Part shown: piece after piece, positions 1-64,000 of the stretch | Numbering within the stretch: the first letter of the stretch is position 1 | Layout: each line of letters opens with the position of its first letter | DNA from: Thamnidium elegans | Lineage: Eukaryota > Mucoromycota > Mucoromycetes > Mucorales > Mucoraceae | DNA: 64,000 nucleotides | NCBI GenBank assembly: GCA_025201345.1 | Contig: JAIXMG010000002.1 | Span: forward strand, 1,550,001 to 1,614,000 | Direction: 5' to 3' | Notes under the pieces: model-generated | The model's input: the letters and a program-made list of their open reading frames with translations, nothing else | Told to the model about the DNA's origin: nothing | The model's database searches: none | Position numbers and translations under genes: made by a program

Positions 1-94
1 ATGTCCAAATACGAAGAGCACGGCTTATTTAAAACGCAACACTACGTTAGTTATTAATATTCGACGGACATTAGATTTATATTATTTACTTATC

Positions 95-651
95 GTGTAT
101 TATATCTTTAGTACATCTGTACTTGCTTCAACTATCATAACACCAGCTGGCTGCCGATTGACAGTAGGAAAGATCAAGAGTAGATTTTCGTTTATGAAAG
201 GTACTGAACATGAAATTCGGTGCTTGCATTACTCCGAGTATGTCTTGAAATATATGAAAGATTACCAGACAGGCTTAAACAAAAGCACTATGCTGATGGA
301 CGGTTGAGCGACAACTCTACATGCTTGAAAAAATTAAATCCGGTTGTTATGGTACAAGCTGAAGAAGCGCGTCAACTTTTCCGTTCCTTTTGTAAAAGAT
401 ATTCTTCTCTATTTGAACCTGAATTGATCGAACCGAGCTTTAATTACGCTATCCGCTTGTATGATAATATTGAACAATATGGCAGTACCTTCAATACATC
501 TTGTTTTTCTCTTGAAAGAATGAATGGCATGCTAAAACAATCTACAGAAAAGAGAAACATAAGCTCCATCCCGACAACATATATAAACATTTTTTTAGAA
601 AGTATCCAAACAACCAAAACAAAGAGGGAAAAGAAGGGTTTTATTTATTAA
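95..651 (+). mobile_element. Relic of a DUF4218/tnp2-type (CACTA-like) transposon protein
   Basis: Two overlapping reading frames join at about 230-300 to give one degraded protein. The first frame carries TVGKIKSRFSFMKGTEHEIR followed by a Tyr-Ser-Glu-Tyr-Val-Leu-Lys stretch. This resembles the part of DUF4218-type proteins that reads roughly 'GRI..KI..F.F.TADEW..W...YSP..LK'. The second frame (220-651) has RLYDNIEQYGSTFNTSCFSL then ERMNGMLK, which matches the 'H...YGP....W.F.FERFNG.LK' signature of the same proteins. The frame break, the lack of any upstream transposase domain inside the window and the loose conservation show a dead, truncated copy. The family call is from memory of motif patterns; a Kyakuja/Plavaka-type element is an alternative. 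Bases 655-840 may still be part of it but carry no open frame. Confidence 0.5.
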
Positions 652-847
652 CGGCAAGAAACATCGGTTAGTGTTAAAAAGATGCAACATAAGAGATTAA
701 GCAAGATGGGAAGTATTTCGCAAAATGTGATTTTAGAGAACCAAGATCGCCCGGATCGTTCTGTAGAAACAAAAGTAGATTTTGACCTTTGATCATCTTA
801 GCCTCGAAGAGTCACACTGATTTTTGAAAGATGGTAAGTAAATTATC

Positions 848-1269
848 CTAAAAGAAGATTATTAATTTTCTAACACGATGATTTATAAATACAACTAAAT
901 ACAACCCATTTAGATGATACGAGCTCTTTAATATGAACAAAGCTGGCCTACGCCTGTTTGCTACTCTGATGAAGCAATAAGACACTTTTTTTCTTAAAAA
1001 AAAAAAAAAAAAAAAAAAAGTAATCACCACAATCACGGAGGCATGTGTCCCAGCCAAGGAAAGCTAGCAAGCTCCCAGGTGTAAGCTGGAGTTAGGTAAT
1101 TTTATACCTTAATAAAATCCTTCAGCATAAGGGTACCATTTTATGCTTTTCATCGCAAAAACCTCCGGGAACAATGGTGTTTTTAAGAGTACAGATGAGT
1201 GAATCATACTGAAATAAGAGATTAAATATTGTCAATAAAAAAAAAATTGAAAATGAATTACCGACTAAA
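848..1269. other. Gene-free AT-rich stretch with a 21-bp A tract
   Basis: No supportable gene. An A tract sits at about 999-1019. Open frames crossing it encode only homopolymer-driven peptides. Confidence 0.6.
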
Positions 1270-1441
1270 AACGTCCCATAGTTGCTAAGAATGCTCGGTA
1301 TCCATCTTGTTCATTTGATAAGGAAATGTGCACACTAGCTGTAGTTAAATTCCTCGGCATAAACTCATCTCCGTCTTCGGTAATGTAATCCATGGCCTTT
1401 GTACCATCTTCTGCGGTAGTGCTACCTTGTCCATCTTCAAT
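1270..1441 (-). pseudogene. Orphan 3' coding fragment, unrecognised
   Basis: The minus strand is open for about 57 codons and ends at a TAG near 1270. The readable end includes the peptide stretches EDGTKAMDYITEDGDEFMPR and LSNEQDGYRAFLATMGRF. Codon use looks protein-like, with a biased acidic composition, but nothing upstream (1442-2750) continues it and no start codon or family is evident. It could be the last exon of a decayed gene or of a transposon protein. No function is assigned. Confidence 0.3.
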
Positions 1442-1630
1442 AAAAATGTAGGTTTTATTACTTATGTTAAAAGTTTAAGCTAACAAACACCTCAGTCGAC
1501 CTTATTCCTGAATACAACTTAACGAAGAGTAATAAAAGTACTTCACCTTTATTTATTTCACTTTTGGACGAAAGTTAATTACGGGATGGATAAAAGACAT
1601 AATTTTTCATTTTATTGTTTTAAAAAAGGT

Positions 1631-1750
1631 GAACTTCTCAACGGCAAGGTAGCAGTGGGCGTTATTTGTATCGGAAAACCGGTGCTTTGCTGAAAAGCAA
1701 AGTGAGACGTTTTTTCACAGGGATAACGGTGTGCTACTTCAGAGAAGTTG
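1631..1750. repeat. Imperfect fold-back with an inner GAAA-capped hairpin
   Basis: The left arm (1632-1664: AACTTCTC, GGTAGCA, GCGTTAT) pairs imperfectly with the right arm (1723-1749: ATAACGGTGTGCTACTTC, GAGAAGTT). Inside lies a perfect 7-bp stem, CTTTGCT (1685-1691) and AGCAAAG (1696-1702), closed by a GAAA loop. Such nested symmetry is typical of a small non-autonomous fold-back element, or of a structured RNA. It is not inside any gene. Confidence 0.5.
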
Positions 1751-2221
1751 TATTTTAAAAAACTGAAAAAAACCGACCTTTTTATATTTTTTTTCAGCGG
1801 GGAATATATTTTAGGGGCGCTGCGGATGCTCTACACTACTGTGATTGCTGCATATAAAAAAGAAATGAAAAAGAAGGGAACTTTTTTCTCTTTTCTTCTT
1901 CTTTTCGTGTTGTCATGACAACGACAGGTCAAATTGATCACCACACATGTAAAATCTATATTATTTCCACACATACAATATTTTTGGTACTAAACGTTTA
2001 TTTATATAGTAATCCATAGGTTCTTGGAGGATTGCAAGAACAACAATCAGGAGGTAATGTTTCCTGATTTTGTCATAGCCGCCGCGGACGAAACCGTGAA
2101 AACACGTACGACAAACTCTTCCCGAAATTTGAGAAGTTCATGGGTTAAATGGGTCAGTACAGTGGAATTAATGGCTTGAATTTGAATGTGTATGTGATAT
2201 TAACGGTTATAAAATAAAAGT

Positions 2222-2750
2222 TATATCAGAAAATAAAATAAAAAAGTAAAATAACTAGATAATTAACAGACTAAGAATAGATTGTTGTTTTTATTAATGA
2301 AAAAGTGTGTACCTTATATGCATATTATGGGTTGAATAAGCGCTTATCATTAATGTGAAACCTAGGCAGTTTCAACAAGATATTAATGAATGAGCAATTT
2401 GGAAAGATAAATAGATCCTTTATAAGGCTAATTACAATAGCAGCGATGTGTATTATGTTTCTAATTGGCTTCTTTAACAAAGGGCGTAAGATAGAGGCTT
2501 GTTGATTATAAATAATGTGACAATTATTTATCTAAACCGGTTATCTTCTGTTTGTCAAGAGTTTAAGCAGTCTTCTAGTTTTATGATCAAAGCGATAGAA
2601 CAATAGAATATATCTGAGATTAACTTGTAAATAGATACTGTGATTTGTGTATAGTTTATGTAAGTGACATATGAGGATATGACTTGTATAAGTATATATA
2701 AATTAGTATCATTATTATTTATTTATTTTTTACATAAAATAATTTACTTA
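2222..2750. other. Gene-free AT-rich intergenic sequence
   Basis: No open frame with coding character and no clear repeat. It separates the fold-back region from the transporter relic. Confidence 0.55.
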
Positions 2751-2751
2751 C

Positions 2752-3342
2752 AGCTGGTTCGATCAAACTACCTGGAGCAGTCTTTTTACTAAGTCTATCT
2801 GCAATAATGACAATACCCATATCACCATAAGTTCTAGATTTAGGATCAATATCTAAACATTTTTGTAATATTTTTGCAGTATAGTTTGTTAAACCACAAC
2901 AGAATACATAAACTGCGATACCAATACCCCAACTAGCACGCTAATATATATAAAAGTTAGAAATAATATTACATGTAATGCCTTTTTTTTTTTTCTTATC
3001 TTGAAACCAAGATATTAATAGAATTAGAAATGGATTGAGTAAAAGAAGATTTTTGAGCAGCAACTGGGTGAGGTTCATAACGATAATCATCAGCCACGGG
3101 TCCAATACTTCTGACAGATAATACTATATCAAATGAGAGAATAACAAGGACGAATGTTCAGTTGGGTTACTACCACTAGGTCTTGATTCAGTACGACCTA
3201 AACGTGACACAGAGTTTTTTGATGGAATCCTTGAAACATCACCTGATGAAATAGCAGAATACTTGTCCTCTTCTTCATCCAACTTGATAAAAATAAGAAA
3301 CAAACTCTTTTTTTTTATATATATAGGAAGATAGAGTTTCTT
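2752..3342 (-). pseudogene. Relic of a vacuolar amino-acid transporter (AVT/Aa_trans family)
   Basis: Three minus-strand blocks in order match the N-terminal part of fungal AVT-type transporters. The first (about 3342-3130) is a hydrophilic lead with SRIPSKNSVSRLGRTESRPS. The second (about 3100-3000) has YRYEPHPVAAQKSSFTQSIS then NSINIL, just before the first membrane segment. The third (2940-2752) has a membrane segment, ASWGIGIAVYVFCCGLTNYT, followed by AKILQKCLDIDPKSRTYGD. Blocks one and two are in different frames with no credible intron between them. The helix that normally follows SINIL (GVGLLSLP-like) is missing and no downstream helices are found. The gene therefore looks frameshifted and truncated. 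The family call rests on the GLTNYTAK...RTYGD pattern. Confidence 0.5.
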
Positions 3343-3366
3343 AAGTGGGGTTATAAGAAAAGTCAC

Positions 3367-4109
3367 GATTGTGTTTTTGTTGCTATGTTAATTAGGCTTT
3401 AAGGTGCTCTTCTGACTTAAAACTCATATTTTGGCTGACAAAATAATTCTGCCCAATGTTGAGTTTGACAGAATATGACTACAGGATAAACCAAAGGAAA
3501 TTGTGTCCAAACTATCTAAGCCAATATGAGAACATACAAGAGCTATATGCTTTAAACGTGCGTGGTAAGGTTGTTCATTATTTCAAGACAGTACGCGTTC
3601 TGATAGATATCGAAATTCGGAAATTGGGCGAATCAGTATTGATCCTATTTCATTTGATCAAGGAGTATCATTTCCAAAAAAAAAAAAAAAAAAAAAAAAA
3701 AATGCTTCTAAAGTAGTCCGTTTTGCTACGGATAAAATCAGAGAAAACATTATTCTTTCGCACAAATGTATAAATTTTACCTCCCTCCGGTGCTTTGTTA
3801 ACATTTAAATAAATACATAAACTACTTTTTTTTGTTGTTGTGCGAATAAGGTTTCGTGAGCGTTCGAATTTAATGTTCAGATTGAGAATGCATTTTTTTT
3901 TTTACTCTATTTTGAACCGCTCGGGACTGGATCCTTTCAAGGGGGCACTGTACAACCCTAAAGTATTTTTAAAGAACTAATTATATACAAGAAAGAGCCC
4001 TTTTTTAAAATAAGCCACTTTTTAGTTATTATTAACCTTTTTATAATGCTTCTCTCTCTCTTTTGTGCCCCCCTTTTACCCTTTTTTTTTTTCTTCTTAT
4101 TTTTTCTAA
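3367..4109. other. Intergenic region upstream of the secreted-protein pair
   Basis: Contains a 26-bp A tract (about 3677-3702) and a T-rich pyrimidine stretch (4051-4105, TCTCTCTCTC and long T runs) directly before the first secreted-protein start, as expected for a fungal promoter. An 86-codon open frame at 3456-3716 ends in the A tract and has no coding support. Confidence 0.5.
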
Positions 4110-4181
4110 ATGAAGTATTATATTTTATCGGCACTTTGTATTTTGTTTACTACTCTTGTTTTTGCACAACAACAGTGCGAA

Positions 4182-4222
<41 letters not shown>

Positions 4223-4722
4223 TGAATTTTAAAAATGGGGTTTAATAATAGGTATTGAGATTTTATATCCTAAAACGGATTCTGTTATTGACCAAACAGA
4301 GAATCAATCAACCAGTTATTTAATACTTGGTAAAAAAAAAGAAGGGGGTTGATTAGATGCACGCTATAATGAAAAAAAAAAAAAAAAAGGCGCGCGCGCG
4401 TGTGTGTGAGTATACTAATAAAACAATAAAAATAGGTAATACTGTTAAAACAAGTAGTTTAAAGAAAGTATTGGTTTTACATGAAAAAGAAGGAAATGAA
4501 GTAGAAGAACAAGTTTGGATTGGACAAGATGAACTTTTAAAAGTAACAGCGATTCAACAAGATTTAAGTAAACTTGAAGTAAATAATGATTACTGGTTTC
4601 GGTAAGTAAAAAATTATTTCTTTTGTATTTTGTGGTCTAATACTTCTTTAAGTGTATTGGTTCAACAAGATAATTATGAATGTTTGTTTGATTCTGGTAA
4701 ATTCAAAGTAGTAAAGCTATAA
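4110..4722 (+). CDS. Small secreted protein, tandem paralogue 1
   Basis: Four exons (4110-4182, 4252-4329, 4436-4601, 4653-4722) sum to 387 bp, giving 128 residues. The first 19-20 residues form a signal peptide (MKYYILSALCILFTTLVFA, then QQQCEG). The rest is a short beta-rich, mildly acidic domain with two cysteines (about residues 23 and 115), as in a single disulphide-closed Ig-like fold. The next gene downstream shares the layout (signal peptide, Cys, early intron in the same place after the first Cys, TYR/TRP-Phe-Arg-Val motif near the end), so the two look like tandem duplicates. Similarity to Kre9/Knh1-like wall proteins is possible but unproven. The first intron starts with a (TAA)n microsatellite and the second carries a (CG)n/(TG)n run. 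The splice sites all read GT...AG. Confidence 0.6.
4183..4222 (+). repeat. (TAA)n microsatellite inside an intron
   Basis: About 12 TAA/ATA units follow the GT donor of intron 1 of the first secreted-protein gene, so length changes would not alter the protein. Confidence 0.85.
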
Positions 4723-4911
4723 ATATTTTTAATTTATATTTTTCTTTATTCGGATCGTGTCACACATTTTATTTATGAGCTCCTTTTTAAATTGTATTGA
4801 ACTGTCTCTTTTAAACTATAAAAAAGCTGTAAAAAAAAAAGATTTTCGTTTTCCTTCTTCTTTTTCTTTTCTTTGTTATACGAAAAAATTCGATTTTTTC
4901 TCTTTTATAAA

Positions 4912-6052
4912 ATGAAGTTATCTATTACCGCCGCTACTATCTTTGCTTTTGCTTGTTTTTCTAGTGTAAAAGCTGACAGCTATTCTGAAGCTATCGCTCG
5001 TTTCTGTGATGGTAAACTTACATTTTCATTCAGTTTTAGACAACAAAAAAATATTTATTATTTTATTATTGTGTAGGTCTTGAGGTAACTGCTCCTACGG
5101 TTGATCATGTTTATGTTGCTGGTAGCAATGCTACCGTTACAGTCAGTACGTATTATTATTATTTTTTTGGCGGAAGGAGAAAAAAAAAAAGAGGGGGAAA
5201 TTTTCTGCACTATTTGCTCATTTAATTATTTATTTATAGCTCGTGAGCCTAATGAACGCACAAAGACAATTACTGGTCTTGATGTATGTGTATATAATTA
5301 AATAGTTTTTTTATTGTTATTATGGTTACTAATTAAAAAGTATAGTTGTACTCAGTTGATGGTGAGGGTAACCCTAAATATGTTCAAAATACTTGGGCTG
5401 GTAGTTATGCTTTACAATCATCTGCTTCTATTTCTGATGATATTCCTGCTGATACTGCTGCTGGCCTTTATTATTATCGGTAAGGAATTAAATACTGTAT
5501 GAAAAAGAAAAGAAAAAAGAACTAATTTTTTTTTTGCATAATTATAGTGTCTGGGTTACCAATATGATCAATGGTCAACATGGACCTGATTGTATCAAGA
5601 CCTCTCGTACATTTAAAGTCACTACCGCTGCTCATGTTAATGATGCTGGTTTCACATCTTATGCACAAGCATTAGACGATCCTCAGTATTATAAACCCGA
5701 ATTTGCCAAGGGTTGTTTTGGTTTAAAGGTCAAGTCCCCTGCTGAAGGTGAAATTTTAAAGCTTGATTCTTTTGTTCCTGTTGAATTAAAGCGTGATGGT
5801 GCTTCTCAGACTGATTCTTTAACCAAGGTTGAAATTTATAAGGCTGTTGATGGACCTGATCAATTAGTTGATACCGTCTGGTCTGGTAAAGAATCTTTAG
5901 CCGATGCTTTTATGTATAAGGATCATCTCAAGATCTCTAGTGATAAGTATGACCCTAATGCTTCTTATTACTATAAGATTGATGTTACCAGTCAAGTTAA
6001 GGGCGAGACTTGTAGCTTCCAATCTGGTGCTTTCAAGGTTTCTTCCTCTTAA
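4912..6052 (+). CDS. Secreted Ig-like/Kre9-type protein, tandem paralogue 2
   Basis: Five exons (4912-5011, 5077-5145, 5240-5283, 5346-5479, 5548-6052) sum to 852 bp, giving 283 residues. An N-terminal signal peptide (MKLSITAATIFAFACFSSVK, cleaved near Ala-Asp) is followed by two beta-sandwich-like repeats. The first covers about residues 35-135 and ends RVWVTNMINGQHGPDC. The second covers about 170-283, begins CFGLKVKSPAEGEILKLDSF and ends with a YYYKIDVTSQVKGETC motif. The 'KVKSPAEGE.LKLDS' start resembles the Kre9/Knh1 type found in fungal secreted wall proteins; this is a family-level guess. No GPI signal or transmembrane helix is visible at the C-terminus, so free secretion or wall attachment is inferred. 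It lies 190 bp after its smaller paralogue on the same strand. Exon 5 is the longest and holds the whole second repeat. Confidence 0.7.
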
Positions 6053-6518
6053 AAAAAAGAATAACAAAGAAAATTGTAACAATGAAATTATTTAACCCCC
6101 AAAAAAAACAAATTCCCCATTTCCATCTCTTTTTCCATTTCCCACTCCATATAACATACTACTATTCATTTTATATATTATATAAAAAAGTCCTTTTTTT
6201 TTTTGCCACTTTCAATAAAATATTTTGTGTGTACTACAATATGATTCTCCTCCTTTTTTTTCATTGTTATTTATAGTTCGTGTGCATACATATATTAGTT
6301 CCAGACAATATATAAACTTTACTAGTATAAATCGAGAAAAAACGGGTAATTGTATGCATATCAATTATAATTTTATGTACCCGTACTTTTTTTTTTTTTT
6401 TTTTTTTGTCTTTTCGTATGCAAGCTTCAACATGTCTGATATAAGTTCCTAGGCAATGTTTATTTTTAGTAGGGAACAGCCTTAGTTCAAATTTTTTTTT
6501 TATCTGGTGTAGGCTTGT
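6053..6518. other. 3' flank of the secreted protein, no gene seen
   Basis: T-rich sequence with a 19-bp T tract at about 6388-6406. The short frames here are homopolymer artefacts. Confidence 0.5.
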
Positions 6519-7820
6519 TTTACCGATTAGTTTGTCTTGGTAATGGTATATGCTAGTGTGTCAGCAAGTTTTTGAAATCCTTGATTTAACAATATATTAT
6601 CTATAATATTTATAGAAGTTATATCATCAGAGAATTGCGATGTTATAGCTTCTAAAATTCGATGCACCATTGTTTCAGTCTTGCTTTTGTTCAATAAAGA
6701 GCACAAAACACTTTTTTCTAAATAATTTTTTCTAGAAACTATATTTGAGGCGATTGATTGAAAAAGAGTCGATGCTAGTTGATAATCTGCGTAATCGCTT
6801 CCGTTGTCCCAATCTTGTAGTACCAGGATCTTAATTATCTAGAGACTTGATATAATCTTATGTTCTTGACTATAAACCAAAAACTCGAAGTTAAATTTAA
6901 ATCTAGCAAATATGACCCAAAAGTAGCTTTTTTCGTCAAATTTCTATGGTTTGTCGATAGACCAGCGTGGTTGATTGCCGCTAAGCGTACTTTTTTATTG
7001 CTGCCAAAAAATTCTAGCATATCTACAAAGAGGTTGTGATTCTCGAATTTTAAATAGCCTTAAATGATTTTTACCTAGTGTATTTCCATCAGCTTTCAAT
7101 TCAGTTATTACTTCTTCTTTTTTTTTTTTGGTCCTGAATCGGTAAAAGTCTAATGTACGTATTCTTCCATTAGCTTCTGCACAGTTTACTAGTACTGATT
7201 TTCCTGTAATTTTTTCCAATAAGATTGGACCTGCTAAGGTTCTTCTACAGGCCTAACGCGTGCCTTTATAGATAGATCAATCTTGATTGTAAGCTCGAAA
7301 TACGTTTGGTTCATGACATATTGCTTTAGATTATCTGGGCCAGTGCTAACTGAACTGTAAAGCAATGTTTCAGATAGTTGGGTCGTTTTTCCTTCAGATT
7401 CTCGCTTTTCTGAAATTAAAGGATACACTTTCATATTTTCATTTTTGAAAGTACTTGTTTTTTTTTCGTATGATAAAGCATTTGACTCAGAACCATACTC
7501 GTCAATTATCCCAATAAGATGTAAATTATACGTATCCATAATTGTAAGCAGATGCTTTTTTTTTTTCGCAATCATTCCGTCGAGTATCTCCGCAAGCGTT
7601 CATAAATGCTTTGTTATAGCCACGTTTTGTTACTACGGTCGGATTGGCATCGAAAGAATCTAACAAGGGAATAAATAATTCTCGTGAAGTAACAGCCTTG
7701 TTTATTTCGAGTTCTTCGTCACTTATTATTCCATCTAGGACTACTTCGTTTTTATTATTAAAGGCCTAACACCTAGTAAAACCATTAACTGGCATTTGGG
7801 GTAGTAGTAAAAGAGACATG
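6519..7820 (-). pseudogene. Multi-frameshifted gene of unknown function
   Basis: A once-continuous protein of 400 or more residues can be followed across at least five minus-strand frames. It runs from an ATG at about 7820 (MSLLLLPQMPVNGFTRC, stop, then a 'DGIISDEELEINKAVTSRE' block), through 7575-7234 (Tyr/Asn-rich, NLHLIGIIDEYGSE), 7219-7083 (ITGKSVLVNCAEANGRIRTL), 7080-7000 (NTLGKNHLRLFKIRESQPLC), 7020-6835 (AAINHAGLSTNHRNLTKKAT) and 6840-6519 (ILVLQDWDNGSDYADYQLAS, ending at a TAA). The blocks are collinear and each is protein-like, so this is decay and not chance. A DNA A-tract (7111-7120) sits at one frame break. I do not recognise the family; a lineage-specific multicopy gene or a transposon-borne gene are both possible. 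Confidence 0.5.
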
Positions 7821-8855
7821 TTTTACCGTTTGTTTTTGATTGAATATATAATAGAATTGCGATAAAAGATGCACGCTCAATATAAAATACGAGATTTTTT
7901 TGTATAAAATTCCCTGGTTATTATATCTGTTGATACAAAGAAACTAGTAGCACTAATCAGACTATCTTTCTTTCTTTGTTATTACTTATTTGTGAATGAG
8001 CCCTAATCAAAATATGGCTTCATCTGGTATTATATTTTGCATGAAGTGCGTGTTCTAATGATTGGATTTTGCTGATTTATCTGATTGACGCATTGTCAAG
8101 AATATTGAAGCGTATACCAAAAAGGAGGTCTTTCTTTTTAATAAATAAATTATTATACGCGTTTGTATAATCTAATTTTTGGTTTTGATAGATTATTTTG
8201 TATGACCTAGATTTTTCTTGCGTTCTTTCTTGATTGTATCATCGGATCTCTTGTTTACTAAAAACAAAAACCATAAAACACGCCATCTCTGCATGCATAT
8301 TTTGAATTAGTGAGGAGTAAAAACTTACAATAACAGCTATAGAGGTATCAGCCAACTATATGCAATTTACTTTGATATACAAGGTTTTGTCGTCGTATCC
8401 TGGTTCGTCTAGTATATGCTTCCCGGGTGCTTTTGCCTTGATTAGAAAAAGAATGAAAAAGAAAAGGTTCAGAGCACCTTTTGCTGCCTTTAGCAGCCAA
8501 ACAATCTCTGTTTGTCTGCACATTTAATTTCTTTTTCACCAACTCCAGACGTTCCAGGAAAGCAAATATGAGGAAAAAGGACTTATTTGTTTATATGTTT
8601 TCTAATTTATATTTTTGGTTCTAGCATCTCCAGACGTTGCTCTGTTACCCATCCTTTTTTATCAAATATTTTTCTTTTCCTTTTCCTTATTATCTGCTTT
8701 TAAAAACTTTCGTAGAAAACGTAAAATAAACAAATTACTTTTTTTTTGTAGAAATGTATACATACAGTTATTCCACTACATAAAAAATTGAAAAAAAAAT
8801 CATCTGTCAATCCAGCTCTTAAAAATATTATATATTTATATTCATTGTATTAAAA
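7821..8855. other. Intergenic, no gene seen
   Basis: Contains two spaced copies of CTCCAGACGTT (8545-8555 and 8629-8639). The 64-codon minus-strand frame at 8348-8542 is Arg/Lys-rich, has no neighbours in frame and is not supported. Confidence 0.5.
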
Positions 8856-11677
8856 TTATGGTGTTAATATTAAAGCTAATTCATCTTGATTTATAGAAAC
8901 AGGTGAACTACACCGTGTATATACACTCGATAATACTTCTTGTAACATAGTACTAGCCCATCTAAATATGTATAAACGTAAATATTCTTTTCTTTTTAAT
9001 GTATACATAAAAATAATTAAGTACTTACTTTTCTTCACCGACGTATGGCCATATAATTCGTTTAATATACTCGATATCTACTTGGATTTGTTGATAGTAA
9101 ACCGTATCCATCTTCATCTCTCTTGTTACTTCCAAAAACGATTTAAGTAAGATTAAGATCAAGCCAGTACATATACCAATGGGAGTAGGGTCTACTTTTC
9201 GATAGATATCTACACGCTCTGCAAATAACTTGTCGATATTGTTCATCATATTTAATGTCATATCGTTACTACCGAATCGAGTGGATGAAGGTAATGGTTG
9301 TACTTCCGAAATAGAAGATACAGTCGTAAGACTGTGAGTTGACTGTAATACATTTTTGGTAGAATAAGGACCATAATCGTACTCTGATTCAGAATTATCA
9401 ACAGAGGTTCTTTGAGGTGTGTTTTGTGATTGTGGATAGACTGCTTCTACAAGACGTTCAGTATACTTTAACCTGTTATAGACAAGGTACCAAATTTCAG
9501 AAACTTGTATAACAGATGTGATGTTCATAAATAAATAAGCTTCTTGAATTCTGCTCGATAATCTGTAACCCTCTTGCATCATTTGTTTGTTTAGTAAGGT
9601 TTGGCCAGTTTTGAGATAACATTCGATGGTATCGTTCATATCTGGAATTAAAGCTGGTTCAATCTTTGAATCTAGATCGGGGGTATGGTAGGTGCCATGG
9701 TCTGATGTAGAGGGCTGTTTACAGAATTGAGACGAAAATAACGAATACACTTGAAAGACGCCGTTATCAGCAAGGTCGTAACAAAGTCTAGAGCCTACTA
9801 GCATAAAGATTTGTAAAGAGGATTTATCTAATTTACTTGCTTGATAAACATTCTATAGTATTTCAAGATTTAATAAATATTGTATATATGATTTACGTAG
9901 AATGCTTACTTCAAATCGATCGGCTATCTTTTGCCATATGGTCTTAATGCCTACTTGAATACGACCAAGTGTTTGGGACTGAGTGATATCAAGGCATTCT
10001 TTTAATGGTAATAAACATGAATTAATAAAGTAGTCTATAAGCCATGTTTGGGTATCTTGAATAAATCCTGCAATGCCATCTGTATCGAATTCAGTAGAGT
10101 CGTCCTTTTGTTCTTGTAGAGAAAGAATGAATTTATTTACATGCTCTAATAATAATAATAAAATTAAGATATACATGTACATAAATGCAATATAATATGT
10201 ATTAAAGGTACCTCCTAATCCAGTTAATGAAGAATCAAATAAACCATTAATAAGATCATGTTCCCAATCGGCAGTTAGTTTTATCATTCGTTCATCAATT
10301 TTAGCAACTGATTTTAAAGCGTGTGTATGATCAAGCAAAGAAGATTTTAGTTCAGAAAGGTACTGTACTTGTGGTAATGTAGTGTCTTGCATTGATATAT
10401 TTTTCTATTACGATTGTTAATAATTGAATACATACAAAAAAGTAACATAACTTACAGGCAATTCAATAAATTCATATGCTAATTTAAAAAAAGTTTCGAT
10501 ATGAGGATGAATAGCATTGAGTAAATCATTCCTTGCTTCTTCTTTTTCCTGTATATTAAAGAGTTAAATTGGGGGTTAGTGGTATGGGGTATTTTTCTTT
10601 TTTTACCTTGAAATTTAAGTTTGCTACTGAAGATATATCGTGTTCTGAAACTTGTTCTTCTGCAAGAAACAAGTTTTCGAAATGTTTGACGATATCTTCT
10701 AATGGAACGATATAAAACAAGATTAAATCCTTTACACTAACTGGATTGGAGTTTTCTCGTTGTTTTCTATTTAGCATTGATATTTGTCTATAATATTGTT
10801 TTGTTAAAATACAAAATATATAATACGTATGTATGCTTATAATTTACATTTCAATGTATTTTTTCCATAATTTTTGTGGGTCTTCATTTAATAATAACAG
10901 TAACTTTGTTTCCTCTGCAATCTTTTGTAAATTAACATTGGTATCAGTCATTGCAATCCAAATATCTTGTTTTACAGTATCCATAATTTGATGACAATCT
11001 CTTTCGATTCCTTTAAATGCAGCCATATGTTTATAATGATCTAATAGTTTACTTGCTTTTGAATAATATTTTACAGCTTGACTATATCTTTTTTTGGTTA
11101 AACAATGCTGAAGTCGATTAGGTAACTCAAATATAAATTGAAGTCTCTTTAGTGAATTATGAACGTTTGAAAGTTGTTGAATTTTTTTACGATTTGGACC
11201 TAAATCTTGGTTGATAAGTTTTGACTGTTTTGATATACCAGATATATTTTCGTTAAGACGACTCATTTCTGACTCCATGTCTTGTACGTTAGACTTCATC
11301 TTTCGAATGGTGTCTGTTGCACTAATAAATTTGTTGTAGTTTTCGTAAACAAGTGTCTTCATGTCTCCATCAATTTCTCGAATTTCTAATTACAATTCTC
11401 TTTGCTTTAGATGATAATTATTAAGAGATTTTTCTTTTCTTTTCTTTTTTTTACCTCCAACAAGTTCATTGTCTTTTTCTATTAAACCTTGCAATGGCTT
11501 TACTTTTAATAAAGAAGCAAAATATTTACTCGAGTTAAACGTGTTTCCATCCAAGTCAAACGGTTTATCTTGAACAGTTGGTTGTGGTTGTACAGTTGTG
11601 TCTTTTAAGCCGTAGTATTTTTTTAATAAACTATTTCTTTCACGAGGCTTTGTACGTCTTTGTGTACTAGTCTCCAT
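8856..11677 (-). CDS. VPS51: Vps51, subunit of the GARP/EARP tethering complexes
   Basis: Eight exons (11677-11455, 11385-10848, 10787-10607, 10548-10456, 10404-10212, 10145-9910, 9852-9029, 8961-8856) give 797 residues. GARP tethers endosome-derived vesicles to the trans-Golgi network; Vps51 bridges it to the t-SNARE. The N-terminal third carries the Vps51 signature: a short Arg/Lys lead (METSTQRRTKPRERNSLLKK), a 'NSSKYFASLL' segment, the 'LVYENYNKFISATDTIRKMK' stretch and a coiled coil (MESEMSRLNENISGI). The middle has DLILFYIVPLEDIVKHFENL, and the C-terminal region is helical in the manner of CATCHR-family tethers. The start was chosen at the second ATG of the open frame (11677), because the upstream ATG at 11722 adds an unlikely hydrophobic lead. 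The gene diverges from the mitochondrial-protein gene across 170 bp. Residues 600-660 are Ser/Thr-rich and probably disordered. Confidence 0.85.
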
Positions 11678-11847
11678 ATTTTCGAAACTTGTTGGGAAAA
11701 GGCAAAAGGTTAAAAAATGCACCTTTTTATTTTTTAAAAGAACGATATCAATTTGATTTTATTGGCTGCTTTGTTATCGTAAACTAGGGTACACTCTCTT
11801 TTTTTTAGCAAAATTATTTTTTCTTTCTTTTTTATTACTTCCAAAAC
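11678..11847. promoter_or_regulatory. Shared 170-bp divergent promoter region
   Basis: The start codons of VPS51 (minus) and the mitochondrial Tim44/MAIP1-like gene (plus) are only 170 bp apart, so their promoters must overlap. The interval is T-rich toward the plus-strand gene (11798-11838). I see no clear TATA box or binding site. Confidence 0.5.
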
Positions 11848-12955
11848 ATGCAAGCTCTTCGAACTGCATTTATTACAACCAAAAGTTTTAGAAAACCTAG
11901 TTTATTTCAACAAGCTCGTCTTTTTTCTGTAACTAGAACTTGTTTTACTGAAAAACCAGAAACCAAGATTGAAGATTTTCGTAAGTTTTTTTTTTTTTTT
12001 AATAGTGTAGGTTTTTGACACGTATATATTTAGCTTGGTTACTAAGTAACGATGGACCTCGTATTCCAAAGTATCCTTATCAGGAAGCACCTCGCGACTG
12101 GAGTTTTTTAAATATCTTGCCTGTTCCTGTTCAACATTATTTAGGGCAGTGGTTAGGTACACGTATCCTTCAATTGAATACAGGACACGATAATTTTCCC
12201 GACCAATTTTTAGTAGGAGGTATAATTAAATAGATATTTTTTTAAAAAAAAGGAAAACTAAACAAATATTATTTTTAGCCAGTTTAGCAACACGTAAAGC
12301 AGTTAGTTTATTATCTGATCAATTAAGTCACCCACAAGATGAGGAGAAAAAACAAGAGTTATTAAATTTGCTAGGACCAGATCTTGTAGAACGATTTATA
12401 GAAGCAACACCTAAAGATACAACTATTCAAATTGAGATACCACAAATTTATGATGTAAACTTGGGCGATATTTGGATTACGTTAGGAAATCCTAATGCAT
12501 TTTCTGATGAAGAGAAATATGATGTATTAAGATGGATGACAGTTCAAATTGGGTTGCATAAATCTAAAGTAAATGAATTAGAAGAACCATTTCAAGAGTA
12601 TAGACAACGTATCTCAAAGAGTATTATGGAGGGAGTACAAGTTGGTGTTGATGTATTGATTGATGCAGACATTACGTTTAAAGCTACAAAAGAAAAGGAC
12701 CATCAAATTGAGAATAACGCTACGAAAGAAAATGATGACCAAACCGAGATTAATGCTACAAAAGATGATGAGATTTTATTGTATGATGAAGGTCGTCGTA
12801 CCTTACGTATGAGATTTGCTACACCTTATTTCGCTCCTGCAAGTAAAATGGTTTCTGGTAGAGAACCTGAGACCGGTGAACCTATTAATGATTGGAATTG
12901 GAGATTAGTAGATATAGATCAATTATTAGAAAAAGAAGCCATGGAACAACAATAA
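11848..12955 (+). CDS. Mitochondrial Tim44-like protein, possibly MAIP1-type
   Basis: Three exons (11848-11980, 12034-12219, 12279-12955) give 331 residues. The first ~35 residues are Arg/Lys/Ser/Phe-rich without acids (MQALRTAFITTKSFRKPSLF, then QQARLFSVTR), a typical matrix presequence. The body has a 'DQFLVGASLATRKAVSLLSD' helix, a 'QELLNLLGPDLVERF' segment, a central beta region around 'GDIWITLGNPN', a charged insert with three imperfect (AT)KE(K/N)D repeats at about residues 240-275, and a C-terminal 'NDWNWRLVDIDQLLE'. The helix, beta and terminal 'DW..R...I..LLE' order recalls the m-AAA protease interacting protein MAIP1 and Tim44-like folds. That is inferred from remembered layout, so function is tentative. 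It converges with the LysM gene 100 bp downstream. Confidence 0.5.
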
Positions 12956-13057
12956 AAAAAAAGTCAGAAATATATATTTAAAATTACAATAATTTATTAA
13001 AAAATATTATAGTACAATTTAAAGTACAAGTTTTTGCGTTAAATATTAAAGTAATAT

Positions 13058-13874
13058 TTAAGCCTTGACACAGTAAGCCTTACCGTCATCGAGGTTATCG
13101 CACTCGTGCTTACCGGGACCGTGAAGACCAGCGTTCCACTTGTAAAGTTGAGCAATTTGAATACCGTTTCTCTCAGAGAAATCACCACACCAGACATCCT
13201 TGTTGGCGACGACAGTGGAGTACTTGGTACAGCTGGAGACAATATGTCTAACAGCGTTAGAAGGAGCATTGGCGGGAGTAGAACTCCAGTCCATACCAGG
13301 CTTAGATTGAGTGACAGAAGTAGAGGGCTTCTTGGTAGTAGTCTTCTTAGTAGTCTTCTTAGTAGTCTTCTTAGTAGTCTTCTTGGTAGTCTTCTTGGTA
13401 GTCTTCTTGGTAGTCTTCTTGGTAGTCTTCTTGGTAGTCTTCTTGGTAGTCTTCTTGGTAGTCTTCTTGGTGGTCTTCTTGGCGGCAGCAATCTTCTTCT
13501 TGGCGAGAGCTAACTTTTGACCGCTAAGACCGTTGGTCTTGTAGAACCAACTTCTCTTACGAAGCTTGCTATCAACAGCAACACAATAGGTCTCACCTTC
13601 TTCGAAAGAAGTACAGTCACCACGAGCACCATGGCCGAAATTCCATCTGTACAATTGTTGGAGAGTTACCTTACTACGTTGAGCAATAACGGTGTGACAG
13701 TTTTCGTCCTTGCCAGCTAATTAATAAAAGGGAATTGTTAGCATATTGTAATATATATATGTCGTTTTTTTTTTTTTTTTGTATTTTACCAACAATAGTC
13801 TCAACACAGCTGGGGATGATGGCAGAAACGCTAGTAGCGAGAGCGAGAGCGGAAGCGGCTAAAGTGAATTTCAT
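13058..13874 (-). CDS. Secreted LysM protein with a Lys/Thr-repeat linker
   Basis: Two exons (13874-13790, 13716-13058) give 247 residues. A signal peptide (MKFTLAASALALATSVSA) precedes a LysM-like domain (about residues 22-80: CVETIVGAGKDENCHTVIAQ, 'LQQLYRWNFG', then 'CTSFEEGETYCV'). A second copy lies at about 175-247 ('IVSSCTKYSTVVANKD', 'IQIAQLYKWNAG', 'CDNLDDGKAYCV'). Both end in the same Cys-x7-Gly-x-x-Tyr-Cys-Val motif, so they are internal duplicates. LysM domains bind chitin or chitin oligomers, which suggests a wall-associated or effector-like secreted role. The linker (about residues 99-160) is a run of roughly 12 KKTT units, strongly basic and a likely O-mannosylation site. The repeat forces long meaningless open frames on the other strand. 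Confidence 0.8.
13330..13500 (-). repeat. 12-bp tandem repeat encoding KKTT units
   Basis: About 12 near-perfect copies of the plus-strand unit CTTCTTAGTAGT / CTTCTTGGTAGT. Two sub-blocks differ at one position (A versus G), indicating recent internal expansion by unequal exchange or slippage. It lies in frame in the LysM gene. Confidence 0.9.
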
Positions 13875-13899
13875 TTTAAAGTGAAGGGAATGGGGATTT

Positions 13900-15148
13900 T
13901 TTGTTTGGGAAAAAGGAAAGGTTGGGTTGAGAGAGATAAAAGGAAAGATACTAGAGACTATGATTCATTTCAAAAAAAAAAGTTCATATTTATATAAAAA
14001 AAAAAGTGGGTTGCACCACTCAATTAATATCTGTGTATTATGTATAATATTTTAGTTCCGCTTTGTTTATAACAAGGATAAGACCCAGTTACGCTATTTT
14101 GTCCCACATTAATAATATATTGTTACTACACTTCTCTTTCCTAATTCATCGATTAGGCATTCATTTTATTTTAAAGAAGTTTATTTTGTATGTATAAAAT
14201 GTTAAAGTGTTATTTAATTGCCCGGTCTCTCTAGATTGCCTCTATTATTTCTTTCAAATATACTCGTATTTAATAAATATTATGTCAATTTATGCTAGTC
14301 CCTATCTTGACTTTTTTTGTTTTTGAGAGAAAGAAAAAAAAAAGAAGCTGATTTTATGACCCATTGGTTCTAAATAAGGTATAGAAAGTCGTGTTTTTTT
14401 TAAAAAAAAAAGGTCATTACCACTGTGTGTATTCATACAGAGCTTTTTTTCTTTATCTAAACAGGTTAACAAAAAATCTAAAAATATGCTCTTTTTTTCA
14501 ATTGTACCTTAAACCAATTTTTAATGATAAATTAGTTTACCTTAATTGAATAAAAATAAAAATATCACCGCATATATAATTTCTTGATCTCTTGTATGCT
14601 TTTAATTTTTTTTTGTGTAATCTTTTCGCGACACTACTTTTTTTTTTTTTAATATATAGATTTTACTGTGGATTTGCTGGAAATAACAGAATATAATATT
14701 GTGCTTACATGGTACAATGATATAATACAACTCTGTATACTTGAGTTTTTTTTTTTTTTTTTTTAATTATTAGTTGATTAAAAGAAATACAATGAATAAA
14801 ATCTAGATTTTTTATTATAAAACGTGCTGTTATTTTTATTTTGATATAAAGCGCACATATAAACAGTGAACATGAAATTTCTGTGTATTTTACTGAATTC
14901 TGTTTTAAACTAAAGGCATATAGGTAGTACTAAATAATTAAATTTGATTATATGGAAGCTATCACAGTCCGGTTACCTTATAACCGACATGTGTTACTAT
15001 CTTAATCAATTTCTTATTCGGCTCGACCTTTTTGTTTTTGAGTGAAGTATTTTTATTTTAACACGAGGATTAATTTTATAAATTGTACCTCCAAAGAAAA
15101 CTATCTCAAATCGGGATGATTTTTTCTTTAATTGTATATATTTATAAA
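13900..15148. other. AT-rich intergenic sequence, no gene
   Basis: Homopolymer-rich promoter side of the LysM gene. Holds a T(n)A(n) junction at about 14394-14411 and T tracts at 14640-14650 and 14746-14764. No coding signal. Confidence 0.6.
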
Positions 15149-15150
15149 TA

Positions 15151-16914
15151 CAGTGCTCACGGTACCCAATTTGTGTATTTTTAAATATTTTTGCGCACTT
15201 GTAAAACATCAATTTGCGTCAACTCAGAAACCAAGTTATGCTTCCCTAATACTATAGTGGGTCGTCCTTAACTAATTTTGCGCTACTTTATTTTGCTATG
15301 TAATTTATATGGAAAGCTCGTTCAAACAGTCTTCAAAATACTCTAACTTAATGCTGTGCAAAATTATAGAGATGATTTCTGATAACTTGATTGCATGCCT
15401 CAGCAATTCTAGTTTTAAGGTCCTCCGTATTCCCAAACTGACTACGTCTTACTTTTCCTATCGCAATTGCCCAGAATTTTTGGTTTATTTTTCGAAAATA
15501 TTCCAATCAGAATCATCCTTGAATTCTTAGCTCCAATCCTGACCAGTGCGAGCATTAATCGCAGCTCTTTTAGCTGCTGCTGCTGCACTTAAAAGTTCAA
15601 CTGCAAGTAATATACAAGCAATGTTTTTTTTTGATTATCGGAATAATCGGCATACTCGTTTTTAGGTGTGATACTAACGTTAATGGTCTTATCTAATTAA
15701 CACATTCTATCAGAAAGCTCGAGGTCAATTATAGGTAGAAGCTTACCGTAGCGAAGCGAATGTCAAATTTCACCGTGGCTGGCGGGGGTAGTCAGCTCGT
15801 AACGATGATAAAAATGTAAACTCAAACGAATGCGGTAAGCATCTCTTTCAACTTTCCAAACTAATATTGGAGCATCGAGGAGAACAAGGTAAATCAATGT
15901 AGATACTTGCCTGTGGATTGTGATATATTAATCAAAAGTTCAACTTTTTTGTAAAGTTACAAAACTATGTAAAAAAAATAACATAGTTCCTTATTTTGAT
16001 GATTTCATCGCAGACAACAAATGGAATCTCATGCAATGGCTGGGGTATAAGCAGCAGATAAGGCATATGACCCTTTATAAAATGTGGCAAAGCCGATTTG
16101 CAATGGCCTTAAGAGATAATAAAAGGTTAAGTAGCTTAATTACTTTGATAGTTGTAATGTGGTAAGAACACTATCTCTTTTCTTGAACAGCACCAAGACT
16201 TTCAGAGAAAACCTTCCAGAAGATCATACTCTTTTTTTAACATACCTAGCTCAGAGTCCTAAGAAGAAACTATCTTCAAGTATACGACCAAGTACTTTAA
16301 CTAGTTGGGTTAAACACCATATGGTCAAAGCAGGTATATATGAGGCTTATAAACCGCATTCCATACGAGCAGTAAGTAGTACCAAAGCAATTGAACTAGG
16401 GAACTCTATTGATAAAGCGAAACCTCATGCGAACTGGAGTCTGGATCCTAATACATTCGAAAAGTATTATTTTAAGCCGTTAAGACAACATGATAGCACT
16501 AAGACTCAAAATTCAATTTTTACTACGGATTAAACAAGTATTGCATTAGACACGACATACAATACTATAGTTGCTGAATTGAAGGAAGAAGAAGTGATAC
16601 ACATCCAGCCCTGGTATAGAAGGCTTTTCTAATACATTATAGTTTAGTTTAGCATAAATTTATTTAATCCCACCCAGAAAAAAAAATGAATATCATATTA
16701 TAGCTAGCTTGAAAGATCTGGGGACAAAGGGAATATCACTATTTATTATTATTATATTATCTGAAAATAAAGCGCGGCTCTGAGAACTTGTACCTTCGCT
16801 TCAGCAACTATAGTATTAGGAAAGCATGATTTGATTTCTGAGTTGACGCAAATTGATGTTTTACAAATGCGCAAAAATATTTAAAAAATACTCGAATTGG
16901 CACCGTCAACACTG
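15151..16914 (-). mobile_element. Tc1/mariner-type element with ~110-bp terminal inverted repeats
   Basis: The left end starts CAGTGCTCACGGTACCCAAT at 15151, and the right end read from 16914 backward starts CAGTGTTGACGGTGCCAATT. The match continues inward for about 110 bp on each side (to about 15262 and 16803), including TTTTTGCGCA, TGTAAAACATCAATTTGCGT and CAACTCAGAAA. Both ends are flanked by TA (15149-15150; 16915-16916), the target-site duplication expected for Tc1/mariner. A minus-strand fragment at about 15490-15300 reads KVRRSQFGNTEDLKTRIAEA and then CNQVIRNHLYNFAQH, the usual C-terminus of a DDE transposase of this superfamily, with stops. The rest of the transposase is not recognisable, and a tyrosine-recombinase fragment occupies the interior. 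The element is non-autonomous and decayed. Confidence 0.75.
16159..16632 (+). pseudogene. Tyrosine recombinase (DIRS/Crypton-like) C-terminal relic
   Basis: Reading from about 16159, the frame shows 'RPSTLTSWVKHHMVKAGIYE', then 'PHSIRAVSSTKAIELG' and 'ANWSLDPNTFEKYYFKPL'. The His-x-x-Arg (16345-16375 region), the Trp in ANWSL and the final Tyr pair (FEKYY) match the C-terminal H-x-x-R...H/W...Y catalytic residues of tyrosine recombinases, as used by DIRS retrotransposons and Crypton elements. The frame stops at 16531-16533. The same frame then continues with 'NTIVAELKEEEVIHIQPWYR' to 16632, so that stop is probably a mutation. The N-terminal catalytic Arg is absent. It lies inside the mariner-type element, probably as a nested older insertion. 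Confidence 0.6.
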
Positions 16915-17473
16915 TATCTTTTTTTAGCCAAGACATAAAGACCTAATATTGTAAATATATTATACGGTGCGGTTAGCAAAAAATAAATGTCGTTTCAATC
17001 AGAGGAATGCAGTTCAAATATCCGCCAATCATTTTTTTTCAAACCTACAAAATCCACAGGTCGCACTGTACAATCGCATGATATAGAAATACTTTTTGTT
17101 AAAAAAAAACGGAGTACGGAGGTACAGTCTTCGGGTTGTTTTCTTGGGTCCCGTACCTAATTAACTACTATGCATAATTTTAATGACCAGACCTTTTTTC
17201 AAAGGAATAATTATATACAAATCGTATAGATCTTTCTTTGCACTACTATATTTTATAGTATCACTTTTTGTTTTTTTGTGCTTCGTTCTCACAGGATCAT
17301 GTGATGATCAGCTTTGCCTTCTTTTTTTCTCTTCTCACGAAACAAAAACTAAAACTCAATTTGACATACGGAATGTGTTTCCTTTTCTTTTTTAAAGTAA
17401 CACTAACCAGCACTGAGTGCGTGTAGACGCGTCTACATACACTATTTTTTCGAAACAAAAGCAAAAAGATATC

Positions 17474-17553
17474 GTCACCAGCAGGGTTTGAACCTGCGCA
17501 CGTAAACGTATGTGATTTCAAGTCACACTCCTTAACCACTCGGACATAGTGAC
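17474..17553 (-). tRNA. tRNA-Ser (anticodon UGA)
   Basis: The minus strand folds as a class II tRNA. The acceptor stem GTCACTA pairs with TGGTGAC; the D arm holds GAGTGGTTAA; the anticodon stem TGTGA/TCACA frames loop CTTGAAA (anticodon TGA). A long variable arm (about TACG-TTTA-CGTG) and a T arm GCAGG-TTCGAAC-CCTGC follow. The long variable arm with a UGA anticodon identifies serine. No intron. A-box (GAGTGGTTAAGG) and B-box (GGTTCGAACCC) are intact, so it should be transcribed by RNA polymerase III. Confidence 0.95.
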
Positions 17554-18483
17554 AATTACATGAAAATCCGAGTTTTTATAAGTATAAATAGTAAATACTT
17601 TATAAGAAAGCACGTGATAGTCACGTGCTAGCTTTTTTTTATGGTAGTTTTTATGCTTATTATAGTTCTGGAAAGTATTTTTGCATGATTTAATTAAATA
17701 GGAAAAGTCAAGTGCTATTTTTTGAAAAGTATTTTTTTATGTAAAACATAGATTGTATCTGATTGACGTGCATTTTTATTCATCACTTTTGGAAAAATAA
17801 GAAATAAAAAAGTAGAAGGTTAGAATATGAAAGACGAAACGAATAATTTGAGCTTGCCGTCCGGTGAAGGAGATGCATCTTGCGGTAGACAACTGGTCGG
17901 AATAGTTGGTGATGTATGTGACATAAGTGGCATAAGTGGTATAAGCGGAAAGTATGCATGCGTAGAAGTATGTCTAACTGTAAACAGTCTATGATTTGCC
18001 TTAAAGTTTGATTTGTGTATCGAAGTATAATTTACAGCAGTTGTTACTGTGTACATTTGCAAACCATATGTGCATGTATACTTTTAATTTGGCCACCCGA
18101 AGCAATACAAGAAGGACTTGCGGATGACTGAGCGAAGAATGAGAGGAAAGGGACCGATAATGTAGAAAGGAGCGTAAATAATTTAGATATCTAATTACAA
18201 CAGAAAATATGTATATTTATAAGAATTTAAAAAGAAAAAAAAAAGAAGAATATTGCAGGTCTTTACATAGTCTGCGAATGTTGGACACTTTCTGATAAAC
18301 TATCTGGAAAGAAACAGCTTTTTTCCCGTCATTATTTGTCATAAAATGTATTTTAGGAACGGTTATTTCTTTTATGTTTATACAAAGTATAAAAAAAAAA
18401 CAGAAAAAAAAAAAACTTCTTTTCGCGCGCAAAATATAGGATAGTGTAAAAAAAAACTACACTTTTTTTTCTTTCTTGGAAAG
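17554..18483. other. Intergenic sequence, no supported gene
   Basis: The 80-codon minus-strand frame at 17820-18062 lacks splice partners and coding character. An inverted CACGTGATAGTCACGTG motif (17611-17627) sits just upstream of the tRNA and could bind bHLH-type factors, but this is speculative. Confidence 0.4.
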
Positions 18484-18793
18484 ATGAGCGAGATTAGTGT
18501 ATTTCAAGTATGGTTAATGCTATTTTTTATGGCTCTAATATTTCTTTCAGGACTATGTTGGTGCTTTTGCTGTGGTACTTGTGGTATGAATAACAATAAT
18601 AAAATAAAATATCAAATAGACGTATTAAATAATATATATAGTGGGTCGAAGTATGTTGCGTGGTACCGGTTTAGTTAAATTTAGTCGTGATGGCACCGAC
18701 AATAGACAATGGCAACAAGTACCACAACAAGATGAAGAAGATTCCTGGGATTTACAAGATTGGAATCAAGATAATCGTAATACACATGAATAA
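18484..18793 (+). CDS. Tiny single-pass membrane protein with Trp/Asp-rich tail
   Basis: Two exons (18484-18583, 18642-18793; the intron ends TATATAG) give 83 residues. Residues 7-30 form a hydrophobic helix (VWLMLFFMALIFLSGLCWCF) running into a Cys-rich patch (WCFCCGTC). That patch is a good palmitoylation or membrane-interface site by composition. The tail is polar: a basic start (GRSMLRGTGLVKFSR), then an acidic Gln/Asp/Trp-rich end (SWDLQDWNQDNRNTHE). I do not recognise the family. The very short length and lack of a signal peptide suggest a tail-facing-cytosol anchor protein. It converges on the oxidoreductase gene only 54 bp away. Confidence 0.55.
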
Positions 18794-18847
18794 AAAAAGA
18801 AATATAACATATATGTTTTATTTTGCAAAAAAAATAAAATAAAATAA

Positions 18848-20141
18848 TTAAGCTTGTTCCACCTTGACTATTTGTTCAGTTTTTACAGACTCTAAAGCAG
18901 CAACAATAAAGGCAAGATGATGGAAAGCTTCTTCAGTAGTAACGCCCAACTCTCTTTTATGACGAACTGCATCATAGAAAGCAGATAATTCACCTTCAAC
19001 ATCAGACAAACCGTTACCGGGAGCCTTGGATTGAAGAGATGTAATAGGTTCAATATCAATAGGTGATCCAGCTGCATCAAATAATTTTACTAAAGTATCA
19101 TCTACAAGATGAATAGTTCCCTTTGTACCGTGTACAACTAAATCCATCTTTTTCACACCTGCTGAACACTATATATATATATATTTTAGTATAAATCACT
19201 TTTTTTTTAAAAAAAAAGAAAAACTTACAAAAGTAAAATTAGCAACACCAACGCCTCCATTTTCAAGTTTAATGTTTGTAGCTAAAGTATCTTCACAAAC
19301 ATGGATTGAATGTGTCTTTGTAGCAAAAGCACCAACCTTGGAAAAGTTGCCCAAGATAGGTACTAGATGAGCCATATCATGAACACAGCCGTCACTAAGG
19401 TACCCGCCTGGGTGTTCAGGGTTTTGACGCCATTTGGTAGCATGGTATGGAGAGTCAGGACTGTAAGGACGAGCAGAGTCGTATGTAAAGTTAACAATAT
19501 CTCCAATACCACCGTTCTTGACGTATTTAGATACAGCGAATACTAAAGGATGATAAGACCAGTTTTCGTTAACAGCAACAACAGTGCTAGCTTTTCTGGA
19601 GAGTAAGACAATGTCTCGAGCGTCTTTGAGAGTAGCAGCTATAAACCTTTTATGTCAATAACAAAAAAGTATACAATAATAAAATTAGAGGTTTTTTTTT
19701 TACCGATAGGCTTTTCGAACATGACATGCTTGTTTGCAGCTACGGCAGCTTCGATAATCTATTTTTTTTTCGGTTTTTAGTTTTACACGTTTTCCTTTAA
19801 TCATGATATAATATGTACCTCTTTGTTAAATTGGACAGGAAGAAGAATATCAACAGCATCGACGTTAGGGTCGTTAATAAGATCAATAGGGTTTGTATAA
19901 ATTGCAGACTCAGGAATACCAACCTAGAGAAAAAAAACGCGTTAGTCTATCTGATTTCTTTTTTTTTTTTAAAAAAAAAGGTATTTACTTCTTTTGCAAA
20001 AGCAACTGCCTTGTCTTTGGATCGATTAGCACAAGCAACAATCTTGAACTTGTTATCTCCAACAGCTTGGTAAGCTCTGTTATGACGATGAGCGAAGATA
20101 CCTGTACCGATAATACCGATTCTAATAGTTTGGTCAGACAT
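18848..20141 (-). CDS. GFO/IDH/MocA-family NAD(P)-dependent oxidoreductase
   Basis: Five exons (20141-19989, 19923-19819, 19758-19704, 19638-19229, 19168-18848) give 347 residues. The N-terminus holds the Rossmann dinucleotide motif (RIGIIGTGIFAHRHNRAY). At about residue 95 comes the family's hallmark Glu-Lys-Pro (HVMFEKPIG), whose Lys contacts the cofactor and substrate. The C-terminal alpha/beta domain has the 'GGYLSDGCVHDMAHLVPILG' segment, including the Asp and His usually used in sugar or polyol dehydrogenases. No signal or targeting peptide, so cytosolic. The family acts on glucose, xylose, inositol and related compounds or dihydrodiols; the substrate cannot be told from sequence alone. 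Two introns contain T(n)A(n) palindromic runs. Confidence 0.8.
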
Positions 20142-21990
20142 TGTGTTTTTTAATATAAAAGTGAAAAAGAAAGAAATGGGAAAATGCAGGTTATTTTAAA
20201 CTGGTAAAAAAATGATGTAACAATTGATTATGTAAGTTCAAATTACTCGCTTTTTATTGGCTATGACTTTTGAAGTTCAGGATTAGATCAAAATGATGTC
20301 GCAGAAAAAAAATTAAAGCGTCGCACTTTTAAACAAAACAGTGTTGTCAATTCAGTGTTGTATCTAAGAAAAACAGCAGCTTCGCTGATAAGGCGTTTTC
20401 TAGTCAGATATATCTACCACTTTCTTCAGAACTGAAATTATTTCATTGTTAGTTGAGGTAAAAGGAATACCAAAAAACAGATTTAAGAGAATATTTCGCT
20501 AACACGTCATTTAAAAATGTCTTCTCTAGAGATTTTTCGTTGAAGGTGACGTCAAACTCTCCTGAAATTACAATATTACCATTACATTCGTCTAAGCATA
20601 CCTCAAACTCAATCATTTAATTATTAAAATTGCGACGAAGAAAAATATAGCTGAATACAATATTCAATTATTGACTTGTAAAACCTGCAATGGAAATCAA
20701 CCCTTCATTATCCCGCCATAATACCTCTTTTTTAATATACGATTCTATTTTAGACAAAATATTATCATTGAGAGAAAAAGTTACATAATACCCGTATTAG
20801 CGTACGTATTAAAAACACTGAATCGCTTTCCGAAGTTGAGAAATGTGGGTACGAAGTACTAATAATAAAATAATGGTTAAGTTATTAATTAAGTGAAAAC
20901 TCGGTCAAGGATACTTACTCAGACAAGAAATATTTGCAGATTTCATTAAGCAGTATAGGTTTTATTGATCTATGTACATTTTTTACTTGCCGCCCACTCA
21001 TACCTATTGTAATTTCACTTCTTATGTATAGTCGTTTGCTCGGTTTGAAACAGCCATTGCAAATCATTTTATTAATGTTATTGACAAAAAAAATATATAT
21101 ATATATTGATAATAAATAAGCTATTTAATAAAATATACACTCGTATTTATAAGTTAATAAAGGAAAAACTCCTTTTACATACAATTATATTAGAGTATCT
21201 GTGCTTATTTAATTCATGCGGTTGTTCCTTTTTATGAATAAACGAAATAGAACGTCATACTTTTTTGGAAGTGCAACTTTTTGATCTTATTAGGTTTCGA
21301 AACCAATAAGTAGATATTTCAACGATAAATAATGAGAATGGGTCCGCCATCAATGAGCTCGATGAGGAACAGGCCTAACTTATTTCTCAAAATGGATAAC
21401 TCGGCAAGTACGAATTCCCAAAATGCTTAATTTACTTTTATCTTGTAAAAAATAGTGCTCTTTTTGCAGCCTTTTCTGTTACTTTGTATGTTGAAAGGGT
21501 CATAAAGTTAAGCTAATATTGGTTTCAGTTATAGTTATAGCTAATGTACAGTAGACTTGAAGCCTAAAATAAAAGAAGAAAAACAGGCAAACCCATTTTT
21601 TTGCTTTAAAATAAAAAGGTCTCTTTATCCCGCGGAGCCGGTGATACACCATGAAGTATAAAATCTGGGAGACGGCAGAAATTATGAGCCATACTTTTTT
21701 AGGTTCCACCAAGACGCAATATACGATCTAACCCATTTATGGCACTATCGAATGATAACGCTGTTATCTATTTGATAGCCCTGGGAACTTCATATGAAAA
21801 TAAACGCTTGTCAGTGGCATTTCTCTTTTTTAAAATTTATTTTATTTGTATGTAGATAACAGATTTAAGATGTAAGAAGGGGAAAGAAAAAATGAAGTTA
21901 AAAAAAGAAAAAACTTCTGTGTATATATGTAATCAACGAAAAAAAAGGGGGAAAATATAAATGTGTATATGGATTTTTTTATAAGTTGCT
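20142..21990. other. Intergenic with possible coding debris
   Basis: Most is gene-free. On the minus strand, 20640-20760 reads 'ESYIKKEVLWRDNEGLISIA' and 20500-20610 reads 'GEFDVTFNEKSLEKTFLND'. The two stretches have protein-like composition and an AG-ended gap between them, and could be exons of a dead gene. There is no start, no stop in frame and no recognised family. Confidence 0.3.
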
Positions 21991-23017
21991 TTACAACTTT
22001 CCTCTCTTAGTCATGCCCAATTCAATCAATGTAAGGAAAGCAGAAGCGAAATCATCAAAGAACTTTTGTTGATCCTTGGCATAGATTTCAACATATTGAC
22101 GGAAAGGTTCTTCCAAGAGTGCCATATCAGTAGGCAACATCATGATCTCTCCCTCATCTTCATCAACAAATTGCTTGGGTCCATCCCATTTCTTTTCAAC
22201 CCAAGTAACATTAAGTAAAAGCTTATAGCTACGAAAAAAATAAAAATAAAAAATTAATATATATATAGGATTACATAATACCATATTACGTTCAATACTT
22301 ACAATTGGTTAGAGAAACGAGTAGGGTTGTAAGTCCAGGGACCGTCAAAACCAGAACGATCAGCGTGACAACGACCAACAGTGTGAGCACCGATCAAGGC
22401 AACGGTTTCTTGAACAGTGAAACCCATACGAGATACAAAGACATCAAGAACATGATCCTTACCCAAGGCAGCGTCGGGAAGACGACCTTGAGGAGGACAT
22501 TCAGCTTCATTGGTCTTATCACGACGACCACCAGTCCATTCAATATGGGGACCACCCATCTGTTCAACAGCAACACAACCGGCAAGACTAGATACATAAG
22601 AATTTTTTAAGTTTATATTATCTTTGGTTTATACAAATATAAATAAGCTTACGTCCATAAATCAGCATGTGAAATCCAAGTATGCTTTTTCTTGATAGGG
22701 TCAAGGAAGTTTCTGGCATGATCTAAACCAGCATTGGCAGGGTCTGAAGATTCAGCGTTGTAACGCATAGTAGAACCATCACTACCACCAACAGTCTTAT
22801 GCTTTCCATCATAAGTACCACTTGCGTGCCAAGCTAAACGAAGGCTACAAATATAGAAAAAAAATGAATATCTAGAATTTAAACAATTTTTTGTTTTTGT
22901 TTGTCCTTACACAACAGGGGCGAAAGATCCATCATCATATTCTTCATTTGGGAAAGCTTTAGCAATATCTTCTCTAACTTGAGTATATTTATCGGGATTA
23001 ACTTGTGTAGTAGACAT
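21991..23017 (-). CDS. Class I haem peroxidase, cytochrome c peroxidase type
   Basis: Four exons (23017-22911, 22844-22653, 22587-22303, 22228-21991) give 273 residues. The distal haem pocket is Arg38, Trp41 and His42 in [12 protein letters not shown]. The proximal ligand is His168 in [12 protein letters not shown], with a following Trp (about 184) in [11 protein letters not shown], the position of the cytochrome c peroxidase radical Trp. The proximal Asp lies in [12 protein letters not shown]. The ending [14 protein letters not shown] matches the family. The enzyme reduces H2O2, with ferrocytochrome c (or ascorbate in relatives) as electron donor. Unlike yeast Ccp1 there is no N-terminal mitochondrial presequence: the haem-pocket Arg is already at residue 38, so a cytosolic form is likely. 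Start chosen at the first ATG, just after an A-rich leader. Confidence 0.85.
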
Positions 23018-23817
23018 TTTTTATTTTTAATATAAGAGGGAAAAAAAAGGGAGGGAAGAAGTAAAAAAAAAAAATAATTTGACGTTTTAAAATAAAAAAT
23101 AAAAAATAAATATTATTAGAGGTTGCAGATTCGTTACCCAGTCACTTTAATGTTTTGTTGCTTATTCTTCTTATTTGATTTCACATGGAGATCAAAATGT
23201 TTTTGAAACCCAATTACTGTTGCTATGGAAATGGTACCTGCATTCATTGCTATCATAACAGATTGGGAGTTTCAACTTGGGCAAAGGGAGTGTAGGTACC
23301 CGAGATTGGGCCATATATGTTTCGTATGTCTCGGTAAGCTTTTGTATGTATGTACTCTGCGTCCAAATATTATTAGCGTACTAATCACAAAAAAAGTCAA
23401 TCTCTACACTGCTGAAAAAGAAAGAGTAGCTATACAAATCGGGATACAGCGGAAGATCATTTGTACCATGTGAAGAAGTTCACCATTATGTCTCTGTCAG
23501 CAGTAAAGGCAAAAGTTAATACTTTTTACTCCACACTATTTTTTTATTGGATAATAATTGAAATTCACATGTTAATTTTCTCTATCCGACCCTGTTCCAA
23601 ATTGCTCAAATGCCTTTGGAAAGTCACGGTTCATCTTTTTTTTTTTAACATAGTTTTTTCCCCAGATAATGAATGACACATCCAATATATACATATTTTT
23701 TTTCCTGCTTTTTAAAATTAATAAATAATCTTTCTTTTTTTTTCACTGATTTTCTTTTTCTCTTTTTTTCTTCTTTTTCTTTTTTTTCCTTGTGATTATA
23801 CTCAATTAAAATAAAAT
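23018..23817. other. Intergenic between peroxidase and carrier genes
   Basis: This is the shared divergent promoter interval. Pyrimidine-rich runs (23731-23791) precede the carrier start. Open frames here (23225-23473, 23461-23676) lack coding features. Confidence 0.45.
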
Positions 23818-25148
23818 ATGTCTGATAACGTTGCTCATGCTCTTTCTGGTAATTTTTTTTTAGAAACCCCACCTTAGGATGCATTGACTAACCTTTTTTC
23901 TTCTTCGAATTATAGGTGCCGGTGGAGGTATTGTCTCTATGGCTTTAACTTATCCTCTCGTTTCTATCAGTTCTCGTCTTCAAGTTCAAAAGAAAGATGA
24001 TAGCAAGGATGCTTACAAGGTAATGATAATAAAATTATGCTTTCTTTGATTTTATCATTGTTTGATTTAACTTTTTTTTTTTTAAAAAAAATTATAACTA
24101 TAGAACACAGTTGATGCTTTCGTTAAGATTTTAGCCAAGGAAGGTCCTAAGGGATTGTACTCGTAAGTTTTATAAGGCTTTATTTTTAATAAATATATTA
24201 AACATTTTTTTTTAATAGTGGTTTGAGTTCCGGTATCTTTGGTATTGCTATTACTAATGGTAAAAAAAAAAAACTTACATCACGTAAAAAAAGAAAAAAA
24301 GTACTTACGTTTTTATATATATAGGTGTTTACTACTACTGTTACGAAGCTGTTAAATCTATCTTCGAGAAGGCCAAGGGTCAAGGTAAGCCCATGTCTAC
24401 TGGTGAATCCATGCTTTCTGGTGCTATTGCCGGTTGTGCGGTCGTTATGGCCACTCACCCTATTTGGACTGTTAATGTAAGTCGTATTAGTAAAGTGTGG
24501 GCAAAACATCGGAGTTCATTTTTTAACTAAATTTTTCGTTTTGTTTGTAGACTCGTTTAACTGTCAAGAAGGGTGGTGTCGAAGGTGAAAAGAAGTCCGA
24601 CCTTAATGCTCTTTCTGTTGGTGCTCATATCCTCAAGACTGAAGGTATTGCCGGTCTCTATGCTGGTGTTCGTGCTGCTTTGGTGCTGGTCATCAACCCC
24701 ATCATTCAATACACTGTTTTTGAACAACTCAAGAACAAGGTCTCCAAGAACAAGACTCCTGGTAACCTTGATTTCTTCCTTATGGGTGCTGTCTCTAAGC
24801 TCTGTGCTACTGCCATTACTTACCCTTACATGTGAGTATAGTTTATTGGTAACTACCTTTTATTTTATACTTACTTTTTTTTATTGTAGTGTCATCAAGT
24901 CTCGTATGCAGGTCAGCCAGTCCAGTGACGATGAAAAGTATACCTCCATTTTAGATGGTTTCAAGAAGATCATCGCTGCTGAAGGTGTTACTGGTCTCTA
25001 CAAGGGTATCTCCTCCAAGATTGTTCAATCTGTTCTCTCTGCTGCTTTCTTGTTCCTTGCAAAGGAAGTCTTGTTTGATTGGTCTGTTTGGGTCCTTGTT
25101 CTCCTCGGTGCTCGTAATAAGGCCCGTATCGGTGCTGCCAAGGCTTAA
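23818..25148 (+). CDS. PMP47/SLC25A17-type peroxisomal carrier
   Basis: Seven exons (23818-23848, 23916-24019, 24104-24162, 24219-24259, 24325-24476, 24551-24831, 24890-25148) give 308 residues. There are three mitochondrial-carrier-type repeats, each with a Pro-led signature at the end of its odd helix: YPLVSISSRLQVQ, HPIWTVNTRLTVKK and YPYIVIKSRMQV. Paired 'EG..GLY.G' motifs follow (KEGPKGLYSGL, TEGIAGLYAGV, AEGVTGLYKGI). The second-repeat HPIWTVNTR and the third YP..VIKSRMQ are typical of the peroxisomal PMP47/ANT1/PXN branch, which moves ATP, CoA or NAD across the peroxisomal membrane. Beta-oxidation is the inferred pathway. Repeat 1 has neutral residues where the usual D/E and K/R stand, again as in this branch. 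No presequence. Confidence 0.85.
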
Positions 25149-26719
25149 AAAAAGTTTTTTTTTTTAAAAAAATACGTGTTTATATATTTAATACTTTATT
25201 CTTTATTCCTTATTATCTGCTTCTATAATAATAATGCTATAAAAATTAAGAAAATAAAAATCTCTAGATTGGTTGTGATACCTTTTACTACAAAAAAAAA
25301 AAAAAAATGGGCTTATATGTATATAAAATTTGGTGGTTTTTTCAAGAGTTAATTTTAATCCTTGCGGATAAAAAAGAACATAAAAAAAAAGAGGGAGGGT
25401 TAATAATTATCCTCCAAAGTCCAATAGGCTTGGGCTGTAGTATATTTTTTCTTTTTATAAAGTTAGAGAGCCGCTGTTGATTGTGATTTTTTTTATTAGA
25501 AGGCTTTGTTCGTTGAAACACGGTAAAAAAAAAACCTTACACTGGATATCTCTATTTGAACAAATATGGAAAACTACCTGCAATTTTATGCACAAATAAA
25601 CGATAATGATAAGTACTCAAAAGAAAAAAGAAGTGCCTTTATTTAATTTTTTTTAAATTGCTGCAAGATTGCTTTTTTAAAACACAGCTTTGCCGCTATA
25701 CCTTCAAGTCGAATAGAAGAAGAAGAAAACATGATGGGATTAAAACCATTTTGATTTGATTTTAATAAACAATAAAAAAAGAATACTGATTTAGTGCTAC
25801 CAATACATTATTAATTTTAAAGAAGTAATACTTGGAAAGAAAAAGGTCTATTTTATTATATAAAAAAAGTATACATGTATTCATGTATTCATGTTAGTAC
25901 TTTTTTTCACAAGCGTTTTTTGTATTATTTTTTTATTCAGCCCAACCGGATTTCCAGCACGGAAAACCTCTTGTTCATTGGTTGTGTCCCCCATTATAAG
26001 TGGTACATTAAAAGGGCAGTTTCACAAAATCAGCATTAGATATTTGTTTCTTTTTACTAATTTACATTTTTACAATAACAATAAACATACGAAATACTCG
26101 CTTTTTTTAAAAATAAAATAAGGATAGATATAACAATATGAAGACGCGAAAATACTGTGTATACCTTTTCTCTCTTTCCCTTTTTTTTTTTTTTTTTTTT
26201 TTTGGTACCTGTGACACTGGTGTACGGCACAATAAAAAGATGAGGTACACTATTTTAGGTTAATCCTTTAGAATACCTACCCCTGAAAAAAAAAATAATA
26301 GCGCGAAATGATGATATTTTCCCTCGAACTTTGTGTACGCGTATATCGTTTTTTTAACAAGTAAAGTAAAAAGAAAAGATAAAGGGGCTTTTAAAAGTGC
26401 ATTAATAGAAAAAAAAAAAAAAAAAAAAGCTCGAGTTACTCAATACCGTTATTTCAAAAGAGCGAAAAAAGGCCAGAGTGTTGACATGTCGTACAAAAAA
26501 AAAGAAAAAAAAAAAAGACGTAGGCAACTGGATTGTTTATTTAGCTCTCTTTTTATTTTTATTTTTCTCTTTTTCTTCTTCTTCTTTATATTAGTTCAAA
26601 AGGTTTTTTTTCTCTTTTATTAAAAGGTTAGTATTTTTTACACGCTCAAGATTTTTTTTTGACGCGTATAATATTATATAAGTATGAAAAAGAAATATGT
26701 CACTCATCTCATCATCTAG
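25149..26719. other. Intergenic, promoter side of the C9-methyltransferase
   Basis: Simple-sequence-rich: a T(n)A(n) junction (25156-25171), A tract (25291-25306), T tract (26178-26203) and A tract (26409-26428). No coding signal found. Confidence 0.5.
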
Positions 26720-28275
26720 ATGTCGAAACCTTTCAAACCGACAACTTGGGCTGCTATCAATAACGCGACCCTCCCTGCTGAGGGTGCTGGTAACCAAACC
26801 TTTGATAACCGTATCTTGGGTGCTGCCGTTATTGGCGTTCCTGCATTTATTACCTACTATCTTGGTTTCAGATTATGGTTTTTCCCTATCCTTGCTGTGC
26901 TCTTGGGTCTCCCTATCTTAGCCTGTACCATCTACTTGTTCTCTCGTTTCGCTCCTCGTTACAGAAACAACATCCCCCTCCCTGGTAAACCTATTGAACA
27001 TTACTTGACCTTCCATGACGCCGAACTCAAGGCCGCCTATAACGGTCATAACAAGATTCCTATGGAAACTTTCTTTGAAGCTTACTTTGTTGGTAAGGTT
27101 GACTTTAACGGTGACCCCTTGGAAATTATGGAACTTCGTCACGATTGGGCTAACTTCCAACTTACTTTCGGTCAATTCAAATTCTTTTTAACCCAATGGC
27201 TTCCTGAGACCTTCTGGCATTCTCGTGAACAAGATGAAAACCAGGTTCGTGATCATTATGATCGCGGTAACGATTTCTATGAGGCCTTCTTAGGTCCTCT
27301 TATGGTTTATACCTCTGGTATTATCTCTGACCCTACTAAGCGCGAAACTCTTGAAGAAATGCAAGAAAACAAAATGAAACTTGTCTGTGAAAAGCTTCAC
27401 ATGAAGGATGGCGATAAACATTTGGATATTGGTTGTGGTTGGGGTACCTTGGTTGCTTATGCTTCCAAGAACTATAACAGTCAATCTACCGGTGTTACTC
27501 TCTCTCGTAACCAAGTTGCATTCGGTGATAAGCGTATTGAAGATTGGGGTGTTAAGGGTAAGGCTAATCTTCTCTGTATGGATTACCGTGATATTCCCAA
27601 GAACCAAAAGTATGACAAAATTACGGTAAAGTATATTTCCCTTTCCGTTTTTTTATCCGGTTATTGTTTACTGACTTTTAATCATTATAGGCTGTTGAGA
27701 TGGCTGAACATGTTGGTATTCGTCGTTTCCAAACTTTCCTTCGTGAAATTCGTGAACTCTTGGAAGACGATGGTATTTTCTATATGCAAGTTGCTGGTTT
27801 AAGAGCTACATGGCAATACGAAGATTTCATCTGGTAAGTTTCACGTGAATGAATTTGAACCTTTTTTTTTAGAGTAACCTATACTAAAACTTTATTATAA
27901 AGGGGTCTTTTCATGGCTAGATATATTTTCCCCGGTGCCGATGCTTCTACTCCCTTGTATTGGTACCTCCGTCAACTTGAAACCGCTGGTTTTGAAATTC
28001 ATAACGTTGATACTGTTGGTGTTCATTATTCTGCTACCCTCGATAGATGGTACGAAAACTGGATGAAGAATAAGGATGCCATGAGAGAGAAATACGGTGA
28101 AAAGTTGGTCCGTATTTGGGAAATCTTCCTTTCATGGTCCGTTATTTCTTCTCGTCAAGGAAGTGCTACTTGTTTCCAAATTACTGCTAACAAGAACCGT
28201 AACTCCTTTGATCGCGCTCAATTAATTTGTAACCGTACTAACCCTACTGCCTGGAAACCCAAGTGTGGTAACTAA
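26720..28275 (+). CDS. Sphingolipid C9-methyltransferase
   Basis: Three exons (26720-27625, 27691-27833, 27903-28275) give 473 residues. Two membrane segments come first (about residues 33-75: LGAAVIGVPAFITYYLGFRL, then WFFPILAVLLGLPILACTIY). The body is a cyclopropane-fatty-acyl-phospholipid-synthase-like methyltransferase. It has a 'REQDENQVRDHYDRGNDFYE' approach, the SAM motif LDIGCGWGTLVAYASKNY and the 'SIGVTLS'-equivalent TGVTLSRNQ. After the first intron come the 'EMAEHVGIRRFQTF' acidic motif and the C-terminal 'SATLDRWYENWMKN'. The N-terminal membrane pair distinguishes fungal sphingoid-base C9-methyltransferases from bacterial cyclopropane synthases. The enzyme adds the 9-methyl group to the long-chain base of glucosylceramide at the ER. 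Codon use is strongly biased (C/T third positions), as in highly expressed genes of this window. Confidence 0.85.
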
Positions 28276-28430
28276 ATATGTATATAAAACATATCAATTT
28301 TTTTTATTGCTATTTTTTTTTAAAAAAAAGAAAAGAAATTCCTTTCTTTTCCCCCCTTACTGTACAAAGTGTACCTAAACAAAAATAACAAAAAAGCAGA
28401 ATAAAATTAAATTTAAATATCCTTTATTTT

Positions 28431-30927
28431 CTATTCTGTACAATTCCAAACAAATACGGTATTATTATTATCCACAGCTACGATTGTACGCGTATCATTA
28501 GAACAACAGACGTCTCGTATAAGCTCAGATGACATTGAGTGAGATAGTATCTACATATATACTTTTTAGCGTTATATATCTTTATAAGCATTACTAGTTC
28601 GTCTTACCTTTGTAGGCTTAAACTGTTCAACACTATTATCAGCCAAAGTTTTACTCTTCTTCATTTCGCCCACATTATATATACAGACTTGTCCATCATA
28701 TTCACCTGCAATTAGAACCTTTTGTCCCTCAGCCTCAATCACTTTATACCTCGAACCTGTACAACCTGCTGAATCTGGCCATTCTAAAGACAAGAGAATA
28801 TCCGCGTCTGTCTTTGTACTCTTTTCTCGGTCCCAAATAATAAATTCCATATCATCTGCACCTCGAGAAACTTTTTAAAAAAGAAAAAGATGAATATACA
28901 CATAATGCTTTTTCTTGTAGCCTTTTAAATACTTACTAATTTTATTATATAATTTACTCGATGTATTCCCGTCTTGGCCAAAGATGCAAATATCGTCAAT
29001 ATAACCTTCATGCCATTCACTACCTTTAGGATACATGGTATCGACTGTAATTGTAGCGAGTGGTCCAAATGCAGCCCACTTGTCGCCTGTTTTCGCTTCT
29101 TTATGTCTATACTCGCCAAGATTTTGACGAAATTTATTTAATTGTTCAGGTGAGATATGAAAACTAGCCATATCACCATTATCGAATCCAACCATCAAGG
29201 TTGAAAGATCGTATGATATACTGAGAGCAGAAGGTGTACTTGTTTTAGCAGGTAAATTGAACTTTGCTAAACACCTATATACAAACTTATATAAGTACAA
29301 AAAAACATGACATAATATAATATATATATAGACTTACACAGAGTCATCGTCTTTACTAGTAGGAGAACCAATATCCCATAATCTTACAGTTTTATCAGCA
29401 GAAGCAGTAAACAACCATCTTGGTTCACTTTTAGCAAATATCATTTTTAACACAGCCTTTTCATGCCCAAACAAATAACGATAACACTCATTCTGTAAAG
29501 GATTCAATAACTTGATTGAACCCAATCGACCAGCAATAGCCAACACATTACAGCTTTGATCCTCTATCAGACTATCGTTTAACAGTTGAGGTCCTGATAA
29601 TGTTGTCCAAGCCATACAATAAAAAATCTCTTGAACCTCGGTATGTGTATACTTTTTGGTGTATCGTGCTTGAAGTGTATCCAATAATAAAACCGTATAT
29701 GATCCACAAATAGCTACCACATTGGTGTTCTCTACTTGGTTGGGTCGAGTGGGCTCAAATTCGCAACACCAAATGTCTTTTGCGTCTTCAAAGTCGTCGT
29801 CGTTGACATCTTTTGCAGGAATGTTGATATCGGTATGTCCTTTGAATACAAGTGAAAGTTTATATGTACCACCTAATTTTTTTTATGTATAAAAAGAAAG
29901 GGACGTTTAGTCTTGAGCTTGTATAAAAACCTTGTTTACATTACTTACTAAGAATAGGTAAAGGTTGTTGATGACGACGTGTTTTAGGTTCTTTTCTTTG
30001 TAACGATTCTTCTTCATCGTCTGTTTCAATAGTTCGCTTCTTTCCTCTTTGACCAGTTTCTGTAGTAGTGGGTCGTGTAGAGTTGGTAGTTTTTTTCCCT
30101 CTACCTCTGCCTCTACCTCCACCTCTACCTCCACCTCGTCCTCTTGTGGTCACAGTCTTTCCTCTCGTTGAATTAGAAACGTCGATAGCTCTTTGTGTAT
30201 TTGTTTTTTTTGTCTTTTCTGAATTCGTTTCACTATCTACATTCATTTTAGCTCTTTTGGCTGGTGCTCCTTTAGATTCTAATGCCATGGCTGATTTAGT
30301 TGTAGGTACTGTCTTTGCAATGCTGGTTTGTCCAGATGCGTATGTAGTACTGAATGTAGTGCTGAGTGTAGCGTTAGGTGTATCGCTGATAATTTTATTC
30401 GGTGTAGGGGCAGAAATGTTACGTTCAACATTAATGATTGATTTAGGTGGGGTTCTCTCTGGTATATGTGGCGAAGAAATGGGACGAGCAGAAGGGGAGT
30501 ATATAAAGTTAACAGGTGAAGGAATAACAATGTGTTGGTTCGATCCAGTAGGTTGTGATCTTACATGAGCATTATCCGGTCTTGCTTGTTTCGGTATTGT
30601 TCTTACAGTTGTTGTATTATATACCGTTGGATTAGGTACTGCTGATTTAGGTGCTGCTGGTTTAGGTATTGTTGGATTAGATAGTGCTGGACTAGGTACT
30701 TCTGGTCTAGGTATTGTCGGTACAGTTGGTCTTTGTACAGTTGGTCTTTGTACAGTTGGGTCTGGTACAGTTGGTCTTTGCACTACCGGTCTTTGTACAG
30801 CTGGCTTTGGTACCGTAGGTTTTGGTACCGTAGGCTTTGGTACTTTAGGTTTAGCTACCTTTTTCTTTGGTTTAACAGGTGTTGGATCATTAGACGAAGC
30901 CAACATTCTCGAATATAAGTAACCCAT
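28431..30927 (-). CDS. WD40 protein of the LRWD1/EED type with a basic disordered N-terminus
   Basis: Five exons (30927-29949, 29872-29338, 29274-28937, 28870-28608, 28550-28431) give 744 residues. Residues 1-326 are disordered. A long KP/QRP repeat (VPKPTVPKPTVPKP and relatives) is followed by Ser/Thr-rich sequence, an RGG/GRGRGRGKK AT-hook-like patch at about 272-285, and a basic-acidic end. Residues 327-744 form a beta-propeller, with motifs DIWCCEFEPTRPNQ, NVVAICGSYTVLLLDT, 'IFYCMAWTTL', NVLAIAGRLGSIKLLNP and 'LFTASADKTVRLWDIGSP'. The last blade is 'IRDVCCSNDTRTIVAV' then TVFVWN. This order parallels the propeller of LRWD1/ORCA (ORC- and heterochromatin-associated) and, more distantly, EED of PRC2. 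No leucine-rich repeats are present, so it is not a full LRWD1. Nuclear chromatin role is inferred. Confidence 0.6.
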
Positions 30928-31260
30928 AATGTACAGTAAATATATAAAAGAGAAAGGAAAAAAAAATGTTTATCGCGTGAGGGCTGTGTAAAAAATCGCG
31001 ATAAACAAAATTAACTGTCACATTTTGAAAACAGGATGAATTGGTCTATTGGTATATTAACATTATGCAAATAAACCAGTTCGTATGTAATTAGATCAAC
31101 CACAATCTTTTTTGAGTTCTCTTACTAGTAAAGGCAATACTAGTATGGTAATCATTGCAGCAAAAACAAAATAAAATAAATATTGCAGGTAATTGAGTCT
31201 ACACAACTGGCCATTAATGTTACAAAAAAGGCAAGATAGCTTTTTGAAACCCTTAATTTA
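30928..31260. other. Upstream region of the WD40 gene
   Basis: Contains a partial inverted repeat (TTTATCGCG at 30968-30976 and CGCGATAAA at 30997-31005), which could be a cruciform or binding site. No gene. Confidence 0.4.
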
Positions 31261-31269
31261 AAATATGCT

Positions 31270-32760
31270 TACGTGTATACATCTAAATCGTTTAAAACGA
31301 AGCCGTTTTTTCTACGGTGATCGATTTATTGAGCGGATTTGGTCTTCCTTGACCTTCCCAAATTTAATTAGCGAGGTCAAACATATTTTTTGGCAGCATT
31401 GATATCGCGTTACCAAAGTAAATGACAAGGTTTTCCACATTCCAGGATACCACTGACATTAATTCCATTTGGGAGCTTTAAAGGTTTCGTTTCTTACTTC
31501 ACCTTTACACATGTTACAAGTCTGTAATAAATACAAGTTATTTTTAAACGACTGTTAAAAGAAATAAACTAAAATAAACTTACCACTGAAGTTCTGAACT
31601 CATCGATATCAACAATTGCGGCAAGATTCTGTTTCTGTCGACAAATTACTTCTTTATATAGTATGTTGGTGCCTCCAGATAATCTCTTCTTTATCCTGAC
31701 AGCATTTTTACGCTTCATTCCATCACCAAAAACGACAAGTAGAACAAGTGTACTGTCTACAAATTTACTAGGTCTCCATTTAGGACTATATATTTTTAAG
31801 AGTGTTAGTATTGATTATGAAATATATATTGCTGTATGCAAGCTTACCCTTTCTCTTCTTTTCTTCGCTCTTGCTTGTCCTTGTCCTTGCCTTTTTCTTT
31901 CTTTTGTTCACCTTCATCTTAATCCTCTTTTTTCTTATCTGCATCTTCTATCAACTTGGCTTCTTTACAAAGTGCATTTAACTTAACTTCTAGAACATCT
32001 GCTATTTTACAGCCAGGAATATGCCCTTTTTGCCTTTTACGATTATCAAGGCCGCCAGCAAGCGAATGCAAAGATGGCTAGCATCATATTGAACGGTGGT
32101 AAAAAAAACACAATCCTACAAAAAGAACACTAGAAAGAATAGAACGGAAAGAAGAGAAAGAAAAAGAAAAAGAAGAAGTTTCAAGATTTGTCGTTTTAGC
32201 AGTTGGGATATTAATTTCAATGTCTTTGATATTTTTTGTAATTTTTAACTTGTCAACATAGTTTTGTCTTCATCCGCTGTAACAGCAACGTTCTAAATCA
32301 CTACAACGGCAAACTTGATGTTCGTTTGAGTCGTTGCCAATGGATGCAGTAAATATATGTTTACGGCCCAGATCTATTGTACACGGCAAGAAGTTATCCT
32401 CAACCTTGATCCTATTGAAATATCCCAATGCTAAAATTGGAGCTTTTGAATATTTGTCTTCTCTCTTTCGAGCGAATTTTAGAGAGATACTATATCTATC
32501 AATGTGGGCAAAGCAAGCGAACAATTTTTTTTTCATTTTTATTAGCATTTTTCAAGTCATCAAGACTGGTTATGCATTAAACAATTAATGTTGCTGTGAG
32601 TAAATAGTTCTCTATGAATAAGTGTCCATTATTAATTTATTATTTACCTTTTATAGCCAAAACTTTTAAGATCAAACAATTAGTCAAACATTTCTAAACT
32701 TTCTGAATAACTATTTCCCAATGTTTTAATACCAGCATTAGATGCCAACGACTTGTTATT
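31270..32760 (-). mobile_element. Decayed Fanzor (eukaryotic TnpB-like RNA-guided nuclease), copy 1
   Basis: Minus-strand blocks, in several frames, line up with a Fanzor protein. An upstream helical part comes first (about 32760-32600: 'KTLGNSYSESLEMFD', 'LFDLKSFGYKR'), then 'HIDRYSISLKFARKREDKYS'. RuvC-I follows at about 32375 (CTIDLGRKHIFTASIG, catalytic Asp in IDLG), then a middle block (31790-31660: 'LLVVFGDGMKRKNAVRIKKR'). RuvC-II lies at about 31600 (VDIDEFRTSV, catalytic Glu), followed by an intron (about 31586-31532, GTAAGT...ACAG) and the zinc-ribbon half TCNMCKGEV. Last come the second Cys pair ECGKPC and RuvC-III at about 31410-31393 (RDINAAKKY, catalytic Asp), with a tail 'EGQGRPNPLN'. 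Several frameshifts and stops (one just before RDINAA) make it inactive. Family identity is inferred from this ordered motif set. Confidence 0.7.
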
Positions 32761-33689
32761 AATACTGATATTTCTCCATTTTAAACGAGTTAGGAGTAAA
32801 AGAAAATAATTTTGGCTTTTCCTTTTGTTCGACTGTTACTTCTGCCTCTTCCTCTGTCTCTTGACAGATGAATGCCAAAGCCGGAATAAAATTTTCAGGT
32901 TTTTTTTACATACTGAATGTTGTAGGAGAATTTCAAGCTTGACAGCTGAAAATTAATTTATATACTTACATTGTTTTACTCCGTCCTATGATTCTGTAAT
33001 GTTTATTTACGATAAATTCATTACGAAATATTGGCATTCAATGGACATATTTGTGTAGCTTTACATTTTTAACTAATTTGTATACTTATTTCAATTTGAG
33101 ACATAAATTATAGAATTATAAACTTTTTTTTTTAATTTCATTTAAAACTTTTATTTATTTGCGTATGTTTTTACATTTTTTTTTTTTAAAAAAATATTTA
33201 TATATTACATACTAGAATATACATCTTCGACGACTACGCGTCAGTAAGTTTTATTTGTAAGTAAAATTATGTTAAAACCAAACACTCATAAAGGTATTCT
33301 TTTAGTTTTGACATTTGTAAATAATTATATCACAATAAGTGTAATCTAACAAATAAAATTATCGAGGCGTAACTGTCAAAACTGTATATTTTAGTGAACA
33401 GTGTATAAGTTTTTTTTATTAAAGTGAAATAAATACTTGGCTATTTGTATGCAATTTTTTATTTTTTTATTTTTCAAATCAATTTATAGGTTCATTTTAA
33501 CCATCGTCACGAAATTAGGGGTTTTTACAATTGTAAGAAGCTTGTAAACGCAAGAAGACATACATGAATTCAAAAGTATAGATTTACTCTTTGTATATGA
33601 GCCAAAGAAAGAAAAAACTTGTTTATTCTTCTGGTAATGGTTTTTAACTGGAAAGTTGATATAATCATATTTCTTAATTGTATTGCTTT

Positions 33690-34111
33690 ATAGAAACGGC
33701 TGATAACAAAAAAGAAGAAGCTATTGATGTTTATCAAGAATAGAAGCACGGGTGCTGGATCCCGTATCAAAGGTTTTAGACAATATGGTGGCAGATGGAA
33801 GGAGAACATCCATGCAGAAGCCGTGAGTTTGCATCACTAATGAAAATTTAACGTCTCAAACATGCGTTTTCTGTTTTGGCGGCTTGAGCCATCCACGTCT
33901 AAAAAAACAAGCAAAAAATGAAAAAACATATATAAGAGCCATAAAAGGTACAATGTATTGTACATATCCAGCTTGTATTTCAGTAAGAAAGAAAAAAGCT
34001 ATCAAATCCAGGGATTCGTTATCTGCTTTAGTTGGTTTGAGTACGGTGCTATTTAGATCACCATTACCGCCATTTTGTGTTTCTAACATCAGTCAACGGA
34101 ATACTGAATAA
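33690..34111 (+). mobile_element. Decayed Fanzor, C-terminal part, copy 2
   Basis: On the plus strand, 'KNRSTGAGSRIKGFRQYGGR' (33729-33790) precedes a one-base frameshift. The next frame reads VCITNENLTSQTCVFCFGGL (about 33827-33886): Asn-Glu-x-Leu-Thr-Ser-x-x-Cys-x-x-Cys is the RuvC-II Glu plus the first half of the zinc ribbon. It continues with GTMYCTYPACISVRKKKAIK (second Cys pair) and SRDSLSALVGLSTVLFRSPL (RuvC-III Asp in SRDS), ending LPPFCVSN and a stop at 34109-34111. The block order equals the C-terminal half of TnpB/Fanzor proteins. The N-terminal half, including RuvC-I, is not found upstream. It differs in sequence from copy 1 and lies on the other strand, so it came from a separate element type. 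Confidence 0.65.
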
Positions 34112-34439
34112 TTTAATATTAATACATTGACCTTCAAACTGCAAGAGAAGATAGGAAACTACACTGTGGTTCTAGAGGTAGGAAACCAAAATTATGTAAA
34201 TCCTTAATTCTCTTTTCTCTGTCTAGTGACTGCCTTGTTTTTATGTATAAGGATTTAAAGTTACATCCCGCTCAAAAAAAGACGTAATGTAACACCCATT
34301 AGGTTTTTTTTCTATTGTGTGGGAAATATTTACTTTTCATTGATTTAATTGGTCTTTACCACAAAAATGAGTCTATAAAAAAGATGCGTTTTAATTAAGC
34401 TGATATGCAGAATAGCTCTAGGTACTTTTTTAAAGGATA

Positions 34440-34577
34440 CCAAATAAATAAATAAATTTATTTTGCGATCACTTTGTTAGTGAAAATTTAAGTGAACCGC
34501 TGCAAACGAAAGCCACTAAAATTGATCACTCAATCTAATGTAGTGGCTATTTTAAGTGAACCACTGCGGATGCTCTA
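34440..34577. repeat. Small MITE-like repeat ending in CTGCGGATGCTCTA
   Basis: Direct repeats of AAGTGAACC(G/A)CTGC (34491-34504 and 34554-34567) enclose an inverted pair AGCCACTA (34511-34518) and TAGTGGCT (34541-34548). The right boundary CTGCGGATGCTCTA (34564-34577) recurs at 1817-1830 beside the fold-back element, which suggests a shared terminal sequence of a non-autonomous DNA transposon. The left boundary and target duplication are not certain. Confidence 0.4.
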
Positions 34578-35094
34578 AGTACTTTGACAAGTGTTTGTAT
34601 AAATTCCGTCGTCTTGAAGCCGCAAACAAAAAACTTAAAAGCCAATAGTTGCATTTTATTGGGTTAAGCGGATGTTTAATTTTCCTCTTAAATATCGTTT
34701 TTCCGCACCCCTCTTCCTTTTTTTAATCCAGGGTAAATAAAATGAAATCGAAAGCGTTACCATAGTAACCATAGGGTATAAAATGACAAACAAGACGAAA
34801 CGAATGAAAATGAATAAAAAACGAATTGGCTTTTAAACTAACAAAAAAAAAAGTGCTGGTATGTTCTAGCAAAAGTTTGTGTGACTGGGGGTGAAAAAAA
34901 GCTACGAAAAAAGACATCTATCGAAAATCGAAGAAAGAAAATAATTTAGACTCGTTTTTTGAAGTCAACCCCGGCAGAATTTTTTTTCGTAAGGTACCTG
35001 GCATATAAAGCTTTCGAGATTTTTCTCTTCTTCTTTTTTTTTTCTTCTTCTTCTTTTTCCCCTTTACTCTCATAACGGCATTTTTTTTTCCAAT
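34578..35094. other. Upstream region of the mitochondrial Hsp70 gene
   Basis: The first part is gene-free. Close to the gene lie a TATA-like TATAAAG at 35004-35010 and a long TCTTCTTCTT pyrimidine stretch (35021-35060) before the ATG at 35095. A GAA-rich purine patch (34920-34945) could contribute heat-shock elements, but no perfect nTTCnnGAAnnTTCn is present. Confidence 0.45.
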
Positions 35095-37415
<2,321 letters not shown>

Positions 37416-38891
37416 ATCCACACAAAATACTAAATATTAAATATCCCCTTTCACAAAAGAAACCTCCCTTTTTTTTCTTCATACATACTCTCCCACTCCC
37501 CTTTCCACTATAAACTTGTAGATTATTTATAGAACTTACACCTTCTATTAAAAAACAAAAATAAATTGTAGACACTATTATTATAAAAAGTACATATATT
37601 TTCTGAAACAAGTTAATTAGAAAAGCCACCAAATAATGCGCATTGACATTTTTTGTCATACAGCAGTAAGATTTTTTAACAACTGATTATCTTAATTCAG
37701 GATTATTCAATAGGCGACTGATTCCTATTATCATTCAAACCGAAAAGCTACAAACATAGTAATAATAATAATATAAAAGCTATCAACTTTTGAGAAAAAG
37801 AAAACAAAGAAAATTTTACTCGAAAGATAACAAGGACGATAAGAAAGATCGTTCGAAGAGTCACTTTTATTTTATTTTGGCAGGTCTGAAGATAGTTAAT
37901 TTAACTCATGCCAAATGTAATTACCAAAACTATTGCGAGTCCTTTTTATCTCTGTATCTTCATAACCATATTAAGTAAACTGCTGCTGCTGTTGTTTTCG
38001 CCTGTTATTGTTATTGGGATCAATTAAACAAACTATCTTCAACTTCGTCAGGGTAGGTCGCGAGGAGATGATTGGTTTTAAGTTTTTTTGACAGGTGTAA
38101 AAAAGTTTTTGGTCTTTGTCGGTTGATTGGGGTCGTTTTAATGATGATAGATAGTACGTAAGTTTTTGGTCAGTTGTATAGCGATTTCTACGATATCCTT
38201 CATATTAATATAATGATGCTTGTACAGTGGTGGCCGAAATCTGGAAGAAATCCATCCTTAAATCGAACAGTGGACGGGATAATTATGTCCAGCAATAAAA
38301 ATATTGCACAAGTATTTAATGCGTTGCATTGATCGAGTCAGTTATAATAATAAAGCCATTCCTAAGGGACAAGAGTAGGAAGAGCAAATGTGCTAAAGAA
38401 AAAAGAGCTGCTCGAAAATAATCCTAAGAAAAAAGCACATTGAATATTTTCAATATTTTCTGATTCTCTGCGACAGAAAGAAAACAAAGTAAAAAAAAAA
38501 AAAAGCTGAATAATAATAAATGAGTATAGCATATAAGCTTTTTTAAAATATGCACATATAAAAAAATTCTTACCGGTTAAAAAGAAAAAGAAATAGTTAT
38601 CTATGTTGATAAAGTACATTTTTGACAACACAAAATAGTGGAAAGATAGAAAAGACTATTATAAAATAATCACGACTATCGGGATTGCTTTTACCATGTC
38701 ATTTTGAAATTTCAACATATGATAATGTACATGGCGATGTGCACAGCTATAAGTTCCCACATAAACAAATGTTATTGTTCCGCCTCTCCTTCACAACTTT
38801 TTTTCTTTTATGAAATGAATTACACTAAAAAAGTCATGGTCTTTTTTTTAAAAAAAGCCAGATATAAATTTTTGTATAGTGTTTATTGTGT
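37416..38891. other. Intergenic; contains an isolated Tc1-like terminus
   Basis: No gene. At 38225 the sequence CAGTGGTGGCCGAAATCTGG follows a TA, which is the usual start of Tc1/mariner inverted repeats. No matching inverted copy is seen in the next 2 kb, so it may be a solo end. Confidence 0.4.
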
Positions 38892-39966
38892 TCAGTTAAA
38901 ATGTTTTAAAAAAGGGGCGTCTCCAGCTTTTGCCTGAATAACTGCAGCGCATCTATCTGGCATGGACTTGACTAATTTGTTAGTGACCCCAAGGTCAAGG
39001 CGATCCCATTCTTTTTTTAGGTGAATCTTGAGGTCATTGACGTTCTTAATCAAGTACCTTTTTTCTTCTATCTGCGTTTCCGATACTGCCCACAGGTGTT
39101 CGATTGGATTTAAGTCCGGACTTTGTGGAGGCCAGAAATCAATCAAGTCAACCATCGTTGTTTCTTTATACCAAGTGGCATGCGAGCCTTTATGAGGGCT
39201 CACATTATCCTCTTGGAATAAATATTGAGTTCCGGGATTGTTTTCTTTCAATGTATTGAGCCAAGGAAGAATATCTTTCGACAAACAATCGACATATTTG
39301 TCTTGATCGACGTTTCCTTCCATAAATACGAGAGGGCCTAATTCTCCTGCGACAAAACAACTACAAATCATCACAGAACCCTTTCTAAACTTTTCTACGC
39401 CTATTATGTTCTCAGTATCGTATCTTTCTCTAGCCAATCTAATGACACGGATGCCACGATCATTCCCTACAACTCGATATCTTGACTCGTCGGACCAGAT
39501 GATTTTTTTTCCATTGATCGAATGTCCAATCCTTCTTATTTTAGGCCCATTCCAAGCGCTTTTTTACCTGTATTTCAGTCAAAGCAGGTTTTCTGGCTGA
39601 TACATGCGAGTTACACCCCATACCATGAAGATATTCGATCATAGTTTCACGACATATGTTAATACCAGATGCATGAATGTTAGACAGGTGGTAGCTGTAA
39701 GGTTTGAATTGACCTGTCCTAGAACTTTGCTTCAAACATCTCAAATCACGTCCATTCAACTTACGAGGACATTCAGTACGTATACCTTGTGGTTTAGCAC
39801 TACCAGTTTCTTTGAATCGACTGTTAGCGTGTTTGATAGTAGAATAAGATATATTCAAAATCTGGGAGATTTTAATTAATTTATGACAACTGTCTTAAAT
39901 GAGGCCAACAGTTTCTCCTAACTGGTATTCATTTCATTCGACATTTGTTATATCAGAGAGAGACAT
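38892..39966 (-). mobile_element. Tc1/mariner (DD34E) transposase relic
   Basis: From an ATG at about 39966 (MSLSDITNVE, then stop) the frame runs on through 'GETVGLI', stop, 'KISQILNISYSTIKHANSRF', a helix-turn-helix of the Tc1 type, then 'GSAKPQGIRTECPRKLNGRD'. The catalytic core shows WSDESRYRVVGND (first Asp), FQEDNVSPHKG (second Asp) and SPDLNPIEHLW (Glu, 34 residues on), ending 'AVIQAKAGDAPFLKHFN' and a stop at 38892. At least three stops and one A-tract frameshift (near 39505-39515) break it, but all three acidic residues remain. The copy is therefore fairly young. Clear flanking inverted repeats were not found. Confidence 0.85.
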
Positions 39967-40317
39967 TATTTGTATGTGTTTTAGGTTTTTTTTATTGAAC
40001 AGTAAAAAAGAGAGAATAGCAGTTTATAAAACGCCGTATGTAAGAATGATATTTAAATTTTATATCTGACTTTTAAAAAAGAAATGAGGGGGAAAAGGCC
40101 ACGAAATTGTGACTTTTTATTTTTTAACATCCGATGGGAGTGCCAATCATTTCCCAAAGTAAGGTGAATCTCAATTGGTTATGTGTCAGTAAAACGTCCT
40201 TTTAGAAAAAAGAAGGTTTAAAGCATTCCTCTATCACGCCCATTCTACATATTCGTCCCCCCTTTTTTTTTTGTTCTTTACTATAAACTTAAAAAAAAAA
40301 AATTTTAACTGTACATA

Positions 40318-40686
40318 ATGTCATATACCTCTAAATTTACAGAAATATTTGATATCGATCCTTCAGATCCAATTCTTCAAGAGATAAATGCACCGCCTTC
40401 ACCAAAATCATGCCCCGTATACTATTCACCAGAATTAGATTTGTCCCATTCTTCTTTACATAGTCAAATTTCATCAAAATCAACAAATACAAAAGGAATC
40501 GCAATTCCTCAAAAGAAAAGAAATGCGATAACAGTAACACCGCCATGTTCACCTCCACGGAACTCAGAAAAACACCATGAAGCTTTAGCTTCAAAATTAA
40601 AAAAAATTGTCAACTCAATATCAAAAAAGAAAGATAGTTCGTCATCTGTTCCATTTTCATTTTCAAAGTCTATTCCAACTAAATAG
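40318..40686 (+). CDS. Small Ser/Pro/Lys-rich disordered protein, unrecognised
   Basis: A single-exon frame of 122 residues starting MSYTSKFTEIFDIDPSDPIL, with an A-rich leader before the ATG and a T/A-rich TATA-like stretch (TATAAAC at 40282-40288) upstream. It is almost all polar: a 'PPSPKSCPVYYSPEL' proline segment, a 'QKKRNAITVTPPCSPPR' segment that looks like a phosphorylation target for proline-directed kinases, and a basic 'LASKLKKIVNSISKKKD' helix. No domain is recognised. A small intrinsically disordered regulator is possible. The intact frame, despite its low third-position GC, favours a real gene over chance. Confidence 0.5.
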   Translation: MSYTSKFTEIFDIDPSDPILQEINAPPSPKSCPVYYSPELDLSHSSLHSQISSKSTNTKGIAIPQKKRNAITVTPPCSPPRNSEKHHEALASKLKKIVNSISKKKDSSSSVPFSFSKSIPTK

Positions 40687-42294
40687 TATATACACCATTC
40701 AACTTTTCACTCTTTGTACATTATATAACACTCCTTATATATATATCTGGTTTTTCCTTCTTTCCTTCTCCAAAAAAATAAAAATAAATTAAAAAATGAG
40801 ATATGATATTATATACACTACATTTTGAAATAAATCTACCTGAACTTTTATCGGCGCATTGCTTGAAATCATATGGGGGAGCTAATCAGAAGGTAAACTG
40901 TTGGCGTGACAGCATATAGACCACATTACTGGATTTATAACAATGTTGGCCTTCTTCAAAAACATATAACCAATCTGAAGTGTCTTTTTTTCAATATATA
41001 TGCATACATATATATATATATTTGCAATAATCGTCCTTAAAGCAAGGAGCTTGTTTAGTTTTATTTATACTTTATATTAAATTAAGTATGTTAATAAATA
41101 AATCTAAGTTTTTAGAAACAATTTCCACATTTTTTTTTTTCGATTTTTTGGATACATGTAATGATGTATAATGTGTTTATAATGATCTTAATGTGATCGC
41201 ATCACTTTAATTATTATGATTTCCTGTTTTGGTTGTATTGACGGGCTCTGATATAGTACACAGGCTGAGAGTGCAAAGTGGCCCATTTACTGGTTTCGTC
41301 CTTTTCGTTCCTGGTTCCAAGTGTTTTTTCTATTTAAAAAAAGAGATACTTATTATGTACATGAACTTAACTTCGTTTAACTAAAATACTTAAAAGTATC
41401 CTAAAGAGTTACTGTATAACGTGTCCAAAGTTGAGTGATCAGTTCAAGGCATCTTTATTTTAAAGTATAGTATATTATATATCCCTTTCACGGGATCAAG
41501 CCATTTATTAATAACAGTACAAAATCTTATAGGTGCGTATAGTGAATTCCTAAAATTACGTTCATGTGCAACTTGCAATTCTGCCAAGAATAAATATTAG
41601 CGCTACTCTATCGTCTGTAATGGCGCAATTACACTCTAAAAAATCGTCAAAAATAAACTTTAGATTGTTTCATTTCCAGAATAGAAAAAAGTTTGGTTTG
41701 ATTTTTACACTTGGCGATAAATATCTTTTTCTTTAAAGTATACTACTTCATTTAAAAACTTCGGTCATATTTTTTTTTAGAAATAGTAGATTAAAAAGTC
41801 TCGCAGTACATTGAAAAAGAACACAAGAGTGATCTAAGAGTACAAGCTGATAATCCCGGGAAAAAGCATATAAATTGTGTAAAATAAAAAGCTAAAAAAA
41901 ATACACATTATCACCATTTATAGACAAGTAAAGTAAAAACATATCTTGAGTATATATTGTAAGGTGAGACTATTTGCCTAAAACAAAAAGCAAATTTTTT
42001 TTAAAGGAAATTTTTTCGAAGACTATTCCAGCCTTTCTAGTATGAATAATCAAACCTTTTTTTTTTTTTAAAAAAAAAAAAAAGTGGTGCTACATACTTA
42101 CTAGCCCCAAAAACTGTTGTTACTAGCAAGTCATTTGGTATTGTCAAAAGAAAAAAAAAGAGTAATTATGGTTGAATAATTCAACGGTGTGGGCTTAATT
42201 TTATTATTAATTAAAATAAATAAGAGTTAAGACAATAAATAGGGCCTTTGGCAAATAAATAGGGTTGAATAAATATATTGTAAAGTGTTATAGT
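40687..42294. other. Long AT-rich intergenic region, no gene
   Basis: Has a palindromic TGTGATCGCATCAC (about 41191-41204) and a 27-bp T(n)A(n) run (42058-42084). I see no coding blocks in any frame. Confidence 0.55.
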
Positions 42295-43743
42295 TTACAA
42301 TCTTTCGGCGAAACGTTGATAGACGGAGACACCAAGGGCGAGAGCCAAAGCACCAGAGGCGAAACCAACCAACAAATCGGTGGAGGGAGCATACTTGAAT
42401 GAAACACTCTTGGTTTGAGCACCAGAGACAGCGCGTTCCTTCAAGGTAGCGTTCAACTTGTTACCTTCAGAGAGTTCTTGGATTTCGTTGAACAAAGCAA
42501 TGTTTAACTCGAAAGAGTAAATGGCTTCAGCAACAATCAAATCTATAATAAAACAATAAAGTAAATACAGGCTTTGCGTGGGCAAAAAGAAAAAAAAAGT
42601 TTACCCTTGGTGTATTGTGTTACAAGGGCACCATCTAAACGTTGACGGTAAAGGTTCTTGAACTCATTGTTGTTGGCAATGTGTTCAAAGTTATAGAATT
42701 GAAGACCTTCATAGGAATCCCAGGCAGCATCGGTAACATCGATCTTGAGAACGTGTTTCTTCAAACGCTTAGACAAAATTTGACCACCTAATAATAATAA
42801 AAACTCGGTCTTAATAATAGAACATTTAAAACTGTATTTTAAAATACGTACCACTGAGATCACCGAGATAACGAGAGTAACTGTGAGCAATCAAAAGAGC
42901 AGGGTTCTTTTCAGCAGCATCCTTTATGGCCTTGATATAGGTGCTAACAGCAGGGGTAATGTTCTTTTCGCTAATTATTTCGGCGACACGATCCTTACCA
43001 TAGAAGAATTCGATATCTATAAGTAGTATAAGTATAAAGTTTGAGATTTATCATCATATTATATTTTACCTTCACGCAAACTCTTTTCACGGGTAAGTTC
43101 GAAAGGGAAATGAATCATTTGAACAGAGGGATGATCCTTGTGTTGAATTAACAATTCTTCCATGGTCCTAAGGCAAGCACGTATATAAATTAGTATTTTA
43201 TTTTTAAATATAAAGTTAGTAATAAAACTTACTTGTAAATGAAATACAAAGAGTTAATGTATCTACCGTATTCATCCTTGTTGAGAGTACCACTAAGGAA
43301 ACGCCTAATCATGATAGTAAGTTTAGTATTTGCTATTAAATGTATAAATCTTTTTTTTTTTTTTAAAAAAAACTTACTTGGTGAAGACACTGTTTTCAGC
43401 GGCAGTGTGAACAACCTTAGTGCCTTCCTTCATGGCAGAAGCGAGTTGAGGGTCGGAAAGGTATTCTTGGTTCTTCTTTTGTTGAGTCTCAGGTAAGAGG
43501 CTGTTAAGAGAGTTGATCTTAACTATTAATGATAATAAATAGTTTAGCTATTTGTTTTATTTTATGTTTAGTAAAAAAAAATTACGAACCAGAGGTTTGG
43601 TTCATCATATCCTTGTTATCTTCATTTCCCTTGGAGAAAGGACAGGCAGTATTTTCTTCAACAACAACAATTTCCTTTTGCTCCTTTTCGGGGGCAGTGA
43701 AAGGGCAAGCATCGGGCTTAGTGGAAGATTGGGTAGCGCTCAT
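42295..43743 (-). CDS. Heme oxygenase, C-terminally membrane-anchored
   Basis: Seven exons (43743-43590, 43522-43378, 43304-43233, 43167-43070, 43016-42852, 42787-42605, 42542-42295) give 354 residues. The proximal haem ligand His90 lies in GTKVVHTAAENSVF, matching the heme oxygenase 'VHT.AEN' helix. The distal-helix Gly-rich motif is YSRYLGDLSGGQILSK (about 210-225). Residues about 320-345 form a C-terminal tail anchor (DLLVGFASGALALALGVSVY), as in HO-1 and HO-2. The enzyme cleaves haem to biliverdin, CO and iron with reductase electrons, at the ER or outer organelle membranes. The N-terminal ~50 residues are extra and carry two Cys-Pro-Phe motifs (Cys13, Cys34) like heme regulatory motifs. 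Exon 1 ends at a weak donor (GTTCGT); the neighbouring GTAATT donor would break the frame. Confidence 0.9.
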
Positions 43744-45066
43744 GATATATAAATAAAATAAGTAAATGAAAAAAGGATAAAAAGTTTTTTTTTGCGATGG
43801 AGTTTTATCAGATCTTTTTTATGTGAATTCAACTTGTGACAGCGAATCTGATAAGTCTAAACATCATGAGGCACCCCTGTGGTATAAACCTTATAGTATT
43901 TACGCGTATCTCCGCCTATATAATATCATGTTCACCATTTCTCCCCGCTTTCGTCCGATAAAGTACAGGTAACTTAGTTCAATGCGTTTATTTTCTATAG
44001 ATATCAAATAAATAACAGACACTTCATAAAGTTCTCTATTGTCTAATATCTAACCGTGAAACAAAAAAAACGAAATGTTTATTTCCAAAACACAATTTGT
44101 TTTGATCGTGTTTCTTATTGCTGAGGTTTAAGTTTCGTAAATGAAAGTTCCAGTTTTATTCTCATTGTTCTTTTCTCATGTTTTAGAAGAAGAAGGGTAG
44201 TACAACCAAAAAAAAAGAGAGAGACTGGGATTGTAATGTGTATGTGATTTGTATGAGTTTTTGCGGAATATTTTTACAACGTGATACATAATACCCAGCT
44301 TCCCAAGAAATGTAAAATGATCCAAACATTGGTTATGCAGGGCTCTAATTTTTTTTTATCTCCTTACTATCGTAATTTTTTTTATCAGATCCTTTTTTTT
44401 TTAAATTACAGATTCAACCACTAGAAAGCAGTGGAAATTGCTCAATTATTTTATTTTGTACGGCGCTTCTATTTCTTTTTTAGTTGTCATTTCTGGCAAC
44501 ACTTTGTTACACACACTCCTATTCTATTGTCATTGTTCTGCGAGTATTGTCATACCACGAGATATTTTCATTCTCATATACCACTTTTTGGATCTTATCA
44601 GGGTTGTTTTTACGGTTTCTTTTAGCCAAAATAAGAAAAAGTCATTTGGTTCTGTAATACCGTTTTCTTTTTTTTTCTTTTCACGTAAATACTCTAAAAA
44701 GATATAACTATATATATACGTTAAAATAATTAAAACTCTAGATCAGCAATTGAGTCTTTTTTAATCTTTCTTTTTACTACTGTAGTCTGAACCTTAAATT
44801 ATTCATTAAATCGTATGGCCCAATTCTATTATCAAGAGTCCGCTTAAAAGTCGCATTACCCAATCGTGAACCAAAGAATGACTTTATAAAAAAAAAAAAA
44901 AAATACGCGAACCCACGTTTGTGGTTTTCATTTTTGAATTTATAGTACTTTTAACTCGGTTCTTCTTTTTATTGGTTTCTACTCTTTTGGAAAGAGAGAT
45001 TGTTGTGTTATATACATATAATAGAGTAAAAAAAAAAGATTAATGTTAAAATACTGTATGAAGTGT
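43744..45066. other. Intergenic, no gene seen
   Basis: Promoter side of the heme oxygenase gene and 3' flank of the first zinc-finger gene. Short frames at 44431-44707 are Phe/Ser-rich translations of T-rich DNA and not supported. Confidence 0.5.
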
Positions 45067-47410
45067 TTAGCCAGATTTGTGGTATTTGAAACAATGTAAC
45101 CGATAATGTACTGTAGTGCTGTAACTAAGATCACATATCCCACAATACGCATTTTTCGAAAGATTTAATGCATTTTCATTAGGGCTGGCTTCTTTCTTGA
45201 CCTTTACATCGGTAAGATTTTTCTCCTTTACTTCTCTCGTATTTCTGACCTGGCGAGTACTGTAATGTGTGCCTGATTCTCTATTCGATACAGATGGAAG
45301 CTCATCAATCAGATGTACATTTTTTATATGTGTCTTATACGTATATTTTGAAATAAAGATACCATCACATAAATTACAGAATAGTTTATCAGAATCATAA
45401 GTAAAAACAAAGTCGTGGTAATCTTCTTTGTGACAACCAAGTTCATACTTGTTAGAAAACCGATCCCCACATACGGAACATTCATAAGGTAGGTTTCTGA
45501 CTGCACTACTTTTTCCTCCTTTATAATAGGCAGCAGTTTTTACTTGGGATCTCAGGGGTAATGATAACAGCGGTGGTAATTTATTGCAATTTTCAGGCTT
45601 CACAGCGGGTTGTATTCCATGAACGTTGATCAAATGGTTGGCGACGTCCAATGTAGTAAGGTATTCTTTTTTACAAAGATAGCAGGTAAAATCATTGATG
45701 TTACTATGGGGAGCTAGCATGAAATTATGAATCAATCGAATGTGAGCATTATAAGAATCCCTATCAGGTAGCACTTTTGTACACAATAAACAACACCATA
45801 TAGAATCGTCAGAGAGGTCAGTGTCATCTTTATGATCATCCCCATGAATCCTAAAGCTATGTATTTTTTTAAGATGCGCAATAAAATAATCCTTCTTCCT
45901 GTACCGTCTATCGCATCTGGCACAATAAAACAACGGATCCTTTACACAGGGTAATACTAAAGGATTAAATGGTTTACGATGCCTCTTTTTTTGCGTGTTA
46001 TTTTCAAGCCACCTAGCTTTTTCATCGTCCCTTATCTTCAGTATTTCATTATTTGAGAAAGAAATGTTGTGCACATGAGCAATATGACACGCAAATGTTT
46101 TACTACTACGAAAATATAGTTCACAGGCAGCACAGAATAAGTCTTTGTGTTTGATATCCGGTACTATATTTGGATGGAGGATGGGTTTCATTCTCCAGCT
46201 TGGTTCTCGGATACCATGAATTCTGATGAGATGAATATGGTATGCACTCTCGTTTCGATATTTTTTGTCGCAAACGCGACAAAAATAGTTGGGGTCATTT
46301 GTATCAGGAAGAAGTTCTGCTTTTACCTCTGATGGATCAAGTGTAGTCCCGATAGATGTTAAGAGCCCATTATCCAGTATAGGTTCTGCTAATCTACCAA
46401 GTGCAGATCTTGTAGACGTCGACGGTCCAACATATGGTATTGCCACTGTAGAAGAACCGAGCGTAGAATCGGCAGGTGTTGGGGTTTCATTGTTTGAAGG
46501 TAATTTTGTAGGTTGGTAATAAGGGCTGAGACTACTGCGAGTAGGTTTTGTAGAATCATCTGTATCATGAACTGAATTAACTCCACATGTATATCTATCT
46601 TCCATACAGTCTGCTTCACTTATAGATATTGTTTGTCCATCATTCGATTTAGAAATGGTGCTTAAAGTTGTTGCACAAGCGGCGCAGTATAAATCCGAGT
46701 AGTCTTTATCCAAGCAAGGCGCCGTTTTATGGTAGGTTGATAGATGCTTTTTAAAGGATTTTCTACTACTGTGATAAATGTTACATTGGTTGCAATAATG
46801 ATTCCAAATATCCCCATCATCGCGATGAATTGTGTCTTCAAGCTGAATTGGCAGTTGAAAGCGATATTCGGGTAAAAGAACTGGGTTGCCAAACGTACTA
46901 AACGATTCCTGCGCGTTTCGTGACTTATGAACACTGGCTAAATGCGACATAAAAGATTCGATTGTACACTTTACTAAGCATGCGCTGCAATAGAATTCTG
47001 AAGTTTTGGTTTTAACAGTATTTTTTTCTTTAGTATCTAGCAAGATATTAGTTTAGAATAAACTTGAACAGCACAATCTTACCTTTAACGCGAAAATTGT
47101 TGTCATTTGAATTCAATGAAATATTTCGAATTGTTCTTCTTTGATCTTCTTTCTCTACCACAATCTTTTTCCTTCCTAAACGCTGATTTTTTACTTGAGC
47201 TTCTTTCTTATCGGAGCTGCTAGGTTTGGGGTTACATTCTATGTCTGAAGGGTCGCTTCTGGAACGAGTCGAAATAGCACATCGGATGGGTATCTTTCGT
47301 TTCGTGTATTTACGCTTTCTCTTTGTAGATTGTATTAATTGTAACTCCTTGATTGGGGTATCTTTTCTTGGTCTACCCCTTCCCCTTTTTGGTACGGAAT
47401 TAGGAACCAT
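45067..47410 (-). CDS. C2H2 multi-zinc-finger protein with N-terminal AT-hook
   Basis: Two exons (47410-47083, 47036-45067) give 765 residues. An AT-hook (PKRGRGRPRKDT) lies within the first 20 residues and is followed by basic stretches, suggesting nuclear DNA binding to AT-rich minor groove. Exon 2 holds about ten Cys-x2-Cys-x(12-13)-His-x4-His fingers of one style, for example FYCSACLVKC, YFCRVCDKKYRNESAYHIHL, WCCLLCTKVL, YECSVCGDRFSN and LFCNLCDGIFISKYTYKTHI. Spacers between them are long (20-60 residues) and acidic. The wide spacing is unlike tandem Krüppel arrays and more like dispersed fingers. The neighbour 105 bp upstream is a paralogue. A Thr/Ser/Pro-rich region lies between fingers 2 and 4. 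Role is inferred to be transcription or chromatin. Confidence 0.75.
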
Positions 47411-47515
47411 AATGATAAAAAAAAAAAAAAGATTTCTTTACTGGCAGACGTTTTTTGAACTTTTTTATAGTCACATTAAATATCTAACATTAACTTTTTT
47501 TATTATTGCATTTAA

Positions 47516-50319
47516 TCAAGCAACTTTTGTCACTTTGGGTTGTTTCGTTGTTTTATCATTTGAAAAAGATACTCCTGACTTCCTTTTTTCGACTCTATGA
47601 AACCTAAGTATATGTTCTTGAGATGATTTGGCAGAAACAAAATTTTTGTTGCATACATTGAAACATAGACTTGAGTTACTTTCAATCGATTCTTTGTCAG
47701 ATACGTTACTCTCGACAGGTTTGGATTCGTCTTTTTTCAAAACCATTTCATGTATTGAAACAAGATGTAATTTAAAGTTGCCCTCATTACTAAATTTTTT
47801 ACGGCATACATTACAATAGAGGTTAGGATCGTTTTCTTTAGGCAATACTTCATTTTTCAAGAGCATATTTAAATTTGGCTTCCTTTTAAATACTTCTTTC
47901 TCTGGAACTTCTGTATAACTAAACTTGTGTATCTTGAAAAAGTGCATTAAAGAGGAGGACTTGTTGTAGAATGTTATATCGCAAGAGTTACAATGTTCTC
48001 GATTAAGTAAGTTTTCTGAAGGTAGTATATTATCTTCCTCTTCGACTTCTGTAGAAGTTTTTTCGAATGACATAGGTGGACTGTTAGATAAGGCAGCCAT
48101 AGTATTTTTTAAAACCAAAGTGTTTCTTGTATGAGGTTCAGATACAGAATGTCGATTATAGCCGTGCATACTTTTAAATGCCATGTTACAAGCGACGCAA
48201 TAACATTCAGCATATCTTTGTTTATCTTTTATCAGTCGATGGATTTTTTTCATATGATTTTTGAGATCCAGGGAGCTTTGGAACTCTATGTCGCAGAGCT
48301 CACAGTGTAATATATTAACGATACATAATTTGCCTGTTGCCTCGATTTTATGATTATTTTTAAAATGGGTATACAATAATTCTTTTGAGGTATATATTTG
48401 GCCACAAATTACGCATTTGATGTTTGTATCATTTTTTTCAGATAACGTAGATATTGATTCCACACTTTCACTGGTAGATAATGCTTTATGTCTACGTTTA
48501 ATATGGTTTTTACATGCTGCTAAAGATGAAAGTACTCTGTTGCATAATTGACATATCCTTCCTGGGTTTATTTTAGCAAGCCTAGGAGATGAAAAGTGTG
48601 CAGCTCTCGTGGATCGTTTTGTATTTTCCGAAAACATCAATTTTTGGGTTCTGGGTTTACAGAGTTTAGGTTCTGTTTTCGTTCGAGCGTTTGTATTATG
48701 TTTTCGTGTACTACGTCTGGTATTATAATCAGTAGTTAATATATGTTTTGCCTTGGTTTTATTGACGGATTTCAGTTGAGATTTTTCTTTTGTAATGGAA
48801 CGTTCGATAGTATCAATGCTGCCCTTTATTTTAACTTGATTTCGTAGCGGATGCTTCTTTACTGTTTCGTTATTAGTCGGACTTTGCTGTATAGAATATT
48901 CCTTTATATCCAAATCTGCCTTATGAATCTTATTATAGTGTCTACATAAAGAAACCAACCCTTTTAGCATTCGAGAGCATTTATCGCATTGAAAACAAGT
49001 TGACTTGTATATGTCTATTTCCTTCGCGTTGAGTTTATGAAACTTGGTGTCGCCGAAATGGTCAAGATAAGACTTATTTTCTGTGAATGCTATGTCACAT
49101 TCGCTACAATAACTTTTAGGGGCCTCCTCATGAGATTCTGTCAATATATCCCATACTCTCCAATCCGAAAAAGGCCTTAAAATCATTTTATGATTTTTTG
49201 TGAGATGTATATAAAAACTGGCTTTATCTTTGGAGTTTATGTTGCAAACACGACAATAAAAATCTGGATCACTATCATCTGGTACTATTTGTTCGTATGA
49301 TAAGATCAAATATTTTTTTGTGTAGTCCTCAATACTATCAGCTTTTTCTGATAGATCAATTTCTTGAGTGGGAGAAAATACTTGGTCGATACCAGCATCT
49401 TCTGTAAAATCTACTTCTTCTGTAAGATTAGATTCCTCAAAAAGATTATCCATTGTAGTGTAATCGGATTCAGTAACAAATGTAGATCCTATAGTAGAAT
49501 TATTATCGTCAAACTGGTCAATACCAGCGTCTTGTATAAAATCCACTTCTTTTGTGAGATCAAGTACGTCCTTTGTAGTGTAATAGGATTCGGTAACAAA
49601 AGTAGATCGTGCAGTAGAATGGATTTCTTTAAATTGATCGACTCCCCCAATAGTACTAGCTACCGTGTCGAGATTGGATACTGCTGAAGGAATATAATTA
49701 TTGTCTATTACGGAAAATGGCTCGGCGGTATGTAATCCCTTTTGAGATGCTTTTTTCTCGTAGGTTTCTATAACAATTATTCATGTTTTAAATATAATAT
49801 CTAACAATAATACATATACAATATACCTTGATCTATAGAGGCTTCTATACAATCTAGTTTAAGCGAATTAGTTGACTGTATTAAATCCTCCAATATACTA
49901 GAGAAAAACGGATCAACCTTATCCTTTGTTGATTGGTCCTCCTTTTCTGGTTGTATTACGGGAGTCAAAGATGAAAGTACAACAACATTGCTCTCTCCAT
50001 GACTCAATGGTAACTGCAATTGTTCACTAGTATCTTCCGGAAGAGTATTAGGGTTTAAATACGTTTCTAACGGTACGCCTGTTTCGTGGTGAAACACAGG
50101 ACAACATAATGTTGATATGGTTTGTTCCGTTAACAAACCGTTAGTTTCTACGCGTTTAATACGATTTATTTCGATTGCAGGTAGATTTTTATAAATGTTT
50201 CTGTAGTGAGCGAGTAGCTTTGAGTTGGCAGATACTTTCTTTCTGACCTTTTTAATCTTCATATTGTCACTTTGACAGAGTAAAAACGCGTTAGAGGGAG
50301 TTTTTTTTTTTTGTTTCAT
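47516..50319 (-). CDS. C2H2 multi-zinc-finger protein, paralogue of the neighbour
   Basis: Two exons (50319-49827, 49767-47516) give 914 residues; the intron ends TTATAG. The N-terminus is basic (KIKKVRKKVSANSKLLAHYR). The acidic region at about residues 190-290 carries two imperfect copies of a block 'STFVTES(Y/D)YTT' and '(E)VDF(I/T)(Q/E)DAGIDQ', a recent internal duplication. About ten C2H2 fingers follow with the same spacing style as the neighbour: FYCRVCNINS, SYCSECDIAF, FQCDKCSRML, RICQLCNRVL, IKCVICGQIY, LHCELCDIEF, CYCVACNMAF, EHCNSCDITF, LYCNVCRKKF and a last degenerate finger (CFNVCNKNF). A central basic linker lies at about 430-530. The ATG at 50319 opens the frame after a T tract; a second ATG about 20 codons later is equally possible. 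Confidence 0.75.
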
Positions 50320-52189
50320 GTATTTTATTTTTTAAATACAGTCCCACTTGTTGACATTTGTGTAACACGTAAATAGAGTGATACTTCGTTTTAAATGGAT
50401 AATAATGCGTATCTACGCCTATAATAACAAAGTAAGTATTCTTACGTGTACTCAATTTAATAAAGATACGGTTTTTCAACTACTTATTTGAAGGGGTATT
50501 CTCTTTCTGGATTTGTATGAATCGCAAAAAAAAAAAAAAAAAAAAAAAAAAAGTTAATTAAAACTGTCTTACGGTAGTCTTGCAACTTTTTAGCAGGCCC
50601 TTGAAAGACTTTAGTCTGATATATTCATCGTGATGTTTAATGCAAAGAATTTTCCTAACTGAATAATATAAAATATATTATAGTTTAATTATAAAAAGTT
50701 GGCATATCGCGTTTACACTAACATACACTAGATGTTAGTACACGTATAATTTTTGATAATTAAGTTGCTGTGGTTCTTGTGCTAAAAGACGAATTACAAA
50801 AATCCACGTCTTTTAATGTATATGTTATGATAGTAAAAGCTTAACTGCCGCAATGTTTAAAGACAGATCAGCGAAAATCCAGTGAATATATGTTATGTAA
50901 AACAGCCTACTTAAATTGACAGTTTACGACCTTTTAAAGGAAAATTGTCTAATGCATTTACCGTAAATTTATATGTATAATTGAACAGCATAAAAGGATT
51001 TATTAGTTGATCATGAAATTATTGATCAGTTGAGCGTAAGTAAATATACAATTCCCAATAAAACAAGAATATTGCTTAGCAATAAGGGTAGTTTAATTAA
51101 TGTGCAAAAAAAACAGAGAATTAAATTCTGCAACATCGTATTACGTTATATGACAGTAAAATATGAGCATGCGTGTCATTATAAATGACCTAATGTTCAA
51201 TTTGAACAAAATGTTTTATTTCCGCGATACGCAAGAAAATATATATATAATACATAGTCATATGTATAATTATATAATTATTACAGCGCTCTCTTCAGGT
51301 TAAGTTACTAAAATTAAACATAAAAAAGAATAGTAGAATATTATTCGTATCTAATTATTTGAAATAATATAATATTTAATTATGGGCATTATTATATATT
51401 TAGACCATAAATAATAAATAAGAACGAATTTATTGACCTAAAAGTAGAATGATCAAGGTATTTGCAATTATTGATCTATCTTAATTATAAATAGAGCTGT
51501 CAGATAATGTACCAAAAGTAAAGTTGATTCTTTTGAAGCATTCCTTTGCTTTTGTTTTTTTTTCTTAAACTGCAATCCAAGATAGTAAACTTTATTTATT
51601 TTTTCGAAAAAAAAAAAAGTATTATTTATTTGTTTTTCTTTTCTTTATATATGTGTTCTCCATTCTTATTGTATCATTTCTTTAGGTTGAGTTTTGTAGA
51701 ATAGTTTTTTTTTTTTTTTTTTTGCTTCCTTATTAGTATTTTTTTTTATAAAAAAAAATATTTTTTCAAATAATGAAATAATTCTACGTATAGATCAAGA
51801 AGAATGTATGGAAAGACAGTATTGAAATCAGAGTGCTGTCACACCAGCGTGTTAAAGTGTCGGATTCAAAAACATATGGTTCCGGATTGCCTAATGGTTT
51901 TTTTAAAAAAAAATAGAAAAAAAAAATAGGAAAAAAAAATAGGAAAAAAAAAAAAAAAAAAAAAAAAATAGGAAGGCTAGTAGTGTTAGAATATATCAGA
52001 GCTAAAAGTTCTCTCTATTCTTTTAATATCAAACACGCTTGCTAATTCGAGCGTAGTGTTTCTTTGTTTTCGCTTTAAATCATCATCTTTTTTTTTAACG
52101 TTGCCCCTCGTTATTAATCACGTATACGAAAAAAAGAAAGAAAATAACTAATTAAAAAAAAGCTATTGTACTTAAACAGGATTGTATAG

Positions 52190-52230
<41 letters not shown>

Positions 52231-53277
52231 AAAAAAGCACAATAGTTGGGTAATATGTAACCTTAAACCGATAGCGATTATATATACATATACTGTTCTC
52301 TTTAAACGCGTACGATTTCCTTTTTATAACAAGTACGACCTCAAATTTAAAAAATAATTGTATCGACCCTTATCGCAAAATTGATTAGATGTGTATTTTT
52401 CTTGGTTTAATGTTACAGTAGATTACAAATTAACAAACGACCAGCTTTAGTGATTCAATTAAACATCTATCGTAGTTTTTTTTTTTTTTTTTTTTTTAGG
52501 TAGGCAAGAAGGAGGGATGTTTTATGTAGCTTTTGCTAACTAAACTATTTTTACATCCCTTTTTGATTACTAAAAAGTGAAGTTACTGGTTGTTTTACTA
52601 TCAAAGTAATAACTTTTTTTTTTAGGCCACCCACTAGTTTTTACTAATCCCATTTAATAACGGGTCTATTATATTATTTTAACGACAATAGTATAGTATG
52701 TAAATATAAATAAAAAAGCTAAAAAAAGATACCAATGAAAAGATAATAAAAACAACTAGACTTCTTTATTTCCCTCCTTCACGTTTGTAATAGAACGATA
52801 TCGAGCCATTTTTTTTATGAAATGTTACTGAGCGGTTATTATAGTTATTTATAGACTGTATTTATTTCATTAAATTTTTATTTGATTACTCCACAATTAC
52901 CAAACTATATACGCATGTGTTGTATTCTTTCGGCAAAAAGGAAAAGCAAAAAAAAAAAAAAAAAAAAAATTGCGGTTAATACTCATTACCAATTGACAGA
53001 CAGATCGATTTTCCACTCAGCTAACCAACAGTTCATCGAGAGTGAAAATGAAAACTTTTAGAATTTCATGATTTAATAATACAATAGCAGTGTTACATAA
53101 AGGTGCATAGATCGAAAAAAAAAGGGTGCGCATATAGTGTGTAATGATGATAGGAATAATATATATATGTTATGATTTTTTTTTAAAAAAAAAGCCTTCA
53201 GCAAAAGAGAGAAAGAAAGAGGAAAGGGGTGGGTGGGGGGAGACAAAAAAAATGTAGGAAAAAGGGTAATATACAAA
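50320..53277. other. Simple-sequence-rich intergenic region with no gene
   Basis: Contains a 28-bp A tract (50525-50552), T tracts (51705-51723, 52194-52225, 52476-52497), repeated A9-TAGG runs (51911-51969) and TA-rich stretches. No coding blocks in any frame. Possibly a transposon-derived or recombination-prone spacer. Confidence 0.6.
51826..51970 (+). repeat. Possible tRNA-derived SINE with A-rich tail
   Basis: The segment ACACCAGCGTGTTAAAGTGT, then CGGATTCAAAAACATATGGTT, resembles the D arm, anticodon arm and B-box region of tRNA-Leu(CAA) in degraded form (GTTAAAG, TCGGATTCAAAA, GGTTCCGGATT). It is followed directly by a tail of AAATAGG/A(n) repeats (51905-51970). A tRNA-like head plus repetitive A-rich tail is the layout of a SINE; the match is loose. 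Confidence 0.3.
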
Positions 53278-54072
53278 CTACTGTTCAGTAAGATGCTGGT
53301 GATTGGGAGATGATTCACTTTGTTGTGTTGGTATCGATGTGTTCTGTTGACTTAAATACATTCCCCAATCGCCCCAGTTTAAATTGGATGGAGGTAAATA
53401 ATTGATCGAATAAGCGTTTGAAGTTACAGGGGAATGATTTGAATGGGAGGTATTAATATTCCCATAGGTTGCAGTAAACGGTAGAGCAGGAGTCGAACTT
53501 AAACCATTTCTTGTAAATGGTCCATGCGAGTTATGTTGGTGTGATAGTAATGTAGGTTCGTTTACATAAGCTGTAGGGGGATTATCGCATTGTAGCATAC
53601 GCAAGTTACCTCCAGCATCGTTGAATTCGTGATGCCTATTATAGATGCCTATATCTTTTTCATCTTTGGTAATAGAGATATTGGTTGTACTATTTTGCAA
53701 AGAAGGCGCAGTAGATGTTAAATCATAATAATTATTTGAATTGTGATGAGATTGCATATCGTTTTCTTGCGGATGATATAAAGTACTATTTGAGTCACTA
53801 CGATTATGTTGATATAAGGTGCTATTGGAATCACTACGCGTATGTTGGTGACGCTGTGAAGTTTGCGGGTGACCCATATCAGCATAGGGTAATAATTGTT
53901 CCAGTGTATGTGAAGAATTATCTTCGTCAAGCCTTTGATGTAAATCGGGCGTGATTCCACCTATTATACTTGTATTCATCATACGTTGATACCAAGAAGA
54001 TTTAGGCATATTATTCTCGCAACCCGGAATCATAGTATTATTGATTGTTTGTATTTGCTGTTGTGATTGTAT

Positions 54073-54137
<65 letters not shown>

Positions 54138-56654
54138 GAGTCGGTGGTCTAGACGAAAATCGTAACTCTTTACGAGTCTTTGCTGGAACAGGAGATTGGG
54201 GGCTTTGCTGCGAGAGCACATCATCGTTCATAGCGGATATAATATCATCTTCTTTAGTTGAATCATTTTCAAGCAAGTTTTCAAGGTTGATACCGTTGAT
54301 ATTGACTAGCATTACCAGAATGCCATGAGCTCGTTGACACGAACTTAATTGTTCGTGTTGCTTTAACAATGCGATAGATCTTTGAAGTAATCTAAGTCTT
54401 CTTAAAGAATCTCTATTTTTTATCGCAATTGCTAAATGAATTAACGATGATTGAAACATGGAATAAACAAAACAGGTTGGTAAACAAAGGGGTGAATAAG
54501 AGTCGGGGTCAGACATAAGAGATTGCTTTTGTCTAACGATTACGGATATATTTGAAGCTGCATTCTCACAAGCCTGACGAGATTCTTTTGCTAAAGCGTC
54601 TAAATCAACAGATCCGTGAATAATATTAGCATCACTTGTGTTAACGGAAGAAAATTCTATAAAAGGTCTATGCAAGAGTAACATAACAGTGTAATAAAAC
54701 AACAATAGATTAACTGCAAGGAGAAAAGATTAGCATAGCCAATCAATTATTTTTTGGAATTCATTTTCCATAAATGTACTAATTTACCTTTCTGAGCTTG
54801 AGATATTTTAATACCATCTTTGGATTGGTCTAAACTAGCTTTCCAATTTTTAAGTCGGCGGTCAAATACTGCAAGAATTGTAGGGTCATCTAAACCCGCA
54901 TTTGAGTTGGAGTGCTTAGATTTAGGGGCATACAGGGCCTTGAGGATACGACCGAGAATTTCAGACAATTCAATCAAATGAATAAATGAGTGATAAATAG
55001 AAGGTCCCTGCTCAAGATTGTCGTCATAGACTTCATAGGGGACAGGTAAATCTGTATCAAAATCGCGGTCTAAAATAGTTAGGGGTTTACCAGCTCTAGC
55101 GCCCATCAATCGATCAAGTACATAACAAGCATAAAATACACGATGTCTAGTTTCTATTTCAGAAGGCGGTAGGTTCCAGTTGGAGCAAGAGCGATGTAAA
55201 CCAATATCTTGTGCCATTCGAATTGCTTTTCCAAGTGTGTACCACTGCATTGATTCAACGTCAGTTTCATCCATATCCAAATAAAGAGTCATGAGTAAAG
55301 CAGCTTGAACTTCTCTTAATCGAGCACGATTAGAATCTTGCAATCGTAACATTACTTTTCTGAAATAAGTATCAGCATAAAGAACCGTCTTTTTATTAAA
55401 CAGCTTTGGGAAATGGCGTGAAGCAAACCGGAAAGAAACTGCTAATACAGCTTGAACTAACACGTTTGACGATTTCAAATCATGTGTTTCAAATCGTGCT
55501 CGATTAACTATTGGTAGAAACAGATGAATATGGCTAAAATATCTATATTTGTATAAATAAATAATACAGAAAAAAAAAAAAAGTTGCATACATATACATA
55601 AAGAAAAAAAAAGGGGTGCAAAACAAAAACTGGTGAGTACATAGTGTTACATGATGAAAGATGAACTTACAGTTTAACAGCTTTTTCGATAACAGAGTTT
55701 GTAGGTAAATCTTTACTAATAGACTTTGATAAAGAGCTATTAGTAAGATACCAAGAGTCTGAACTAGTTTTTTCATCAAAGATAGTACTTGTTAAGGAAA
55801 AACCAACATCAAGCCTTGTATCAGGCCTCTTTCCAGAAGGAGAACGGTCCGAGCGTACTACTAATAACTCGTTTTGTGACATAAGTTGTAGTGCGACATC
55901 TTCTCTTCCGGGCAATTGAACATACGATTTCGATTTAAAAAGGTTTTCGTCAAGTAATTGTAAACCAGCAGAAAGTCCAGTATATTTTATAGAATCGTAA
56001 TCATCTAAGTTTAAATTTGCTAATGTGTCTTCCATATTTGATTCATCGATTATATTACTCATTTGTTGATTACTGTATTCAGAGTTATCGTCGTCTTCAA
56101 ATGACGAGTCATCGTCATCGATATCATCATGCTCTTCTTCTTTAGTAGGTTGATAATGTTGAATATTATTATTCTTTAAATAAGATTCAGCGCGAAAATC
56201 GTTTCTTTCGATATCTTTTATAGTAGACTTTGTTAAACAAGTTAATAGAGATTCCATTTTTTTACACCTTGTTTCAAGGTTTTCTACATAACTTTTTAGA
56301 AATAATAATGTGATTAGTATACATATATTAGGATATGTATTAAAGCAATTCTCACACACTAGGGGGTCCTCTCTTTTTTCGTACAGTTAAAAATTCGCAA
56401 TTGAATCCCCACTTTTAACGTCAAAAATTAGTTAGTATTTTTATTTTTTTTATTTTATATATAACAAGTATATAGTACTTTACTGCTTTACAATTAGAGC
56501 AAGGTATTGTATGGTCTGCATCACATCTAGCTTTACGCTTACGGCAGAAATCACAACTTCTTTTTGCCCGAGTACGTTTTAAAGGGATAGTGTTATTATT
56601 TCGATTTACATCAATTGTAGTGGTTAGTTTGAGTTTCGTAGAATAAGCATTCAT
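53278..56654 (-). CDS. Zn2Cys6 / fungal_trans transcription factor with poly-Q tract
   Basis: Five exons (56654-56484, 56411-56356, 56291-55671, 55542-54788, 54713-53278) give 1012 residues. The zinc cluster is Cys34-x2-Cys37-x6-Cys44-x7-Cys52-x2-Cys55-x6-Cys62 in RSCDFCRKRKARC and PCSNCKAWGFNC, spread over exons 1 and 2. Exon 2 (56 bp) must be included or the last Cys is lost. A basic linker VRKKRGPPSVYVENLETR and a coiled coil follow. The fungal-specific middle-homology domain covers about residues 290-600 (FASRHFPKLFNKKT, 'VQAALLMTLYLDM', MAQDIGLHRSCSNW, RHRVFYACYVLDRLMGARAG). A poly-Q run of about 25 lies near residue 730, encoded by CAA/CAG repeats (about 54060-54138). The His/Asn/Ser-rich C-terminus is probably an activation domain. 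This GAL4-class factor acts in the nucleus; target unknown. Confidence 0.85.
54060..54140 (-). repeat. CAA trinucleotide repeat encoding poly-Gln
   Basis: About 25 GTT/TTG units on the plus strand, in frame as Gln in the transcription factor. Length is likely polymorphic. Confidence 0.9.
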
Positions 56655-56662
56655 TTATATAT

Positions 56663-56696
<34 letters not shown>

Positions 56697-56877
56697 GAGG
56701 TTTAAATAGAACTTTAAGAAGAAATGGAAAAAAGGAGAAAAAGAGAGAAAAAAAGATATAAAAAGAAAAAAAAATTGAGTTCAAGTTTATATTTTTATAA
56801 ATTGGTATTTTTGATTGGATTATAAATAGATTCAGACACGTGCGCTATTATGTATTTTTTTTTTTTTTCTGTGCCAT
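56655..56877. other. Promoter interval of the transcription factor
   Basis: Holds a 28-bp T tract (56669-56696) and a purine-rich block (56715-56775). No gene. Confidence 0.5.
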
Positions 56878-59800
56878 TTAACGAATATGGTGCATTTCGC
56901 TTTGAAGTTGATGAATTAATCTACAATAATTGAAATAGAAAAAAAAAAAACTGTTATTACATAATTCTATTTGATACAAAGAAGTCTTGTATATATACAT
57001 AATGCTTCTATAAGTTTATATACATATATACAAAAAGACATATATATTATATTAACATTTGAAGGTAATATACTTGCCTAAGCATTTGTTCATTTTCTTC
57101 CTTGTATTGTTCGACATTTTGTCGGAGTTTGTTATTGTCATTTTCCAAATTCTGGAGTTTTGTGCCCTGGTCCTTCAATTTAGCCTAATCGTTAATAGTA
57201 TATTTTCAGTAAAAATCAAATAAATAAAAACGCGTAAAAAATAAACTTTATCTTGAATTAATTTTTTTTTTTTCCCTTTCTTTTTCGTTACCTCTGAGCT
57301 TTCAAATTCAGCAGCCATCCATCTCATTTCAAGTGCTTTAGACTTTAAGCTTTCTTCTTTCTTTTGACATTCCAAATCTATGCTAGAGAACTTTTGTCTA
57401 TAGTCTTCACTTAATCTTTCCAAATCTTTTTGTTGAGAAGTGGTTACAGTCTTTAAACGATAAGAAAAACCTTCAAGTTCTTTATCTTTCAAGTCAAGAA
57501 GTTGTTGAAATTGGGTTTGAAGTACTTTAATTTCCTTCTGGTGCTGAGATACAATAGACTGGACCCGGTTTTCTTCTTCAGTCTTGTTTTCGTAAAATGA
57601 AAAAAATTACGTTATTTTTTTTTTATTTTCCCCAGGAATTTTTTATTATAGTGTGAACCTGTCAAGAACTTACCTCGTTTTTCGCTCTAGACATATCTGA
57701 GCCTATCATTTCTTCAAGGCGTTCTTCGACTTCCTTGATTTCCTTGTCCTTTGCTGTGATCATTTTCTCATAAGCTATTTTAAGTGTACGCAATTCTTCT
57801 GCGTCTACTTTAGCACCGTCCAAGTTTTTCTGCATTTCCTTTTCGAGTTCATTAAATTGGTTTGTCATATGATCAAGTTCCTTTTCTTTATTTTTTAAGG
57901 CCTCCTCATGTGTTGCTTGTGTTTGCTCACGCACGGATTTCATCTCGTTATGGTAACTTGTTACTTTTTCTTTTTCAGCATCACGCTCCTACAGATATAA
58001 AAATATATCAACATATGCACATGATGATTTTTTTTCTGTTTTTTTTTTTTACCTTGGCTTCTAATTTTAATGTAGTTGATTCATCTACTGCGGCTGTCAA
58101 TTTTGATTCTAATGAATCAATAGCTAGTTGGTGCTGATTTTGAAGGGATTGAACTGCTAGTTCATGTTCACTTTGAAGTTCCAGAATTAATTTTTGTTGT
58201 TCCTCTTGCCATTTTAATTGAACGGTCTCGATTTCTTTTTGCATTTTTTCGGTGGTGTCATCATTACTTTTAGCATGGTGATCAATGACAAGTTGATGGT
58301 CTGCTTCCATAGCAACCAATTTATCTCTGTATTGTGTTTCTAAGGCAACCTTCTCACGCTCGTATTCAGCCTTTGTAGATTCGACTAACGTAAGAGCATC
58401 TTCAATCTGTACTTGCAAACCAGTTTTAGTCTTTGTGTGTTCAGACAATAATTGATTAATTTGAGATTCGTAGTCTTCTGCAAGCTCAGCCTATGAAAAT
58501 AGTACATGATGAAACCTTTTAGTAACTGTTACACCAATGACGAAATCTTCCATATCATTGGGTAATTACACCTAGAACTTAAATTGATATATATAGAATA
58601 ATTATTTTACCTCAACTTTGGACCTGATAGATTCTGATTGAAGTTCCATCTTGTTTAATAGTTTTTGATTATTTTCGGCATGCTCCTTTTTTAACTCTTG
58701 TACAGTAGTTTCGTGATTCAACTTTAATTCTTCTAAAAGCAAATCATAATTTGATTTAATATCACCCTATAAAAAAAAATTTATTAGATCATGAGAAAAA
58801 TATACAAGGTTTAACAGGTAATAACAATCCCGGTTACACAGCGTTCTTTTTTCTATAATTAATCACAAAAATTTTACCTTAATTTTTTCGGTGTCACCGA
58901 TTGTTCTGGATTCAAGTTCTCTTACGGTTTCAAGATGAGAAGTTTGAATAGCTTCAACGGAGTTTGTATGAGTGGAAGCTAACTGATTAAGAACTACCTC
59001 GTGTTCATCTTTCAAGGTTTTAATGACATTTTCATGTTCCTTTTTTACCAGATCCAAGGATTCGATCAGGGCAGCTAATGCAACAGCATGTTCGGTCTTT
59101 ATGTCAGAAATTTCTTTTTGTTGAGTTTCTTGCCATATTTGCTTTTCCCGCTCATGTGTTTCATTCAAAGTTTCAGTTTCTTTTTGGAGTTGTAATTTGA
59201 AGGCATTGTGAGAATTTAGTTCCTGATCCAGTGTAACTTGTTTGTGCTCATTTTGTAATGTCTCTATAGTTACTTTGTGTGCCTCTGTCAGCTTATTAAA
59301 TGCTTCTTCTTGTTCTTGTATCAGCTGTTGATTGGTTTCTTGCGCCTTTAAAAATTCTTGGCAATGCTTTTCTTTTAAATCTATCATCTCTTTCTCATAC
59401 TTGTTGACAATTGCTGTAATTTCTCCATTACCCGAATTCTTTAAGGTTTCAATTTGTTGAGAAAAGTTTGAAAGTTTATCTTGGTGGGCTTCTTCCAATT
59501 TCTCTAAAATTAAATGATGTTTCTCGATTTGGTCTTCAATACTTTGCTTGGAAATCGTTTCGGCGGTTGCAAGTGCTTCATTTTTAAGAGATAACTCTGT
59601 TTGAACTAGTTCAAGTGCGATTAAATTAGCTTTTTCGATTTCGATAATCTTATTGGCTTGTTCTTCTTGAAGGGTTCTAAGTTCTTGTTCGTGATTTGTA
59701 CTCAATTTAGTTAATTCTTCAGTCAAAATAACCTTGTGTGTATCTTCTAATTTAACAAGAGCTTCTTGAAGACTCTTTTCGCTGGTCTCTTTATGCTCTT

Positions 59801-62800
59801 GTAATTGGAAGAGGTGCTCTTCCTTAAGCTTATCCAAAGCTGAGGAATGAGACTGTTGAATTTCAGAAATATTGGCACTAGTAGATTTCCATTCTTCAGT
59901 TTGTTTACCGTGATCTTGTGCAAGTTGAGCTAAATCTTTTTCGTGTTGGTCTTTCAAGTCACGAATTCTCTTTTCAAAGCCATCAACTAGATCAGTATTG
60001 GAAGCGCTAGCCTTTAATTGGTTTTCTACTTGTTCTAATTCTGCTTGGTGAGATGACTTTAATGCAGTAATAGACTCGATATGTGCAGCTTCAAGCTTTT
60101 GATTCTTGGCTTCAAGTTCGGCTACTTCAGATGCATGTTTATCTTTAAGTTCCTCTAATTCAGTTTGGAACTTTTTATTCAAAAGCCCAAGTTCTTGAGA
60201 CGATTGACCATTTAAATCAGTTTGAACTTGTTCACGCAACTCTGTTAATTGAGCTTGATGCTTTGATTCCAAAGTAGTAATTAAAGCACTATGTGTAGCA
60301 GATAATTCGCTAAGTGCAAGCTTATGATTTTCTTCAAGTGTTTCCTTTTCTTGGTCACGTTGAAGGATATGTTCACGCTTTAACTCGTTCATCTTGGATT
60401 CATTTTCAGAAACAAGACGAGTGATCTCAGCTTTATGGACACTCTTAAGCGCATCTTCCATATCCTTTTGAATTGTATCTAAGTGTCCATCACGCTCAGA
60501 AGAAAGTACATCCAATTTGGTTTGATGTTCTAGTGCAATAGCTGATTGCTTCTCGATTTCGGACTTTAATTCGGATTCAAGTTGCTCCATACGGCTGGTA
60601 TGATGAGTTTGCAATTGTTCAATGGCTTGGTTATGGCTGGTTGATAACTGCTCAATTTGTAATTCAAACTCTTCGCGTAATTGACGCTCGGTTTCGGAAC
60701 GTGCACTGGCCACAGTTGTATTCTTTACTTCCTTAATGTTGACTGCATGAGTTTCGGCAAGGTTAGAAAGTTCTTGAAGGTGCTCTTCTTTTAAGGCTTC
60801 AATAGTAGTTTGTAATTCACCCTTGGATTGAGCGCCGTGTTCTTCTAAAGTCTTGGAATGGGTTTCTTCAAGCTGAGATAATTTTAATTCATACTCTGTT
60901 TCAATACGAATCTAATAAATTTTATATATAAGACACTAATATATAAAATGACCCTTTTTTTATTTTATTTTATTACCTTTTCGCTCTCTTTTGCCTCTGC
61001 AACAAGTTTCTCGTACTGTAAAGTTAATGCGTCCTTTTCTTCCTTTTGAGATGAATTTAAAAATTCGATTTCTTGCTTAATACGGTCTTGTTCTTCTTTA
61101 GCAGCAGCAATCAAAGTTTCATGTTCTGCTTTAACCTGTGCTAAATCTTTTTCAAATTGATCACGGTAAAGGTCCTATCACGTTGTTTTTCCCATTAGTG
61201 CCTTTTTTTTACTCTTTTTATTATTATTATTTTACCTCTGCTTCTTGACGAAGTTTTTTTATCTCAGCTTCATTAATAGCAGCTTGTACTTGATCTACTT
61301 GATCTTTATGAAGATTCTTTAACTCTTCAAGTTCACTTTCGTGACCAGCCTTAATAGAAGCAATTTCTTCCTACGAAAAAAAAAAACCAGGTATTAATAC
61401 ATCGTTATGCAAAACACTGCATGTATGACTGCTTTACCTTTAAAGCGTTGGCAACTTGGTCAATTTTTTGTTGATGAGCAGCTAAAAGTTCTTCAATTTC
61501 AGTACTAGTTTGTAACTTTAATTCGGAAATATCTTGTTCGTAACCAGTCTTATGCTCTAAAGCAAGAGATTCTAATTCCTCAATTTTTAATAATAAAGCT
61601 TGAGTTTGTTCTTCTTGAAGCTTTTCAGCTTCAAGGTTAGGCTCTTGTAGTTTTTTTAAAGTATTTTCTAAATCGTCAATACGCTCTTGATATTCTTCTT
61701 TTAAGACGCTGATTTGATTAACGTGTTGATCGTTGAGTTGATTATTTAAACTGGTTAATCTAGTTTGATGAGACTTGTGCATGTCCTGAATAATATACAC
61801 ATACGTTATTATTATTTTTACTGTGTAAGAACCCCCCCCCTGTTATTTTTTTGTTTACCTGAATACTATCACGAAGTTCATCCATATCCTTTTTCAATCG
61901 AATCATTTCACTTTCCTTTTCTAAAATACGCTTAGAAAGATCTTCCTTTTCAGATTCTAACTTCTCTCTTAATTTCTCCATATTATCTCTCAAGATCATC
62001 TCAGATTCTTCTTGTTGTCTAGCTAAAGTGACTCGTTCTTCTTCTAATAAAGTAGTAGTTTCCTTCGATTTTTCAATAGCTTCGTTTGATTCTTTAACAG
62101 CATCATCACGCGCTTTTTCAGCAAGTTCGATTTGTTCCTTTAATAACAATATTTCACTATAGAAAGCATCTGATTTACTTGAATCTTCAGTTGGTTCTTT
62201 TTCTTCAGTTGGTTTTTCTTCGCTGATGGCTTCAAGTGTCACTGATTCTTCAGGGGTAGCTAAACCAGTTTCAACCTTTTCAAGCTTTGCCTTGAGTTCG
62301 ACTAAATCAGCTTCCTTTTCATCAATTAATCCTTGCTTTTCAGCCAATAAACTTTCCATTTCCTCATTCTAAAATAATATTTAGACATAATTAAACAACA
62401 TAATTTATTTATATATTACCTTTTCCTTTAAAGCCTTCAACTCCGCCATGAGCTCAGCAGATTTTGTTGTCGCTGTAGATCCATTGACAGGGCTTCTAGA
62501 AGTAGTAGAGGCAGCACTGGTTCTACCATTCGTAGAAGTTACAGAGGGAGTTCTACGAACGGGGGTAGTGCTTGTAGTACCGGCTACAGATCTAGTACGA
62601 GTAGTAGAAGCAGTAGGAGAAGTTACCTTTCTACCGTTGGTAACGGTGCCTGTACCAGGAGTAACACGACTTGTGGACGGTACGGTAGATTTTCTGGCTA
62701 AACTAGGTGCGGTAGAAGTAGTCGAAGTGACAGAAGTTCTTCTAGCAACACTAGGTGTAGCAGTGGCTCGAGTAGGAGGAGGAGCTCTGGTGGTTGGTGT

Positions 62801-63037
62801 AATGCCAGGTGTTTTGGAAGCCCGAACGGTACCTGTAGGCTTAGTAGCAGTGGAACCAACAGTGGTACGTGAAGTAACGGTGGGTTTTGCTGATGCTGTT
62901 GAAGATTTGGTCATTGGTGTTTTTGAAGTGGTGGAAGTTGCTCTCTTTACTGGTGAGGCAGCAGTAGCAGTTCCGGCAAGACCTGCTGCTGCTAAAGAAG
63001 ACATTCGACTCTTTACGCTAGGTGTACTATCAGACAT
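56878..63037 (-). CDS. Giant coiled-coil protein with basic Ser/Thr/Pro-rich head
   Basis: Twelve exons (63037-62420, 62368-61859, 61785-61438, 61370-61236, 61174-60977, 60911-58878, 58766-58611, 58490-58053, 57988-57674, 57582-57292, 57184-57078, 56920-56878) sum to 5193 bp, giving 1730 residues. Residues 1-190 are basic and Ser/Thr/Pro/Ala-rich with almost no acids (MSDSTPSVKSRMSSLAAAGL and on), like microtubule-binding heads. The rest is an almost unbroken coiled coil rich in Glu, Lys, Leu, Gln and His, with a recurring block of the type 'H...I..L...H...(L/V)..L'. No CAP-Gly, motor or GRIP domain is visible. The first ten introns are all phase 0, so exons are interchangeable. The last intron uses a GC donor (GCAAGT) and ends the protein 'MLRLIHQLQSEMHHIR'. 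A cytoskeletal or polarity scaffold is inferred; I know no named family. Confidence 0.7.
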
Positions 63038-64000
63038 TAAAAATAAGCCAAGGGGGGTATGGTTAAATTATAATAAAGTATAAAGAAAGGAAAGAGAAAG
63101 AGAAAGAAAAAGAAAAAAAAGGGGAGGGGGAATTAAATAAGGTAGGGACACTAACAAATATTACAGTCGGATGATTTATAAAATAACTTTAACCAATCAA
63201 ACCGAATAGTTTAAAGTACATTTAGATTTACTTTTATGTATAATATGTATCATTGTACCACTAGTTGTTTAGTATAAAGTATTAAGAAATGATATACCAT
63301 AAGATTGATATCATTGTTTAAAAGCATCCTTCTTTTTTTTTTTTGGTTACCAGCTGATAGAGTAGGGTAACTTATTTGTTACGGTCAAAATAGTTCTCAA
63401 CACGAGAACAAAACTTATCGGTATTTAAACAAGGTTAATTTTTTTATGTTACCTATTATTTCAATTGCAGTTCCTTTACTTCGGGATAGAAAGTGTATAG
63501 TCTTTTTAATGAATCAAATTATTTAGTAACCAGGTACGGGTAATAAAACAAGCACGCGAACAAAAAAGTCCCTAACTTTCTTCTTTATGTGCCTGTCAAA
63601 AAAAAAAAAAAAAAAAAAAAAAAGCTTGTTCTTCTTTACTCTATATAAAGTAAGCTCTTTTTTTTTCTTTGCTCACTCTTTTTTTTTAATAAGAAAAAAA
63701 GTGCAAGTAGCACAACAACAAAGAGAAAGGTCCCCCGACAATCATAGGGTTGTTGTTATTGATTTATTATTATTTTTTTTTTTATTTTCTTACAATAGTT
63801 ACAAAAAGTCATGTTTAATAGTCATCCAGAAAAAAAAAGTTATATAATACCGCAAGCTTTTATTTGTTATGTTATCGGTAACGAATGTTGTATACATATC
63901 ATGGGACATGTACAGAAAATTACTACCCAAACTGTTTACACAAGGGTACCGAAAAGTAGGATTTTTTTATTTGTGCAATCTTTATAGGCGAGCACATGTA
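63038..64000. other. Upstream region of the coiled-coil gene, no other gene
   Basis: A purine-rich block (63083-63130) sits before the start. A long A tract at 63599-63623 and T tracts follow. The open frame at 63587-63847 translates homopolymers and is not supported. Confidence 0.5.

Follow-up and report, generated by a model that had tools for sequence, protein, structure and literature searches.

A decayed Fanzor1 gene lies on the minus strand at positions 32,929-31,295 of the 64-kb stretch of Thamnidium elegans DNA that was analyzed (the window); sequence comparison confirmed this identity, with the working parts of the gene in order and its frames broken. Taken as a whole, the data are very probably best explained by a dead, truncated and partly inverted copy of a Fanzor1 gene, the ancestor of which was carried in a TA-flanked DNA transposon. 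Direct support for this explanation comes from homology, motifs, termini, the inversion and a decay pattern without an excess of third-position changes, whereas the lack of any single frame covering the whole gene counts against it, as do the missing Pfam match for two window frames, the missing omega-RNA signal and the failure to identify a transposase in the relic's element. The relic is a further, non-working member of the known Fanzor1 kind. A preliminary description had placed a Fanzor relic at 31270..32760, which was the right locus but too short an interval, since protein homology spans 32,929-31,295 and 31,200 marks the end of the element. In listings of open-licence PMC papers, Fanzor was not seen reported for Thamnidium, and T. 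elegans is herewith added to the Mucorales with Fanzor elements.

Layout of the relic and its internal inversion

What remains of the TIR/TA transposon in which the Fanzor gene was carried occupies 31200..33423 (minus strand); its right end is at 31200, its left end is lost, and the outermost homology to the element, near 33423, belongs to a piece that lies inverted. The 5' part (33018..33354, minus) was recognized by comparison with the C33 copy (copies are named after contigs of the T. elegans assembly, 34.1 Mb in 64 contigs, the window being C12:1550001-1614000), which has, between this part and 32940, about 1.2 kb that are deleted in the relic. All motifs quoted in the preliminary description could be located on the minus strand, in the order given there and in different frames; their RuvC-I to RuvC-III labels come from alignment to relatives and from general knowledge. 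The coding part through RuvC-I (32176..32940, minus) contains IDLGRKHIFTA with its Asp codon at 32374-32372, is 85% identical to the C12 copy, and is matched in pieces at 71-89% by protein P0024 and at 3.8e-10 by the homologue profile described below. Further downstream, the RuvC-II frame (31572..31814, minus; DEFRTSV, Glu codon 31601-31599) has a profile match of 5.5e-8, and protein P0026 is 64% identical to the relic over 31781-31389. The intron with GTAAGT...ACAG ends that had been read in the zinc-ribbon region is indeed present as 62 nt at 31583-31522 (minus), a position that it shares with the introns of the C12 copy and of a younger Fanzor family of this genome. The zinc ribbon and RuvC-III follow in a broken frame (31389..31521, minus), as indicated by motifs and homologue matches, with CNMC (Cys codons 31518-31516 and 31509-31507), ECGKPC (first Cys codon 31439-31437) and RDINAAK (Asp codon 31406-31404). 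The C-terminal tail (31295..31390, minus) is matched at 69-72% by P0026, P0027 and P0029, reaching 31,295, and the right terminus, ...CTTGCCTTTTTTGTAACATTAATGGCCAGTTGTG plus TA (31200..31235, minus), is where the homology to the C12 and C17 copies ends. The catalytic Asp-Glu-Asp order of Fanzor1 is kept, and the zinc ribbon (TNB), with both cysteine motifs readable, lies between RuvC-II and RuvC-III. A scan of the window in six frames found a single occurrence each of the RuvC-II and RuvC-III patterns and two of a looser RuvC-I pattern, one of these two being in the relic. With its frame breaks, the deletion of about 1.2 kb and a 211-bp inversion, the locus is not an open, translatable gene. 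Adjoining the relic, at 29941-30969 (minus), is a 342-aa open frame with P-T-V-P repeats and an RG-rich tail.

The inverted piece, 31,965-32,175, lies between RuvC-I and RuvC-II and reads as coding sequence on the plus strand. In a DNA search of the genome, each of the seven paralogues for which a match to this piece is listed (C8, C12, C17:209k, C23:520k, C27, C33 and C38) has it in the opposite orientation relative to its neighbours, C10 and C17:309k having no listed match; by sequence comparison, then, the relic alone is inverted here among the copies compared. Plus-strand protein matches were found within 31,987-32,130 with the profile and with P0022, P0024, P0026, P0029, P0031 and P0032. 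Small inverted pieces can be mis-assembled, and the relic's inversion was read from the assembled sequence; an assembly error is nevertheless very unlikely, as the sequence is clean at both junctions, where inverted microhomology of 3-4 bp was seen by eye, and as inversions of other kinds occur in two further Fanzor relics of the assembly.

Small inversions of the RuvC-II region, read as distinct from each other and from that of the window, were observed in the Fanzor relics at C1:1434k (L043, L046) and C23:1588k (L033). A hot spot for small inversions between RuvC-I and RuvC-II of these Mucorales Fanzor elements, possibly created by Fanzor-made breaks or by the copying mode of the elements, seems to us very improbable. 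Three inversions read as independent (the window, C1:1434k and C23:1588k) were counted by eye in 15 Fanzor copies with at least two matched pieces, against no internal flip, also by eye, in 13 loci of the control DDE transposon L084 with at least two internal pieces (40 of the 59 candidates were scored, disregarding terminal repeats), and this difference was not significant (Fisher p = 0.23, or 0.22 with 15 controls). At the protein level, 3 of 52 loci were mixed-strand, at two distinct places, the window copy itself not being flagged, and no flips were seen by eye in the transposase protein search.

Assignment to Fanzor1

Two window frames taken alone yielded no Pfam family at E ≤ 1 and, therefore, frame-tolerant tests were needed. 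A profile was built from 22 homologues, 21 of which we take, from their genera, to be Mucorales, and was scanned over the 2,591 stop-to-stop frames of the window. Four matches, every one of them within the Fanzor interval, fell below E 0.5 (3.8e-10, 5.5e-8, 7.2e-6 and 2.9e-5), and six further ones had E values of 0.53-0.99, while the same profile gave no match at E ≤ 1 in the reversed window (2,893 frames). When the same 22 proteins were compared with the window by tblastn (E ≤ 0.01), 20 matched, every match being in the Fanzor interval; 19 of these were on the minus strand and P0022 on the plus strand only, within the inverted piece. P0017 and P0020 had no match in the window at this threshold, and the reversed window gave none with any of the proteins. 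A second homologue search, with the joined pieces of the C8 paralogue as query, retrieved 12 proteins at E ≤ 1e-5. The Helicostylum pulchrum protein P0024, which as annotated lacks RuvC-II and RuvC-III, is 71%, 87% and 89% identical to the relic in three minus-strand pieces (best E 3.5e-48).

The Fanzor reading is further supported by a match of the zinc-ribbon family PF07282 in the relative P0026 (26.8 bits vs a cut-off of 26.3), by a sequence match of the homologue family to the solved SpuFz1 (1.8e-11), and by the fold of the unbroken Mucorales relative P0006 from M. saturninus, the predicted model of which (pLDDT 62.5) matches Fanzor1 structures, the relic itself being known from sequence. 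The order of RuvC and zinc ribbon is common to TnpB, Fanzor2 and Cas12-like proteins, and the weak PDB matches of the young-family protein are to the mimivirus TnpB-like L79 (0.084) and to LaTranC (0.19 and 0.23). Still, a relic of one of these genes is highly improbable, and the family appears to be Fanzor1 rather than TnpB or Fanzor2, given the homology of the relatives to proven Fanzor1 and the link of the relic to these relatives.

H. pulchrum P0024 and P0026 and Mucor flavus P0004, predicted Mucorales Fanzor proteins, belong to the same protein family as the relic; these relatives are predicted proteins, whereas the relic has broken frames, a truncation and an inverted part. PpFz1 of Parasitella parasitica is described as a Mucorales Fanzor1 that is active in vitro and has been solved (PMC11423790). 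Like the relic, it is a Mucorales Fanzor1, and it was among the best of the listed fold matches of the P0006 model; PpFz1 is presented as a functional enzyme with an FRI insertion (PMC11423790), the relic being non-functional. SpuFz1 of Spizellomyces punctatus (8gkh) is described as active, with a known omega-RNA (PMC10432273); its RuvC D-E-D, zinc ribbon and RP.F.R tail align with the young family, and its identity to P0006 in fold alignments is 14-16%.

Element ends and carrier transposon

Copy-to-copy homology ends at 31,200, at ...CCAGTTGTG followed by TA. The 24-base right end occurs at 12 genomic places with at most 3 mismatches, the window included, and the reversed pattern at none. Fanzor sequence adjoins it at four of the 12 (the window, C17:209k, C23:520k and C45:860k), and among the matches listed no Fanzor sequence was seen by eye in the inner 1.5 kb of the other eight. 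The partner (left) end is present at the start of the C8 copy and, degraded, of the C27 copy, and the two ends occur together, with TA, in a mini copy at C17:38291 that measures 52 bp when the TA is counted. In the window copy, the left terminus was looked for and not found; a blended 37-letter left-end pattern had no match in the genome and also missed the left end of the C8 copy itself. The element has the terminal inverted repeats and TA flanks of a Tc1/mariner carrier, its terminal repeats being only partly alike, and on these two features the carrier looks like a TIR/TA transposon and fits Tc1/mariner. Within the relic's element itself no transposase was identified, and no DDE transposase was recognized among the listed open frames of the C8 copy; the genome has at least 165 DDE_3 matches. 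Fanzor1 in TA-flanked Mariner elements was described by Bao and Jurka in 2013 (PMC3627910), with Fanzor as cargo of a TIR/TA element, as in the carrier proposed here, and with some elements lacking their own transposase. In contrast, the Mucorales elements in the part of that report drawn on here are MuDR-like (9-bp duplications) or unclassified (MCi-2, MCi-5) and not TA-flanked (PMC3627910), and the relic ties a Mucorales Fanzor to a TA-flanked terminal-repeat carrier.

Based on these data, the ancestor gene would have ridden in a DNA transposon of the Tc1/mariner kind, about 3.4 kb long in the C8 copy, with short TA-flanked terminal repeats, and we infer that its transposition probably took place in trans, driven by one of the genome's many DDE transposases. 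By analogy with established Fanzor1, the live ancestor would have cut DNA at sites set by a guide RNA from the right end of the element. After insertion, about 1.2 kb of the 5' part would have been lost, the 211-bp piece flipped and frame breaks gathered, and the resulting copy cannot make a nuclease.

The adjacent omega-RNA anticipated in the preliminary description was searched for with single and consensus folds, and no supported signal was obtained. At the right end of the element, single-strand folds resemble shuffles (z 0.01 for the relic and -0.96 for the young family). The consensus fold of five copies was equalled by 111 of 500 column shuffles, and an omega-RNA at this end is not supported. 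In that consensus fold, which was derived from the same rows, 5 pairs changed on both sides, a number reached by 3 of 500 shuffles.

Sister copies and decay

The relic has nine close sister copies in the genome and, judging by sequence, belongs to an old group of decayed Fanzor copies. K2P distances to the C8 copy over the RuvC-I exon range from 0.079 to 0.193 for nine copies, among them the window copy with 0.139. Of the claim that such a copy could date the invasion, the relative ages stand, but an absolute age would require a rate or an empty site. Changes relative to C8 by codon position were 127/86/113 in the RuvC-I exon (nine copies) and 76/77/78 in the RuvC-II exon (seven copies), in pairs that all share the C8 copy and so are not independent. 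There is no third-position excess, as expected for neutral decay of copies after a burst; a first-position excess in the RuvC-I exon of the window (22/44) and of C33 (22/42) is unexplained and counts against the explanation given above. Six of the nine close copies have stops within the pieces that were matched, and the frames of C8 are broken as well; C27 and C10 have no stop in their matched pieces, but both are incomplete. Although the catalytic codons and intron ends are still there, it is extremely improbable that the locus still works as a non-coding RNA, a guide source or a short protein, given the missing third-position excess among copies, the shuffle-like fold energies and these stops and broken frames. 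Inside the Fanzor relic at C17:209k, an additional segment of about 170-180 bp that contains inverted repeats (L051, approximately 2444-2625) was noticed, perhaps a small non-autonomous element.

A younger Fanzor family in the same genome

A second family was found at 10 places with matches of 3.1-4.5 kb, the query copy counted, that are 96-98% identical to the query. Its right end is sharp at the same base in most copies, and internally deleted derivatives are present. The exons are only about 29-43% identical to those of the relic and, therefore, the family represents a separate lineage; at least two Fanzor waves of different age are present in one genome. The composite element of about 4.3 kb consists of a left mariner-like piece with a broken DDE_3 end (17.8 bits, below the cut-off of 28.6), followed by the Fanzor1 gene and a right end of ...AGATGCACTG adjoining TA, with a second mariner-like end inside. 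It is located at C19:113k, C21:482k, C26:419k, C33:249k, C1:2045k, C2:35k and other loci (L053-L055, L068-L072). The Fanzor protein annotated in T. elegans, P0001, has only 547 aa.

Live relatives elsewhere in the genome, intact and with conserved ends, had been anticipated as well. Younger Fanzors with conserved ends do exist, but all three copies that were read (C19, C21 and C33) contain at least one frame break each while keeping the RuvC-I, II and III motifs: C19 and C21 stop directly after NGGKK, and C19 and C33 are broken upstream. A working Fanzor was thus not seen among these three. With its near-identical copies, internal deletions and many different flanks, the family lends itself to asking what use a mobile element has for Fanzor. 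Of the five left ends that were read, four (L068, L070, L071 and L072) start with TTAA and have differing flanks, the fifth being truncated; these starts are a possible hint, at the sequence level, to the TAM of the element.

Further Fanzor-like sequences

In P0033 (T. elegans INT48_004735), which is predicted to be an HMG-box protein, the last part (residues 483-599) matches the relic family, with 86% over the RuvC-II exon; this protein is either a gene-model fusion or an exonized Fanzor fragment. P0031, from a record named Albugo candida (an oomycete), is a fragment of a Fanzor with about 60% identity to the relic and is likely contamination, given its tiny contig of 916 bp, with horizontal transfer as the less likely source. 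Finally, 21 genome matches correspond to further Fanzor-like TNB zinc ribbons, e.g. L003, which has a 270-aa open frame with WNRD.
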